40,935 bases of DNA from Maricaulis sp. (GTDB lineage Bacteria; Pseudomonadota; Alphaproteobacteria; Caulobacterales; Maricaulaceae): assembly GCF_030149235.1 (NCBI RefSeq), contig NZ_JASBRW010000047.1, forward strand, positions 1 through 40,935, read 5' to 3'. Under the pieces are notes generated by a model, which was not told the DNA's origin, searched no databases, and was given only the letters and a program-made list of their open reading frames with translations. Position 1 is the stretch's first letter; every line of letters starts with the position of its first letter. Shown one piece after another: positions 1 to 40,935 of this stretch. A program made the translations under genes and the position numbers.

Positions 1-44
1 ATCAGGCCGGAAGCGCCGGCCAGTAACGCGGAATTGATGCTCAT
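1..44 (-). CDS. flgE: Flagellar hook protein FlgE, N-terminal fragment (partial)
   Basis: Only the first 14 codons lie in the window (MSINSALLAGASGL), running off the left edge. The start is supported by an AAGGAG ribosome binding site (complement of 51-56) six bases upstream of the ATG. The short hydrophobic start followed by LLAGASGL resembles the N-terminal helix of axial flagellar proteins, and the place directly downstream of fliK and flgD on the same strand fits the hook operon order known from Caulobacter. The call rests mostly on gene order, since no diagnostic domain is visible. FlgE would polymerise into the hook, using FlgD as cap and FliK as length ruler. Confidence 0.6.
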   Translation of the reverse strand, partial: MSINSALLAGASGL

Positions 45-122
45 TGCATGCTCCTTGCGTTTAACGACAAAGGGAGCCTTCTGCTTTCAAGGTTGACCGG
101 ACCGCCCTTCTGGCGACCGGGT

Positions 123-139
123 TCAGGCCGGCGGCCTGA
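123..139. other. Hairpin between flgD and flgE
   Basis: A 7-bp perfect inverted repeat (TCAGGCC and GGCCTGA) with a 3-base loop lies just after the flgD stop. It has no T-tract on the minus strand, so it is not a convincing terminator. It could stabilise or process the mRNA between flgD and the highly expressed hook gene. This is an inference. Confidence 0.35.
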
Positions 140-144
140 GAGAA

Positions 145-819
145 TTAGACGGGGGTCTCTCCGTCTCTGAGTGAGAGTATCGAGGAGAGCGGGACGCGAA
201 TGCCGCCCATCTCAACGATGACATCGGATCCGGACAGATCCACGCCCGTCACCCTGGCCGAGGCACGGATGGTGGGCGCTAGCGTGTTGCCGTCGGCGTC
301 CGCAGCGAGAATCTCGAGCGAATAGGCGCCATCGGGCATGACGGAACCGGCGCTGTCGCGCCCGTCCCAGGTAAAGCTGTGGGTCCCGGTCGAGCTGGAG
401 CCGTCATAGCGGCCAAGCTCACGGCCGGCCGCGTCCTTGACCACGAGCGTTGTCTGGCGGCTGTCCTCTGGCAGGACGTAATCCCAGCTGGCGCTGCCAT
501 TGCTCAGCGTAGACTGATTAGTCTCGGCAACGCCGACCTTGCCGATATAGGAAACGGCAGAGTTCTGCGCGGAGGCCGCCTGGAGCAGGAGCAGGTTTTC
601 CAGATTCTGGTTCTGCTGGATTTGCTGTTCGACACTGGAGAAATCGACCAGCTGATTGACGAACTGGGTCGAGTCCAGCGGATCAAGCGGGTCCTGGTTC
701 TTCATCTGCTCGGTCAGCAGGGTGAGGAACATTTCGAAATTGTCGCCGAGGCTCGCACTCTGACTGGACAGGGCGCTATTGGAGCCGAGCGAGCCGGTGA
801 TTTGGGAAATGTCGACCAT
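145..819 (-). CDS. flgD: Flagellar hook assembly (cap) protein FlgD
   Basis: 224 aa, the usual length for FlgD. The protein caps the growing hook and helps FlgE subunits polymerise outside the cell; it is discarded when the hook is complete. The N-terminal FlgD signature is clear at about residues 28-66 (FLTLLTEQMKNQDPLDPLD followed by a TQFVNQLVDFSSVEQQ stretch). The C-terminal half carries the FlgD Ig-like/tudor region with a WDGRDSAGSVMPDGAYS core at about residues 150-168. It lies 11 bp downstream of fliK on the same strand and 100 bp upstream of the probable flgE start, so the three genes probably form one operon driven from the promoter at 3271-3285. Confidence 0.95.
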   Translation of the reverse strand: MVDISQITGSLGSNSALSSQSASLGDNFEMFLTLLTEQMKNQDPLDPLDSTQFVNQLVDFSSVEQQIQQNQNLENLLLLQAASAQNSAVSYIGKVGVAETNQSTLSNGSASWDYVLPEDSRQTTLVVKDAAGRELGRYDGSSSTGTHSFTWDGRDSAGSVMPDGAYSLEILAADADGNTLAPTIRASARVTGVDLSGSDVIVEMGGIRVPLSSILSLRDGETPV

Positions 820-830
820 GGGTTCTCGTC

Positions 831-3206
831 CTAAATCCGCATGTCCAGCCGGTCGCGTCCGCCGGCCAGGCGGAAGCCATAGGCTTCATGTTCTGCTTGG
901 GGTTCGACGGCCGTTTCGGCCAGTTCGAGATATTCGCTTTCCTGGAAGACCGGGATCATGTCCTCATCGAGCTGATCCTCGGCATCCTCCCAGTGCGTGT
1001 CGCTGCCAAGCTGGAATTCCAGCCCGTCATCGCCGACTTCCAGTCCCGCCTCGGCCAGGGCCCGCTCCAGCTCGCGCGCATTGCGCTGCATCTCGGCCAG
1101 GGTCTCCGGGCGTTCGATGGTCAGGATCGCCTGAACGCGCTGATCCGGTGACAATTCCAGCCGGACATCGACACGTCCAAGCTCAGCCGGATCCAGGCGG
1201 ATATCAAAGACCCGGGCACCATTCACAAAACGACGCTGGATCTGGGCCGCCAGATTGGTCGCGGTCTGCGGTGTGAAGCGGGCGCCGTCCGGCGTCGTGG
1301 AGCGTTCCAGGCCGGTCGGGCGGGCGTCCATGCGGTTAAGGGACAGATCCGGCTCGGCGCGCAGTCCGCTTCCGCCATCAAGCGGAAGGGGCGGCGGCAG
1401 GGTGTCGGCGGGCAAGGGCGCGGTCGTGACTGGCTTGGCCGCTGCCGAGGCGGTCGACGTGGCTGTCAGGGTGGCGCTATCGGCCGTTGATGCGGCTGTG
1501 GCAGCCGGGGCGCTGGCCGGCTTGGCGCTGGGATTGGCGGTCGCCCCGGCGCTGGTTGCGGCGGCCTTGGCGTTTTTCTGCTTCAGCTGCACGCCGGGTG
1601 CCGACGCGGGAGCCTGTTGCGGCGGTGCCGGCGTGATAGCCGGTGCGGCGGATTCAGCTGTCATGCCCGACTGGGCTTGAGCAGGCGGCATTTGAGCAGG
1701 CGCGGTCATGGTCGCGCCGGGCGCAGTCTGACCGGCGGGGCGGGGCTGAACCGGTTCCGGATTGAAGGTCACGCCCTTGGCAGCGCTCGCTGTGACGTCA
1801 GGCTTTAGATCGGCCTTTGTGCCCGTTGCATCGATTTTCGGCTTGCCCATGCTGGGGTCGGCCAGAGCAGGCCCGGTGCCTGGCAGCGGCTCCAAGGCCG
1901 GCGTCGCCGGTGCCGTCGTGTTGGGCCCCGTCGGGATGGACGGCAATCCGGTGGGCAGTGCTGAGGGTGCCGCTGGGGCCGGGGGCGTCGCTGCCGCAGC
2001 CGCTACCTCCGGCGCCGTCGGAGGCATGACGCTGGCGGCTGACACTTGCGGGTTCGCCGTTCCGGCCGGCGTTGACACATTCACCGGCTTTGACACGGCC
2101 ATTTTTACAGCGGACGTCACCTCCGCGCCGCTTGCATCGCCGGGCACGACTGCCATGGTGGGCTGTTTGCCGGGTTCCAGCGCAGCGCTGACATCGCCCT
2201 GCGGTGATGCGGGCAATGTGGTGTTCGGCGTGATTGTTGGGTCGGCCGGTGCCTGGCCACTGGCGTTCAGCGCGGCAGCGAGCGCGGCGCCATTATAGCC
2301 ATCTGCAGAAATCCGGCTGGATAGCCATTCGGCGCGCTGGTTGAAGCGGCCGGCGAGGGCGTCAGCCTGGGCTGTCTCGACTTGAGCGACCTGACCATTG
2401 GCTCGCGCGGTCTGCTCCAGGGCATCAGGGCCGAGCGTCGCAGCGGGCTGCGCCGCCGCTGTTGCCACAGGGTTCGCGTCCGTTGCGGTGACAGGTGAGC
2501 GGACCGGATTGGATACGCCTGCAGCGAGCGCCGGGCTGGATTCAACCGGGTTCGCCTGGTGCAGCGATGTTTGCGGGGGCAGGGTCAGACCGACCGGCCC
2601 CGGATTGATGGTTGGTCCGCTATCAGCCGTCATTCCCGTCACGGGCGGAGCCGAGAAGGCCGGTGCCGGTATGTTCGCACGTGTATTGATAACGGGCCGG
2701 TCAGTGGCAAGCGCCGGATTTGCATCGGTCGCCGAGCCCGCCGCCGGAGCAATGTCCTGGCCGGCATTGCGGCTTGTCTGACCTGCTGCTTTCAGCATGG
2801 CTTCTGCGCGGGCGGCCTGGTCCAGGATCGACGGCCCCGGGTTTGTGGTCGGCTGCAGCAGTGCGGTCCCGGGCGGCAGCGCGGGTGCGGTCGGCACCTG
2901 CATATTCGCCGGAGCGATCGCGGCGGCATCCACCGGTTCGGTGATCAGCAAGGCGCCGTCCGGGCTGGCTTGCGCCATATCATCAGGAGAGGGGGCGTTT
3001 TGCGTGGCCGGTGATTGCGGCTTGGGGGCAGCTTGCGCTGTGGCGGCAGTGGCTACGCTCTGCTGCTGCGGTAACAGGGAATCGAACAGCCCGGTCGGCT
3101 GACCATCTGCATTGCCCGCCGTGGTGCCGGCACCGGTCAGACCGTCGGTCGTCGTGGTGGCTGCAGACCCACTTAGAAATGTCGTACTCAACAGGCTGGC
3201 TTGCAT
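831..3206 (-). CDS. fliK: Flagellar hook-length control protein FliK
   Basis: 791 aa from the chosen start (MQASLLSTTF). FliK measures hook length during secretion and switches the export apparatus to filament-type substrates. The middle is a long Ala/Pro/Thr-rich low-complexity linker, as expected for the ruler part. The C-terminal Flg_hook domain is clear at about residues 660-760, with the hallmark IRLDPAELGRVDVRLEL and the following LERALAEAGLEV. An in-frame ATG 96 bp upstream (3302) is rejected because those codons coincide with a sigma-54 promoter at 3271-3285 and encode an atypical sequence. No strong ribosome binding site is visible before 3206. The hydrophilic, repetitive composition is normal for the family. 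Confidence 0.92.
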   Translation of the reverse strand: MQASLLSTTFLSGSAATTTTDGLTGAGTTAGNADGQPTGLFDSLLPQQQSVATAATAQAAPKPQSPATQNAPSPDDMAQASPDGALLITEPVDAAAIAPANMQVPTAPALPPGTALLQPTTNPGPSILDQAARAEAMLKAAGQTSRNAGQDIAPAAGSATDANPALATDRPVINTRANIPAPAFSAPPVTGMTADSGPTINPGPVGLTLPPQTSLHQANPVESSPALAAGVSNPVRSPVTATDANPVATAAAQPAATLGPDALEQTARANGQVAQVETAQADALAGRFNQRAEWLSSRISADGYNGAALAAALNASGQAPADPTITPNTTLPASPQGDVSAALEPGKQPTMAVVPGDASGAEVTSAVKMAVSKPVNVSTPAGTANPQVSAASVMPPTAPEVAAAAATPPAPAAPSALPTGLPSIPTGPNTTAPATPALEPLPGTGPALADPSMGKPKIDATGTKADLKPDVTASAAKGVTFNPEPVQPRPAGQTAPGATMTAPAQMPPAQAQSGMTAESAAPAITPAPPQQAPASAPGVQLKQKNAKAAATSAGATANPSAKPASAPAATAASTADSATLTATSTASAAAKPVTTAPLPADTLPPPLPLDGGSGLRAEPDLSLNRMDARPTGLERSTTPDGARFTPQTATNLAAQIQRRFVNGARVFDIRLDPAELGRVDVRLELSPDQRVQAILTIERPETLAEMQRNARELERALAEAGLEVGDDGLEFQLGSDTHWEDAEDQLDEDMIPVFQESEYLELAETAVEPQAEHEAYGFRLAGGRDRLDMRI

Positions 3207-3270
3207 GTCGCTTCTGGTCACTCGTTTCAAACGCCCAACGCCGGGGTGGCGATGGTCCGCCTCATCATCC

Positions 3271-3285
3271 GCAAGCGTCGTGCCA
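3271..3285 (-). promoter_or_regulatory. Sigma-54 promoter of the fliK-flgD-flgE operon
   Basis: Read on the minus strand, TGGCACGACGCTTGC matches the -24/-12 consensus with exactly 10 bases between the GG and GC dinucleotides. Transcription would start near 3259, about 50 bases before the fliK ATG at 3206. Sigma-54 promoters are established for the hook genes of Caulobacter. It agrees with the flgK promoter on the other strand at 12 of 15 positions. Confidence 0.85.
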
Positions 3286-3319
3286 TTCAGAAAATCACAC
3301 AACCAATTGAAAATATGTG

Positions 3320-3334
3320 TTAATTTCGTGGTAA
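3320..3334. promoter_or_regulatory. CtrA-like box, one mismatch
   Basis: TTAATTTCGTGGTAA matches the CtrA pattern TTAA-N7-TTAA with one substitution (GTAA in the second half) and is followed by C, as in the extended consensus. It lies about 60 bp upstream of the predicted fliK transcription start. CtrA controls early flagellar genes in Caulobacterales. A single near-match in an AT-rich spot is weak evidence. Confidence 0.3.
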
Positions 3335-3477
3335 CACCTGTAAATTCCGGGCTGGCCCGGCGCTTTCTGCCGCCTGCTAGGCCGATGCTGCCGGGTTCCG
3401 GGGTGGGCAGAGCGAGACGGCATCCGGCGGTGGCATTTTCACCGATCCGGGACCTGAATCCGGGAGTGGCGCGAAAC

Positions 3478-3492
3478 TGGCCCGCCGATTGC
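3478..3492 (+). promoter_or_regulatory. Sigma-54 promoter of flgK-flgL
   Basis: TGGCCCGCCGATTGC has the -24 GG and -12 GC spaced by exactly 10 bases and the TGGCCC form seen in Caulobacter flagellar promoters. The predicted start is near 3504, leaving a leader of about 195 bases before the flgK ATG. A second look-alike at 3594-3608 (TGGCACCTTGTTGCT) has only 9 bases between the elements. Confidence 0.75.
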
Positions 3493-3698
3493 GATGTTAA
3501 TCATACGGCGCGCACACGGTCGTGCCCTGTACGGATTTGAAAGCGCATGAAAGACAACGCGAAAACAGTTACTTGTCAGCATTCTGAGCGCCTTGGCACC
3601 TTGTTGCTGAGTGCGCTCGATGTGGGCAAGGCTTGCCGGTCCGGCGGCATTATTCGCCGGCCTACGCGTGAAATTATGCGCAATGAAGGGAGCTCGCC

Positions 3699-5837
3699 AT
3701 GTCGCTGAGCGGTGTCCTTGGGAATGCCCTGACGGGTCTGAATGCGAGCCAGGTGGGTCTGCGTTCGGCCTCCAACAACGTCGCCAACGTCAATACGCCC
3801 GGCTACGCCCGCACGACGCCGAACCTGGTCTCGCGCAATGTCGGCGGGACCGCGATGGGCGTCGAGATCCAGGGCGTCACCCGTATCGCCGATAAATTTC
3901 TCCAGGCCGCATCAATCAATGCGATCAGCGATGAGGGGCGCGCCAGCGCCCTGGCGACCGCACTGGACCGCGTGCAAGCCCAGTTCGGTGGTTTGGATGA
4001 CCCCGGTTCCATGTTCGCACGCATGAACAAGGTGTTCGACAGCCTGTCGCAGGCCAGCGTGGACCCGTCCCTGTCTGTCGCACGCCTGTCTGCCGCGGCT
4101 GATATCGACAGCTTCTTTGACGAGACCACGCGTCTGTCGATCGAGATCAAGCAGCAGCGACAGGAAGCAGACGCCCGTATCAATTCCAATGTTCAGCGGG
4201 TGAACGAGATCCTTGGCGAGCTGTTCGAGCTCAATACCAGCGTGCAGAACCTGGCCTCAGGCGGCGGTGACAATTCCGGTGCTGCCAATCGCCAGTCCGA
4301 GCTTCTCGACGAGCTGGCCAGTATCATGGATATCCGCGCGACCACCCAGCCCGATGGCCGGGTCGTGGTGCGGACCGAAGACGGCGTGTTGTTGATGGAC
4401 AATTTCGCCATGAACATCACCTATCAGCCGGCGGGGACCGGCGCGTTCAAGACCAGCTATGGCAGTATCTCTGCGGTGCCGCCGAACGGGGTGCCCGTTG
4501 AGCTGAACAGTCACATCATGGGCGGTGAGCTGCGCGGGCTGATGGAGCTGCGCGATGTCCAGTTGCCGCAGATGGCGGAAGAGCTGGCCGAGCTTACGGC
4601 CGGCTTTGCTGACACGCTGAATGCAGCCCACAATAATTCGTCGGCCTATCCGGCCCCTCAGATCCTGACGGGTGGAAATACCGGCTGGGATGTGAATGAC
4701 TATCACTATTTCACCGGTCAGATGACGATCGGCGTCAGCGATGCGACTGGCGTGCTGGTCTCGCGTGTGGATGTGGACTTCGATGCGGCGACCCTTTCGG
4801 TCGATGGTGGCGCAGCGGTCGGGATCGGCAATACGATCGGCACCCTGTCGACGGCGATCGATGCCGCGCTGGGTGCCAATGGCTCGATGAGCTTTTCCAA
4901 TGGCGTGATGACGTTGCAGGCCGATGTCGCCGGTAATGGCGTGTCCATCCTGCAGGACCCGGCCAACCCGTCCGACCGTGGCGGTCGCGGCTTCTCGCAC
5001 TTCTTTGGTCTCAACGACATTGTTCGCTCTGAGCGGCCCTATTTCTTCGAGACCGGCGTCAATGGTTCGCGGCCGCACCTGTTCTCGGCCGGTGAGTCCG
5101 TGACCTATGAAGTCAAGACGGCGAGCGGCGGTTCCGTGGCCTCGGTGAATGTCCCGATCGTCGCCGGCCAGTCCTTCAACGACCTCATCACCGCGATCAA
5201 CGACCCGGCGAACGGTGTCGGCCGCTATGTCACACTGTCGCTGGATGCCCAGGGCCGCCTGATCCAGACGCCGGTCTCGGGTTTCGAGAATTTTGATGTC
5301 AACCTGTCCGGCGATACCACGGCGCGGACCAGTTCCGGCCTGTCTTTCTCCGAGCTGTTCGGCGTGGGGCTGGATGCCCGTGCCGGCCGGGCCGAGATTT
5401 TCTCGGTCGACACCGCGATCCGGGCCAATTCTGACCTGCTGGCCCTGGGCCAGCTGGATATTGATGCGGCGACGGTGGCCGGTGATGTCGTGCTGAGTTC
5501 GGGTGATAATCGCGGCGGTATTCTGCTGCAGCAGTCGCTGGGCGAAACCCGGACCTTCAATGCGGCCGGCTCCCTGGCCCAGTCCAACGCCAATCTCAAT
5601 GATTATGCCGCCCGCTTCGCCGGCATGGTCGGCTCGCGTGCTGCGCGGGCCGAAAGCGAAGCTGAAAGTGCCAGTGTTCTGATGGAGACAGCGGCCCAGA
5701 AACGGGCCGATGTCGAGGGGGTCAATCTCGATGAGGAACTGGCGTCGATGACCATGTATCAGCAGTCCTACAATGCCTCGGCGCGCATGCTCCAGGCGGC
5801 GAAGGAAATGGCCGATACGCTGATGAACATGCTCTAG
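3699..5837 (+). CDS. flgK: Flagellar hook-associated protein 1, FlgK
   Basis: 712 aa. FlgK forms the first hook-filament junction ring between FlgE and the filament. The N-terminal flagellar rod/hook helix is clear (LNASQVGLRSASNNVANVNT followed by PGY at about residues 14-37), and the C-terminus ends with the coiled-coil heptads shared by axial proteins (MTMYQQSYNASARMLQAAKE). The central several hundred residues are the variable exposed part, longer than in enteric FlgK (about 550 aa). The start is set by GAAGGGAG about 6 bases upstream. flgL follows 14 bases after the stop, so the two junction proteins are co-transcribed, in line with their assembly in sequence. Confidence 0.95.
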   Translation: MSLSGVLGNALTGLNASQVGLRSASNNVANVNTPGYARTTPNLVSRNVGGTAMGVEIQGVTRIADKFLQAASINAISDEGRASALATALDRVQAQFGGLDDPGSMFARMNKVFDSLSQASVDPSLSVARLSAAADIDSFFDETTRLSIEIKQQRQEADARINSNVQRVNEILGELFELNTSVQNLASGGGDNSGAANRQSELLDELASIMDIRATTQPDGRVVVRTEDGVLLMDNFAMNITYQPAGTGAFKTSYGSISAVPPNGVPVELNSHIMGGELRGLMELRDVQLPQMAEELAELTAGFADTLNAAHNNSSAYPAPQILTGGNTGWDVNDYHYFTGQMTIGVSDATGVLVSRVDVDFDAATLSVDGGAAVGIGNTIGTLSTAIDAALGANGSMSFSNGVMTLQADVAGNGVSILQDPANPSDRGGRGFSHFFGLNDIVRSERPYFFETGVNGSRPHLFSAGESVTYEVKTASGGSVASVNVPIVAGQSFNDLITAINDPANGVGRYVTLSLDAQGRLIQTPVSGFENFDVNLSGDTTARTSSGLSFSELFGVGLDARAGRAEIFSVDTAIRANSDLLALGQLDIDAATVAGDVVLSSGDNRGGILLQQSLGETRTFNAAGSLAQSNANLNDYAARFAGMVGSRAARAESEAESASVLMETAAQKRADVEGVNLDEELASMTMYQQSYNASARMLQAAKEMADTLMNML

Positions 5838-5851
5838 GAGGCTTTTGACCC

Positions 5852-6766
5852 ATGGCCCGTATTTCAACCTTTGCTGCGTCGCAGACCGCCCTGATGGATC
5901 TGATGAAAGCGCAGCGCAGCGTGTTCGAAACGCAAAAAGAGCTGATCACCGGCAAGAAGGCGACCGATCTCAAGGGGGTGGGCCAGGAGGCCGAGACGCT
6001 GAGCGCCACCCGCGCGGCGCTGGCTCGTTCCAAGGCCTACGAGCAGGCCGGCGTCCGCGCCCAGGCCCGGCTTGAGGCCCAGGACACCGCCTTGAATCGT
6101 CTCAATGATGCGGCGACGGATCTGCGCATGGCGCTGACCACCAAGGACGGCAATTACATGATGCACGAGGTCCGCGAGATCTTTAACAGCGTCGTCAACA
6201 CCCTCAATACGCGCCATTCCGGGGCCTTCATCTTTGGCGGCACGCGGTCTGATATCGCGCCGGTCAATGTCGCTTCGCTCAATGACCTGCTCCCACTGGG
6301 CAGCGCCGCCGAGGTCTTCGAGAATAATCAGCGCCGCCCGGCGGCTCAGCTGGACCAGCAGATCTCGGTCGATGTCGGCATGTTGGCCGACGAGGTTGCA
6401 GGTCCGCTGATGGACGCCTTCAAGCGCATTGTCGATTTCGAAAACGGAGTCAACGGCCCCTTCGTGCAGCCGATGACCGATGTGCAGCAGACCTTCGTGA
6501 CCACCGAGGTCGGCAACGTCATCGCGGCGATCGACAATATCATCAACAAGACCGGTGAGGCCGGGTCGTCCCAGGCGCATGTCGAAACCCTGATCTCCAG
6601 CCACCAGGATCGACAGGGCTTCCTCGAGCGTTTCATCGGCGACATGGAGGATGTCGACATGGCCGACGCGGCGACCCGCTTCCAGCAGGCCCAGACGGCC
6701 CTGGATGTCTCGGCGCGAACCTTCTCCTCGCTGAGCCAGGTCTCGCTGCTGAACTTCCTGCGATAA
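5852..6766 (+). CDS. flgL: Flagellar hook-associated protein 3, FlgL
   Basis: 304 aa. FlgL forms the second junction ring, directly below the filament. The N-terminus is flagellin-like (ISTFAASQTALMDLMKAQRS) and the C-terminus ends in the helical flagellin_C type segment (FQQAQTALDVSARTFSSLSQ, then SLLNFLR). A consensus AGGAGG overlaps the flgK stop and sits 10 bases upstream of the ATG. The gene is the last of the flgK-flgL unit; the only structure after it is a short hairpin at 6795-6809 without a clear T-tail. Confidence 0.93.
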   Translation: MARISTFAASQTALMDLMKAQRSVFETQKELITGKKATDLKGVGQEAETLSATRAALARSKAYEQAGVRAQARLEAQDTALNRLNDAATDLRMALTTKDGNYMMHEVREIFNSVVNTLNTRHSGAFIFGGTRSDIAPVNVASLNDLLPLGSAAEVFENNQRRPAAQLDQQISVDVGMLADEVAGPLMDAFKRIVDFENGVNGPFVQPMTDVQQTFVTTEVGNVIAAIDNIINKTGEAGSSQAHVETLISSHQDRQGFLERFIGDMEDVDMADAATRFQQAQTALDVSARTFSSLSQVSLLNFLR

Positions 6767-6794
6767 TTGGCGGGCGGTCCGAATTCGCTAGTCT

Positions 6795-6809
6795 GGCGTT
6801 TTTAACGCC
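6795..6809. terminator. Weak hairpin downstream of flgL
   Basis: GGCGTT and AACGCC form a 6-bp stem with a TTT loop, 28 bases after the flgL stop. No T-tract follows on either strand, so it is at best a weak terminator or an mRNA end stabiliser. Confidence 0.3.
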
Positions 6810-6919
6810 CCGACGGCATGCTCATCCCACCGCAAATTTGCCGCCGCGCACTCCATCCCCTATATACCCGCCACCTTATTCACCGTTTGCTGCGGGCCTT
6901 GACCCCGCTGGAGGCGTAA

Positions 6920-8134
6920 ATGACTACTTCCGCGACCGGCGGCGCCATTGCGTCTGTCGATGCTCTGCTTTCCGATCTCAACCTGTCCGGCGATCCGCTC
7001 GGTCTTGGCGGCAAACCTGGCGATCATCGTGTCGTTGTGGCCATGTCCGGCGGGGTCGACAGTTCTGTCACCGCGGCGCTCTTGCACCATCTTGGCTATG
7101 ACGTGGTCGGCGTGACGCTGCAGCTCTACGACCATGGTGCGGCGATCCAGAAGAAGGGTGCCTGCTGCGCCGGTCAGGACATTTACGACGCCAAGCGCGT
7201 CGCGGAGGAGTGCGGCTTTCCGCACTATGTGCTCGATTATGAGAGTCGGTTCCGCGAAGCCGTGATCGAGGAATTCGCGGACACCTATCTGGCCGGCTAT
7301 ACGCCCATTCCCTGTGTGCGCTGCAATCAGACGGTCAAATTTGCTGATCTGTTGGAGACCGCGAAACAGCTCGGTGCCGAGTGCATGGCGACGGGGCATT
7401 ACATCCAGCGCGTCATGGGCGAGCAGGGGCCAGAGCTGCGCCGGGCGGCGGATCAGGGCAAGGACCAGTCCTATTTCCTGTTCGCCACGACGGAAGAACA
7501 GCTCGACTTCCTGCGCTTCCCGCTGGGACATCTCAACAAGGACCAGACCCGGCAGCTGGCCGAGGCCTTTGGCCTGATCGTGGCCGACAAGCCGGACAGC
7601 CAGGATATCTGTTTCGTGCCCAATGGCCGCTATGTCGACATTGTCGAGAAAGTCCGGCCCGGCGCGTCGCGCCCGGGCGAGATTGTGCATGTTGATGGCC
7701 GGGTGTTGGGCCGCCATGAAGGCGTGATCCGCTATACGGTCGGCCAGCGCCGGGGGCTGGGCATTGCTGCGGGTGACCCGCTCTATGTCGTGCGGCTCGA
7801 TGCGGAGAATGCGCAGGTCGTGGTCGGTCCGCGCGAAGCACTCGAGGTCGATACGATCCGCCTGAATGACGTCAACTGGCTGGGCGACGAAGACCTCGCC
7901 GATGGCGCCCCCGTGCGCGTCAAGGTCCGCTCGACCCGGCCGCCTGTTCCCGCCGCACTGTCAGTTGATGGCGACACGGTCGGTGTCGTGCTGGCTGAAG
8001 GCGAGGAGGGTGTCGCGCCGGGCCAGGCCTGTGTCTTCTACTCCACCGATAATGAGGACCGCGTCCTCGGTGGGGGCTGGATCGCGGCCACTGGCGGAAA
8101 GGCGAGCGGGTCCGGCGTGCGGCTTATCGGCTAG
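6920..8134 (+). CDS. mnmA: tRNA-specific 2-thiouridylase MnmA
   Basis: 404 aa. It adds sulfur to U34 of tRNAs for Lys, Glu and Gln, after ATP-dependent adenylation of the base, in the cytosol. The ATP-binding PP-loop is SGGVDSS at 43-49. The two catalytic cysteines are visible: C135 in VRCNQTVKF and C231 in DSQDICFVP. The KDQSYFLF segment at 181-188 and the C-terminal beta-barrel region are typical. About 30 residues precede the conserved core, a longer N-terminus than in E. coli. The start has a GGAGG motif 5 bases upstream. It stands alone between the flagellar block and an unrelated secreted protein. Confidence 0.96.
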
Positions 8135-8155
8135 CGCGTCCGGTCTCGCGGCCCT

Positions 8156-8881
8156 ATGATCATGCCCATGCGACTGATCGCTTTCATACTTCTCCTGCTC
8201 GGCCTGTCTGCCCCGGCAGCAGCCCAGGTCGGCACGCCGGCCTATATCGAGCATGTCGCCCGTTGCGAGGCGGGGGAGGGGTATGCCTGTGCCTATGCGG
8301 CCCAGCTCGGTCAGCGCGGTGACCAGACGTTTTGGCTCTCCGACGAACAGGTGCGTTTGCGTATCTTGGGCTGCCGCTTTGGTCAGGACGGGTCGTGCTG
8401 GAAGTTCGAGCGGATCGGCCGACCCAACCCTTACGCCCCCATGCGCAATGACCGCGGGGCTTTCCTGCCCATGGTGCGCGAGGGCTGCCGTAACGGATCG
8501 GACATGGCCTGTTTCCAGGCGGCGCGGGAATTGTTTGATCGAAATGGTCCCGGAGATCTGGCGGAGGCGCTGGAGCATGGTGAGCTGGGCTGTGTGCGCG
8601 GTTTTTCCGATGCCTGTGCCGTCTGGACGGATGTCCTCGTAGCGACCGGCGGCGATGCCGCGCCGGCACGGGCCGAGGCCTGCTTTGGCAATCGCCCGGG
8701 CTATCTGCCCAAGGCGCCCTATTGCGAGGCAGGCTGTGAGGCCGGGGATCGCGAGGCCTGCCTGACCCTGGCCACCATGCTGGAACGCGGCCGCGACGGG
8801 GCGCTGCATCTGCATCGTGACACCCGCCGGGCCCGGCAATTGCGCACTCTGGCGGGGACTTTGGCCGGCGCAGCCGATTAG
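8156..8881 (+). CDS. Secreted Cys-rich Sel1-like repeat protein
   Basis: 241 aa; an ATG at 8168 (MRLIAF) is an equally good start, since neither has a clear ribosome binding site. A signal peptide ends at about residue 24 (SAPAAAQ). The mature part contains several segments of the form C-x(4-7)-G-x(3)-AC, for example CEAGEGYACAYA, CRNGSDMACFQAA, CVRGFSDACAVW and CEAGDREACLTLA. This spacing resembles Sel1-like repeats with paired cysteines, as in Helicobacter Hcp proteins, where disulfides staple helical hairpins. The role is unknown; a periplasmic protein-binding scaffold is a guess. Its stop codon overlaps that of the convergent next gene by four bases. Confidence 0.7.
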   Translation: MIMPMRLIAFILLLLGLSAPAAAQVGTPAYIEHVARCEAGEGYACAYAAQLGQRGDQTFWLSDEQVRLRILGCRFGQDGSCWKFERIGRPNPYAPMRNDRGAFLPMVREGCRNGSDMACFQAARELFDRNGPGDLAEALEHGELGCVRGFSDACAVWTDVLVATGGDAAPARAEACFGNRPGYLPKAPYCEAGCEAGDREACLTLATMLERGRDGALHLHRDTRRARQLRTLAGTLAGAAD

Positions 8882-9384
8882 GCCGGCGCCGTCAGGCCTT
8901 TCCAGGCCAGAACCACCAGCCAATGCAGAATGACCGCCGGCCAGATTGATCCGGTCAGGCGGTAGAGAAGTGTGCAGGTCGCACCGAGCGCCCCGGTGAT
9001 CATCAAAAAGCGCCAGTCCAGGAAGATGTCCTGCGCCATGGGCAGGCCGAGCCAGACCTGGGCCGGGTGCCAGAGGATGAAGGCGACCAGGGCGGCGGCA
9101 GCGCGTATGGAGCTGGTCCGTCCCGCCAGCCCCGCGCGGAAGACCAGCTCCTCAGCCAGCGACGGCACGACGAATGTCACCCCGGCGACAATCGCGAATG
9201 ACGGCCATTCAACTGCCCAAGCGACCTTGAAGAGGTCAGACCAAAGTCCGACATATCCGGCCACGACAAGAAAGAGTGCCGTAATCATAAGGGATTGCCA
9301 GTAATGGCGCAGTTTTGCAGGAGGGCGGAGTACGCCTGCTGCATGTGCGAAAAGGCTTGACGCAGTGCCGCATCTTCTCAACAT
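8878..9384 (-). CDS. CPBP family intramembrane metalloprotease
   Basis: 168 aa with several hydrophobic segments. The diagnostic CPBP (CAAX protease and bacteriocin-processing, Rce1-like) motifs are present: EELVFR at about 79-84, FILWHPAQ at about 102-109, and a final HW in VILHWLVV near 154. In the family these Glu and His residues form the active site within the membrane. The substrate is unknown. The start is uncertain: no ribosome binding site precedes 9384, and the first about 30 residues are not membrane-like, so a start at about residue 33 is possible. It is divergent from the thiolase with only 57 bp between the annotated starts. Confidence 0.8.
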   Translation of the reverse strand: MLRRCGTASSLFAHAAGVLRPPAKLRHYWQSLMITALFLVVAGYVGLWSDLFKVAWAVEWPSFAIVAGVTFVVPSLAEELVFRAGLAGRTSSIRAAAALVAFILWHPAQVWLGLPMAQDIFLDWRFLMITGALGATCTLLYRLTGSIWPAVILHWLVVLAWKGLTAPA

Positions 9385-9441
9385 GCGCGCAGACTAAAAC
9401 CGTTCGGCATCCCGCCCCAAGTCTTTGCAAGGAGATTTCAC

Positions 9442-10629
9442 ATGAGCGCAATGGACGATCCGGTCGTCATCGTCGGCATGGCCCGCACCCCGATGGGTGG
9501 CCTGCTGGGTGAACTGGCCAGCGAATCCGCGAATGAACTCGGTGCCGTAGCGGTGAAGGCCGCGATGGAAGAAGCCGGTGTGGCGGGCGAAGACGTTGAC
9601 CAGATTGTCATGGGCAATGTGCTCATGGCTGGTCAGGGCCAGGCCCCGGGGCGCCAGGCGGCGATCAAGGCCGGTCTGCCCAAGTCCGTTGAAGCCACTA
9701 CGCTGAACAAGATGTGTGGCTCCGGCATGCAGGCGGCGATCATGGGCCGGGCCTCGATCATGGCCGGCGATGCCGACATCATCATTGCCGGCGGTATGGA
9801 GAGCATGACCAATGCTCCGCACATGCTGCCGAGCCATCGCGGCGGCTTCAAATACGGCCATGACACTGTCAAGGACCACATGGCCCAGGACGGCCTGGAA
9901 GATGCCTATGAAGGCGGCCCGATGGGCAATTTCGCTGACATGATCGCGAAGGAACATCAGTTCACCCGCGAGCAGCAGGACGCCTATGCGCTGGAAACCC
10001 TGGCTCGCGCCCAGCGCGCTGCGGAAGAGGGCGACTTTTCCCGCGAAATCACCCCGGTGACGATCAAGACCCGCAAGGGCGAGATCACCGTCGACACCGA
10101 CGAATTGCCGCGCAAGGCGATGCCGGAGAAAATCCCGTCCCTGCGCCCGGCCTTCAACAAGGACGGTACCGTCACCGCCGCCAACGCCTCGGCGATCTCG
10201 GATGGTGCTGCTGCCCTGGTCTTGATGCGTTCGTCGGAAGCGGAGCGCCGTGGCCTCAAGCCGCTGGCCAAGATCGTTGCCACCGCGGCCCACGCTCACG
10301 AGCCTGCATACTTCACCACCGCCCCGGTTCCCGCCATGCGCAAGGTTCTCGAGCGCGCGGGCTGGACGACCGATGATGTCGATCTGTGGGAGATCAACGA
10401 AGCCTTCGCGGTCGTGCCGATGATCGCCATGAAAGAGCTCGGCATTTCCCACGACAAGGTCAACGTCAATGGCGGGGCCTGTGCGCTGGGCCACCCGATC
10501 GGCGCGTCCGGTGCCCGCATCATGGTGACCTTGCTCTCCGCGCTGGAAAAGCATGGCAAGAACAAGGGCGTTGCTTCTCTCTGCATCGGCGGCGGCGAAG
10601 CTACGGCGATTGCTGTCGAGCGTATGTAG
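9442..10629 (+). CDS. Acetyl-CoA acetyltransferase (thiolase)
   Basis: 395 aa, the normal thiolase length. It catalyses thiolytic cleavage of 3-oxoacyl-CoA or the reverse condensation of two acetyl-CoA. The nucleophile Cys92 lies in NKMCGSGMQ, the catalytic His351 in GGACALGHPIGASG and the second Cys381 in SLCIGGGEA; NEAFA is also present. The ribosome binding site AAGGAG is 7 bases before the ATG. The sequence alone does not separate a biosynthetic enzyme (phaA/atoB type) from a degradative one. It is monocistronic, with a good terminator after it and no other beta-oxidation genes adjacent. Confidence 0.93.
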   Translation: MSAMDDPVVIVGMARTPMGGLLGELASESANELGAVAVKAAMEEAGVAGEDVDQIVMGNVLMAGQGQAPGRQAAIKAGLPKSVEATTLNKMCGSGMQAAIMGRASIMAGDADIIIAGGMESMTNAPHMLPSHRGGFKYGHDTVKDHMAQDGLEDAYEGGPMGNFADMIAKEHQFTREQQDAYALETLARAQRAAEEGDFSREITPVTIKTRKGEITVDTDELPRKAMPEKIPSLRPAFNKDGTVTAANASAISDGAAALVLMRSSEAERRGLKPLAKIVATAAHAHEPAYFTTAPVPAMRKVLERAGWTTDDVDLWEINEAFAVVPMIAMKELGISHDKVNVNGGACALGHPIGASGARIMVTLLSALEKHGKNKGVASLCIGGGEATAIAVERM

Positions 10630-10660
10630 CAAGCGACCTCAGCTCCGATGAGATGATAGA

Positions 10661-10688
10661 GGGCGGTGCCGATGGTGCCGCCCTTTTT
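10661..10688 (+). terminator. Rho-independent terminator of the thiolase gene
   Basis: A 10-bp stem with two wobble pairs (GGGCGGTGCC with GGTGCCGCCC) and a GAT loop is followed at once by five T residues. It lies 32 bases after the thiolase stop and just before the stop of the convergent peptidase gene. Confidence 0.85.
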
Positions 10689-10694
10689 CTCGCT

Positions 10695-12083
10695 CTAGCG
10701 GGGATCGAGATCGGCCAGTATCGCCGCGATTGCTGCCGCATGCCCCGCCACGGGCGAGTCTTCCGGGAAGGGGTGGATCGCTATATCAGGTTCAAGTCCG
10801 CGCGCTTCATGGGCGGTTCCGGATGTGTCCTCGAACCTCTCATTGGACAATTCCAGATACCAGCCATTGGGCAAGGGCTTGGCGAGCGGGGTGGAAAAGG
10901 CGCCGCGCGTCGTCGCGCCAACCTGGGTGACGTGCTCAAGCTGGCGCAGCATCATTGTCGTGATCTCGCCGCAGGACACGGTGACATCGCTCGTGAGCAC
11001 GTAAACCGGGCCGGTAAAGCGCGGACCTTCGGCGGGCTCAATCGTGTAGCGGGCGACCGGTTCCGGTTCATTGCCGACGCTGACGGCATATCCAAGAAAC
11101 GGTGCGTCCGTGAAGCGCGAGGCGATGGACCGGCAAACCGCATCATAGCCGCCGCGATTATTGGATAGGTCGAGAATGACGGCGTCCATTCCCTCGAACT
11201 GTGTGAGGGCCTCGTCCATGATGGTGTCGAGAGCCGCGAGCTCGGCAGCGGCCCATTGTGGCGTGCCAGCTTCAAACTCGGTTACGAACCCGCCCATGGT
11301 GAAAAATTGCAGATAGCCAACCCGGTCATCGATCGTTCCGGTTATGATGCGGTCATTGGCGATATGCTGTGCGTCCTCGTCGAGGACATCCGTGACTGTT
11401 TGCTGGATCAGGCCGATAAGCCACGGCGTTTCCCCAAGTGTGGCGTCAATGCGGGGCAGGGTGTCGCCAAGGCCGAACTGGGCCCGTCGGCGCTCGCCGT
11501 CAATTTGGGCAATCAGCTTGGTGTGGCTGTCGCCCAGGGGGGCGATCATGCCGGCCAGCAGATCAAATAGCTCGGCCTCGCTCATGTCGCCTCTGAGCTG
11601 GCGGCGTGCCGTGCCGACCTGGGCCGGCCAGTCGACACCGCGGGCGTCAAAGAAGGCGTAATGCCGTTCGAACACCGATACGAAGACGTCGAAGACGGCC
11701 TGCGGCGAGGTGTCGAGGTTCGCAGTACAGTGCGCTGGCAGCGCGTCGAGGCGCTCGAAGCGGGCATGACCATCGCCGGGTAGGTACTGGAAGCGCGCCG
11801 TGTCGGCGCTGATGGCCGTGAAATAGCGGTACTCGATCTGCCCCATCAGGGTCGGGCCGTCAGTCGGGCTGGGATAGCAGGCGGCCGGCGTGTCCTGCCA
11901 GCGGGTAATCCCGTCCTCGTCGATCTCGAGGATCCAGCCGCTTTCGTGTGATCGCCACACGCCCTGCGCCGCGGCCAGAACGCTGTCCTCGCCGAGAATG
12001 TCTTGGCGAACCGGTTCAGCCGCACACGCACTGGCGCTGGTAACCAGCGTGAGGAGGGCAGGGATCAGAAAACGGCGACGCAT
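10695..12083 (-). CDS. Secreted S41-family peptidase
   Basis: 462 aa from the chosen start (MRRRFLIPAL), which has GGAG 8 bases upstream. An ATG 30 bp further up is rejected because it lies inside a palindromic operator. An N-terminal signal peptide ends near SASACAAE; the cysteine there is not in a standard lipobox. The C-terminal half shows the S41 (tail-specific/C-terminal processing protease) fold: VILDLSNNRGGYDAV at about 302-316 and the nucleophile region TSDVTVSCGE at about 364-373, with Ser370 the likely catalytic residue. No PDZ domain is evident, which points to the Tricorn/IRBP-like rather than the CtpA-like subgroup. The TetR gene immediately upstream probably controls it. Confidence 0.8.
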   Translation of the reverse strand: MRRRFLIPALLTLVTSASACAAEPVRQDILGEDSVLAAAQGVWRSHESGWILEIDEDGITRWQDTPAACYPSPTDGPTLMGQIEYRYFTAISADTARFQYLPGDGHARFERLDALPAHCTANLDTSPQAVFDVFVSVFERHYAFFDARGVDWPAQVGTARRQLRGDMSEAELFDLLAGMIAPLGDSHTKLIAQIDGERRRAQFGLGDTLPRIDATLGETPWLIGLIQQTVTDVLDEDAQHIANDRIITGTIDDRVGYLQFFTMGGFVTEFEAGTPQWAAAELAALDTIMDEALTQFEGMDAVILDLSNNRGGYDAVCRSIASRFTDAPFLGYAVSVGNEPEPVARYTIEPAEGPRFTGPVYVLTSDVTVSCGEITTMMLRQLEHVTQVGATTRGAFSTPLAKPLPNGWYLELSNERFEDTSGTAHEARGLEPDIAIHPFPEDSPVAGHAAAIAAILADLDPR

Positions 12084-12100
12084 GGGTGAAGCTCCAAAAA

Positions 12101-12112
12101 TGACCGCGGTCA
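12101..12112. promoter_or_regulatory. Palindromic operator, probable TetR site
   Basis: TGACCGCGGTCA is a perfect 12-bp palindrome in the 45-bp gap between the tetR stop and the S41 peptidase start. The form TGACC...GGTCA is common for TetR-family operators. It overlaps where the peptidase promoter or leader would be, so repression by the adjacent TetR protein is the simplest reading. Confidence 0.6.
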
Positions 12113-12128
12113 CCTTTATGGTCTCGCG

Positions 12129-12710
12129 TCAGGAATGGCAAGCGCCAATCGTGCCGAGCAGGGTTTGCAGCCGCTGCCGCATACGATCTGGGGCATCGTC
12201 CAGCTGGTCGGTAACCATCGCCTCCCGCCAGGTGCCGGTGGCCAGGGCCAGGATGAGGTCGGCGAGGTGTCTGGGGTCGGGGGCTTGTGCTGGCAGGTTG
12301 GCGCTGCGCAGCAAAGCCTCAATCCGGTCGGCGACTTGGCGATCGGTGTCCTGTTCGACAACGCGCAGGCTTTGCGACCGCGGCGCCTCGATATTCTTGG
12401 CGCGCCACATCTCGGGATATTGCCGGGTCAGACGCCCGATGCCCATGGTCAGTTCGAGCAGGCTGTCGATCAGCTCGCCCTGAGGTAACTGCGCTGCGAG
12501 ATAGTCGGCGATCAAGGCGTCATACCAGGCCGCGAGGATATCGGCCTTTGTTGGAAAGTGGTTGAAGAATGTGCCCTTGGCGATGCCAGCGGCGCGGGTG
12601 ATATCGGTGACGCTGACCGTGTCATAGCCATCGCGTTCAATCAGGCGCAGGGCGGCGTCATAAATCGCCTGCCGGACCGCCTGTTTCTTTTCTTCGCGCC
12701 GTCCGGCCAA
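12129..12710 (-). CDS. TetR/AcrR family transcriptional regulator
   Basis: 193 aa. The TetR_N helix-turn-helix spans about residues 10-56 (ALRLIERDGYDTVSVTDITR, then AAGIAKGTFFNHFPTKADIL), with the typical F-NHF recognition helix. The remainder is an all-helical ligand-binding domain with no identifiable ligand. The gene sits 46 bp upstream of the secreted S41 peptidase on the same strand, with a perfect palindrome between them, and 14 bp downstream of the Lrp-type gene. It probably represses the peptidase. Confidence 0.9.
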   Translation of the reverse strand: MAGRREEKKQAVRQAIYDAALRLIERDGYDTVSVTDITRAAGIAKGTFFNHFPTKADILAAWYDALIADYLAAQLPQGELIDSLLELTMGIGRLTRQYPEMWRAKNIEAPRSQSLRVVEQDTDRQVADRIEALLRSANLPAQAPDPRHLADLILALATGTWREAMVTDQLDDAPDRMRQRLQTLLGTIGACHS

Positions 12711-12723
12711 GCCGTTTCTCCCG

Positions 12724-13203
12724 CTAGCCCTCGATATGACCCAGGGGCAGGCCGGTGCTGTCCTTGACGTTACGAATCTGCACGGAGGTGCGGAAATCGC
12801 CGACCACGTCCAGCGGGATGAGCTTGTCGGAGACGAAGTCGTTATAGGCGTCGATATCCGGCATCACGACCTTGAGTAGATAGTCGGACGGGCCGGTCAT
12901 GGTGACGGCCTCGGTGACCTCCGGGAAGCTCTGGATCGCGGCTTCGAATTTCTCGAAATTGGCCTTGCGCGCCGGTGAGATTTTCACCTCGATATAGGCG
13001 GTGAACATCAGGCCAAGCGTGCGGCGATCGAGCTGAACCGTGCGGCGACGGACAATGCCCTCGGTCTCCAGCCGGCGGATGCGGCGCCAGCAGGGCGAGG
13101 GAGTGAGGCCGACAATCTCGGCAATATCGGCTACGGAGCGGCCTGCATCTTCCTGCAGCGCTTCAAGAATGCGGACGTCTACGGAATCAAGGTCGGCGAT
13201 CAT
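12724..13203 (-). CDS. Lrp/AsnC family transcriptional regulator
   Basis: 159 aa from MIADLDSVD. An in-frame ATG 39 bp upstream adds an Arg/Lys-rich stretch (MHKFRRKRGFRAK) outside the family's usual start. The AsnC-type winged helix is at about residues 4-62 (LDSVDVRILEALQEDAGRSV ... GLTPSPCWRRIRRLETEGIV), followed by the RAM effector domain with VTMTGPSDYLLKV. These proteins sense amino acids and form octamers that wrap DNA. BkdR of Pseudomonas is an Lrp homologue that activates the branched-chain keto acid dehydrogenase operon, and such an operon lies 0.7 kb away here. A duplicated element occurs upstream of this gene and upstream of that operon, which suggests auto- and cross-regulation. 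Confidence 0.93.
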   Translation of the reverse strand: MIADLDSVDVRILEALQEDAGRSVADIAEIVGLTPSPCWRRIRRLETEGIVRRRTVQLDRRTLGLMFTAYIEVKISPARKANFEKFEAAIQSFPEVTEAVTMTGPSDYLLKVVMPDIDAYNDFVSDKLIPLDVVGDFRTSVQIRNVKDSTGLPLGHIEG

Positions 13204-13260
13204 TTTTGCCCGAAACCCCCGTTTTCGGCGAAATTTGTGCAACGCGGAGCGTTATCGATG

Positions 13261-13282
13261 GCGCATATGGCACATTGATCCA
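13261..13282. repeat. Core of duplicated regulatory element, copy 1 (lrp side)
   Basis: A 22-bp sequence containing ATGGCACATTGATCCA recurs at 13769-13790 with a single mismatch. It lies 58 bp upstream of the lrp-type ATG. Flanking blocks also match at the same offset of 508 bp: TTTTTGC at 13203-13209, GCGAAATT at 13228-13235 and CAAGGC at 13291-13296. The two regions are therefore related over about 100 bp, not only at the core. Confidence 0.8.
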
Positions 13283-13316
13283 AGGTCAGGCAAGGCTCGT
13301 GTTGGGAGGAGTAGCT

Positions 13317-13607
13317 CTAGCCGCCACCACAGTCGCCGCCGCCGCCCCCAAAATCTCCGCCGCCATCGATGAAGCCGCCGCCTCCGCTGCCATCGCCTTT
13401 GCCCGAGCCGGGATTGCCGCCGATGAAGGCGCCGAACAGGCCGAAGCTCGCCGCAATGACCAGGACGAAAGGCTGAGCGGCCAGGCTCATCAGGATCGGC
13501 AGTGGGTTGCGGTCGGCCACGAAGTAGATGAACAGGCCGAAGAAAACCGGAATGACAAGCACCCCGATGGCACCGCCGATCAGCGCGCCGACTGGCTTTT
13601 TGATCAT
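13317..13607 (-). CDS. Small membrane protein with Gly-rich tail
   Basis: 96 aa, family not recognised. Two hydrophobic segments are visible, at about residues 6-30 (ALIGGAIGVLVIPVFFGLFI) and 38-64. The last 30 residues are almost only Gly, Asp and Ser (GGGGFIDGGGDFGGGGGDCG), like the tails of some TPM-domain and other surface proteins, and include a single Cys near the end. It lies between two copies of the duplicated regulatory element and is transcribed toward the lrp-type gene. A GGGGA motif precedes the ATG at a long spacing. It is probably real, with unknown function. Confidence 0.55.
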   Translation of the reverse strand: MIKKPVGALIGGAIGVLVIPVFFGLFIYFVADRNPLPILMSLAAQPFVLVIAASFGLFGAFIGGNPGSGKGDGSGGGGFIDGGGDFGGGGGDCGGG

Positions 13608-13760
13608 GATTTCGATCCCCGGATTTCGAGGCGATAACTAACCCCGCTTCGTTCTGTGAGCGCAACCATTTGGGTTGTGCGGTCTGGAATGGCCCCTGGG
13701 TGGCGACGAATTTTTGCGGCAAACATCCTTTGGTCGCGAAATTCATCCGGATTGCTGCAG

Positions 13761-13776
13761 ATTTGCACGCGCAAAT
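13761..13776. promoter_or_regulatory. Inverted repeat overlapping element copy 2
   Basis: ATTTGC and GCAAAT are perfect inverted 6-mers separated by ACGC. They overlap the left end of the 22-bp core at 13769-13790. AT-flanked dyads of this size are typical half-sites for Lrp/AsnC proteins. The other copy does not preserve this dyad. Confidence 0.4.
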
Positions 13777-13790
13777 GGCACATTGATCCA
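13769..13790. repeat. Core of duplicated regulatory element, copy 2 (bkd side)
   Basis: This is the second copy of the 22-bp core, one mismatch from 13261-13282 and in the same orientation. It lies 103 bp upstream of the E1alpha ATG and 160 bp upstream of the small Gly-rich membrane gene on the other strand. The flanking matches in the same register are TTTTTGC at 13711-13717, GCGAAATT at 13736-13743 and CAAGGC at 13799-13804. Confidence 0.8.
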
Positions 13791-13893
13791 GCGCTGGACA
13801 AGGCCCTGCCATCCGCGTTAGACGCCCCTCGCGCAACCGGCATTCCCCGGGGCGCATATCCAGGCAGTTCCGCCGCAGTCATTGCGAGAGCCC

Positions 13894-15123
13894 ATGACGC
13901 AGACCGATCCCCGCTTCCACGTTCCCGCGCCGCATGTGCGGCCCGGCGATACGCCCGACTTCTCCCATATCAAGGTTCCACCGGCCGGCGAAGCCAAGCG
14001 CCCCGAGCCCGATGTCGAGGCTCACGAGACGCGCGATCTGGCGACCTCTCTGGTGCGTGTCCTTGACCACAACCACCAGGCCGTGGGCGAGTGGGATCCG
14101 AAGCTGGACGCGGACGTGCTGCGCGAAGGTCTCAAGCACATGGTGCTGACGCGGGTCTATGACGACCGCATGCTCAAGCTGCAGCGCCAGGGCAAGATGA
14201 GCTTCTACATGAAGTCGACGGGCGAGGAGGCTGTTGCCGTCGCCGCCGCGATGGCGCTGGACAAGGGCGACATGGTCTTCCCCTCCTACCGCCAGCAGGG
14301 CATCCTGTTTGCCCGCGGTCGCGACATTGTCGACATGATGTGCCACTGCATCTCCAACAGCCGCGATAATCTCAAGGGCCGCCAGCTGCCGGTGCACTAC
14401 ACCTGGGCCGAGGGCAATTTCTTCTCCATCTCGGGCAATCTGACAACGCAATTCCCGCAGGCGGTCGGCTATGCCATGGCCTGCCAATACAAGGGTGAGA
14501 GCCAGATCGCGGCGAGCTGGATTGGAGAAGGTTCCACCGCCGAGGGCGATTTCCATGGGGCACTGGTCCTGGCCTCGACCTACAAGGCGCCGGTCATTCT
14601 CAATGTCGTCAATAACCAGTGGGCGATCTCGACCTTCCAGGGTATTGCCGGCGGTCAGGCGGAGACGTTTGCGCTCAAGGGCCAGGGCTACGGCCTCGCC
14701 ACGCTGCGCATCGACGGCAATGACTTCCTCGCGGTTTACGCGGCAACGCAATGGGCGGCCGAGCGCGCCCGTGCGGGCCTCGGTGCAACCGTGATCGAAA
14801 GCTATACCTATCGCGCCGACGCGCACTCTACCTCGGATGACCCGTCCGGCTATCGCCCGAAAGGCGAGGAAGCCAAATGGCCGCTGGGTGACCCGATCGA
14901 GCGCCTGAAGCAGCACCTGATTGGTCAGGGCGAGTGGGATGAGGAGCGTCACGCCGCCCTCGAGAAGGAACTCGATGAGCTCGTGATCAAATCCTACAAG
15001 GAAGCGGAAAGCTTCGGCACCCTGCATGACGGGCCCTTGTCGCCGGTCGAAAGCATTTTCGAAGATGTCTATGCCGAACCGGACTGGCGCCTGCGCCGCC
15101 AGCGTCAGGATCTGGGAGTTTAA
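13894..15123 (+). CDS. bkdA1: 2-oxoisovalerate dehydrogenase E1 component, alpha subunit
   Basis: 409 aa. With E1beta it forms the thiamine diphosphate-dependent E1 that decarboxylates the 2-oxoacids of Val, Leu and Ile. The ThDP-binding motif is clear: GEGSTAEGDFHGALVLAS ending in NNQWAIST. The phosphorylation-loop-like region YRADAHSTSDDPSGYRP is typical of the branched-chain rather than the pyruvate enzyme. The length also fits bacterial BCKDH E1alpha. The ATG at 13894 was preferred to a TTG four codons upstream. It is the first gene of a three-gene operon; E1beta starts two bases after its stop. Confidence 0.93.
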   Translation: MTQTDPRFHVPAPHVRPGDTPDFSHIKVPPAGEAKRPEPDVEAHETRDLATSLVRVLDHNHQAVGEWDPKLDADVLREGLKHMVLTRVYDDRMLKLQRQGKMSFYMKSTGEEAVAVAAAMALDKGDMVFPSYRQQGILFARGRDIVDMMCHCISNSRDNLKGRQLPVHYTWAEGNFFSISGNLTTQFPQAVGYAMACQYKGESQIAASWIGEGSTAEGDFHGALVLASTYKAPVILNVVNNQWAISTFQGIAGGQAETFALKGQGYGLATLRIDGNDFLAVYAATQWAAERARAGLGATVIESYTYRADAHSTSDDPSGYRPKGEEAKWPLGDPIERLKQHLIGQGEWDEERHAALEKELDELVIKSYKEAESFGTLHDGPLSPVESIFEDVYAEPDWRLRRQRQDLGV

Positions 15124-15125
15124 TC

Positions 15126-16139
15126 GTGGCCAAGATGAACATGATCCAGAGCCTCAATTCGGCGCTCGACAATGCCATGGAGAAGGACCCGAACGTCATC
15201 TCCTTCGGTGAGGATGCGGGTTATTTCGGCGGCGTTTTCCGTGTCACCGCCGGCCTGCAGGAAAAATACGGTCTCGACCGTTCCTTCGATGCACCGATCA
15301 ATGAGGCGGCCATTACCGCCATGGCGATCGGCATGGCAGCCAAGGGATTGAAGCCCGTCGCCGAGATCCAGTTCGCCGACTATATCTTCCCGGCGATCGA
15401 CCAGATCGTCTCCGAACTGTCGCGTATCCGTTATCGCACCGCCGGCCAGTTCACCACGCCGGTCGTGGTGCGCACGCCTTGCGGCGGCGGTATCCGCGGT
15501 GGTCAGACCCACTCGATGAGCCCGGAAGCCTTCTTCACCCAGGTGCCCGGCATCCAGGTGATCATGCCATCCAACCCGTATGACGCCAAAGGCCTCTTGA
15601 TCGCCGCGATCGAGAGCCCGGACCCGGTCGTCTTCTTCGAGCCCAAGCGCCTCTATAACGGCCCGTTCGACGGTGACCCCACCAAGGCGCTGGAAACCTG
15701 GGCCAAGCATGAGAAGGGCGAGGTTCCGGAAGGTCACTACTCCCTGCCGATCGGTAAGGCGGAAGTGGTCCGCGAGGGCAATGACGTCACCATCATCGCC
15801 TATGGCACGCTGGTGCATGTCGCCCTGGCAGCGGTCGAGCGCGAAGGCATCGATGCCGAGATCATCGACCTGAAGACGCTGGTGCCCTATGACATCGAGA
15901 CCATCGCCGCCTCGGTCAACAAGACCGGCCGCTGCATCGTCTCCCAGGAAGCGCCGCGCACCTCGGGCTTTGCTGCCGAGCTGGCTGCGCAGATCCAGGA
16001 AGAGTGTTTCTATGCTCTCGAGGCGCCGATCGCGCGCGTCACCGGCTGGGACACGCCCTACCCGCATGCACATGAATGGGCCTATTTCCCGGGCCCGCAG
16101 CGTTTCATCAACGCCATCCGCGAAGTTCTGGAGGCCTGA
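15126..16139 (+). CDS. bkdA2: 2-oxoisovalerate dehydrogenase E1 component, beta subunit
   Basis: 337 aa, starting with GTG directly after the E1alpha stop, so translation is probably coupled. The transketolase pyrimidine-binding half carries the conserved SFGEDAGYFGGVF and the Glu of INEAAI at about residues 54-59, which activates the thiamine ring. The C-terminal transketolase domain includes VSQEAPRTSGFAAELAAQI at about 269-287. Close matches to E1beta subunits leave little doubt about the class. The protein completes the alpha2-beta2 E1. Confidence 0.95.
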   Translation: MAKMNMIQSLNSALDNAMEKDPNVISFGEDAGYFGGVFRVTAGLQEKYGLDRSFDAPINEAAITAMAIGMAAKGLKPVAEIQFADYIFPAIDQIVSELSRIRYRTAGQFTTPVVVRTPCGGGIRGGQTHSMSPEAFFTQVPGIQVIMPSNPYDAKGLLIAAIESPDPVVFFEPKRLYNGPFDGDPTKALETWAKHEKGEVPEGHYSLPIGKAEVVREGNDVTIIAYGTLVHVALAAVEREGIDAEIIDLKTLVPYDIETIAASVNKTGRCIVSQEAPRTSGFAAELAAQIQEECFYALEAPIARVTGWDTPYPHAHEWAYFPGPQRFINAIREVLEA

Positions 16140-16141
16140 TC

Positions 16142-17425
16142 ATGAGCGAATATCGCTACAAGATGCCCGATGTCGGCGAAGGTATCGTCGAGGCGGAGAT
16201 TGTCGAATGGCACGTCAAGGAAGGCGATACGGTCAGCGAGGACCAGCACGTTCTTGATGTGATGACCGACAAGGCGACGGTGGAAATTCCCTGCGCCGTG
16301 AACGGTGTCGTCACCAAGCTGGTCGGCGAGCCAGGCGAGGTGATCGCGGTCGGTACCCAGATCATGTTCATTGCCGTGGACGGCGAAGTTCCGGCCGAAG
16401 AAGAAGCCGCACCGGCACAAGCGCCGGCCGAGGAGGCGCCGAAGGCAGACGCTGTTCCGGCACCCGCGCCGAAGGCAGAGCCTGCTCCGGCACCGGCTCC
16501 GGTCGCTCCCACAGCACCGGCTGTTGCCGCGCGCCCGGAGGGCAGCCGCGCCCTGGCCAGCCCGGCCGTGCGCAAGCGGGCCCTGGAAGCCGATATCGAT
16601 CTGTCCTCCGTGCCGGGAACCGGCCCGGCCGGCCGTGTCACCCATGCCGACCTGGATGATTTTATCGCCGCCGGTGGCCGCCTGGTCGCCAAGGCCGGCG
16701 GGTCGGGTTCCGGCCGTGCCCCGCGCACCGGTGTGACGGAAGAGAAAATCATCGGCCTGCGTCGCCGCATCTCCGAGAACATGTCGCACGCCCAGCGCAC
16801 CATCCCCGACATCGCCTATGTCGAGGAGATCGACGTCACGGCGCTGGAAGAGCTGCGCAAGCATCTCAATGCGACCAAGTCGGATGATCAGGCCAAGCTG
16901 ACCTTCATTCCCTTCCTGGTCATGGCGCTGACCAAGGCGCTGCCGGAAACGCCGCAGGCGAACAGCCATTTTGACGGCGAGAACATGGTGCTGACCAAGT
17001 TCGACGCGATCCATGCCGGTGTCGCTGCGGCGACGCCGAACGGTCTTATGGTGCCGGTCATCAAGCATGCCGAAGCGCTCGACATCTGGCAGATCGCCGG
17101 TGAGCTGAAGCGTCTCGGCGCCGCCGCCAAGGCCGGCAAATGCACCAAGGATGAGCTTTCCGGTTCGACCATCACCATCACCTCGCTCGGCGCGATCGGT
17201 GGTCTGGTCACCACGCCGATCCTGAATGCACCGGAAGTGTCGATCATCGGCGTCAACAAGATGCAGACCCTGCCACGCTTCGATGACAATGGTCAGGTGG
17301 TCGCGCGCAAGGTGATGAACCTGTCGAGCTGTTTCGATCACCGCATCGTCGACGGCTATGATGCCGCCATGCTGATCCAGCGGGTCAAAGGCTATCTGGA
17401 AAACCCGGCGACGCTGTTCATGTGA
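16142..17425 (+). CDS. bkdB: Branched-chain 2-oxoacid dehydrogenase E2 (dihydrolipoyl acyltransferase)
   Basis: 427 aa. E2 transfers the acyl group from E1 to CoA through a swinging lipoyl arm and forms the core of the complex. The domains in order are: one lipoyl domain (1-80) with Lys44 in VMTDKATVEIP; an Ala/Pro/Glu linker (about 82-128); an E1/E3-binding domain (about 131-170, ALASPAVRKRALEADIDLSS then GTGPAGRV); and the catalytic domain, ending with His400 and Asp404 in FDHRIVDGYDAA. The start is the ATG two bases after the E1beta stop; an upstream in-frame ATG lies inside E1beta. A strong terminator follows at 17471-17503, so the E3 gene is not in this transcript. Confidence 0.94.
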   Translation: MSEYRYKMPDVGEGIVEAEIVEWHVKEGDTVSEDQHVLDVMTDKATVEIPCAVNGVVTKLVGEPGEVIAVGTQIMFIAVDGEVPAEEEAAPAQAPAEEAPKADAVPAPAPKAEPAPAPAPVAPTAPAVAARPEGSRALASPAVRKRALEADIDLSSVPGTGPAGRVTHADLDDFIAAGGRLVAKAGGSGSGRAPRTGVTEEKIIGLRRRISENMSHAQRTIPDIAYVEEIDVTALEELRKHLNATKSDDQAKLTFIPFLVMALTKALPETPQANSHFDGENMVLTKFDAIHAGVAAATPNGLMVPVIKHAEALDIWQIAGELKRLGAAAKAGKCTKDELSGSTITITSLGAIGGLVTTPILNAPEVSIIGVNKMQTLPRFDDNGQVVARKVMNLSSCFDHRIVDGYDAAMLIQRVKGYLENPATLFM

Positions 17426-17427
17426 CC

Positions 17428-17461
17428 GGCGGGCATCCCCGCGCAGGCAGGGAGCCAGAGA
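17428..17461. repeat. REP-like intergenic sequence after E2
   Basis: The minus strand reads as CTGGCTCCCTGCCTGCGCGG followed by GGATGCCCGC. This resembles the dispersed intergenic palindromes common in alphaproteobacteria, whose chance translation gives LPACAGM. Only one copy is seen here, so repetitiveness is inferred from general knowledge. Confidence 0.35.
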
Positions 17462-17470
17462 CATTCAAGA

Positions 17471-17503
17471 GCGGGATGCGCTGACGGCGCGTCCCGCTTT
17501 TTT
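17471..17503 (+). terminator. Strong rho-independent terminator of the bkd operon
   Basis: An 11-bp GC-rich stem (GCGGGATGCGC with GCGCGTCCCGC, one wobble pair) with a TGACG loop is followed by six T residues. It ends the E1alpha-E1beta-E2 transcript 46 bases after the E2 stop. Confidence 0.95.
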
Positions 17504-17551
17504 GTTCTTACCTCTCTCGGATACCCTTGAAGGTGTCGCAAAGAGGGTTTG

Positions 17552-17785
17552 ATGTTCCGCGCCTGGAGCTGGATGCTCGATAATTGGGGGTTGGCCATAT
17601 CCGTCTGTGGCGCCGGTATGCTGTCGATGGTTTTCGCACCGAAGCTCTGGGGTTGGTCGCCGGTCGCGAGCGCCGCGGGCTTGGCCGTAACCTTTTTCGG
17701 GCTGCTGATTTATATCGCTGCCCGCTCAGCTTGGCTGCAGATGCAGCGGCCTCGCCGCCGCGCCTTCCGCAAGAGGCGGCGATAA
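17552..17785 (+). CDS. Small two-helix membrane protein
   Basis: 77 aa, family not recognised. Two hydrophobic segments (about 14-29 and 38-58, the latter ASAAGLAVTFFGLLIYIAA) are followed by a strongly basic tail (QRPRRRAFRKRRR), so the C-terminus is probably cytosolic. AGAGGG lies 5 bases before the ATG. It follows the bkd terminator and precedes a palindrome-rich stretch, and is likely monocistronic. Small size and lack of homology leave some doubt. Confidence 0.55.
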   Translation: MFRAWSWMLDNWGLAISVCGAGMLSMVFAPKLWGWSPVASAAGLAVTFFGLLIYIAARSAWLQMQRPRRRAFRKRRR

Positions 17786-17791
17786 CGTTTA

Positions 17792-17992
17792 TGAACTCAA
17801 CTGCGCCGAGGGGCCTGTCAGTTCCCCCGACTTCATGTCGGGGCCCGGCGGTATCTCAGCGTCGATGACTCCAGGCGCTGAGGGTTCCAGGAGTCATTGA
17901 CGTGTTCATTTCCGCCAGGCCCCGGAATAAATCCGGGGAAAGTGTGGTTTGGAATCTCAGCGCCCCCCTTTTGCGGTCTGAATTCAACTGCG
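17792..17992. repeat. Palindrome-rich intergenic element bounded by direct repeats
   Basis: Two perfect 7-bp hairpins with 5-base loops lie at 17825-17843 (CCCCGAC, GTCGGGG) and 17920-17938 (CCCCGGA, TCCGGGG). Between them two inverted repeats interleave: CTCAGCG (17855-17861) with CGCTGAG (17876-17882), and TGACTCC (17866-17872) with GGAGTCA (17890-17896), an A-B-A'-B' order that would allow a pseudoknot in RNA. TGAACTCAACTGCG (17792-17805) recurs as TGAATTCAACTGCG (17979-17992) at the other end. No protein is encoded. It could be a REP/MITE-like element or a structured RNA. Confidence 0.55.
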
Positions 17993-18023
17993 TCCTTCCC
18001 ACACCCTCCCGCTTGCCCTATAT

Positions 18024-18048
18024 CTTATGTCACCAATGGTGACATAAG
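18024..18048. promoter_or_regulatory. Perfect 11+3+11 operator upstream of thioesterase-tetR pair
   Basis: CTTATGTCACC, the spacer AAT and GGTGACATAAG form a perfect inverted repeat. It ends 11 bases before the thioesterase ATG and its right end merges with the ribosome binding site AGAGG. TATATC just upstream could be the -10 element. The TetR gene two positions down the operon is the obvious candidate to bind it, giving autoregulation. Confidence 0.8.
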
Positions 18049-18059
18049 AGGCTGAGCCG

Positions 18060-18509
18060 ATGGAAATCTACGAAATGATCCGCCAGCACATGACCGATAA
18101 TGTGCCCTTTGCCGGCTATATCGGCGTGGAGCTTGTCGAGTTGAATGGCGAGCGGGGTGTGGCCCGTTTGAGCAAGCGGCCCGAGGTTGAGAACCATATC
18201 CAGACCATGCATGCCGGTGCGATGTTCACGCTCGGAGAAGCCGCCTCGGGTGCGGCGATGGGGGGACTGTTGGCGGACCAGCTGCTGGCGGCCCGTCCCG
18301 TCGCGGCGAATGCCTCGATTAAATACGTAAAGACGGCCAAGACCGATATCAAGGCAATCGCGACGGCGAGCATCCCGGCTGAGGATGCGCTCAAAGCTTT
18401 CCACGCGGACGGCAAGGTCGTGTTCGATGTCCATGTCGATATCCGTGATGCCGACGAGAATACCTGCGCCGAGATGACGGTGGCCTGGCATATCAAGAAG
18501 CTGGGCTAG
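18060..18509 (+). CDS. PaaI/DUF4442-type hotdog thioesterase
   Basis: 149 aa with the hotdog-fold signature HAGAMFTLGEAASGAAMGGL at about residues 51-70, where the His-Ala-Gly start of the long helix is the active-site region of PaaI-like acyl-CoA thioesterases. The probable role is hydrolysis of an acyl- or aryl-CoA; the substrate is not visible. The AGAGG site is well placed. The TetR gene starts with GTG immediately after its stop, so they are translationally coupled. The operator at 18024-18048 suggests an inducible detoxification or fatty-acid response unit. Confidence 0.8.
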   Translation: MEIYEMIRQHMTDNVPFAGYIGVELVELNGERGVARLSKRPEVENHIQTMHAGAMFTLGEAASGAAMGGLLADQLLAARPVAANASIKYVKTAKTDIKAIATASIPAEDALKAFHADGKVVFDVHVDIRDADENTCAEMTVAWHIKKLG

Positions 18510-19097
18510 GTGGCGCGGCGCTATCACCATGGCGAGGTGCGGCCAGAGGCCATAAGCGCAGCGCTGGCGCTCACCGAGGCGGGCGGTCCGGAGGCGGTGA
18601 CCATGCGCGCGGTCGCTGCGCGTGTCGGGATCGACCACCGGGCCATCTATCGCCATTTCGATGACCGGGAGGGGCTGCTCACCGAAGTCGCGGCCCGGGG
18701 CTACGGCGACCTGCTCGAGGCGATGCAGGCGGCCGGGTCGACGCCGGACCTGAAGCGCGACTTCGAGGTGTCGATCCGCTTCGCGCTCGCCCGGCCGAAA
18801 CTCTACGCCCTCATGCTTAGCCAGCCGCGGGAGCGGTTGTTTGATGAGGGCGTCCCCGAGCAGAGCGTGCGGGCACTGCTCGGGTACTTCATGATCGCGG
18901 GCCAGGCCTTGTTGGGGCCAGACGCGCCGGAGGAAATCGTCCGCAATCTGGTCTTTGCCGCGCTGGGAGCGAGTTACGGTCTGATTACTTTGGCCGCCTC
19001 GATGACGCTCGCACCGCGCTCGCCGGACGCTCTGGAGGCGTTTTTGGTCGAGCAGGTCACCGGCGTGATCGAGGGGCAGGTTCTGCGCTTGACCTGA
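18510..19097 (+). CDS. TetR family transcriptional regulator
   Basis: 195 aa, GTG start abutting the thioesterase stop with no gap. The N-terminal helix-turn-helix includes VTMRAVAARVGIDHRAIYRH followed by FDDREGLL. The C-terminal part contains the LTEVAARGYGDLL motif of the WHG-type TetR C-terminal domain. It almost certainly controls its own operon through the 25-bp palindrome at 18024-18048. The ligand may be an acyl-CoA related to the thioesterase substrate; that is an inference. Confidence 0.9.
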   Translation: MARRYHHGEVRPEAISAALALTEAGGPEAVTMRAVAARVGIDHRAIYRHFDDREGLLTEVAARGYGDLLEAMQAAGSTPDLKRDFEVSIRFALARPKLYALMLSQPRERLFDEGVPEQSVRALLGYFMIAGQALLGPDAPEEIVRNLVFAALGASYGLITLAASMTLAPRSPDALEAFLVEQVTGVIEGQVLRLT

Positions 19098-19123
19098 GAC
19101 GACAATCCGCGCCAATTAGGGGC

Positions 19124-19327
19124 ATGCCTGAGCTCGTCAAACAGATCTGGTCCCTGACCATTAGCGCCATCGCCGTCTGGGGCGTGGGCGTTTTCCTGTT
19201 GATGTTCAACTATCAGCGTCTGAGCATCGAGCCGCACAGCCTGCCCGGCATTGTGTTCGGGTCTGCGCTGGCGGTGATTATTGCTGCAGTCGCCTGGACG
19301 CTGGGGCGCCGCTTCCTTGCGCGGTAA
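19124..19327 (+). CDS. Small two-helix membrane protein
   Basis: 67 aa, family not recognised. Two transmembrane segments are visible (about 8-27, WSLTISAIAVWGVGVFLLMF, and 41-60, PGIVFGSALAVIIAAVAWTL), joined by a short polar loop, with a basic C-terminus GRRFLAR. It lies 26 bp after the TetR gene and could be read through from that operon; AGGGG is close to the ATG. Function unknown. Confidence 0.5.
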   Translation: MPELVKQIWSLTISAIAVWGVGVFLLMFNYQRLSIEPHSLPGIVFGSALAVIIAAVAWTLGRRFLAR

Positions 19328-19382
19328 GGTTCGCCAGACAATCCCCCTCACTCCTATCGCGATAACATCCTAGTCTGAGCCG

Positions 19383-19655
19383 ATGGGAAAGAAGTATCGC
19401 TACCGATTCTGGCACAGTTCCTGGGACCACCCCAATGACACGCCAAAGGAGACGCTCGATGAGCTCGAGCGCAGCCTGTGGCGAACCAGTGCTGGCATAT
19501 TCGGCTTTACGTTGGCCATGATTGTCTACGGCTTCTTGCTGCACGGCTTTGCCTGGCCGCCCCTCGTGCCGATTATCGGCTGGTCCATTGTCCTGGTTGG
19601 CGGGACGATCGGTGTGTTGGTCTATCTGTCCCGCAAGGCCGATCAGGAACGCTAG
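19383..19655 (+). CDS. Small two-helix membrane protein with charged N-terminus
   Basis: 90 aa, family not recognised. A hydrophilic N-terminal part with aromatic and charged residues (KKYRYRFWHSSWDHPNDTPK) precedes two transmembrane segments (about 37-55 and 60-81). Such short proteins with a 2TM domain are common in alphaproteobacteria. No clear ribosome binding site is seen. It is followed by a 190-bp gap before the E3 gene. Confidence 0.5.
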   Translation: MGKKYRYRFWHSSWDHPNDTPKETLDELERSLWRTSAGIFGFTLAMIVYGFLLHGFAWPPLVPIIGWSIVLVGGTIGVLVYLSRKADQER

Positions 19656-19846
19656 CTTTTCTCCGGAACCGGGCCGAAGCCCTCGGATGCGATGGGTCGC
19701 GCCTTTCTTGGCGGGCTGCAGGCGCCGAAAAAAGCACGTGGCTTTCCGTGTCTGAGCACAAACCCTTTCCCTTTCCTGCCTGAGCGTCTAAACGGCTCGC
19801 GATATTCCGCGCATTCGCGCACATTTCTTTCTCAAGAGGCTCTCCC

Positions 19847-21277
19847 ATGCAGAAACGCTCTTGCCAGGTTCTTGTTGTAGGTGGTGGTCCGGGTGGTTAT
19901 CCGGCGGCGATCCGCGCCGGTCAGCTGGGACTGGACACGATTATCGTCGACAAGCACGGGCTCGGTGGAACCTGCCTCAATCGCGGCTGCATCCCCTCCA
20001 AGGCGATGATCCATGCGGCGACCAAGTATGGGGAAATGGCCAAGCATGCCGAGGGTGACGTGCTGGGTATCTCGCTGGCCGAAGCTCCGAAGCTCGACAT
20101 GGGCAAGCTGGTGGGCTGGAAAGACGGTATCGTCTCCAAGCTGACCGGTGGCGTCGGCCAGCTCTTGAAGGCTGCCGGTGCCGAGCACATTGCCGGGTGG
20201 GCGAGCTTCCAGAATGCCAAGACCTGCCTTGTCGACATGGACAATGGCGAACAGGTCGAGATCACGGCTGAGCACGTGATCCTGGCCACCGGTTCGGTCG
20301 AGGTCGAGCTGCCTTTCCTGCCGTTCGGCGACAAGGTGATCGGGTCTACCGACGCCCTCGATCTGACCGAGAAGCCGGAAAAGCTGGTTGTCGTCGGTGC
20401 GGGGTATATCGGGCTGGAACTGGGCATTGCCTTCCGCAAGCTGGGCTCCGAGGTGACCTTTATCGAAGCCTCTGACGGTATCCTGCCGCTCTATGACAAG
20501 GAGATCACCCGCCCGATCACCATGTGGCTGAAGAAGCACAAGGTGGCGGTCAACCTGTCCTGCAAGGCCAAGGGCATGTCCGAGCGGGACGGCAAGGCCG
20601 TGCTTGAATATGAAGACGCCAAGGGCGAGCTGCAGACGATCGAAGCCGACAAGATCCTCGTCGCGGTCGGCCGCAAAGCCTGCCTCGACGGCTGGGGTCT
20701 GGAGAATATGGGCCTCGACCTGGTCGATGGCCGCTTCATCAAGGTCGATAATCAGTGTCGCACCGGTATGCGCGGCGTGTTCGCGATCGGCGATGTTGTC
20801 GGCGAACCGCTTCTGGCGCACAAGGCGACGGCTCAGGGTGAAATGGTCGCCGAGATCATTGCCGGCCACCGCCGGGTTCATGACCCGGTCTCCATTGCCG
20901 CGGTCTGCTTTACCGAGCCGGAAGTCGTCGGCGTTGGCCTGACCCCGGACCAGGCCAAGGCCAAGGGCGAAGAGACCATTGTCGGCAAATTCCCGCTCGC
21001 CGCTTCGGGCCGCTACCTGTCGATGGAAGCGGGCACGGATGGCGGCTTTGTCCGCATCACGGCGCGCAAGTCCGACCATGTCGTGCTCGGCATCCACGCC
21101 GTGGGCACGCATGTCTCCGAGCTGTCAGGTGAATTTGCCCTGGCGGTCGAAATGGGTGCGCGCCTGGAAGACATTTCCGGCACCATCCACGTCCACCCGA
21201 CCCTGACCGAGGGCTTCGCCGAGGCGGCCCTGACCGCGCTGGGGCACCCGATCCATATTTCCGCACCGAAGAAGTAA
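19847..21277 (+). CDS. lpdA: Dihydrolipoyl dehydrogenase (E3)
   Basis: 476 aa. E3 reoxidises the dihydrolipoyl arm of E2 with FAD and a redox disulfide, reducing NAD+. The FAD-binding motif is GGGPGG at 12-17, the redox pair Cys43 and Cys48 lies in GGTCLNRGCIPSKA, the NAD motif is VGAGYIGLELG near 182-192, and His450 and Glu455 of HPTLTE complete the active site. GGPGGYPAA has Pro where most E3 enzymes have Val or Thr. AAGAGG precedes the ATG. Given its position it probably serves the branched-chain complex encoded 2.4 kb upstream, although it has its own promoter region; use by other 2-oxoacid dehydrogenases cannot be excluded. Confidence 0.95.
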   Translation: MQKRSCQVLVVGGGPGGYPAAIRAGQLGLDTIIVDKHGLGGTCLNRGCIPSKAMIHAATKYGEMAKHAEGDVLGISLAEAPKLDMGKLVGWKDGIVSKLTGGVGQLLKAAGAEHIAGWASFQNAKTCLVDMDNGEQVEITAEHVILATGSVEVELPFLPFGDKVIGSTDALDLTEKPEKLVVVGAGYIGLELGIAFRKLGSEVTFIEASDGILPLYDKEITRPITMWLKKHKVAVNLSCKAKGMSERDGKAVLEYEDAKGELQTIEADKILVAVGRKACLDGWGLENMGLDLVDGRFIKVDNQCRTGMRGVFAIGDVVGEPLLAHKATAQGEMVAEIIAGHRRVHDPVSIAAVCFTEPEVVGVGLTPDQAKAKGEETIVGKFPLAASGRYLSMEAGTDGGFVRITARKSDHVVLGIHAVGTHVSELSGEFALAVEMGARLEDISGTIHVHPTLTEGFAEAALTALGHPIHISAPKK

Positions 21278-21289
21278 GGTCGAGGGGAG

Positions 21290-21772
21290 ATGAGCGATCA
21301 CCCGCTAGCCAGCCGGATGAGCACGGAGCGCCAGTTCGAGGGGGAGGGCGTTGGCTGTATCTCCTTCGAGACGGCCTTTCTGCGGTCTCGTACGGTGGCA
21401 CCGGAGGAGATCGACGAGCTCGGCCACGTCAATAATGTCGTCTATCTGCGCTGGGTGCAGGATGTCGCGATTACTCATTGGCATACCGTTTCACCGCCTG
21501 AGCAGATCGCGAGCGATGTCTGGGTAGCGCTGAAGCATACGATCGAATACCGCGACCCGATCCTGCCCGGCGAAACCGCCGAGATCCGCACCTGGCTTGG
21601 TCGGGTGCATGGCCCGCGCTTTGATCGTCATGTCGATATCCGCAAGCCGGGCGCCAAACGCTTCTCTGCCCGGGCGGTGACGGAATGGTGCCGAATCGAC
21701 ACCGCAACGCGCCGGCCCAAACGGGTGGCGGGCGATGTGCTGGACACGTTCGGGGTTGCCGGCTTGCTTTAA
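21290..21772 (+). CDS. 4-hydroxybenzoyl-CoA/YbgC-like acyl-CoA thioesterase
   Basis: 160 aa hotdog protein. The YbgC/FadM-type signature DELGHVNNVVYLRWVQD at about residues 43-59 holds the catalytic Asp and the conserved His-Val-Asn-Asn. It starts 12 bases after the E3 stop, behind a purine-rich GAGGGGAG that abuts the ATG; an internal ATG nine codons on (MSTER) is an alternative. Co-transcription with E3 suggests a housekeeping role in releasing CoA from acyl-CoA near the branched-chain pathway. Its stop overlaps that of the convergent dehydrogenase by four bases. Confidence 0.85.
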   Translation: MSDHPLASRMSTERQFEGEGVGCISFETAFLRSRTVAPEEIDELGHVNNVVYLRWVQDVAITHWHTVSPPEQIASDVWVALKHTIEYRDPILPGETAEIRTWLGRVHGPRFDRHVDIRKPGAKRFSARAVTEWCRIDTATRRPKRVAGDVLDTFGVAGLL

Positions 21773-22836
21773 AGGCGCGCGTCAATGCCGGCCGCCTGCG
21801 CGGCCTCATTCAACTGATCGATCGTCATTTCGTCCAGCGGTACACCGTCGCGTTCGCGCTTGCCGCGCCAGGCGCGTTCGGCGTCGCCCGGGACGAGGAC
21901 CGGGCTGTCCCAGTCCATCAGCGGGGATTGGGTGGCATAATCGCTCACCGCGTCGATTTCCTCGGCCATCCAGGCCGGGTCACCGAAGGCGGCCGGGTCA
22001 ATCAGGATGGAGAAGAGTGAGTTGAGAATGCCGCCGCGGCGCGCCTTGGCCGGCTGGATCGTGCCCGAGCGCGACAGGACGCCGGCCAGCAGCTCACAGG
22101 CGAAGGCGAGACCATAGCCCTTGTGCCTGGCCATCGGGGTGAGGGCGCCCTTGACCTCGAAACCGGTCATGCCGCTGGGATCGGTGGTTTCCATCCCGTG
22201 CTCGTTGAGCAGGGCGCCCTTGGGGACGGTCAGCCCCTTATTGGCGGCGACACGGACCTTGCCGAGGGCGATGCGGCTGGTGGCCATGTCGAGCAGGAAT
22301 GCACCGCGCTCGTTGGACGCGGGAAAGCCGATACAGACCGGGTTGGTCCCGAAGCGGGCATCAGAGCCGCGGAAGGGCGCAACGAGCGGGGTGTGATCGG
22401 TGACGTTGACGAAGTGCATCGACACCAGCCCCTGCACGCTCAGGCGTTCCGCATAGGCACCGACGCGGCCCAGATGGTGGGCATCGGCGAGGGTGGCGCA
22501 GCTCAGCCCGTGGGCACGGGCTTTTGGCGCGGCACGGGCAAACAGCGCGTCCGCGCTGGGGGCGCCCCAGGAAGAATGGGCATGCATCTGGGTGAGCACG
22601 GTGGTGTCGGTGATCGCCTCCGGTTCGCCATCCAGCTTTACCAGACCGGATTGGGCGTGACGGATATAGGCGGGTAGCAGGCCGACCCCGTGACTGTCAT
22701 GACCGCTCAGATTGGCCTCGACCAGGTGTTCGGCCACCCGTGCGGCATCCGTGTCCTTCGCTCCGGTTGAGCGAACCAGGCCTTGGGCGAAGGCGGTCAG
22801 GTCCGGGGCGGCAAAGCGGCGTTCATTGGCAATCAT
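21769..22836 (-). CDS. LDH2 family malate/L-lactate/ureidoglycolate-type dehydrogenase
   Basis: 355 aa, typical for the Ldh_2 family of NAD(P)-dependent oxidoreductases with a fold distinct from classical malate and lactate dehydrogenases. The conserved N-terminal SGHDSHGVGLLPAYI (about 44-58) contains the active-site His, and the central RFGTNPVCIGFP and LDMATS stretches bind cofactor. The 2-hydroxyacid substrate cannot be told from sequence. It is a single gene, convergent with the thioesterase. The AT-rich 22837-23169 region lies upstream of it. Confidence 0.88.
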   Translation of the reverse strand: MIANERRFAAPDLTAFAQGLVRSTGAKDTDAARVAEHLVEANLSGHDSHGVGLLPAYIRHAQSGLVKLDGEPEAITDTTVLTQMHAHSSWGAPSADALFARAAPKARAHGLSCATLADAHHLGRVGAYAERLSVQGLVSMHFVNVTDHTPLVAPFRGSDARFGTNPVCIGFPASNERGAFLLDMATSRIALGKVRVAANKGLTVPKGALLNEHGMETTDPSGMTGFEVKGALTPMARHKGYGLAFACELLAGVLSRSGTIQPAKARRGGILNSLFSILIDPAAFGDPAWMAEEIDAVSDYATQSPLMDWDSPVLVPGDAERAWRGKRERDGVPLDEMTIDQLNEAAQAAGIDARL

Positions 22837-23169
22837 CGAAGATCAATCTGCGTGGCGGGGACCATGAAAGAGGGGTCGATAAAAACAATTCCCTTTGTTT
22901 AGTCGAATATTAACTACACTTGAAAGCCAAACCCGTTCCGAATTGGCACAGAGTCGATTTGAGTAAAATTTTACAGAGTTAAATTTTTGAAATAATTTGT
23001 GAAATTAAACGCAGCCTGAGCTGAAATTTTCGATTCGATTTAAAAGTTTAGCAATCGGTCTTTGCCATTCTTCATCACGTCGAGGCGGCAACAGCCTCGC
23101 AGAGATAACCTTGGCGTCAGAAGAGGGAAATCCCCACGGCGCGACTTTGAGATGGATGAGGGAATGTCG
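22837..23169. other. AT-rich divergent intergenic region
   Basis: No gene is convincing in these 333 bases. About 22875-23060 is much richer in A/T than the rest of the window (runs such as TAAAATTTTAC and TTAAATTTTTGAAATAATTT). It must hold the promoters of the LDH2 gene (minus) and the TonB-C gene (plus). A half-good CtrA-like box (TTAACTACACTTGAA, 22910-22924) has one mismatch in the second half. No clear terminator or riboswitch was recognised. Confidence 0.5.
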
Positions 23170-23502
23170 ATGAAAACGGCAGGTATCATGTTTATTGCGG
23201 CAGCCATGACGGCGATGAGCTTCGCGGCTGCTCCGGCGAGTGCACAGGACCGCGAACGCACGTCCGTTGAGGCACCGTCCTATCCGCGTAGTGCTGAGCG
23301 TCGCGGCATCGAGGGCTATGCAGTGGTCCAGTATTCGGTTGCCGAAGACGGCAGCGTTCAGAATCCCACTGTGGTCGAATCGGAGCCTGCGGGCGTCTTT
23401 GATCGCGCCGTTTTGCGCGCCATTGAAGGGTGGGCTTATGCGCCGGCCGCAGCTGCAACCGAGGGATTGGAGCAACGTTTCGACTTCAATCTCGGCGGCT
23501 AA
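23170..23502 (+). CDS. Secreted TonB C-terminal domain protein
   Basis: 110 aa. The start was chosen at the third of three close ATG codons because GAGGGA lies 8 bases upstream. A cleavable signal peptide (MKTAGIMFIAAAMTAMSFAA ending APASA-Q) replaces the usual membrane anchor and proline spacer of TonB. The rest is a TonB_C domain with the family pattern PSYPRSAERRGIEGYAVVQY, FDRAVLRAIEGWAYAPA. Such a soluble periplasmic domain cannot by itself couple to ExbBD, so the role is unclear. A strong terminator hairpin lies 66 bases downstream. Regulation is unknown. Confidence 0.8.
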   Translation: MKTAGIMFIAAAMTAMSFAAAPASAQDRERTSVEAPSYPRSAERRGIEGYAVVQYSVAEDGSVQNPTVVESEPAGVFDRAVLRAIEGWAYAPAAAATEGLEQRFDFNLGG

Positions 23503-23568
23503 GGTTAATCCAGACCACGCAAATCAGCATCAGAACTGAAACGCGAAAATAATAATAAGAATTCATTT

Positions 23569-23600
23569 ACGGCGGCGCGGTAGCGTCGCCGTGATTTTTT
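23569..23600 (+). terminator. Rho-independent terminator between tonB-C gene and MCP
   Basis: ACGGCGGCGC and GCGTCGCCGT form a 10-bp stem (one wobble) with a GGTA loop, followed by GA and six T residues. It ends only 36 bases before the chemoreceptor ATG, so the MCP promoter is either squeezed between or lies upstream, which would place this hairpin in the MCP leader. Confidence 0.8.
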
Positions 23601-23636
23601 GTAATTGCCGACTCGTTGTCGGGAGGATTTGAGGCC

Positions 23637-25694
23637 ATGAATTCCTTTTTCGCCGCTCTTAACGAAAAGACATCCAGCATTCGCGTGCGGTTGCTGGCCG
23701 CTTTCGGGCTTTCTGCTGCGATGACGCTTGTTGCAGCGGGTGTCGGCGTTTTCGGATTTAACTCGGCTAATTACGCGGTGGAGCAAATTTCCAACCGTTC
23801 AATTCCCGAAATTCAAGCGGCCGCCCGGGTCAGCGAGGAAAGCCAGGCGATGGCCGAAGGGCTCCAGGCCTTTGCTCTGTCCCCGACTGTTGAGGCGCGC
23901 CTGACGAATTATTCGCGATTGACCGAGATGCGGGATGGCCTCCTCGCTAATCTGTCTTCGCTGCGTCAGATGTCAGGAAACAACGAAACCGCTCAGCTGG
24001 CGACCGCTGTTGAAGACCTGGCCACCCTCGTCGACACCATGAATGGCGTTGTCGGTGAGCGCCTGCAAATCCGTGACCGCCGCTGGTATGTCACCAGCGA
24101 AGCCCGTCAGGCTCGCGTGACCCTGACAGAGAGCGTTGAAGGCGCACTCGATAATAGCGATGAGGCGGATATCGAGAGCCTGCTCCGCACGCTCGTGGCC
24201 GCCAATCAGATCCTGATCCAGTACACAGAAACCGACGTCGCCGCCTCTGACGCTGAAGTCGATGCCCTGTTCGATGATTTCGACATGGCCCTGGGCGAGC
24301 TGGATGTGAACATCGCCATTCTCGGCGATATCGTCACCGACGAAATGCGCACAAGCGCCAATGCCCTCCTGGGGTATGGCGAAGGTGCAGCGGGCGTGTT
24401 CGAGCTGCGCAAGTCCGAGCTGCAGGCTGTCACCGAGGCAGAGCGCGTTTCCGAGGAAGCCCGTATCGCGGCAGAAGCCCTTCTGTCTCGCGTCAATGCC
24501 TTCAAAGGCGAAGTGGATGGCCGCGTCGAAGCGGCCACCGCCAATGCCAATGGCGCAGTCCTGACCGGACGCATCCTGCTGATTATCATTGCGGCCGTTG
24601 GCCTGATTATCGCCGCTGCGATCGCCTGGTTCTACGTGTCCAACATGGTTCTGGCCCGCCTGAGCGCCATGGCACGCACCATGAGTGCGCTGGCTGAGGG
24701 TAATAGCGAGGTCCAACTTGGCTTCACGCCGGGCCGTGACGAAATCGGCGACATGGCCCGTTCGGTCGACGTCTTCCGCCAGAACGCGATCGAGCGCGCT
24801 CGACTGGAAGCTGAGACCGAAGAAGAGCGCCGCATGAAGGAGAAGCGTTCCGCTGCGGTGGAAAGCCTGATCCAGGCCTTCGAGGAAGCGTCCACCAGCG
24901 CTCTCAGCCAGGTGAACGAGGCCGCGACCCAGATGGAAACTTCCGCTCGCGCCATGAGCTCGACGGCTGCGGCCACGACAGGCAAGTCTGCCGCTGTGGC
25001 CCAGGCGTCGGAAGGCGCGTCGCAGAACGTACAAACTGTGGCCGCCGCCGCCGAGGAGATGGTCTCCTCGATCGGCGAAATCAGCCAGCAGATCTCCCGC
25101 TCAACCGAAATCGCCGGCAATGCCGTTGACCAGGTCGAGCAGACCAATGTCGACGTGCAGGCGCTCAATGATGCCGCCAAGAGCATTGATGACATCGTCA
25201 ACCTCATCAACGACATCGCCGAGCAGACCAACCTGCTGGCCCTGAACGCGACCATCGAGGCGGCACGGGCTGGTGAGGCCGGCAAGGGCTTCGCGGTCGT
25301 GGCTTCCGAGGTGAAAGCCCTGGCCAGCCAGACCGGTAACGCGACGCAGAACATCTCCGAGCATATCGGTGGTATCCAGTCTGCGACTTCCAAGGCTGTG
25401 GAAGCCATGGGCTCGATCGGCGGCACCATTCACGAGATGAGCGAGATCGCCACCGCAATCGCTGCGGCAATGGAAGAACAGCGCGCGGCTGCGAGTGAGA
25501 TCACCCGTTCCGCGCAGGAAGCAGCAGACGGTACCCGCGAGGTCTTCTCCAACATCCAGGAAGTCGACCAGGCGACCTCGGAGACCGGCGAAAGCGCGGG
25601 TCAGGTGCTCGAGGCATCGCTGGCGGTGTCACGCCAGTCTGAGACCCTCAAGACGTCCGTCGAGCAGTTCCTCGACGAGGTCCGCACCGCTTAA
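23637..25694 (+). CDS. Methyl-accepting chemotaxis protein
   Basis: 685 aa from the ATG preceded by GGGAGG; a TTG seven codons upstream is disfavoured. A transmembrane helix at about residues 14-37 and a second at about 302-330 ([20 protein letters not shown]) bracket a periplasmic helical sensor of about 265 residues rich in acidic residues. A HAMP domain follows ([20 protein letters not shown]). The cytoplasmic signalling tip is canonical, [20 protein letters not shown] at about 520-540, flanked by methylation helices. No C-terminal CheR-binding pentapeptide is seen. It binds CheW/CheA to steer the flagellum; the ligand is unknown. No chemotaxis genes adjoin it. Confidence 0.95.
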
Positions 25695-25716
25695 TTGCAG
25701 ATCAACTGAAATCAGC

Positions 25717-25748
25717 CACCGCCCGCGGCTTGCCAGCCGCGGGCGGTG
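25717..25748. terminator. Long GC hairpin between MCP and tRNA
   Basis: A perfect 14-bp stem (CACCGCCCGCGGCT with AGCCGCGGGCGGTG) with a TGCC loop lies 22 bases after the MCP stop. There is no T-tract after it, so it is an atypical terminator, but it is the only candidate for ending the MCP transcript before the tRNA gene. Confidence 0.6.
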
Positions 25749-25787
25749 CGCGTATATGCCGATCCTCCCTTTGTGGGGAACACGTGT

Positions 25788-25864
25788 GGCGAGGTAGCTC
25801 AGCTGGTTAGAGCGCACGACTCATAATCGTGAGGTCGAGAGTTCAAGTCTCTCCCTCGCCACCA
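25788..25864 (+). tRNA. tRNA-Met (anticodon CAU)
   Basis: 77 bases with a complete cloverleaf and encoded CCA. The acceptor stem GGCGAGG pairs fully with CCTCGCC, the anticodon loop is CTCATAA on a CACGA/TCGTG stem, and the T arm is GAGAG-TTCAAGT-CTCTC. The paired G1-C72 excludes an initiator tRNA. A CAU anticodon also fits tRNA-Ile2, whose C34 is changed to lysidine; elongator Met is the default call. Confidence 0.85.
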
Positions 25865-25977
25865 CCAACCTTCTCTCAGTCGAATACAGATTAACTCGCC
25901 GTGAAGCGCCTATCTGTCGCGTTTCCCTTGGGCCGTTGTGGACCTATATCCTCAAGGCAGTGAACAGGAGTGCGCCG

Positions 25978-26229
25978 ATGTCTACGGGTACGGTTTTGTC
26001 GGTCTTCGCCGGAGCCATCATCATCCTTGCCGGAATTGCCTATCTCGTCGTGGGCGCGAGCATCCTGCCGGAGAACGGCATGAGCGGGCATGGGTGGTTC
26101 GCCCTAATTCTCGGCTCTGTTTTGTCATTGCTGGTGGGGGGCGCACTGGCGACCGTCCTGATCATCTCCCGTCGTCGCGGCTTCGACGAGGCCGCCCACG
26201 AGGTCTACAAGGAGGTTGAGGACCGCTAG
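25978..26229 (+). CDS. Small two-helix membrane protein
   Basis: 83 aa, family not recognised. The ATG at 25978 has AGGAG 7 bases upstream, which excludes an earlier ATG in frame. Two transmembrane segments (about 6-29, VLSVFAGAIIILAGIAYLVV, and 41-63) are separated by a short Gly-rich loop; the C-terminus is charged (RRRGFDEAAHEVYKEVEDR) and probably cytosolic. It is convergent with the minus-strand repeat protein, with a shared hairpin at 26239-26261 between them. Confidence 0.6.
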   Translation: MSTGTVLSVFAGAIIILAGIAYLVVGASILPENGMSGHGWFALILGSVLSLLVGGALATVLIISRRRGFDEAAHEVYKEVEDR

Positions 26230-26261
26230 AAAAGCAAAGAGCCCGGCCGTTGACCGGGCTC
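26230..26261 (-). terminator. Terminator of the Arg/Asp-repeat gene
   Basis: Read on the minus strand, GAGCCCGG and CCGGGCTC form an 8-bp stem around a 7-base loop and are followed by TTTGCTTTT. It lies 26 bases after the stop of the minus-strand gene. On the plus strand there is no T-tract. Confidence 0.75.
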
Positions 26262-26287
26262 GTGCATGGCGTCTTCAATGACCTATC

Positions 26288-26593
26288 TCAATAGCGTCGG
26301 TCGCGGCGGTCCTCGCGGCGATCGCGGACATCCTCGCGGGCATCCCTGATATCCTCCCGCATATCGAAATAATCTTCAATCAGATCACCCGGGCCGGTAA
26401 ATCGGCGGGCATCGCGGATATCCTCGCGCGCATCGCGGATATCCTCCCGCCGGTCGCGGCGATCCTCGCGCCGGTCATAAACATCCTCGATCCTGTCGCG
26501 GACCTCGCGGGTCGTGTGATGATAGGGGTGGGCATAGGCCGGAGCGGCTGTGCTGGCGGCCATCAATGCGATCGCGATAAACCTGTAGGGCAT
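26288..26593 (-). CDS. Periplasmic Arg/Asp/Glu-repeat protein
   Basis: 101 aa from an ATG with AAGGA 6 bases upstream. A signal peptide (MPYRFIAIALMAASTAAPAYA) is followed by a short His-rich start (HPYHHTTREV) and then almost only charged heptads of the type REDIRDA and RREDRRD, forming a probable single, highly charged alpha-helix interrupted once (RFTGPGDLIEDYF). At DNA level a 21-bp unit around CGCGGATATCCTC repeats in tandem (about 26400-26480), so the gene probably grew by slippage. Similar RED-type secreted proteins are known in alphaproteobacteria without a function. It lies 67 bp downstream of the hybrid kinase gene on the same strand. Confidence 0.75.
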   Translation of the reverse strand: MPYRFIAIALMAASTAAPAYAHPYHHTTREVRDRIEDVYDRREDRRDRREDIRDAREDIRDARRFTGPGDLIEDYFDMREDIRDAREDVRDRREDRRDRRY

Positions 26594-26660
26594 GGCATGT
26601 CCTTTACCGTTTGCGTATCCCTCGCACGAGTGAAACGGTGAAGGTCTGTCAATCCGTCGA

Positions 26661-28286
26661 TCAGGCGACCTTCCGGTTCTCGCGCCGGTCCATGGCAAGG
26701 GCTGCGTCAATGGCGGAGAACAGGGCGTCGCGTTCGACTGGCTTGCTGACATGGCTGCTCATGCCCGCTGCGATGCAACGCTCTGCCGCCCCGGAGAGAG
26801 CGTTTGCGGTCAAAGCAATGATCGGAATCGTAGCGGCTTCAGACGTCAAGGCGCGGATGGCCTGGGTCGCCGCAATACCGTCCATGACCGGCATTTCCAT
26901 ATCCATCAGGATGAGGTCGTAGGAACGCGCCTGGACCGCCTCGAGGGCGAGTTTTCCGTTTTCAACATAGTCTGCTGTCAGGCCTTTAAGTTTGAGGAAT
27001 CCCTTCGCTACAGCCTGATTCACCGGATTGTCCTCAGCCACCAGAACGCGCGTTGTTGTGACTGCGGTTTCCTCTTCGTGCGCGATGTCTTCAGTACTCC
27101 CGGCAGTCTGTTCACCAAAGTAGACCTTCAAAGGAACCTCGAACCAAAAGGTTGAGCCTTCATTCTCCACCGACCGGAAGCCAATTGTTCCGCCCATCAG
27201 GTCCACCAGACGCTTACAGATTGCCAGGCCGAGACCACTGCCGCCATGGCGACGGGTGGTCTCTGCGTCCGCTTGGGTGAAGGCGGTAAACATGCGCTCC
27301 TGCGCGCTGAGCGGAATACCGCAGCCGCTATCCCGAACCTCGATCCGCATCACCGAGCGTTTCCGGCCAATATCATGGAAGACCATGCTAACGTCGACCA
27401 TGCCTTGATCTGTGAATTTGATCGCATTGCCGATCAAGTTAAACAGGATCTGCTTGAGCCGTACCGGGTCACCCTTGAATTCACGTCCTTCGGCGCCACT
27501 GACCTCGATCGTAAATGTGATCCCTTTTTCTCGTGCGCGCCCTTGCCATAGCGTTTGAGCATCCTGGGCCAGCTGCTTCGGATTGAATGGGTGAATATCC
27601 AGATCCATCTTTCCGGCTTCGATCTTGGAGAGGTCCAGAATGTCGTTGAGCAGGCGTAGGAGGATTTGGCCACTATCATCGATAACGCGAACAAACTCGG
27701 TCTGTTCCTCGTCCAGGTCCGTCGCTGTCAACAATTGTGCGATCCCGAGTACCCCGTTAAGCGGGGTCCGGATTTCATGGCTCATAGTGGCCAGGAAATC
27801 CGACTTGGCTTTGGAGGCGGCTAGCGCCTCAATGCGGGCGCGGCCAAGCTGTTCTGCCAGCGCGGAGAGTTTGTGGTTGCGCTCTTCGGATTCCCGCGCC
27901 ATCGCGGTGAATAGCTCGAGCGAGGTTCCGACCCCTACAAACTCGCCCTGGCGAACGGCTACGAAGCCCTCCATCAATGCAGACGGGCGATCGCGAACGA
28001 TCCGTGCGTTAAGCGCCTCAACCGGGGTTGAGGCCTCGACGATGAGAGGTTCCTTATTCATCAGGAAGGTGATCGGACGCTTGGAAAACAGCGCGCGACC
28101 ATGCCGGTCCGCCATCCGCAGAAAAAACTGGTCGCGGGTAACCAGGCCTACCGGATGGCGGTTATCAACCACGGCGACGACAAGAAGGTCATCATCGTGG
28201 GAAAACAACTCGTAAACGTCTTCCCCGCGCGCGGTTGGCGCTACAGTTGGTGCTTCGACGAGCACATCACGAACCAAGCGGCTCAT
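26661..28286 (-). CDS. Soluble CBS-domain hybrid histidine kinase
   Basis: 541 aa with no transmembrane segment. The N-terminal 125 residues look like a CBS-domain pair ([20 protein letters not shown] and the later [18 protein letters not shown]), which in other proteins binds adenine nucleotides. A short coiled coil leads to HisKA with His170 in [10 protein letters not shown], then HATPase_c with the N box [11 protein letters not shown], the G1 box DSGCGIP and the G2 box [11 protein letters not shown]. The C-terminal receiver domain has Asp462 in [13 protein letters not shown]. Internal phosphorelay from His170 to Asp462 is expected, with an unlinked partner. No response regulator or Hpt gene is adjacent; the downstream gene is the charged repeat protein. 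Confidence 0.9.
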
Positions 28287-28359
28287 AGCGACTACCCCAG
28301 TTCCATCCGCACGTAGAATAGGCAGAACTGGGCTTCGGTTTCGTTAAACGAGCGGCGCG

Positions 28360-28382
28360 TCACAAAACAATCGCGAGATTGT
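28360..28382 (-). terminator. Candidate terminator of cutA
   Basis: On the minus strand ACAATC-TCGC-GATTGT forms a 6-bp hairpin that begins at the cutA stop codon and runs into TTTG. The stem is short and AT-containing, so this is a weak call. Confidence 0.4.
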
Positions 28383-28714
28383 CACAGAGGTTGACGGGAG
28401 CTTACTTTCAACCAGTCCAGATAGCCGCGATGGGAATGGGTTTCATCAATGTCCAAGACCACAAAGCACGGTGTCTCATAAGGGTGAAGCTCGACGAACC
28501 GGGTCCTGAGCGCATCTGTCTGCGCCCCGTCGGCCTTCAAGATCATCACGGTCTCCTGGTCCTCTTGGGGATTGCCGTCCCAGACATAGACGCTTGTCAT
28601 ACCTGGGAGGATGTTGGCGCAGGCGCATAGGCCGTCGGCGACAAGACGACGCGCGGCGGTGCCGGCGCTCTGTGCGTCCGGCCAGGTCGTGTAAATCCAA
28701 TGGAAAGCAGGCAT
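28382..28714 (-). CDS. cutA: Divalent-cation tolerance protein CutA
   Basis: 110 aa, the usual CutA length. The family hallmarks are present: [20 protein letters not shown] at about 24-43 with the conserved Cys-Ala-Asn, a WDGN turn, the lysine in ILKADG, and the [13 protein letters not shown] stretch at about 76-88. CutA trimers are found across life and are linked to copper and other divalent-metal tolerance, with an unclear mechanism. A GAGGAGAG site lies 5 bases upstream. It is divergent from queC, with only 36 bp between start codons, so the two promoters must overlap. Confidence 0.92.
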
Positions 28715-28750
28715 GGCTATCTCTCCTCAGCACGCCTATATAACGGCGCC

Positions 28751-29464
28751 ATGACCAACACGTCGAACCCTGATACAGCCCTTGTGCTCTTCTCCGGCGG
28801 TCAGGACAGCGCGACTTGCCTGGCCTGGGCCCTGGAGCGATATCCCCGCGTGGAGACGGTGGGGTTCGAATATGGCCAGCGCCATGGCGTTGAGATGCAA
28901 GCGCGGCTGGATGTGCGCCGTTCCATGGTCGAGCGTTTTGACCAATGGGCTGACCGTCTGGGCGAGGATTTCGTCATCGATCTCTCCGGTTATGGCGCCA
29001 TCGCCGAAAGCGCGCTGACTGCCGACCGCGCCATCGAGATTCAGGAAAACGGACTGCCCTCGACCTTCGTGCCGGGCCGTAATCTGGTATTCCTCACTGT
29101 CGCCTCTGCGCTGGCCTACCGGCGCGGCCATGACGTGATGGTCGGCGGCATGTGCGAGACCGATTTCTCTGGCTATCCCGATTGCCGGCGCGCAACGATC
29201 GACGCCATGCAGTCAGCCTTGTCGCTCGGCCTCGATCGCAAACTCGTGCTGGAAACGCCGCTCATGTTCATCGACAAGGGGGCGACCTGGGCTTTAGCGC
29301 ATCAGCTTGGAGGCACCGATCTGGTCGACCTCATCCGTCGAGAAACCCACACCTGCTATACTGGTGACCGCTCCACCTTGCATGAGTGGGGTCATGGCTG
29401 CGGCACATGTCCCGCCTGCGAATTGCGCGCGCGCGGCTGGCAAGAATGGACCGAGGCGGCATGA
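28751..29464 (+). CDS. queC: 7-cyano-7-deazaguanine synthase QueC
   Basis: 237 aa. QueC converts 7-carboxy-7-deazaguanine to preQ0 with ATP and ammonia, the precursor of queuosine in tRNA. The PP-loop SGGQDS is at about 15-20, VPGRNLVF at about 105-112 is family-typical, and four zinc-binding Cys (202, 217, 220, 223, in CGTCPAC) sit near the C-terminus. The start is the ATG following the TATATAAC box; an upstream ATG is inside the cutA promoter. Its last codons overlap the queE ATG (ATGA), so the two enzymes are translationally coupled. Confidence 0.95.
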
Positions 29465-30090
29465 CCTATTCCGTTAAAGAGATTTTCCTCACCGTTCAGG
29501 GCGAGGGCGCCCAGGCCGGGCGGCCTGCGGTTTTCCTGCGCTTTGCGGGATGTAATTTGTGGAGCGGTCGCGAGGCGGATCGCGCAAGTGCCGTGTGCCG
29601 TTTCTGCGATACCGATTTCGTCGGCACCGACGGACCCGGCGGTGGCAAATTCGCCGATGCGGCAGCCCTGGTCGACACGGTGGCCGGATACTGGCCGGGC
29701 GGCGGAACGCCATTGGTGGTGTGCACCGGCGGTGAGCCATTGCTGCAGCTCGACAGCTCGCTGATCGACGCCCTGCACGCGGCCGGTTTCGAAATTGCCG
29801 TCGAGACAAACGGCACCGTCAAAGCCCCGGCGGGTATCGACTGGATTACCGTCAGTCCCAAGGCGAAAGCCGAGGTTATCCAGACCTCCGGCGACGAGCT
29901 CAAACTGGTCTACCCGCAGGACGAGATCAAACCGGCTGATGTGGAACATCTCGACTTCAAGCGATTCTCGCTTCAGCCCATGGACGGGCCTGCGATGATG
30001 GAGAATGCCAAGGCGGCGTTCGAGTACTGCCTTGAACATCCCAAATGGGTGCTCAGCCTGCAGACCCACAAGTGGATCGGCGCCCCCTGA
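29461..30090 (+). CDS. queE: 7-carboxy-7-deazaguanine synthase QueE (radical SAM)
   Basis: 209 aa. QueE is a radical SAM enzyme that contracts 6-carboxytetrahydropterin to 7-carboxy-7-deazaguanine, the step before QueC. The N-terminal ITVQGEG-type segment ([20 protein letters not shown]) is typical. The iron-sulfur cluster motif is the long form: Cys31, Cys46 and Cys49 give CX14CX2C instead of CX3CX2C, as in the Burkholderia multivorans enzyme. CTGGEPLLQ at about 81-89 binds SAM. It overlaps queC by four bases; queD is not in the window. Confidence 0.94.
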
Positions 30091-30116
30091 TCGGTGTCCG
30101 AAGTCGCGGCAAGCAA

Positions 30117-30142
30117 AAGGGCCTGCCCGAAGACAAGCCCTT
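30117..30142 (-). terminator. Hairpin between queE and the convergent secreted-protein gene
   Basis: On the minus strand AAGGGC and GCCCTT pair across a 14-base loop and run into TT. It lies 27 bases after the stop of the minus-strand gene. It may serve both converging transcripts weakly. Confidence 0.5.
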
Positions 30143-30168
30143 GAACATAGTAGTTTAGCCTTTGAAAA

Positions 30169-30672
30169 TCAGGACTCGCCGCGCAATTCCTCATGGACCT
30201 CATTGCGCACACGACGCGAGAAGAGGTGGAAGGCCCGGCGGGCATCATACCAGGTCGAGGCGCCGTACACTTCCCGAAGATTGTGCGACGACCAGGAGTA
30301 ATCGAACTCTTCCAGGACCCGGCCGTCCTCGCTGACCAGACGCGCTTCGAGTTCGGCGCCGCCGATACCGATACTGCGCATGGAAAGACCAACCCGGTTA
30401 CGAAGCTGCTGGAATGTCGGGCGATTTGGCGTCGCGTCTAGCAAGGTGACCTCGAGGCGCGTACCGTCCATCATGTCAATACCGCGCAAAGCCTGTTCCA
30501 GGTCATCGGTCAGGTAACCGGCCAAGCGGTTAAGCTCGCGCTCGCCATACTCGTCGGCTTTCTCGAGCATTTCATCGCCAAAGGCGATTGGGGCAATTTC
30601 GATATGTTCATCAGCCAGCGCCGCAGCAGATACGGCCGTGGCAGCAAGGCAGGCTAGTATAGTGCGCGTCAT
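30169..30672 (-). CDS. Secreted protein of unknown function
   Basis: 167 aa from an ATG with CGGAGG 5 bases upstream. A signal peptide (MTRTILACLAATAVSAAALA-D) is followed by a mixed alpha/beta domain: an amphipathic helical part (EKADEYGERELNRLAGYLTD), a segment DGTRLEVTLLDATPNRPTF and a Tyr/Trp-containing C-terminus (FDYSWSSHNLREVYGASTWY). The layout recalls DUF3016-like periplasmic proteins, but the match is not firm. It is co-oriented with the small lipoprotein upstream, about 95 bp away. Confidence 0.65.
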   Translation of the reverse strand: MTRTILACLAATAVSAAALADEHIEIAPIAFGDEMLEKADEYGERELNRLAGYLTDDLEQALRGIDMMDGTRLEVTLLDATPNRPTFQQLRNRVGLSMRSIGIGGAELEARLVSEDGRVLEEFDYSWSSHNLREVYGASTWYDARRAFHLFSRRVRNEVHEELRGES

Positions 30673-30768
30673 GAGCGCCTCCGTTTGCGTTACCCATCCC
30701 TCGATAGGTAATGCTAACAAAGGTCGCTGCAAGCTGTCACCTGACCAGCGGCGGGAAAGTTGACGCAC

Positions 30769-30969
30769 CTAGCGGTCGTCATCCTCGTCGTCATCACCCG
30801 GGGTGACGATATCGATGGCGGCTCCGGTCACATCGACGGCGGCTTCCACGGTATTGCCCACAGTGCCGATAGCGATATCCGCAGCCAAACCGGCAGCACC
30901 GATGGCCAGACAGCCATTGAGGGCGGGAGCGGCGAAAAGCAGAAAAACAAGCGGGCGAAGCCGGCGCAT
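30769..30969 (-). CDS. Small lipoprotein
   Basis: 66 aa. The ATG at 30969 has GGAGG 7 bases upstream; an earlier ATG eight codons before lacks one. The signal peptide ends in a lipobox (ALNGC), so the mature protein should be lipidated at Cys20. The rest alternates small hydrophobic residues (LAIGAAGLAADIAIGTVGNT) and ends in a very acidic tail (PGDDDEDDDR). Such NF012-type alphaproteobacterial lipoproteins are common and uncharacterised. It is probably cotranscribed with the secreted protein downstream. Confidence 0.65.
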   Translation of the reverse strand: MRRLRPLVFLLFAAPALNGCLAIGAAGLAADIAIGTVGNTVEAAVDVTGAAIDIVTPGDDDEDDDR

Positions 30970-31050
30970 GAAAACCTCCAGGGATCGATGCATCAGACTT
31001 CGCCTACTCGTGTTGCGGAAGTATGAAAACCGCCGCGAAATTGCTGCTGC

Positions 31051-31749
31051 TTACTTGGTTTCCACCAGCACCAGCTCGGTGTCGTTACCGGCTTTAATGA
31101 TGATCTCGCCGACATCGCGGATTGCAGCACCATCGCGGGCCTTCAGGCTTTCACCATTCACAGTCGCCGAACCCGTGGCCAGCACCAGATAGGCCTGGCG
31201 GCCCTGGGGCAGGGCGTGGGTGACGGTCTTGCCGGCTTCCACAGTGGCGCCAAGCACTTTGGCATCGGCGCGGATCATCAGCCCGCCATCGCGCTCCGGG
31301 TTGCCCGAGGCAAGAACGACGAAGTCACCGGCGCTTTCGCCCTTGGGAAACTCCATCGCATCCCAGCGCGGCTCACCACCGGAGGTTTCCGGGATGATCC
31401 AGATCTGGAAGATCCGGGTCAGCTCGTCCTCGCGGTTGAACTCGGAGTGATAGATACCGGACCCGGCCGACATGACCTGGACATCGCCGGCTTCGGTGCG
31501 GCCTTCATTGCCCAGATTATCGCGGTGGGTGATGGCGCCGTCGCGGACATAGGTGATGATTTCCATATCCTTGTGCGGGTGCGGCGCGAAGCCTTCGCCC
31601 GGCTGGATTTCATCATCATTCCAGACGCGAAGTGCGCCCCATCCGACCCGCTTCGGGTCGAAATAGCTGCCGAAGCTGAAATGGTGTTTGGCGTTCAGCC
31701 ACTCATTCTGAAAGCGGCCAAGGCTGTCAAAGGAACGTTTCTCGATCAT
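31051..31749 (-). CDS. Pirin family protein
   Basis: 232 aa bicupin. The four metal ligands of pirins are present: His57 and His59 in APHPHKDMEI, His101 and Glu103 in GSGIYHSEFN. Bacterial pirins such as YhhW act as quercetin 2,3-dioxygenase-like enzymes or modulators of central metabolism, and the true substrate here is not known. The C-terminal cupin (about 150-232) lacks the metal ligands, as usual. GGGAGC lies 7 bases upstream of the ATG. It appears monocistronic. Confidence 0.92.
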   Translation of the reverse strand: MIEKRSFDSLGRFQNEWLNAKHHFSFGSYFDPKRVGWGALRVWNDDEIQPGEGFAPHPHKDMEIITYVRDGAITHRDNLGNEGRTEAGDVQVMSAGSGIYHSEFNREDELTRIFQIWIIPETSGGEPRWDAMEFPKGESAGDFVVLASGNPERDGGLMIRADAKVLGATVEAGKTVTHALPQGRQAYLVLATGSATVNGESLKARDGAAIRDVGEIIIKAGNDTELVLVETK

Positions 31750-31855
31750 GGTTTTGCTCCCTGGGTTTCGTGTTGAGGCAGAGATAGGTCGCCGGTCGCT
31801 GGCGATAAACAGGCAGGTCGGACGCTGTTAGTTTCCTAGCGGGAAATAATGCCCG

Positions 31856-33910
31856 CTAGCGGCCTTCGCGCCACCATCCCAGGCCCATCAACGTCGCGAT
31901 GATCAGGACCAGGAGAAGGGCAGGCATGATCGGAGTCTGGGTCGAGGCCCGGACGATATAGCGCTCATTGCGCTTCAGCCCGAGCCAGTTGCGGCCGGCC
32001 TGGTCACCGCTGGCACGCGTGCGACGGATGTCCGGCAGGCGCAGGCTGTCACCCTCGCCGATATAGTATTGACCGCCTCTCGTGGCATCGACAAACGGGT
32101 CCAGGACCTCGGTAGTGGGACGCAGGTCGGCGTATTCTAGCGGGTTGAGCGGCCCCAGGGCGGCGACCGTGGTCAGATCGCCCGAGCGCAGGCGGACAAT
32201 GCCGGCGCCTTCCGCTTCGAGGGCAGCAGCGAAGCGGCCGGTTGCGGTTTCGCTCATATCGACCACGTCCTGTTGCCCGTCCGGCCAGGTCACCTGCAGG
32301 GGCGGGGCTGTACCGGCCAGGGTGACCCGGTCAGCGCGAAGCTCGCCATCGATGATGCTGGCCGTCAGGCGTTCCTCGTCCAGTTCCGGTTCACGCATTA
32401 GCCAATGGGCGACGCGGCGGAACATTTCCGCGTAGGGACCCCCGCCTTCAAAGCCGCGGGACCAGAGCCAGGTCTGATCTGACATCACCATCGCGGCCCG
32501 GCCTTGACCGGAGCGATCGAGAACGAGGAGCGGATTGCCGTCCGGTGCCTCGAGCAGCACCTGGCCCGACAGGGCGGTGCCATTGATGCGGCGCAGCCAG
32601 CGTCCCCAGGTCGGGTCCTCACCGCCGCCTTCCAGTCCGGTTGTGACCGGGTGGCGGAGGCCAAGCAGTGTTGATTGCGGTGTGAAACCGCCCTCGCTCA
32701 GTGTTCCTGTGGGGCGCACCGGGAGAACCGAGGCCAGGGGCGTGCGGAACAGGCTTGGCCGGCCGGCGAAGGGCGGGCCGGCTGTGACCAGCAGGGCCCC
32801 ACCGTTTTCTACATAGCGGGCGATATTGTCGAAATAGAGCGGCGGCATGATGTTGCGCCGGTAATAGCGGTCGAATATCACCAGATCGAATTCGGCGAGA
32901 CGCTCCACAAACAGTTCCTGGACCGGGAAGGCGATCAGGGCCAGTTCGTCGACCGGCGTGGTATCGCGGCGATCCGGCGGTCGCAGAATGGTGAAATGAA
33001 CGAGGTCGACCGACGGGTCGGACTTGAGCAGATCACGCCAAGCGCGGGCACCATTGTGCGGCTCACCGGTGACCAGCAGTACGCGCAGACGGTCCCTTAC
33101 GCCATTCACGTTGGCGGCGGCGCGGTTGTTGATCAGGGAGAGTTCCTGTGGTCCGGCGGCCACCTCGATCTCGATGACATTCTGGCCTCGCCGCTCGACC
33201 GGGACATTGACCGGGATGGTGCGGCCGATCGGGACATTGTGGACCTGCGGTTCGCCGCCTTCGAAGCGGAACTCGACCCGTGCCGTACCTGTGACGGCTT
33301 CATCCTCGATACGAATGGAGAAGCTCACCGTCTGCCCGACAATGCCATAGCGCGGGGCTTCCTCGATGATCAGCCGGCGATCACCGGCATTGCGGTCCCC
33401 GGGCATGGCCTGGTGGAGTGGAGCGTCCAGATTAAGCGCATCGGTGTCGCTTGGCGCGTCGTGCACCTGGCCATCGGTCGCCATGACGACACCGGCGAGC
33501 CGGTCCTGCGGCACGCTGGCCAGCGCCTGGTTGAGCGCGTCAAAGACACGAGAGCCATCTGTGCCCTCGCGGGCCTCCACCTCGACGAGGTCAAGCAGCG
33601 GGTCGGCCTCCGCGGCGGCCCGCATACGCTCGGCCAGGCCATCAGCGGCGGCCTCGCGTTCGCCAATGCGCATCGACGCACTGGTGTCAGTGACCAGAAT
33701 GGCGATGTCGGCCAGCGGGTCGCGCTCTTCCTCGACGAGAGACGGGTTGGCCAGGGCCAGACCGACGACCGCCAGGGCGAGGCCGCGCCAGAGCCAGCCC
33801 GACAGGCGCTGCAGCGCGCCGGCAATGAGCACGACAAAGCCCACGGTCAGGAGACCGATGAGCCAGGGCGCCGGGATGAGCGGCGCAAAATCGATCGTCG
33901 TCGCCATCAT
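31856..33910 (-). CDS. vWA and glutamine-amidotransferase-like membrane protein
   Basis: 684 aa. Two N-terminal transmembrane helices (about 12-32 and 40-54) precede a von Willebrand A-like domain whose metal site keeps DTSAS (Asp75, Ser77, Ser79). A second region at about 270-500, with VLLVTGEPHNGARAWRDLL and LVIFDRYYRRNIMP, resembles class I glutamine amidotransferase-like folds without an evident catalytic Cys-His pair. A last transmembrane helix lies just before the C-terminus (PIMPALLLVLIIATLMGLGW). It is the last gene of the MoxR-DUF58-DUF4159 operon; its ATG overlaps the DUF4159 stop (ATGA). By analogy with BatA/MoxR systems it may act in envelope protein assembly. Confidence 0.8.
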   Translation of the reverse strand: MMATTIDFAPLIPAPWLIGLLTVGFVVLIAGALQRLSGWLWRGLALAVVGLALANPSLVEEERDPLADIAILVTDTSASMRIGEREAAADGLAERMRAAAEADPLLDLVEVEAREGTDGSRVFDALNQALASVPQDRLAGVVMATDGQVHDAPSDTDALNLDAPLHQAMPGDRNAGDRRLIIEEAPRYGIVGQTVSFSIRIEDEAVTGTARVEFRFEGGEPQVHNVPIGRTIPVNVPVERRGQNVIEIEVAAGPQELSLINNRAAANVNGVRDRLRVLLVTGEPHNGARAWRDLLKSDPSVDLVHFTILRPPDRRDTTPVDELALIAFPVQELFVERLAEFDLVIFDRYYRRNIMPPLYFDNIARYVENGGALLVTAGPPFAGRPSLFRTPLASVLPVRPTGTLSEGGFTPQSTLLGLRHPVTTGLEGGGEDPTWGRWLRRINGTALSGQVLLEAPDGNPLLVLDRSGQGRAAMVMSDQTWLWSRGFEGGGPYAEMFRRVAHWLMREPELDEERLTASIIDGELRADRVTLAGTAPPLQVTWPDGQQDVVDMSETATGRFAAALEAEGAGIVRLRSGDLTTVAALGPLNPLEYADLRPTTEVLDPFVDATRGGQYYIGEGDSLRLPDIRRTRASGDQAGRNWLGLKRNERYIVRASTQTPIMPALLLVLIIATLMGLGWWREGR

Positions 33911-36618
33911 TGTCCGAGCCGCTCCAGAATATCGGGGATGTGGACCTGATCGGCCTTGTAGTTGCCGGTCAGGGCATACATGGCGACATTGATTCCGAAG
34001 CGCTGTGCCAGTTCGCGCTGGCGCTCGCCGCCATCAACCGGGGCCATCGGGCGGCCGTTTTCATCCACCGCCCAGGCCGAGGCCCAGTCATGGGCCCCGA
34101 TAATCACGCCGGATGTGCCGTCACGCGACGCTCCGTCCGGATTGGCTTCAACCCAGACCGGGCTGCCGGAGAAGCGGCCCGGGAATTCCTGCAGCAGGTA
34201 GAAGCTGCGGGTCAGGACGTGGTCGGACGAGATCTGCGCCAGGGGCGGCACATCGATACTGTCGAGAATGGTGATCAGTCCGGGATGCGGCGCACCGGCA
34301 CGAAGCGCAGCCACATCGGCATCCTGGGTGTCGAAAATGATCAGCCCGCCGCCTTGCAGATAGGCGGTGATGCGAGAGGCGGCCTCCTCAGACAGGGCGG
34401 CGGCGTCACGCTCGACCGGCCAGTAGATCATCGGGAAGAAGATCAGCTCGTCGGTTTCCGGATGGATCGCCATCGGTGTGCCCGGTTCCATGGCGCTGCG
34501 GCGAGTGATTTGCTGGCTGAGGCCGATCAGGCCGGCGCGGCTCCGGCTGTCGATGGCGCTGACACCGGTGGCAACATAGGCGAAGCGCAGGTCCAGCGCG
34601 GCTTCCAGGGCGTAGGCATCGGCATCCTGGGCCTCGGCGTGTGGCACGACAGGCAGGAATAAGAGCGCGCCAACCGCCGCCGCTGTGGCGCCGAAGGGCA
34701 GACGCAATCGTCCCGCCAGGCCAAGGGCGATCAGAACATCCAGGATCATCATGATTAGGGCGCCTACCAGTAGGGGCGTTTCGAAGCGGAAGGGACGCGG
34801 ACCGTCAAAGCCCGCGAAGACGGCGCCGGGCAGATCACGCGGCAGCGGCGCCAAGGCAAAGTCGGCAGGCACCGTATTGAGGGCCTGAACGGCGGCGCCG
34901 AGGCGATAAAGACCTGGTGGGGCCGACGGGCTGACACGGGTCTGCGAGAAGGCCTCGGCCGGGATCGGGCGAGCGCTGACCGGCGGATTGGCCAATTGCC
35001 CGCCCGCGTCCAGGGCCTGGGAGACCGACCAGGCGCCGTTCAGGGAGGCGCTGACCTCACCGCCTTCGGCCAGGCCGAGAACTCGTTCCAGCATGCGCGG
35101 GAACAGGCCTGACAAGGGCAGGTCGGACCAGGTCGGTCCGGCAGTGACGTGGAAGAGTACGATCCAGCCACGGCCGCGGCGCTGCGCGGTCACCAGCGGC
35201 GTGCCATCTTCCAGCCGCGCCCAGACCCGGTCCGGCGTGGCGCTGCCCGGCTCGGCCAGGACCTGGCTGTCAATTGTCGCGCTCGCATCGGCCGGCAGCC
35301 CGGCAAAGGGCGATTGTGCACCGAAGGCGGCCATGCGTTGCGGTTCTTCCCAGTTCAACGCGCCACCAAGCAGGCGCCCCCCCTGGCGCAGGTCGACCGG
35401 AAGAAGATCATCGCCGCGGGCCGCGAGGCGAGGCCCGGCGAAACGGATGAGGAGACCGCCATCGAGGACGAAGTCGCTGATGCGCTCATCATCGCTGCGC
35501 GCATCGTCCACCATGACCAGAACCGCCGGAGGCTCCTCGAGCAGGGTGTCGAGCTCACCGCGATAGGGAACCGAGACCGGCGAGATGGCACTTTCTACAT
35601 AGTGCAGGTCAGACAGGAGCGGCTGTCCGTCATCGGCATTGGCTTCAATCAATCCCACGCGCGGGCGCTGCCAGCGATCTCCGAGCAAGCGAACCGAACC
35701 GGCCCCCGGACGGGCATCGACCCGCAGGCTGGCGATACGATTGCGCAGATCCAGAGGGAGCGCGATGTCCACACTGGTGCTGCCGGAACCGCCGTCAAAA
35801 ACGGCCGGCGCGCGGGCAATGGCCCGACCGTCCTGTCCCAGGGCCACGATGTCGACGCTCATGGGCAAATCAGCGGCGGCGCGGCGGACGGTAACGCGCA
35901 GGCCTTCTGTCGTGGCTTCGGGGGCGTCGATAGCCAGCGGTGCGCGCCCGGTATCGGGTTCGATGACCCGCACCGAGCCGAGATCGTTGAGCGCCGCGGC
36001 GAGATCGCGCGCGCCCGTATCGGTCAGGCCATTGGAAAGCCAGGTGACCGCCAGCGGGGCGGTGAGTGCATCATTGGCAATGGCGTCATCGATGCGTTCA
36101 GCCAGTGCGGCCCGGTCAGCAAACCAGGCTTGCGGCTCGGCGCTGCTGAGCAGGCGCCGGGCGCTGTCCGCGCTGTCCAGGCGAAGCGGAAGGGGCGCAT
36201 CGATGGCCGGTGCGGTCATCGCCAGCGCGACGCTGCGGCCATCGCGATCGGCATCGTCAATGAGCCGCGCCGCGAGACGCTCCATCTCGCTCCACGCCGT
36301 CGCCGAGGCCCAGCCATTATCCATCACGATCAGGATCGGGCGGTCGTCCACTTCCACCGCAGGCGGGGTCCAGACCGGGCGGGCCAGACCGATGATGATC
36401 AGCGCCGCGATCAGCAGTCGGAACAGGATCAGCCACCAGGGTGCATGGTGCGGGGTTTCATTGTCGTCGGGCGCATCGCGCAGCAGTCGCAAGGGCGGGA
36501 AGACCGCGCGCTTGGGTGCCGGTGGTGTCGCCCGCAATAACAGCCAGAGCGCCGGCAGGGTCAAAAGACCGGCCAGGGCCCAGGGGGCGGCGAAACTCAG
36601 CGGTCCAAAGCTCAGCAT
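33907..36618 (-). CDS. DUF4159 protein with N-terminal BatA-type membrane domain
   Basis: 903 aa. The start MLSFGPLSFAAPWALAGLLT has GGAGG upstream and lies one base after the DUF58 stop; an in-frame ORF continuing upstream is only a shadow of DUF58. The N-terminus has the BatA-like pair of helices (about 8-28 and 56-78). A vWA-like segment follows (PILIVMDNGWASATAW), in which the metal site is degenerate (DNGWA rather than DxSxS). Two more helices at about 655-700 precede the DUF4159 domain (about 700-900, DLRFAYVATGVSAIDS, LIFFPMIYWP). It overlaps the downstream gene by four bases. Confidence 0.85.
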   Translation of the reverse strand: MLSFGPLSFAAPWALAGLLTLPALWLLLRATPPAPKRAVFPPLRLLRDAPDDNETPHHAPWWLILFRLLIAALIIIGLARPVWTPPAVEVDDRPILIVMDNGWASATAWSEMERLAARLIDDADRDGRSVALAMTAPAIDAPLPLRLDSADSARRLLSSAEPQAWFADRAALAERIDDAIANDALTAPLAVTWLSNGLTDTGARDLAAALNDLGSVRVIEPDTGRAPLAIDAPEATTEGLRVTVRRAAADLPMSVDIVALGQDGRAIARAPAVFDGGSGSTSVDIALPLDLRNRIASLRVDARPGAGSVRLLGDRWQRPRVGLIEANADDGQPLLSDLHYVESAISPVSVPYRGELDTLLEEPPAVLVMVDDARSDDERISDFVLDGGLLIRFAGPRLAARGDDLLPVDLRQGGRLLGGALNWEEPQRMAAFGAQSPFAGLPADASATIDSQVLAEPGSATPDRVWARLEDGTPLVTAQRRGRGWIVLFHVTAGPTWSDLPLSGLFPRMLERVLGLAEGGEVSASLNGAWSVSQALDAGGQLANPPVSARPIPAEAFSQTRVSPSAPPGLYRLGAAVQALNTVPADFALAPLPRDLPGAVFAGFDGPRPFRFETPLLVGALIMMILDVLIALGLAGRLRLPFGATAAAVGALLFLPVVPHAEAQDADAYALEAALDLRFAYVATGVSAIDSRSRAGLIGLSQQITRRSAMEPGTPMAIHPETDELIFFPMIYWPVERDAAALSEEAASRITAYLQGGGLIIFDTQDADVAALRAGAPHPGLITILDSIDVPPLAQISSDHVLTRSFYLLQEFPGRFSGSPVWVEANPDGASRDGTSGVIIGAHDWASAWAVDENGRPMAPVDGGERQRELAQRFGINVAMYALTGNYKADQVHIPDILERLGQ

Positions 36619-36619
36619 C

Positions 36620-37516
36620 TCAGACCTCCCGCGCCAGGGCTCGATAGAGCGCCAATACCGCGCTCGTGGCCGGTCGGTCGGTCCTGTGGGTGACCAGGGC
36701 CCAACCGCGGCTGCGTGCCAGTTCGGCCAAAGCCTCACCATGTTCGCGCCAACGCAGTCGATAGGTCGAACGGGCTTCTTCCGCCCGGCCGAATAACAGG
36801 CTGTCCCCAGCGTCTGCCGGTTCAAACCGGGTGCGGCCGGAATAGGGGAAATCTTCTTCGGCCGGATCGACGATGCGCAACAGCACGCCCTCGCATTCCT
36901 CGGCCGTGAAGCGGCTGAGCCGGGCGTGCCAGGTCTCGATCGGATCAAGGAAGTCGCTGGCCAGGACCACGCGCCCGAAGCGGGAAATATGCGGGGCTTC
37001 AACCGAGCTCAGGGCACCCGGGCCGAGGGCCAGACGGCGCGAGCTGCGTTCCAGTCCCAGGGCACCGGTGCGCGCAATGCCACTCTCGCCGAGAACCGAG
37101 ACCCGTTCGCCGCCCTGGGTCAGCAGGGCAGCCAGCGCGATCTGGCAGACGGCCGCGCGATCAGCCTTGTGCGGGACATGCTTGGAGGAGGCAAAACGCA
37201 TCGATGCGCTGCCATCGCGCCAGAGCCAAATCGTATTGGCGCCTTCCCATTCATTCTGGCGAACGAACAGCTGGTCCGAGCGCGCGGATTGGCGCCAGTC
37301 GATCGCGGCGCGGCCGTCCTCAGGGCGATGATGGCGATATTGCCAGAACGTCTCGCCCACACCGGAGCGGCGGCGGCCATGCACACCCTGGGCGACTGTC
37401 GCGGCAATACGCTCGGCCTCGGCCAGCAGGGCTGGCAGGCTGGCAGCCGCCTCTTCGCCCTCATGGCGAAGCTTGACGACCTGCGCCTCCTTATGACGGT
37501 CGACGCCGCGGGCCAT
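36620..37516 (-). CDS. DUF58 domain protein
   Basis: 298 aa. The DUF58 signature is clear at about residues 45-92: GRRRSGVGETFWQYRHHRPE, DGRAAIDWRQSARSDQLFVR, with the following WLWRDGSASM at about 97-106 keeping a vWA-like DGSAS. DUF58 proteins occur almost always beside MoxR ATPases and are thought to be their clients or adaptors. The start lies 4 bases after the MoxR stop. The next gene begins one base past its own stop, giving a tightly packed operon. Confidence 0.88.
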   Translation of the reverse strand: MARGVDRHKEAQVVKLRHEGEEAAASLPALLAEAERIAATVAQGVHGRRRSGVGETFWQYRHHRPEDGRAAIDWRQSARSDQLFVRQNEWEGANTIWLWRDGSASMRFASSKHVPHKADRAAVCQIALAALLTQGGERVSVLGESGIARTGALGLERSSRRLALGPGALSSVEAPHISRFGRVVLASDFLDPIETWHARLSRFTAEECEGVLLRIVDPAEEDFPYSGRTRFEPADAGDSLLFGRAEEARSTYRLRWREHGEALAELARSRGWALVTHRTDRPATSAVLALYRALAREV

Positions 37517-37520
37517 GGGA

Positions 37521-38519
37521 TCAGGCGGCCTGGTCTGCCAGGGTCTTGATCAGGCCCTCCAGCGTGTGCCCATCGGCCCGAGCGGCGAAGGACAGCGCCA
37601 TACGGTGTTTCAGAACCGGTTCAGCCAGTGCAGCGACGTCTTCCGTGGACGGCGCCAGACGGCCCTGCAGCAGGGCGCGTGCGCGGCAGGCCAGCATCAG
37701 TGCCTGGCCGGCGCGCGGGCCAGGGCCCCAGGCGACGCCGTCACGAACCGCCTCGATCTCGCTTTCATCCGGGCGGGCAAGGCGCAGCAGGTCGAGAATG
37801 GCCTCCAGAACTTTCTCACCGACCGGCAGTCGGCGTACGAGCGACTGCAGCTTGATGATTTCTTCGGCATCGAGGATCGCTTCCGCTTCCGCCTCATCGG
37901 CGCCGGTCGTGGCCAGCAGCAAGGCGCGCTCGGCATCTCGCTCCGGGTAAGGAATATCGACACGCAGCAGAAAGCGGTCGAGCTGGGCTTCCGGCAGCGG
38001 GTAGGTGCCTTCCTGCTCGATCGGGTTCTGGGTCGCCAGCACGTGGAAGGGATGGGGCAGGTCGTGGCGTTCACCGGCGACGGTGACATGACCCTCCTGC
38101 ATGGCCTGCAGCAGGGCGGCCTGGGTGCGCGGGCTGGCGCGGTTGATCTCGTCAGCCATCAGCAGGCGACAGAAGACCGGACCGGCGAGGAAGCGGAAAT
38201 GGCGTTTGCCGTCATCGCTTTCCTCGAGGATTTCGGAGCCGAGGATATCGGCCGGCATCAGGTCCGGGGTAAACTGAATGCGCTTGGTGTCGAGCCCGGT
38301 GGCGATGGCAATGGTCTGGACCAGCTTGGTCTTGGCCAGGCCGGGTGCGCCGACCAGCAGGGCATGACCACCGGACAGGATGGCCGTAAGGCAGAGGTCC
38401 ACCTCGTTTTCGAGGCCGAAAATCACCCGTCCAATCGAGGATTTGACGGCTTTCAGCCGTTCGGTTGCTGCATCCGCTTCGGCAATAAGTTCCGCACCGG
38501 CTTCATGTCTGTCTGTCAT
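37521..38519 (-). CDS. MoxR family AAA+ ATPase
   Basis: 332 aa from the ATG with AAGGA ten bases upstream; a GTG seven codons earlier would include the ribosome binding site and is rejected. Walker A is GAPGLAKTKL at about 57-66, Walker B is LLMADE at about 119-124, with the sensor region ATQNPIEQEGTYPLPEAQLDRF at about 164-185 (shown here in two parts: ATQNPIEQEG, TYPLPEAQLDRF). MoxR AAA+ proteins act as chaperones that mature metalloproteins or envelope complexes together with vWA proteins. It is the first gene of the four-gene operon and is divergent from the DUF1285 gene with 82 bp between starts. Confidence 0.93.
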   Translation of the reverse strand: MTDRHEAGAELIAEADAATERLKAVKSSIGRVIFGLENEVDLCLTAILSGGHALLVGAPGLAKTKLVQTIAIATGLDTKRIQFTPDLMPADILGSEILEESDDGKRHFRFLAGPVFCRLLMADEINRASPRTQAALLQAMQEGHVTVAGERHDLPHPFHVLATQNPIEQEGTYPLPEAQLDRFLLRVDIPYPERDAERALLLATTGADEAEAEAILDAEEIIKLQSLVRRLPVGEKVLEAILDLLRLARPDESEIEAVRDGVAWGPGPRAGQALMLACRARALLQGRLAPSTEDVAALAEPVLKHRMALSFAARADGHTLEGLIKTLADQAA

Positions 38520-38601
38520 CGCACTAAATTCCTTCGCCACACGGTTGATTTATAGACCAGGATGCAAACGTCGAGGATGACGTTGCACACACGAGGTGTC
38601 C

Positions 38602-39171
38602 ATGCCTGAAGACGAGCAAACGCCGGACGCATTGCAGTCGCTGCTGAAAGCCGCCGAGACGGCTGGCGAGGGCCTGCCGCCCGTCGATCGCTGGGAGCCG
38701 CAATTTTGCGGTGAAATGGATATGGTCATCCGGCGCGATGGCTCCTGGTGGCATGAGGGAACACGGATTACGCGTGAGCGTCTGACACGTTTGTTTTCGA
38801 AGATCGTGCGGAAAGATGACGACGGCATTCATTATCTCGTTACGCCCGTCGAAAAGATCTCGATCACTGTCGAGGAAGCCCCCTTTGTCGCCGTGCGAGT
38901 CGATGCGGCCGGCGGTGGTCCGGAGCAAACCCTGATCTTCACAACAAATTTTGGTGATTTGACCCAGGCGGGACCGGAACGGCCGATTGATGTGCGAATC
39001 GATGCGCAGAGCGGCGAGCCGACACCTCTGGTCCGGGTGCGCGGCCGGCTGGACGCTCTGATGACCCGGCCCGTCTTTTATGAGCTCGCCGGACTGGCCG
39101 TCGAGCACGACGGTGAACTCGGGGTCTGGAGCGGCGGTGTCTTCTTCCCGCTGGGGGGCGTGCATGCCTGA
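38602..39171 (+). CDS. DUF1285 family protein
   Basis: 189 aa from an ATG with CGAGG 5 bases upstream. The N-terminal PPVDRWEPQFCGEMDMVIRR, then WWHEGTRITRERLTRLFSKI, and the following HYLVTPVEKISITVEEAPFV are the conserved parts of DUF1285. The family has two small beta-rich domains and no known activity, and in alphaproteobacteria it is usually next to the Nudix CoA pyrophosphatase and cca, as here. Its 3' end overlaps the Nudix start by eight bases, so the two genes are coupled. Confidence 0.9.
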   Translation: MPEDEQTPDALQSLLKAAETAGEGLPPVDRWEPQFCGEMDMVIRRDGSWWHEGTRITRERLTRLFSKIVRKDDDGIHYLVTPVEKISITVEEAPFVAVRVDAAGGGPEQTLIFTTNFGDLTQAGPERPIDVRIDAQSGEPTPLVRVRGRLDALMTRPVFYELAGLAVEHDGELGVWSGGVFFPLGGVHA

Positions 39172-39781
39172 GACGCAAGCGCTTGAGGATTTCCTTCGCA
39201 GCAAGCTCGATCCGGTCGCAACGGGCGGTGAGGTGCCGGCGCGTGGTGATGGCGACCTCAACGGAGCGCCTTCACCGACCGGTCGGGATTTGCGCCCGGC
39301 CGCTGTCCTAGCGCCTCTGATCCTGCATGATGGCGCACCGCGCTTCCTGTTCACCGAACGTGCGGCGCATCTCTCCAAGCATGCCGGCCAGATCAGCTTC
39401 CCCGGCGGCCGGATCGATCCGGGCGATGCGACGCCGGCGGATGCGGCCTTGCGGGAACTGGAAGAGGAAGTCGGAATCGCGCCGGGTTATGTCGACTTGC
39501 TGGGCCGGTTCGATGCCTATGAGACCGCGACCGGTTTCTCCGTCACGCCCTTTGTCGGCATCGTCCGGCCCGGTTACCGGCTCCGGCCTGATCCGGGAGA
39601 AGTGGCGGATGTATTCGAAGCGCCCTACGACTTCCTGATGAATCCGGCCAACCACCAGCGCCAATCGCTCGAATGGCAGGGGGTTCGACGCTATTTCTAT
39701 GCCATGCCCTGGCAGGAGCGCTATATTTGGGGGGCTACGGCAGGCATGCTCAAATCCCTGCACGACCGGTTATACGGGTAA
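39164..39781 (+). CDS. CoA pyrophosphatase-type Nudix hydrolase
   Basis: 205 aa. It carries the UPF0035/NuCoA signature ahead of the Nudix box (LFTERAAHLSKHAGQISFPG) and the box itself (GRIDPGDATPADAALRELEE then EVGI), with the metal-binding REXXEE core intact. Family members hydrolyse CoA and its derivatives to 3',5'-ADP and acyl-phosphopantetheine. The start overlaps the DUF1285 stop; the GGGGGGCG before it is a plausible ribosome binding site. A three-base gap separates it from the DUF6111 gene. Confidence 0.92.
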   Translation: MPETQALEDFLRSKLDPVATGGEVPARGDGDLNGAPSPTGRDLRPAAVLAPLILHDGAPRFLFTERAAHLSKHAGQISFPGGRIDPGDATPADAALRELEEEVGIAPGYVDLLGRFDAYETATGFSVTPFVGIVRPGYRLRPDPGEVADVFEAPYDFLMNPANHQRQSLEWQGVRRYFYAMPWQERYIWGATAGMLKSLHDRLYG

Positions 39782-39784
39782 AAC

Positions 39785-40105
39785 ATGACACGCATTCTTC
39801 TGCTTCAGATCGCGTCCTTCCTGCTGCCATTCGTCCTCTTCCTGATATGGCGCTGGCAACGCACCAGCAATCACCCGGTTGAGCCGACTCCGGTTCTCAA
39901 ATTGTCGGCGGCCGGGGCATTCCTGGTGATGATGGTGATGGTGGCGCTGGTTCTTCTTGACAGTTCCCGGTCTGGACATGAGGGGCAGGTCTACGTCCCG
40001 CCACGCCTCGTTGATGGTGTCATCCAGCCGGGGCATTTCATCGACGACGAGACCGTGGATGAGGATGCGGAGGAGGAGCCCGAGGACCCGCCGGCGCGCC
40101 CGTGA
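39785..40105 (+). CDS. DUF6111 family membrane protein
   Basis: 106 aa with two transmembrane helices (about 3-23, RILLLQIASFLLPFVLFLIW, and 39-60), then the conserved VYVPPRLVDGVIQPGHFI typical of DUF6111 and an acidic C-terminal tail (DDETVDEDAEEEPEDPPARP). Function unknown. In alphaproteobacteria it almost always lies between the Nudix and cca genes. Its stop overlaps the cca ATG (TGATG). Confidence 0.85.
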   Translation: MTRILLLQIASFLLPFVLFLIWRWQRTSNHPVEPTPVLKLSAAGAFLVMMVMVALVLLDSSRSGHEGQVYVPPRLVDGVIQPGHFIDDETVDEDAEEEPEDPPARP

Positions 40106-40935
40106 TGACCACTCGCCTCGATCCCGAAACCCATGCCTGGATGTCCAGTGCGAAAACGCGTGCCGTGACGGCAGCGCTTGAAACGGCGCGGGCGGGCGCC
40201 TCGCGCTATGTGGGCGGCTGTGTCCGCAATGCCTTGTTGGGGGCTCCGGTCGCTGATGTCGATATTGCCACCCAGATGAAGCCGCAGGAGGTCATTGCAG
40301 CCGCCAAAGCCGCGGGCCTTCGCGTCATTCCCACGGGTGTCGAGCACGGTACCGTCACCATTATCTCCGGCGGCGAGCCCTTCGAGGTCACCAGCCTGCG
40401 CCGGGATGTCGAGACCGATGGTCGCCGGGCGGTGGTCGCCTTTACCGAGGACTGGGCCGAGGATGCTCAGCGCCGAGACTTCCGGCTCAACGCGCTCTAC
40501 GCAGATTTCCACGGAATAATTCATGACCCGACCGGTGGTCTGGAGGATCTGGAAGCGCGGCGCTTCGTTTTCGTCGGCGAGGCGAGGGATCGCATCCGTG
40601 AGGACTATCTGCGTGCGTTGCGCTTTTTCCGCTTCCAGGCCTGGTATGGCAGAGATGTGGCCGATCCGGCAGCGCTGACAGCGATTTCCGAGCTCAAGGC
40701 GGGCTTGTCGACGCTCTCGGTGGAGCGGGTCTGGTCGGAATTGAAGAAGCTGCTCGCAGCGCCAGATCCGCGCCATGCCCTCGCGCAGATGCGTGAGCTT
40801 GGTCTTCTGCAGCAACTTTTGGAAGTGAACGGATCCTTAAGAGTCCTGACCGCAATCATTGATCAAGATGTAGAATACGGATTAGCGCCCGATTCGCTGT
40901 TGCGGTTTGTGGCGCTGGCCGATGGCGGACCGGAA
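40105..40935 (+). CDS. cca: CCA tRNA nucleotidyltransferase, N-terminal part (partial)
   Basis: 277 codons are present and the gene runs off the right edge. The enzyme adds or repairs the CCA end of tRNAs without a template. Class II features are visible: the GG motif in YVGGCVRNALLG at about 36-47, the catalytic carboxylates DVD at about 52-54 (VADVDIAT), RRDFRLNALY at about 123-132 and the RIREDYLRALRFFRFQ stretch at about 160-175. The ATG overlaps the stop of DUF6111. The C-terminal helical part is missing because of the window edge, not because of a mutation. Confidence 0.93.
   Translation, partial: MTTRLDPETHAWMSSAKTRAVTAALETARAGASRYVGGCVRNALLGAPVADVDIATQMKPQEVIAAAKAAGLRVIPTGVEHGTVTIISGGEPFEVTSLRRDVETDGRRAVVAFTEDWAEDAQRRDFRLNALYADFHGIIHDPTGGLEDLEARRFVFVGEARDRIREDYLRALRFFRFQAWYGRDVADPAALTAISELKAGLSTLSVERVWSELKKLLAAPDPRHALAQMRELGLLQQLLEVNGSLRVLTAIIDQDVEYGLAPDSLLRFVALADGGPE

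Follow-up and report, generated by a model that had tools for sequence, protein, structure and literature searches.

In Pseudomonas, the regulator gene bkdR and the bkd operon are separated by one unduplicated intergenic stretch. The BkdR protein of P. aeruginosa activates the divergently transcribed bkd operon, and branched-chain amino acids probably stimulate it (PMC8707732). In Caulobacter crescentus, the Lrp-like regulator PutR is encoded divergently to putA and is a strong activator when proline is present (PMC6168545). The targets of Lrp-family proteins contain several imperfect semi-palindromic sites, which show helical periodicity and lie two or three turns apart (PMC2995911).

The locus described here lies in a stretch of 40,935 nt from Maricaulis sp. 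(contig NZ_JASBRW010000047.1), which is called the window. As in the Pseudomonas case, a gene of the Lrp/AsnC family is divergent to a bkd operon, and as in the case of PutR and putA, the Lrp-like regulator of an alphaproteobacterium faces a catabolic target. In contrast to Pseudomonas, the region between the two is present twice, with a gene interposed, and the regulator is a candidate for binding there. In contrast to putA, the substrate is a different one, and a duplicated control region is not mentioned in the available parts of the PutR report. The duplicated and partitioned control region is thus a variant of the known BkdR-bkd arrangement. Nothing relevant on duplicated divergent promoters in bacteria was found in the literature searched.

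The regulator and the bkd operon

The lrp gene (12724-13203, minus strand) encodes a protein of 159 amino acids, which is a candidate BkdR-like regulator of the adjacent operon. Its N-terminal AsnC-type HTH (HTH_AsnC-type, 1e-17) and its C-terminal domain (Pfam AsnC_trans_reg, 5.3e-20) both exceeded the curated cut-offs, as is characteristic of the Lrp/AsnC family. The nearest solved structure was 3i4p (1.4e-29), and the leucine-responsive regulatory protein 2gqq gave 8.5e-26. The window belongs to the genome G000 (2.76 Mb, 90% complete), and further G-numbers denote relatives; in one of these, G008, the Lrp protein is identical (dN 0, dS 0.66).

The operon on the other side (13894-17425, plus strand) comprises the genes for E1-alpha (13894-15123), E1-beta (15126-16139), and E2 (16145-17425), as assigned with Pfam. 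Its annotation as a branched-chain dehydrogenase in a first-pass annotation of this DNA was supported. E1-alpha, which carries Pfam OxoDH_E1alpha_N, is closest to the solved 2-oxoisovalerate dehydrogenases 2bp7 and 1qs0 (9e-154 for 2bp7, presumably the P. putida enzyme), in contrast to 1.2e-48 for the best chain named pyruvate dehydrogenase. The NCBIfam pyruvate dehydrogenase models remained below their cut-offs for this operon. The locus thus has two attributes of a BkdR-type system, a regulator gene divergent to bkd and a target that is a branched-chain and not a pyruvate dehydrogenase. Divergent lrp-bkd pairs were also found at 27 of 70 lrp loci of other genera, in a chosen set with short flanks.

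On its other side, lrp is adjoined by a tetR gene (12129-12710, minus strand). This gene and an S41 peptidase gene (together 10695-12710) lie between a thiolase gene and lrp in G000, G008, and G004, and both are absent from the searched stretches of G002, G005, G009, G003, G017, and G011.

The two copies in the window

The repeat consists of R1 on the lrp side (13202-13298) and R2 on the bkd side (13710-13806), both read on the plus strand. The first-pass annotation had given these positions and an exact offset of 508 bp, which are correct; the ungapped identity is 61/97. A core of 22 bp (13261-13282 in R1, 13769-13790 in R2) is identical at 21/22 positions, and the left flanks are identical at 31/59. 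A left-flank similarity of this size was reached by 0.014% of 200,000 random 59-bp pairs drawn from the window, and shuffling of one side yielded a p of about 3e-5. In a window-wide list, the core pair was the only direct pair of 22-mers with at most one mismatch, and the six remaining rows were different registers of a single palindrome near 18,026. This near-perfect palindrome (18023-18049, arms around TTATGTCACCAATGGTGACATAA) lies just upstream of a DUF4442 gene and tetR2 and could be a TetR-type operator.

The left blocks of R1, TTTTTGC, AAAC, and GCGAAATT, are located at 13202-13236. Because 13202 falls within the lrp start codon (CAT, 13201-13203), the first of them overlaps the lrp leader. 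The left blocks of R2 (13711-13743) are conserved in G008. The earlier account of the locus was right about the repeat and omitted an open reading frame on the minus strand between the copies (13317-13607), which is described below.

A single control region in most Maricaulis genomes

The lrp and bkd genes are divergent neighbors in all 19 Maricaulis genomes. In 15 of them, they are separated by a single intergenic region with 180-193 bp between the start codons, and in the other four the region is duplicated, with distances of 690 bp (window), 689 bp (G008), 673 bp (G004), and 411 bp (G002). A further Maricaulaceae locus outside the genus set (L055) was left out of these counts; it has lrp beside bkd, but lacks the core and the -10 at the corresponding places.

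In all four duplicated regions, both the left and the right end align with the 15 single regions. The lrp start codon marks the beginning of R1, and the length from 13710 to the bkd start corresponds to one whole single region. Both copies are thus homologous to one ancestral intergenic region, and the repeat represents a direct duplication of that control region. The first-pass annotation had explained the repeat by a composite site used at two promoters. That the repeat lies in regulatory regions and connects the Lrp-type gene with bkd was supported, but the picture of two sites acquired by two promoters has to be replaced by that of one shared region that was duplicated and is still single in 15 of 19 genomes. 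The repeat thus represents a divergent control region that was duplicated and then partitioned, and not a pair of convergent sites.

Several elements have fixed positions relative to the lrp start. In 15/15 single regions, T[AG]GACAAG at +83 is followed, after a spacer of 16, by G[CT]TAGA at +105, and therefore the length differences among the single regions must reside downstream of the -10. In the window, the equivalents are TGGACA (13795-13800, -35-like) and GTTAGAC (13817-13823, -10-like), separated by 16 bp, on the plus strand. These hexamers resemble the Caulobacter RpoD consensus TTGaCgS / GCtANAWC (PMC8144410), and it is inferred that they form the bkd promoter (13795-13823). The R2 core ends 4 bp before this putative -35. 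WWGGCA is found at +63 in 13 of the 15 single regions (G013 and G007 read TGGCG) and in R1 of all four duplicated genomes; in R2 of all four, the -35 follows it at a distance of 20 bp.

In the window, each copy has lost what is needed by the other direction only. R1 retains the lrp start codon and leader and reads CAGGCA/GAGTAGC at the positions equivalent to the bkd -35/-10. R2 retains the putative bkd promoter and has AAT where the lrp start codon would lie (13709-13711). Both copies kept the left blocks and the core. An lrp promoter was not recognized by eye in R1. In G004 and G002, the left half of R2 is much diverged, and the homology of R1 stops at ATGGCA, so that only half of the core is kept and its right half is gone; in G000 and G008, it extends to about 14 bp past the core.

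Conservation between species

Comparison with G008 showed that both copies are conserved and the adjoining non-coding DNA is not, in accordance with the selective conservation of blocks that had been proposed. For R1, 85/95 positions were identical (13204-13298), compared with 7/18 just beyond. For R2, the values were 40/43 for the left block (13706-13748), 7/20 for the spacer (13749-13768, ungapped), 38/38 for the stretch with the core (13769-13806), and 85/88 for the remainder up to bkd. R2 therefore consists of two conserved elements at a fixed distance, and the sequence between them is free. The coding stretches compared had identities of 354/400 for lrp and 272/311 for bkd. These results indicate that both copies have been kept across species.

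Occurrence of the core and the blocks in other genomes

The possibility that the core is an ordinary scattered repeat was contradicted, as it matched just the R1 and R2 places in its genome at up to 3 mismatches. The pattern read backwards had no match in the same genome at this threshold. Among 61 genomes (G000 and 60 relatives), any match at up to 3 mismatches was found in six. A mismatch-free core occurred in G000 and G008 only, twice in each. Four relatives outside the genus had one match with 3 mismatches each, and none of these was at the contig position of the relative's best lrp match.

The block pair TTTTTGC-N3-AAAC-N11-GCGAAATT was found at 0-1 mismatch solely in both copies of G000 and G008 among the 19 Maricaulis genomes. 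At 2-3 mismatches, 26 further places were found, 4 at lrp and 22 elsewhere, whereas the reversed control gave 5 places. Among the 22, five seem to represent a single orthologous stretch. In a BLAST search with the whole of R1 against the 19 genomes, the pieces outside G000/G008 had at most 31 bases, chance-level matches aside, and the best one was R2 of G004 (E 0.011). The 25 lrp-bkd regions searched outside Maricaulis yielded no counterpart of the core. Core-like words in these regions were limited to TGGCAC (twice) and AAATGGC (once) in unrelated places, and three longer words never occurred.

Candidate operator motifs

A symmetric motif was derived from lrp-bkd regions of other genera. Of 27 regions, two redundant ones and L069, which is from another order, were dropped, and the first 18 bases of each of the 24 remaining regions were omitted as ribosome-binding site. 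The resulting 15-mer had a score of 263, compared with 198-205 for shuffled sets. Its matches at 13222, 13202, and 13711 had ranks 3, 4, and 12 in the window, corresponding to candidate dyads at 13222-13236 and 13202-13216 in R1 and at 13711-13725 (TTTTTGCGGCAAACA) in R2. Ranks 1, 2, 5, and 6 were in an AT-rich stretch near 22,980. With a 17-mer version, 13711 had rank 7, but R1 only rank 35. Nine of the 15 single regions were tested with the 15-mer; the top match was at +18 from the lrp start in six and at +19 in one, in sequences that are related to one another.

In a control with dinucleotide shuffles, the p values were 0.056 (15-mer) and 0.39 (17-mer) for R1, and 0.20 and 0.11, respectively, for R2. 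For eight single regions, three values of 0.004-0.013 and five of 0.049-0.62 were obtained with the 15-mer. After control for composition, the presence of the other-genus dyad on the flanking blocks is thus only suggestive. In R1, the starts of the candidate dyads are separated by 20 bp in one register, which is close to two turns, and by 18 bp in another.

In the window, the motif lands on the flanking blocks and misses the core, which, in contrast to the clustered Lrp-family sites, does not resemble the dyad. In addition, R1 of G004 and G002 lacks the right half of the core. The proposal that the 22-bp core itself is the Lrp site was thus not supported. A weak 17-mer match on the R2 core was the best one in G002 (score 3.6). 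The nearest candidate for binding the repeat is the adjacent BkdR-like Lrp protein, by analogy with BkdR and its divergent bkd operon (PMC8707732); such binding is likely, with moderate support from the sequence.

Two further training sets were used. A previous set of 14 other-genus regions resulted in a different motif, which failed to highlight the repeat. Its 15-mer had a match at 13704 at rank 11 in the window and its best match at +23 from the lrp start in most Maricaulis single regions; no repeat position was among the listed top 14 for its 13-mer. A motif from a training set that included five Maricaulis regions, TTTTG..CAAAA, occupied ranks 1-3 at 13712, 13204, and 13222 (13-mer). It was discarded as independent evidence, because in four of these five rows it was the lrp ribosome-binding site that entered the motif.

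The AT-rich stretch at 22822-23008, where several top matches of the other-genus motif fall, could be another target of the regulator, or the matches could be due to mere composition. The gene beside it (21769-22836, minus strand) looks by eye like a malate/lactate-type dehydrogenase.

History of the duplication

In a five-gene tree of 9 genomes, G000, G008, G004, G002, and G005 were on one side of a branch with a support of 100/100. G004, G002, and G005 grouped together at 99/99 (88/93 with first and second codon positions). A tree of E1-alpha only (18 rows) did not resolve the clade. All five genomes have DUF4442-tetR2 downstream of bkd; this gene pair is absent from about 4 kb beyond E2 in the 16-kb stretches of the four other genomes examined.

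G005 is the exception in this clade, as it has a single region though its sister G002 has two. The right 117 bp of the G005 region match R2 of G002 at 115/117 positions, and the left 64 bp match R1 at 49/64 and R2 at 27/64. The corresponding identities are 429/477 for the lrp of G005 and 1187/1227 for its E1-alpha. It is likely from these values that G005 lost one copy by recombination or had its lrp side replaced; it is also possible that its lineage was never duplicated. The simplest history would be one ancestral duplication, followed in G005 by loss or replacement.

Explanations for the repeat

We propose that the control region of lrp and bkd was duplicated in direct orientation in the ancestor of the clade of G000, G008, G004, G002, and G005, and that a small gene, itself of restricted distribution, ended up between the two. 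Each copy would then have kept what its own neighbor needs and lost the parts for the other direction, a case of duplication, degeneration, and complementation. Blocks that were wanted both ways, i.e., the AT-rich left blocks and the core with ATGGCA, would have stayed at fixed spacing. The adjacent Lrp/BkdR-like protein may use these shared blocks as an operator array; it would activate bkd from just upstream of the -35 with branched-chain amino acids and regulate its own gene from R1. The homology of the copies, the synteny, the pattern of losses seen in the window, and the selective conservation are observed. For the whole explanation, including the operator array, we estimate a probability of about 0.7. 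At this locus, a shared divergent promoter has been dissected by nature, with one copy freed from each direction in four genomes that can be viewed beside 15 genomes with a single region, and short candidate sequences are available for an Lrp-type operator of the Maricaulis bkd operon.

The strongest competing explanation, which we regard as quite conceivable though we would not bet on it, is that the Lrp-type protein occupies the AT-rich left blocks only and that the core is the site of another transcription factor or an upstream element of the bkd promoter. In the window, the cross-genus symmetric motif indeed falls on the left blocks and misses the core. The core is located directly next to the putative bkd -35, and the 25 regions from other genera contain nothing core-like apart from the three short-word matches. 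However, the core was retained in R1 of G000 and G008, where the bkd promoter is lost. Moreover, the spacing between left blocks and core is fixed throughout the genus, as would be expected of a single multi-site complex, and the best, albeit weak, 17-mer match in G002 is on the R2 core.

It appears improbable that the similarity of R1 and R2 in G000 and G008 is maintained chiefly through gene conversion or through a second duplication of recent date, and not by selection on both copies, with R1 being passive. TTTTTGC and a GCGCA before ATGG are present in R1 and R2 of these two genomes only and are missing in G004, G002, and the 15 single regions, so that gene conversion, or a second duplication at a later time, is possible. 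But the flanks differ strongly within one genome (31/59), and yet each copy is conserved between species beside DNA with 35-43% identity, for which conversion within a genome alone does not account.

The conserved blocks with diverged segments between them could also have arisen if two independent sites had evolved convergently at two promoters of one regulon. This reading, which the first-pass annotation implied, is very unlikely, since both copies can be aligned almost gap-free, over the stretch between the lrp start and the -10, to a region that is single in 15 of 19 Maricaulis genomes, and since the copy on the bkd side includes a relic of the lrp leader. Although the records of G008, G004, G002, and G005 are metagenome-assembled, an assembly artifact or an ordinary scattered repeat can be dismissed, because four separate assemblies carry the duplication with differing sequences and the core is unique to the two copies in the genome.

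The small gene between the copies

A small gene on the minus strand (13317-13607) encodes a hydrophobic protein of 96 amino acids with a Gly-rich tail. It belongs to no known family, without a match in Pfam or NCBIfam. A gene lies between the copies in three of the four duplicated genomes (G000, G008, and G004). Among 36 relatives, homologues were found in G008 and G004 only, both at this locus, and a search of 289 genomes of the class yielded the window and two weak matches (E about 0.005). The identity to G008 is 204/291 in the coding sequence and 43/99 in the leader. The values of dS 1.08 and dN 0.24 (dN/dS about 0.2) suggest a protein-coding gene under selection, which is apparently purifying.

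The locus illustrates how a divergent regulator and its target can take up a gene between them with their regulatory link left uncut. A tentative extension, which we consider less probable than not being the case, is that a lineage-specific gene split a divergent promoter, which survived this because of its duplicated control region, whose copies then divided the labor. The small, membrane-like protein, reading from R2 toward lrp, would have been drawn into the branched-chain amino acid regulon, and the complementary decay would mark, letter by letter, those parts of an Lrp-type operator that serve both directions. Upstream of all three copies of the small gene, TTG and [CG]TTAG were recognized by eye at a distance of 16-17 bp, and the gene may have a promoter of its own.
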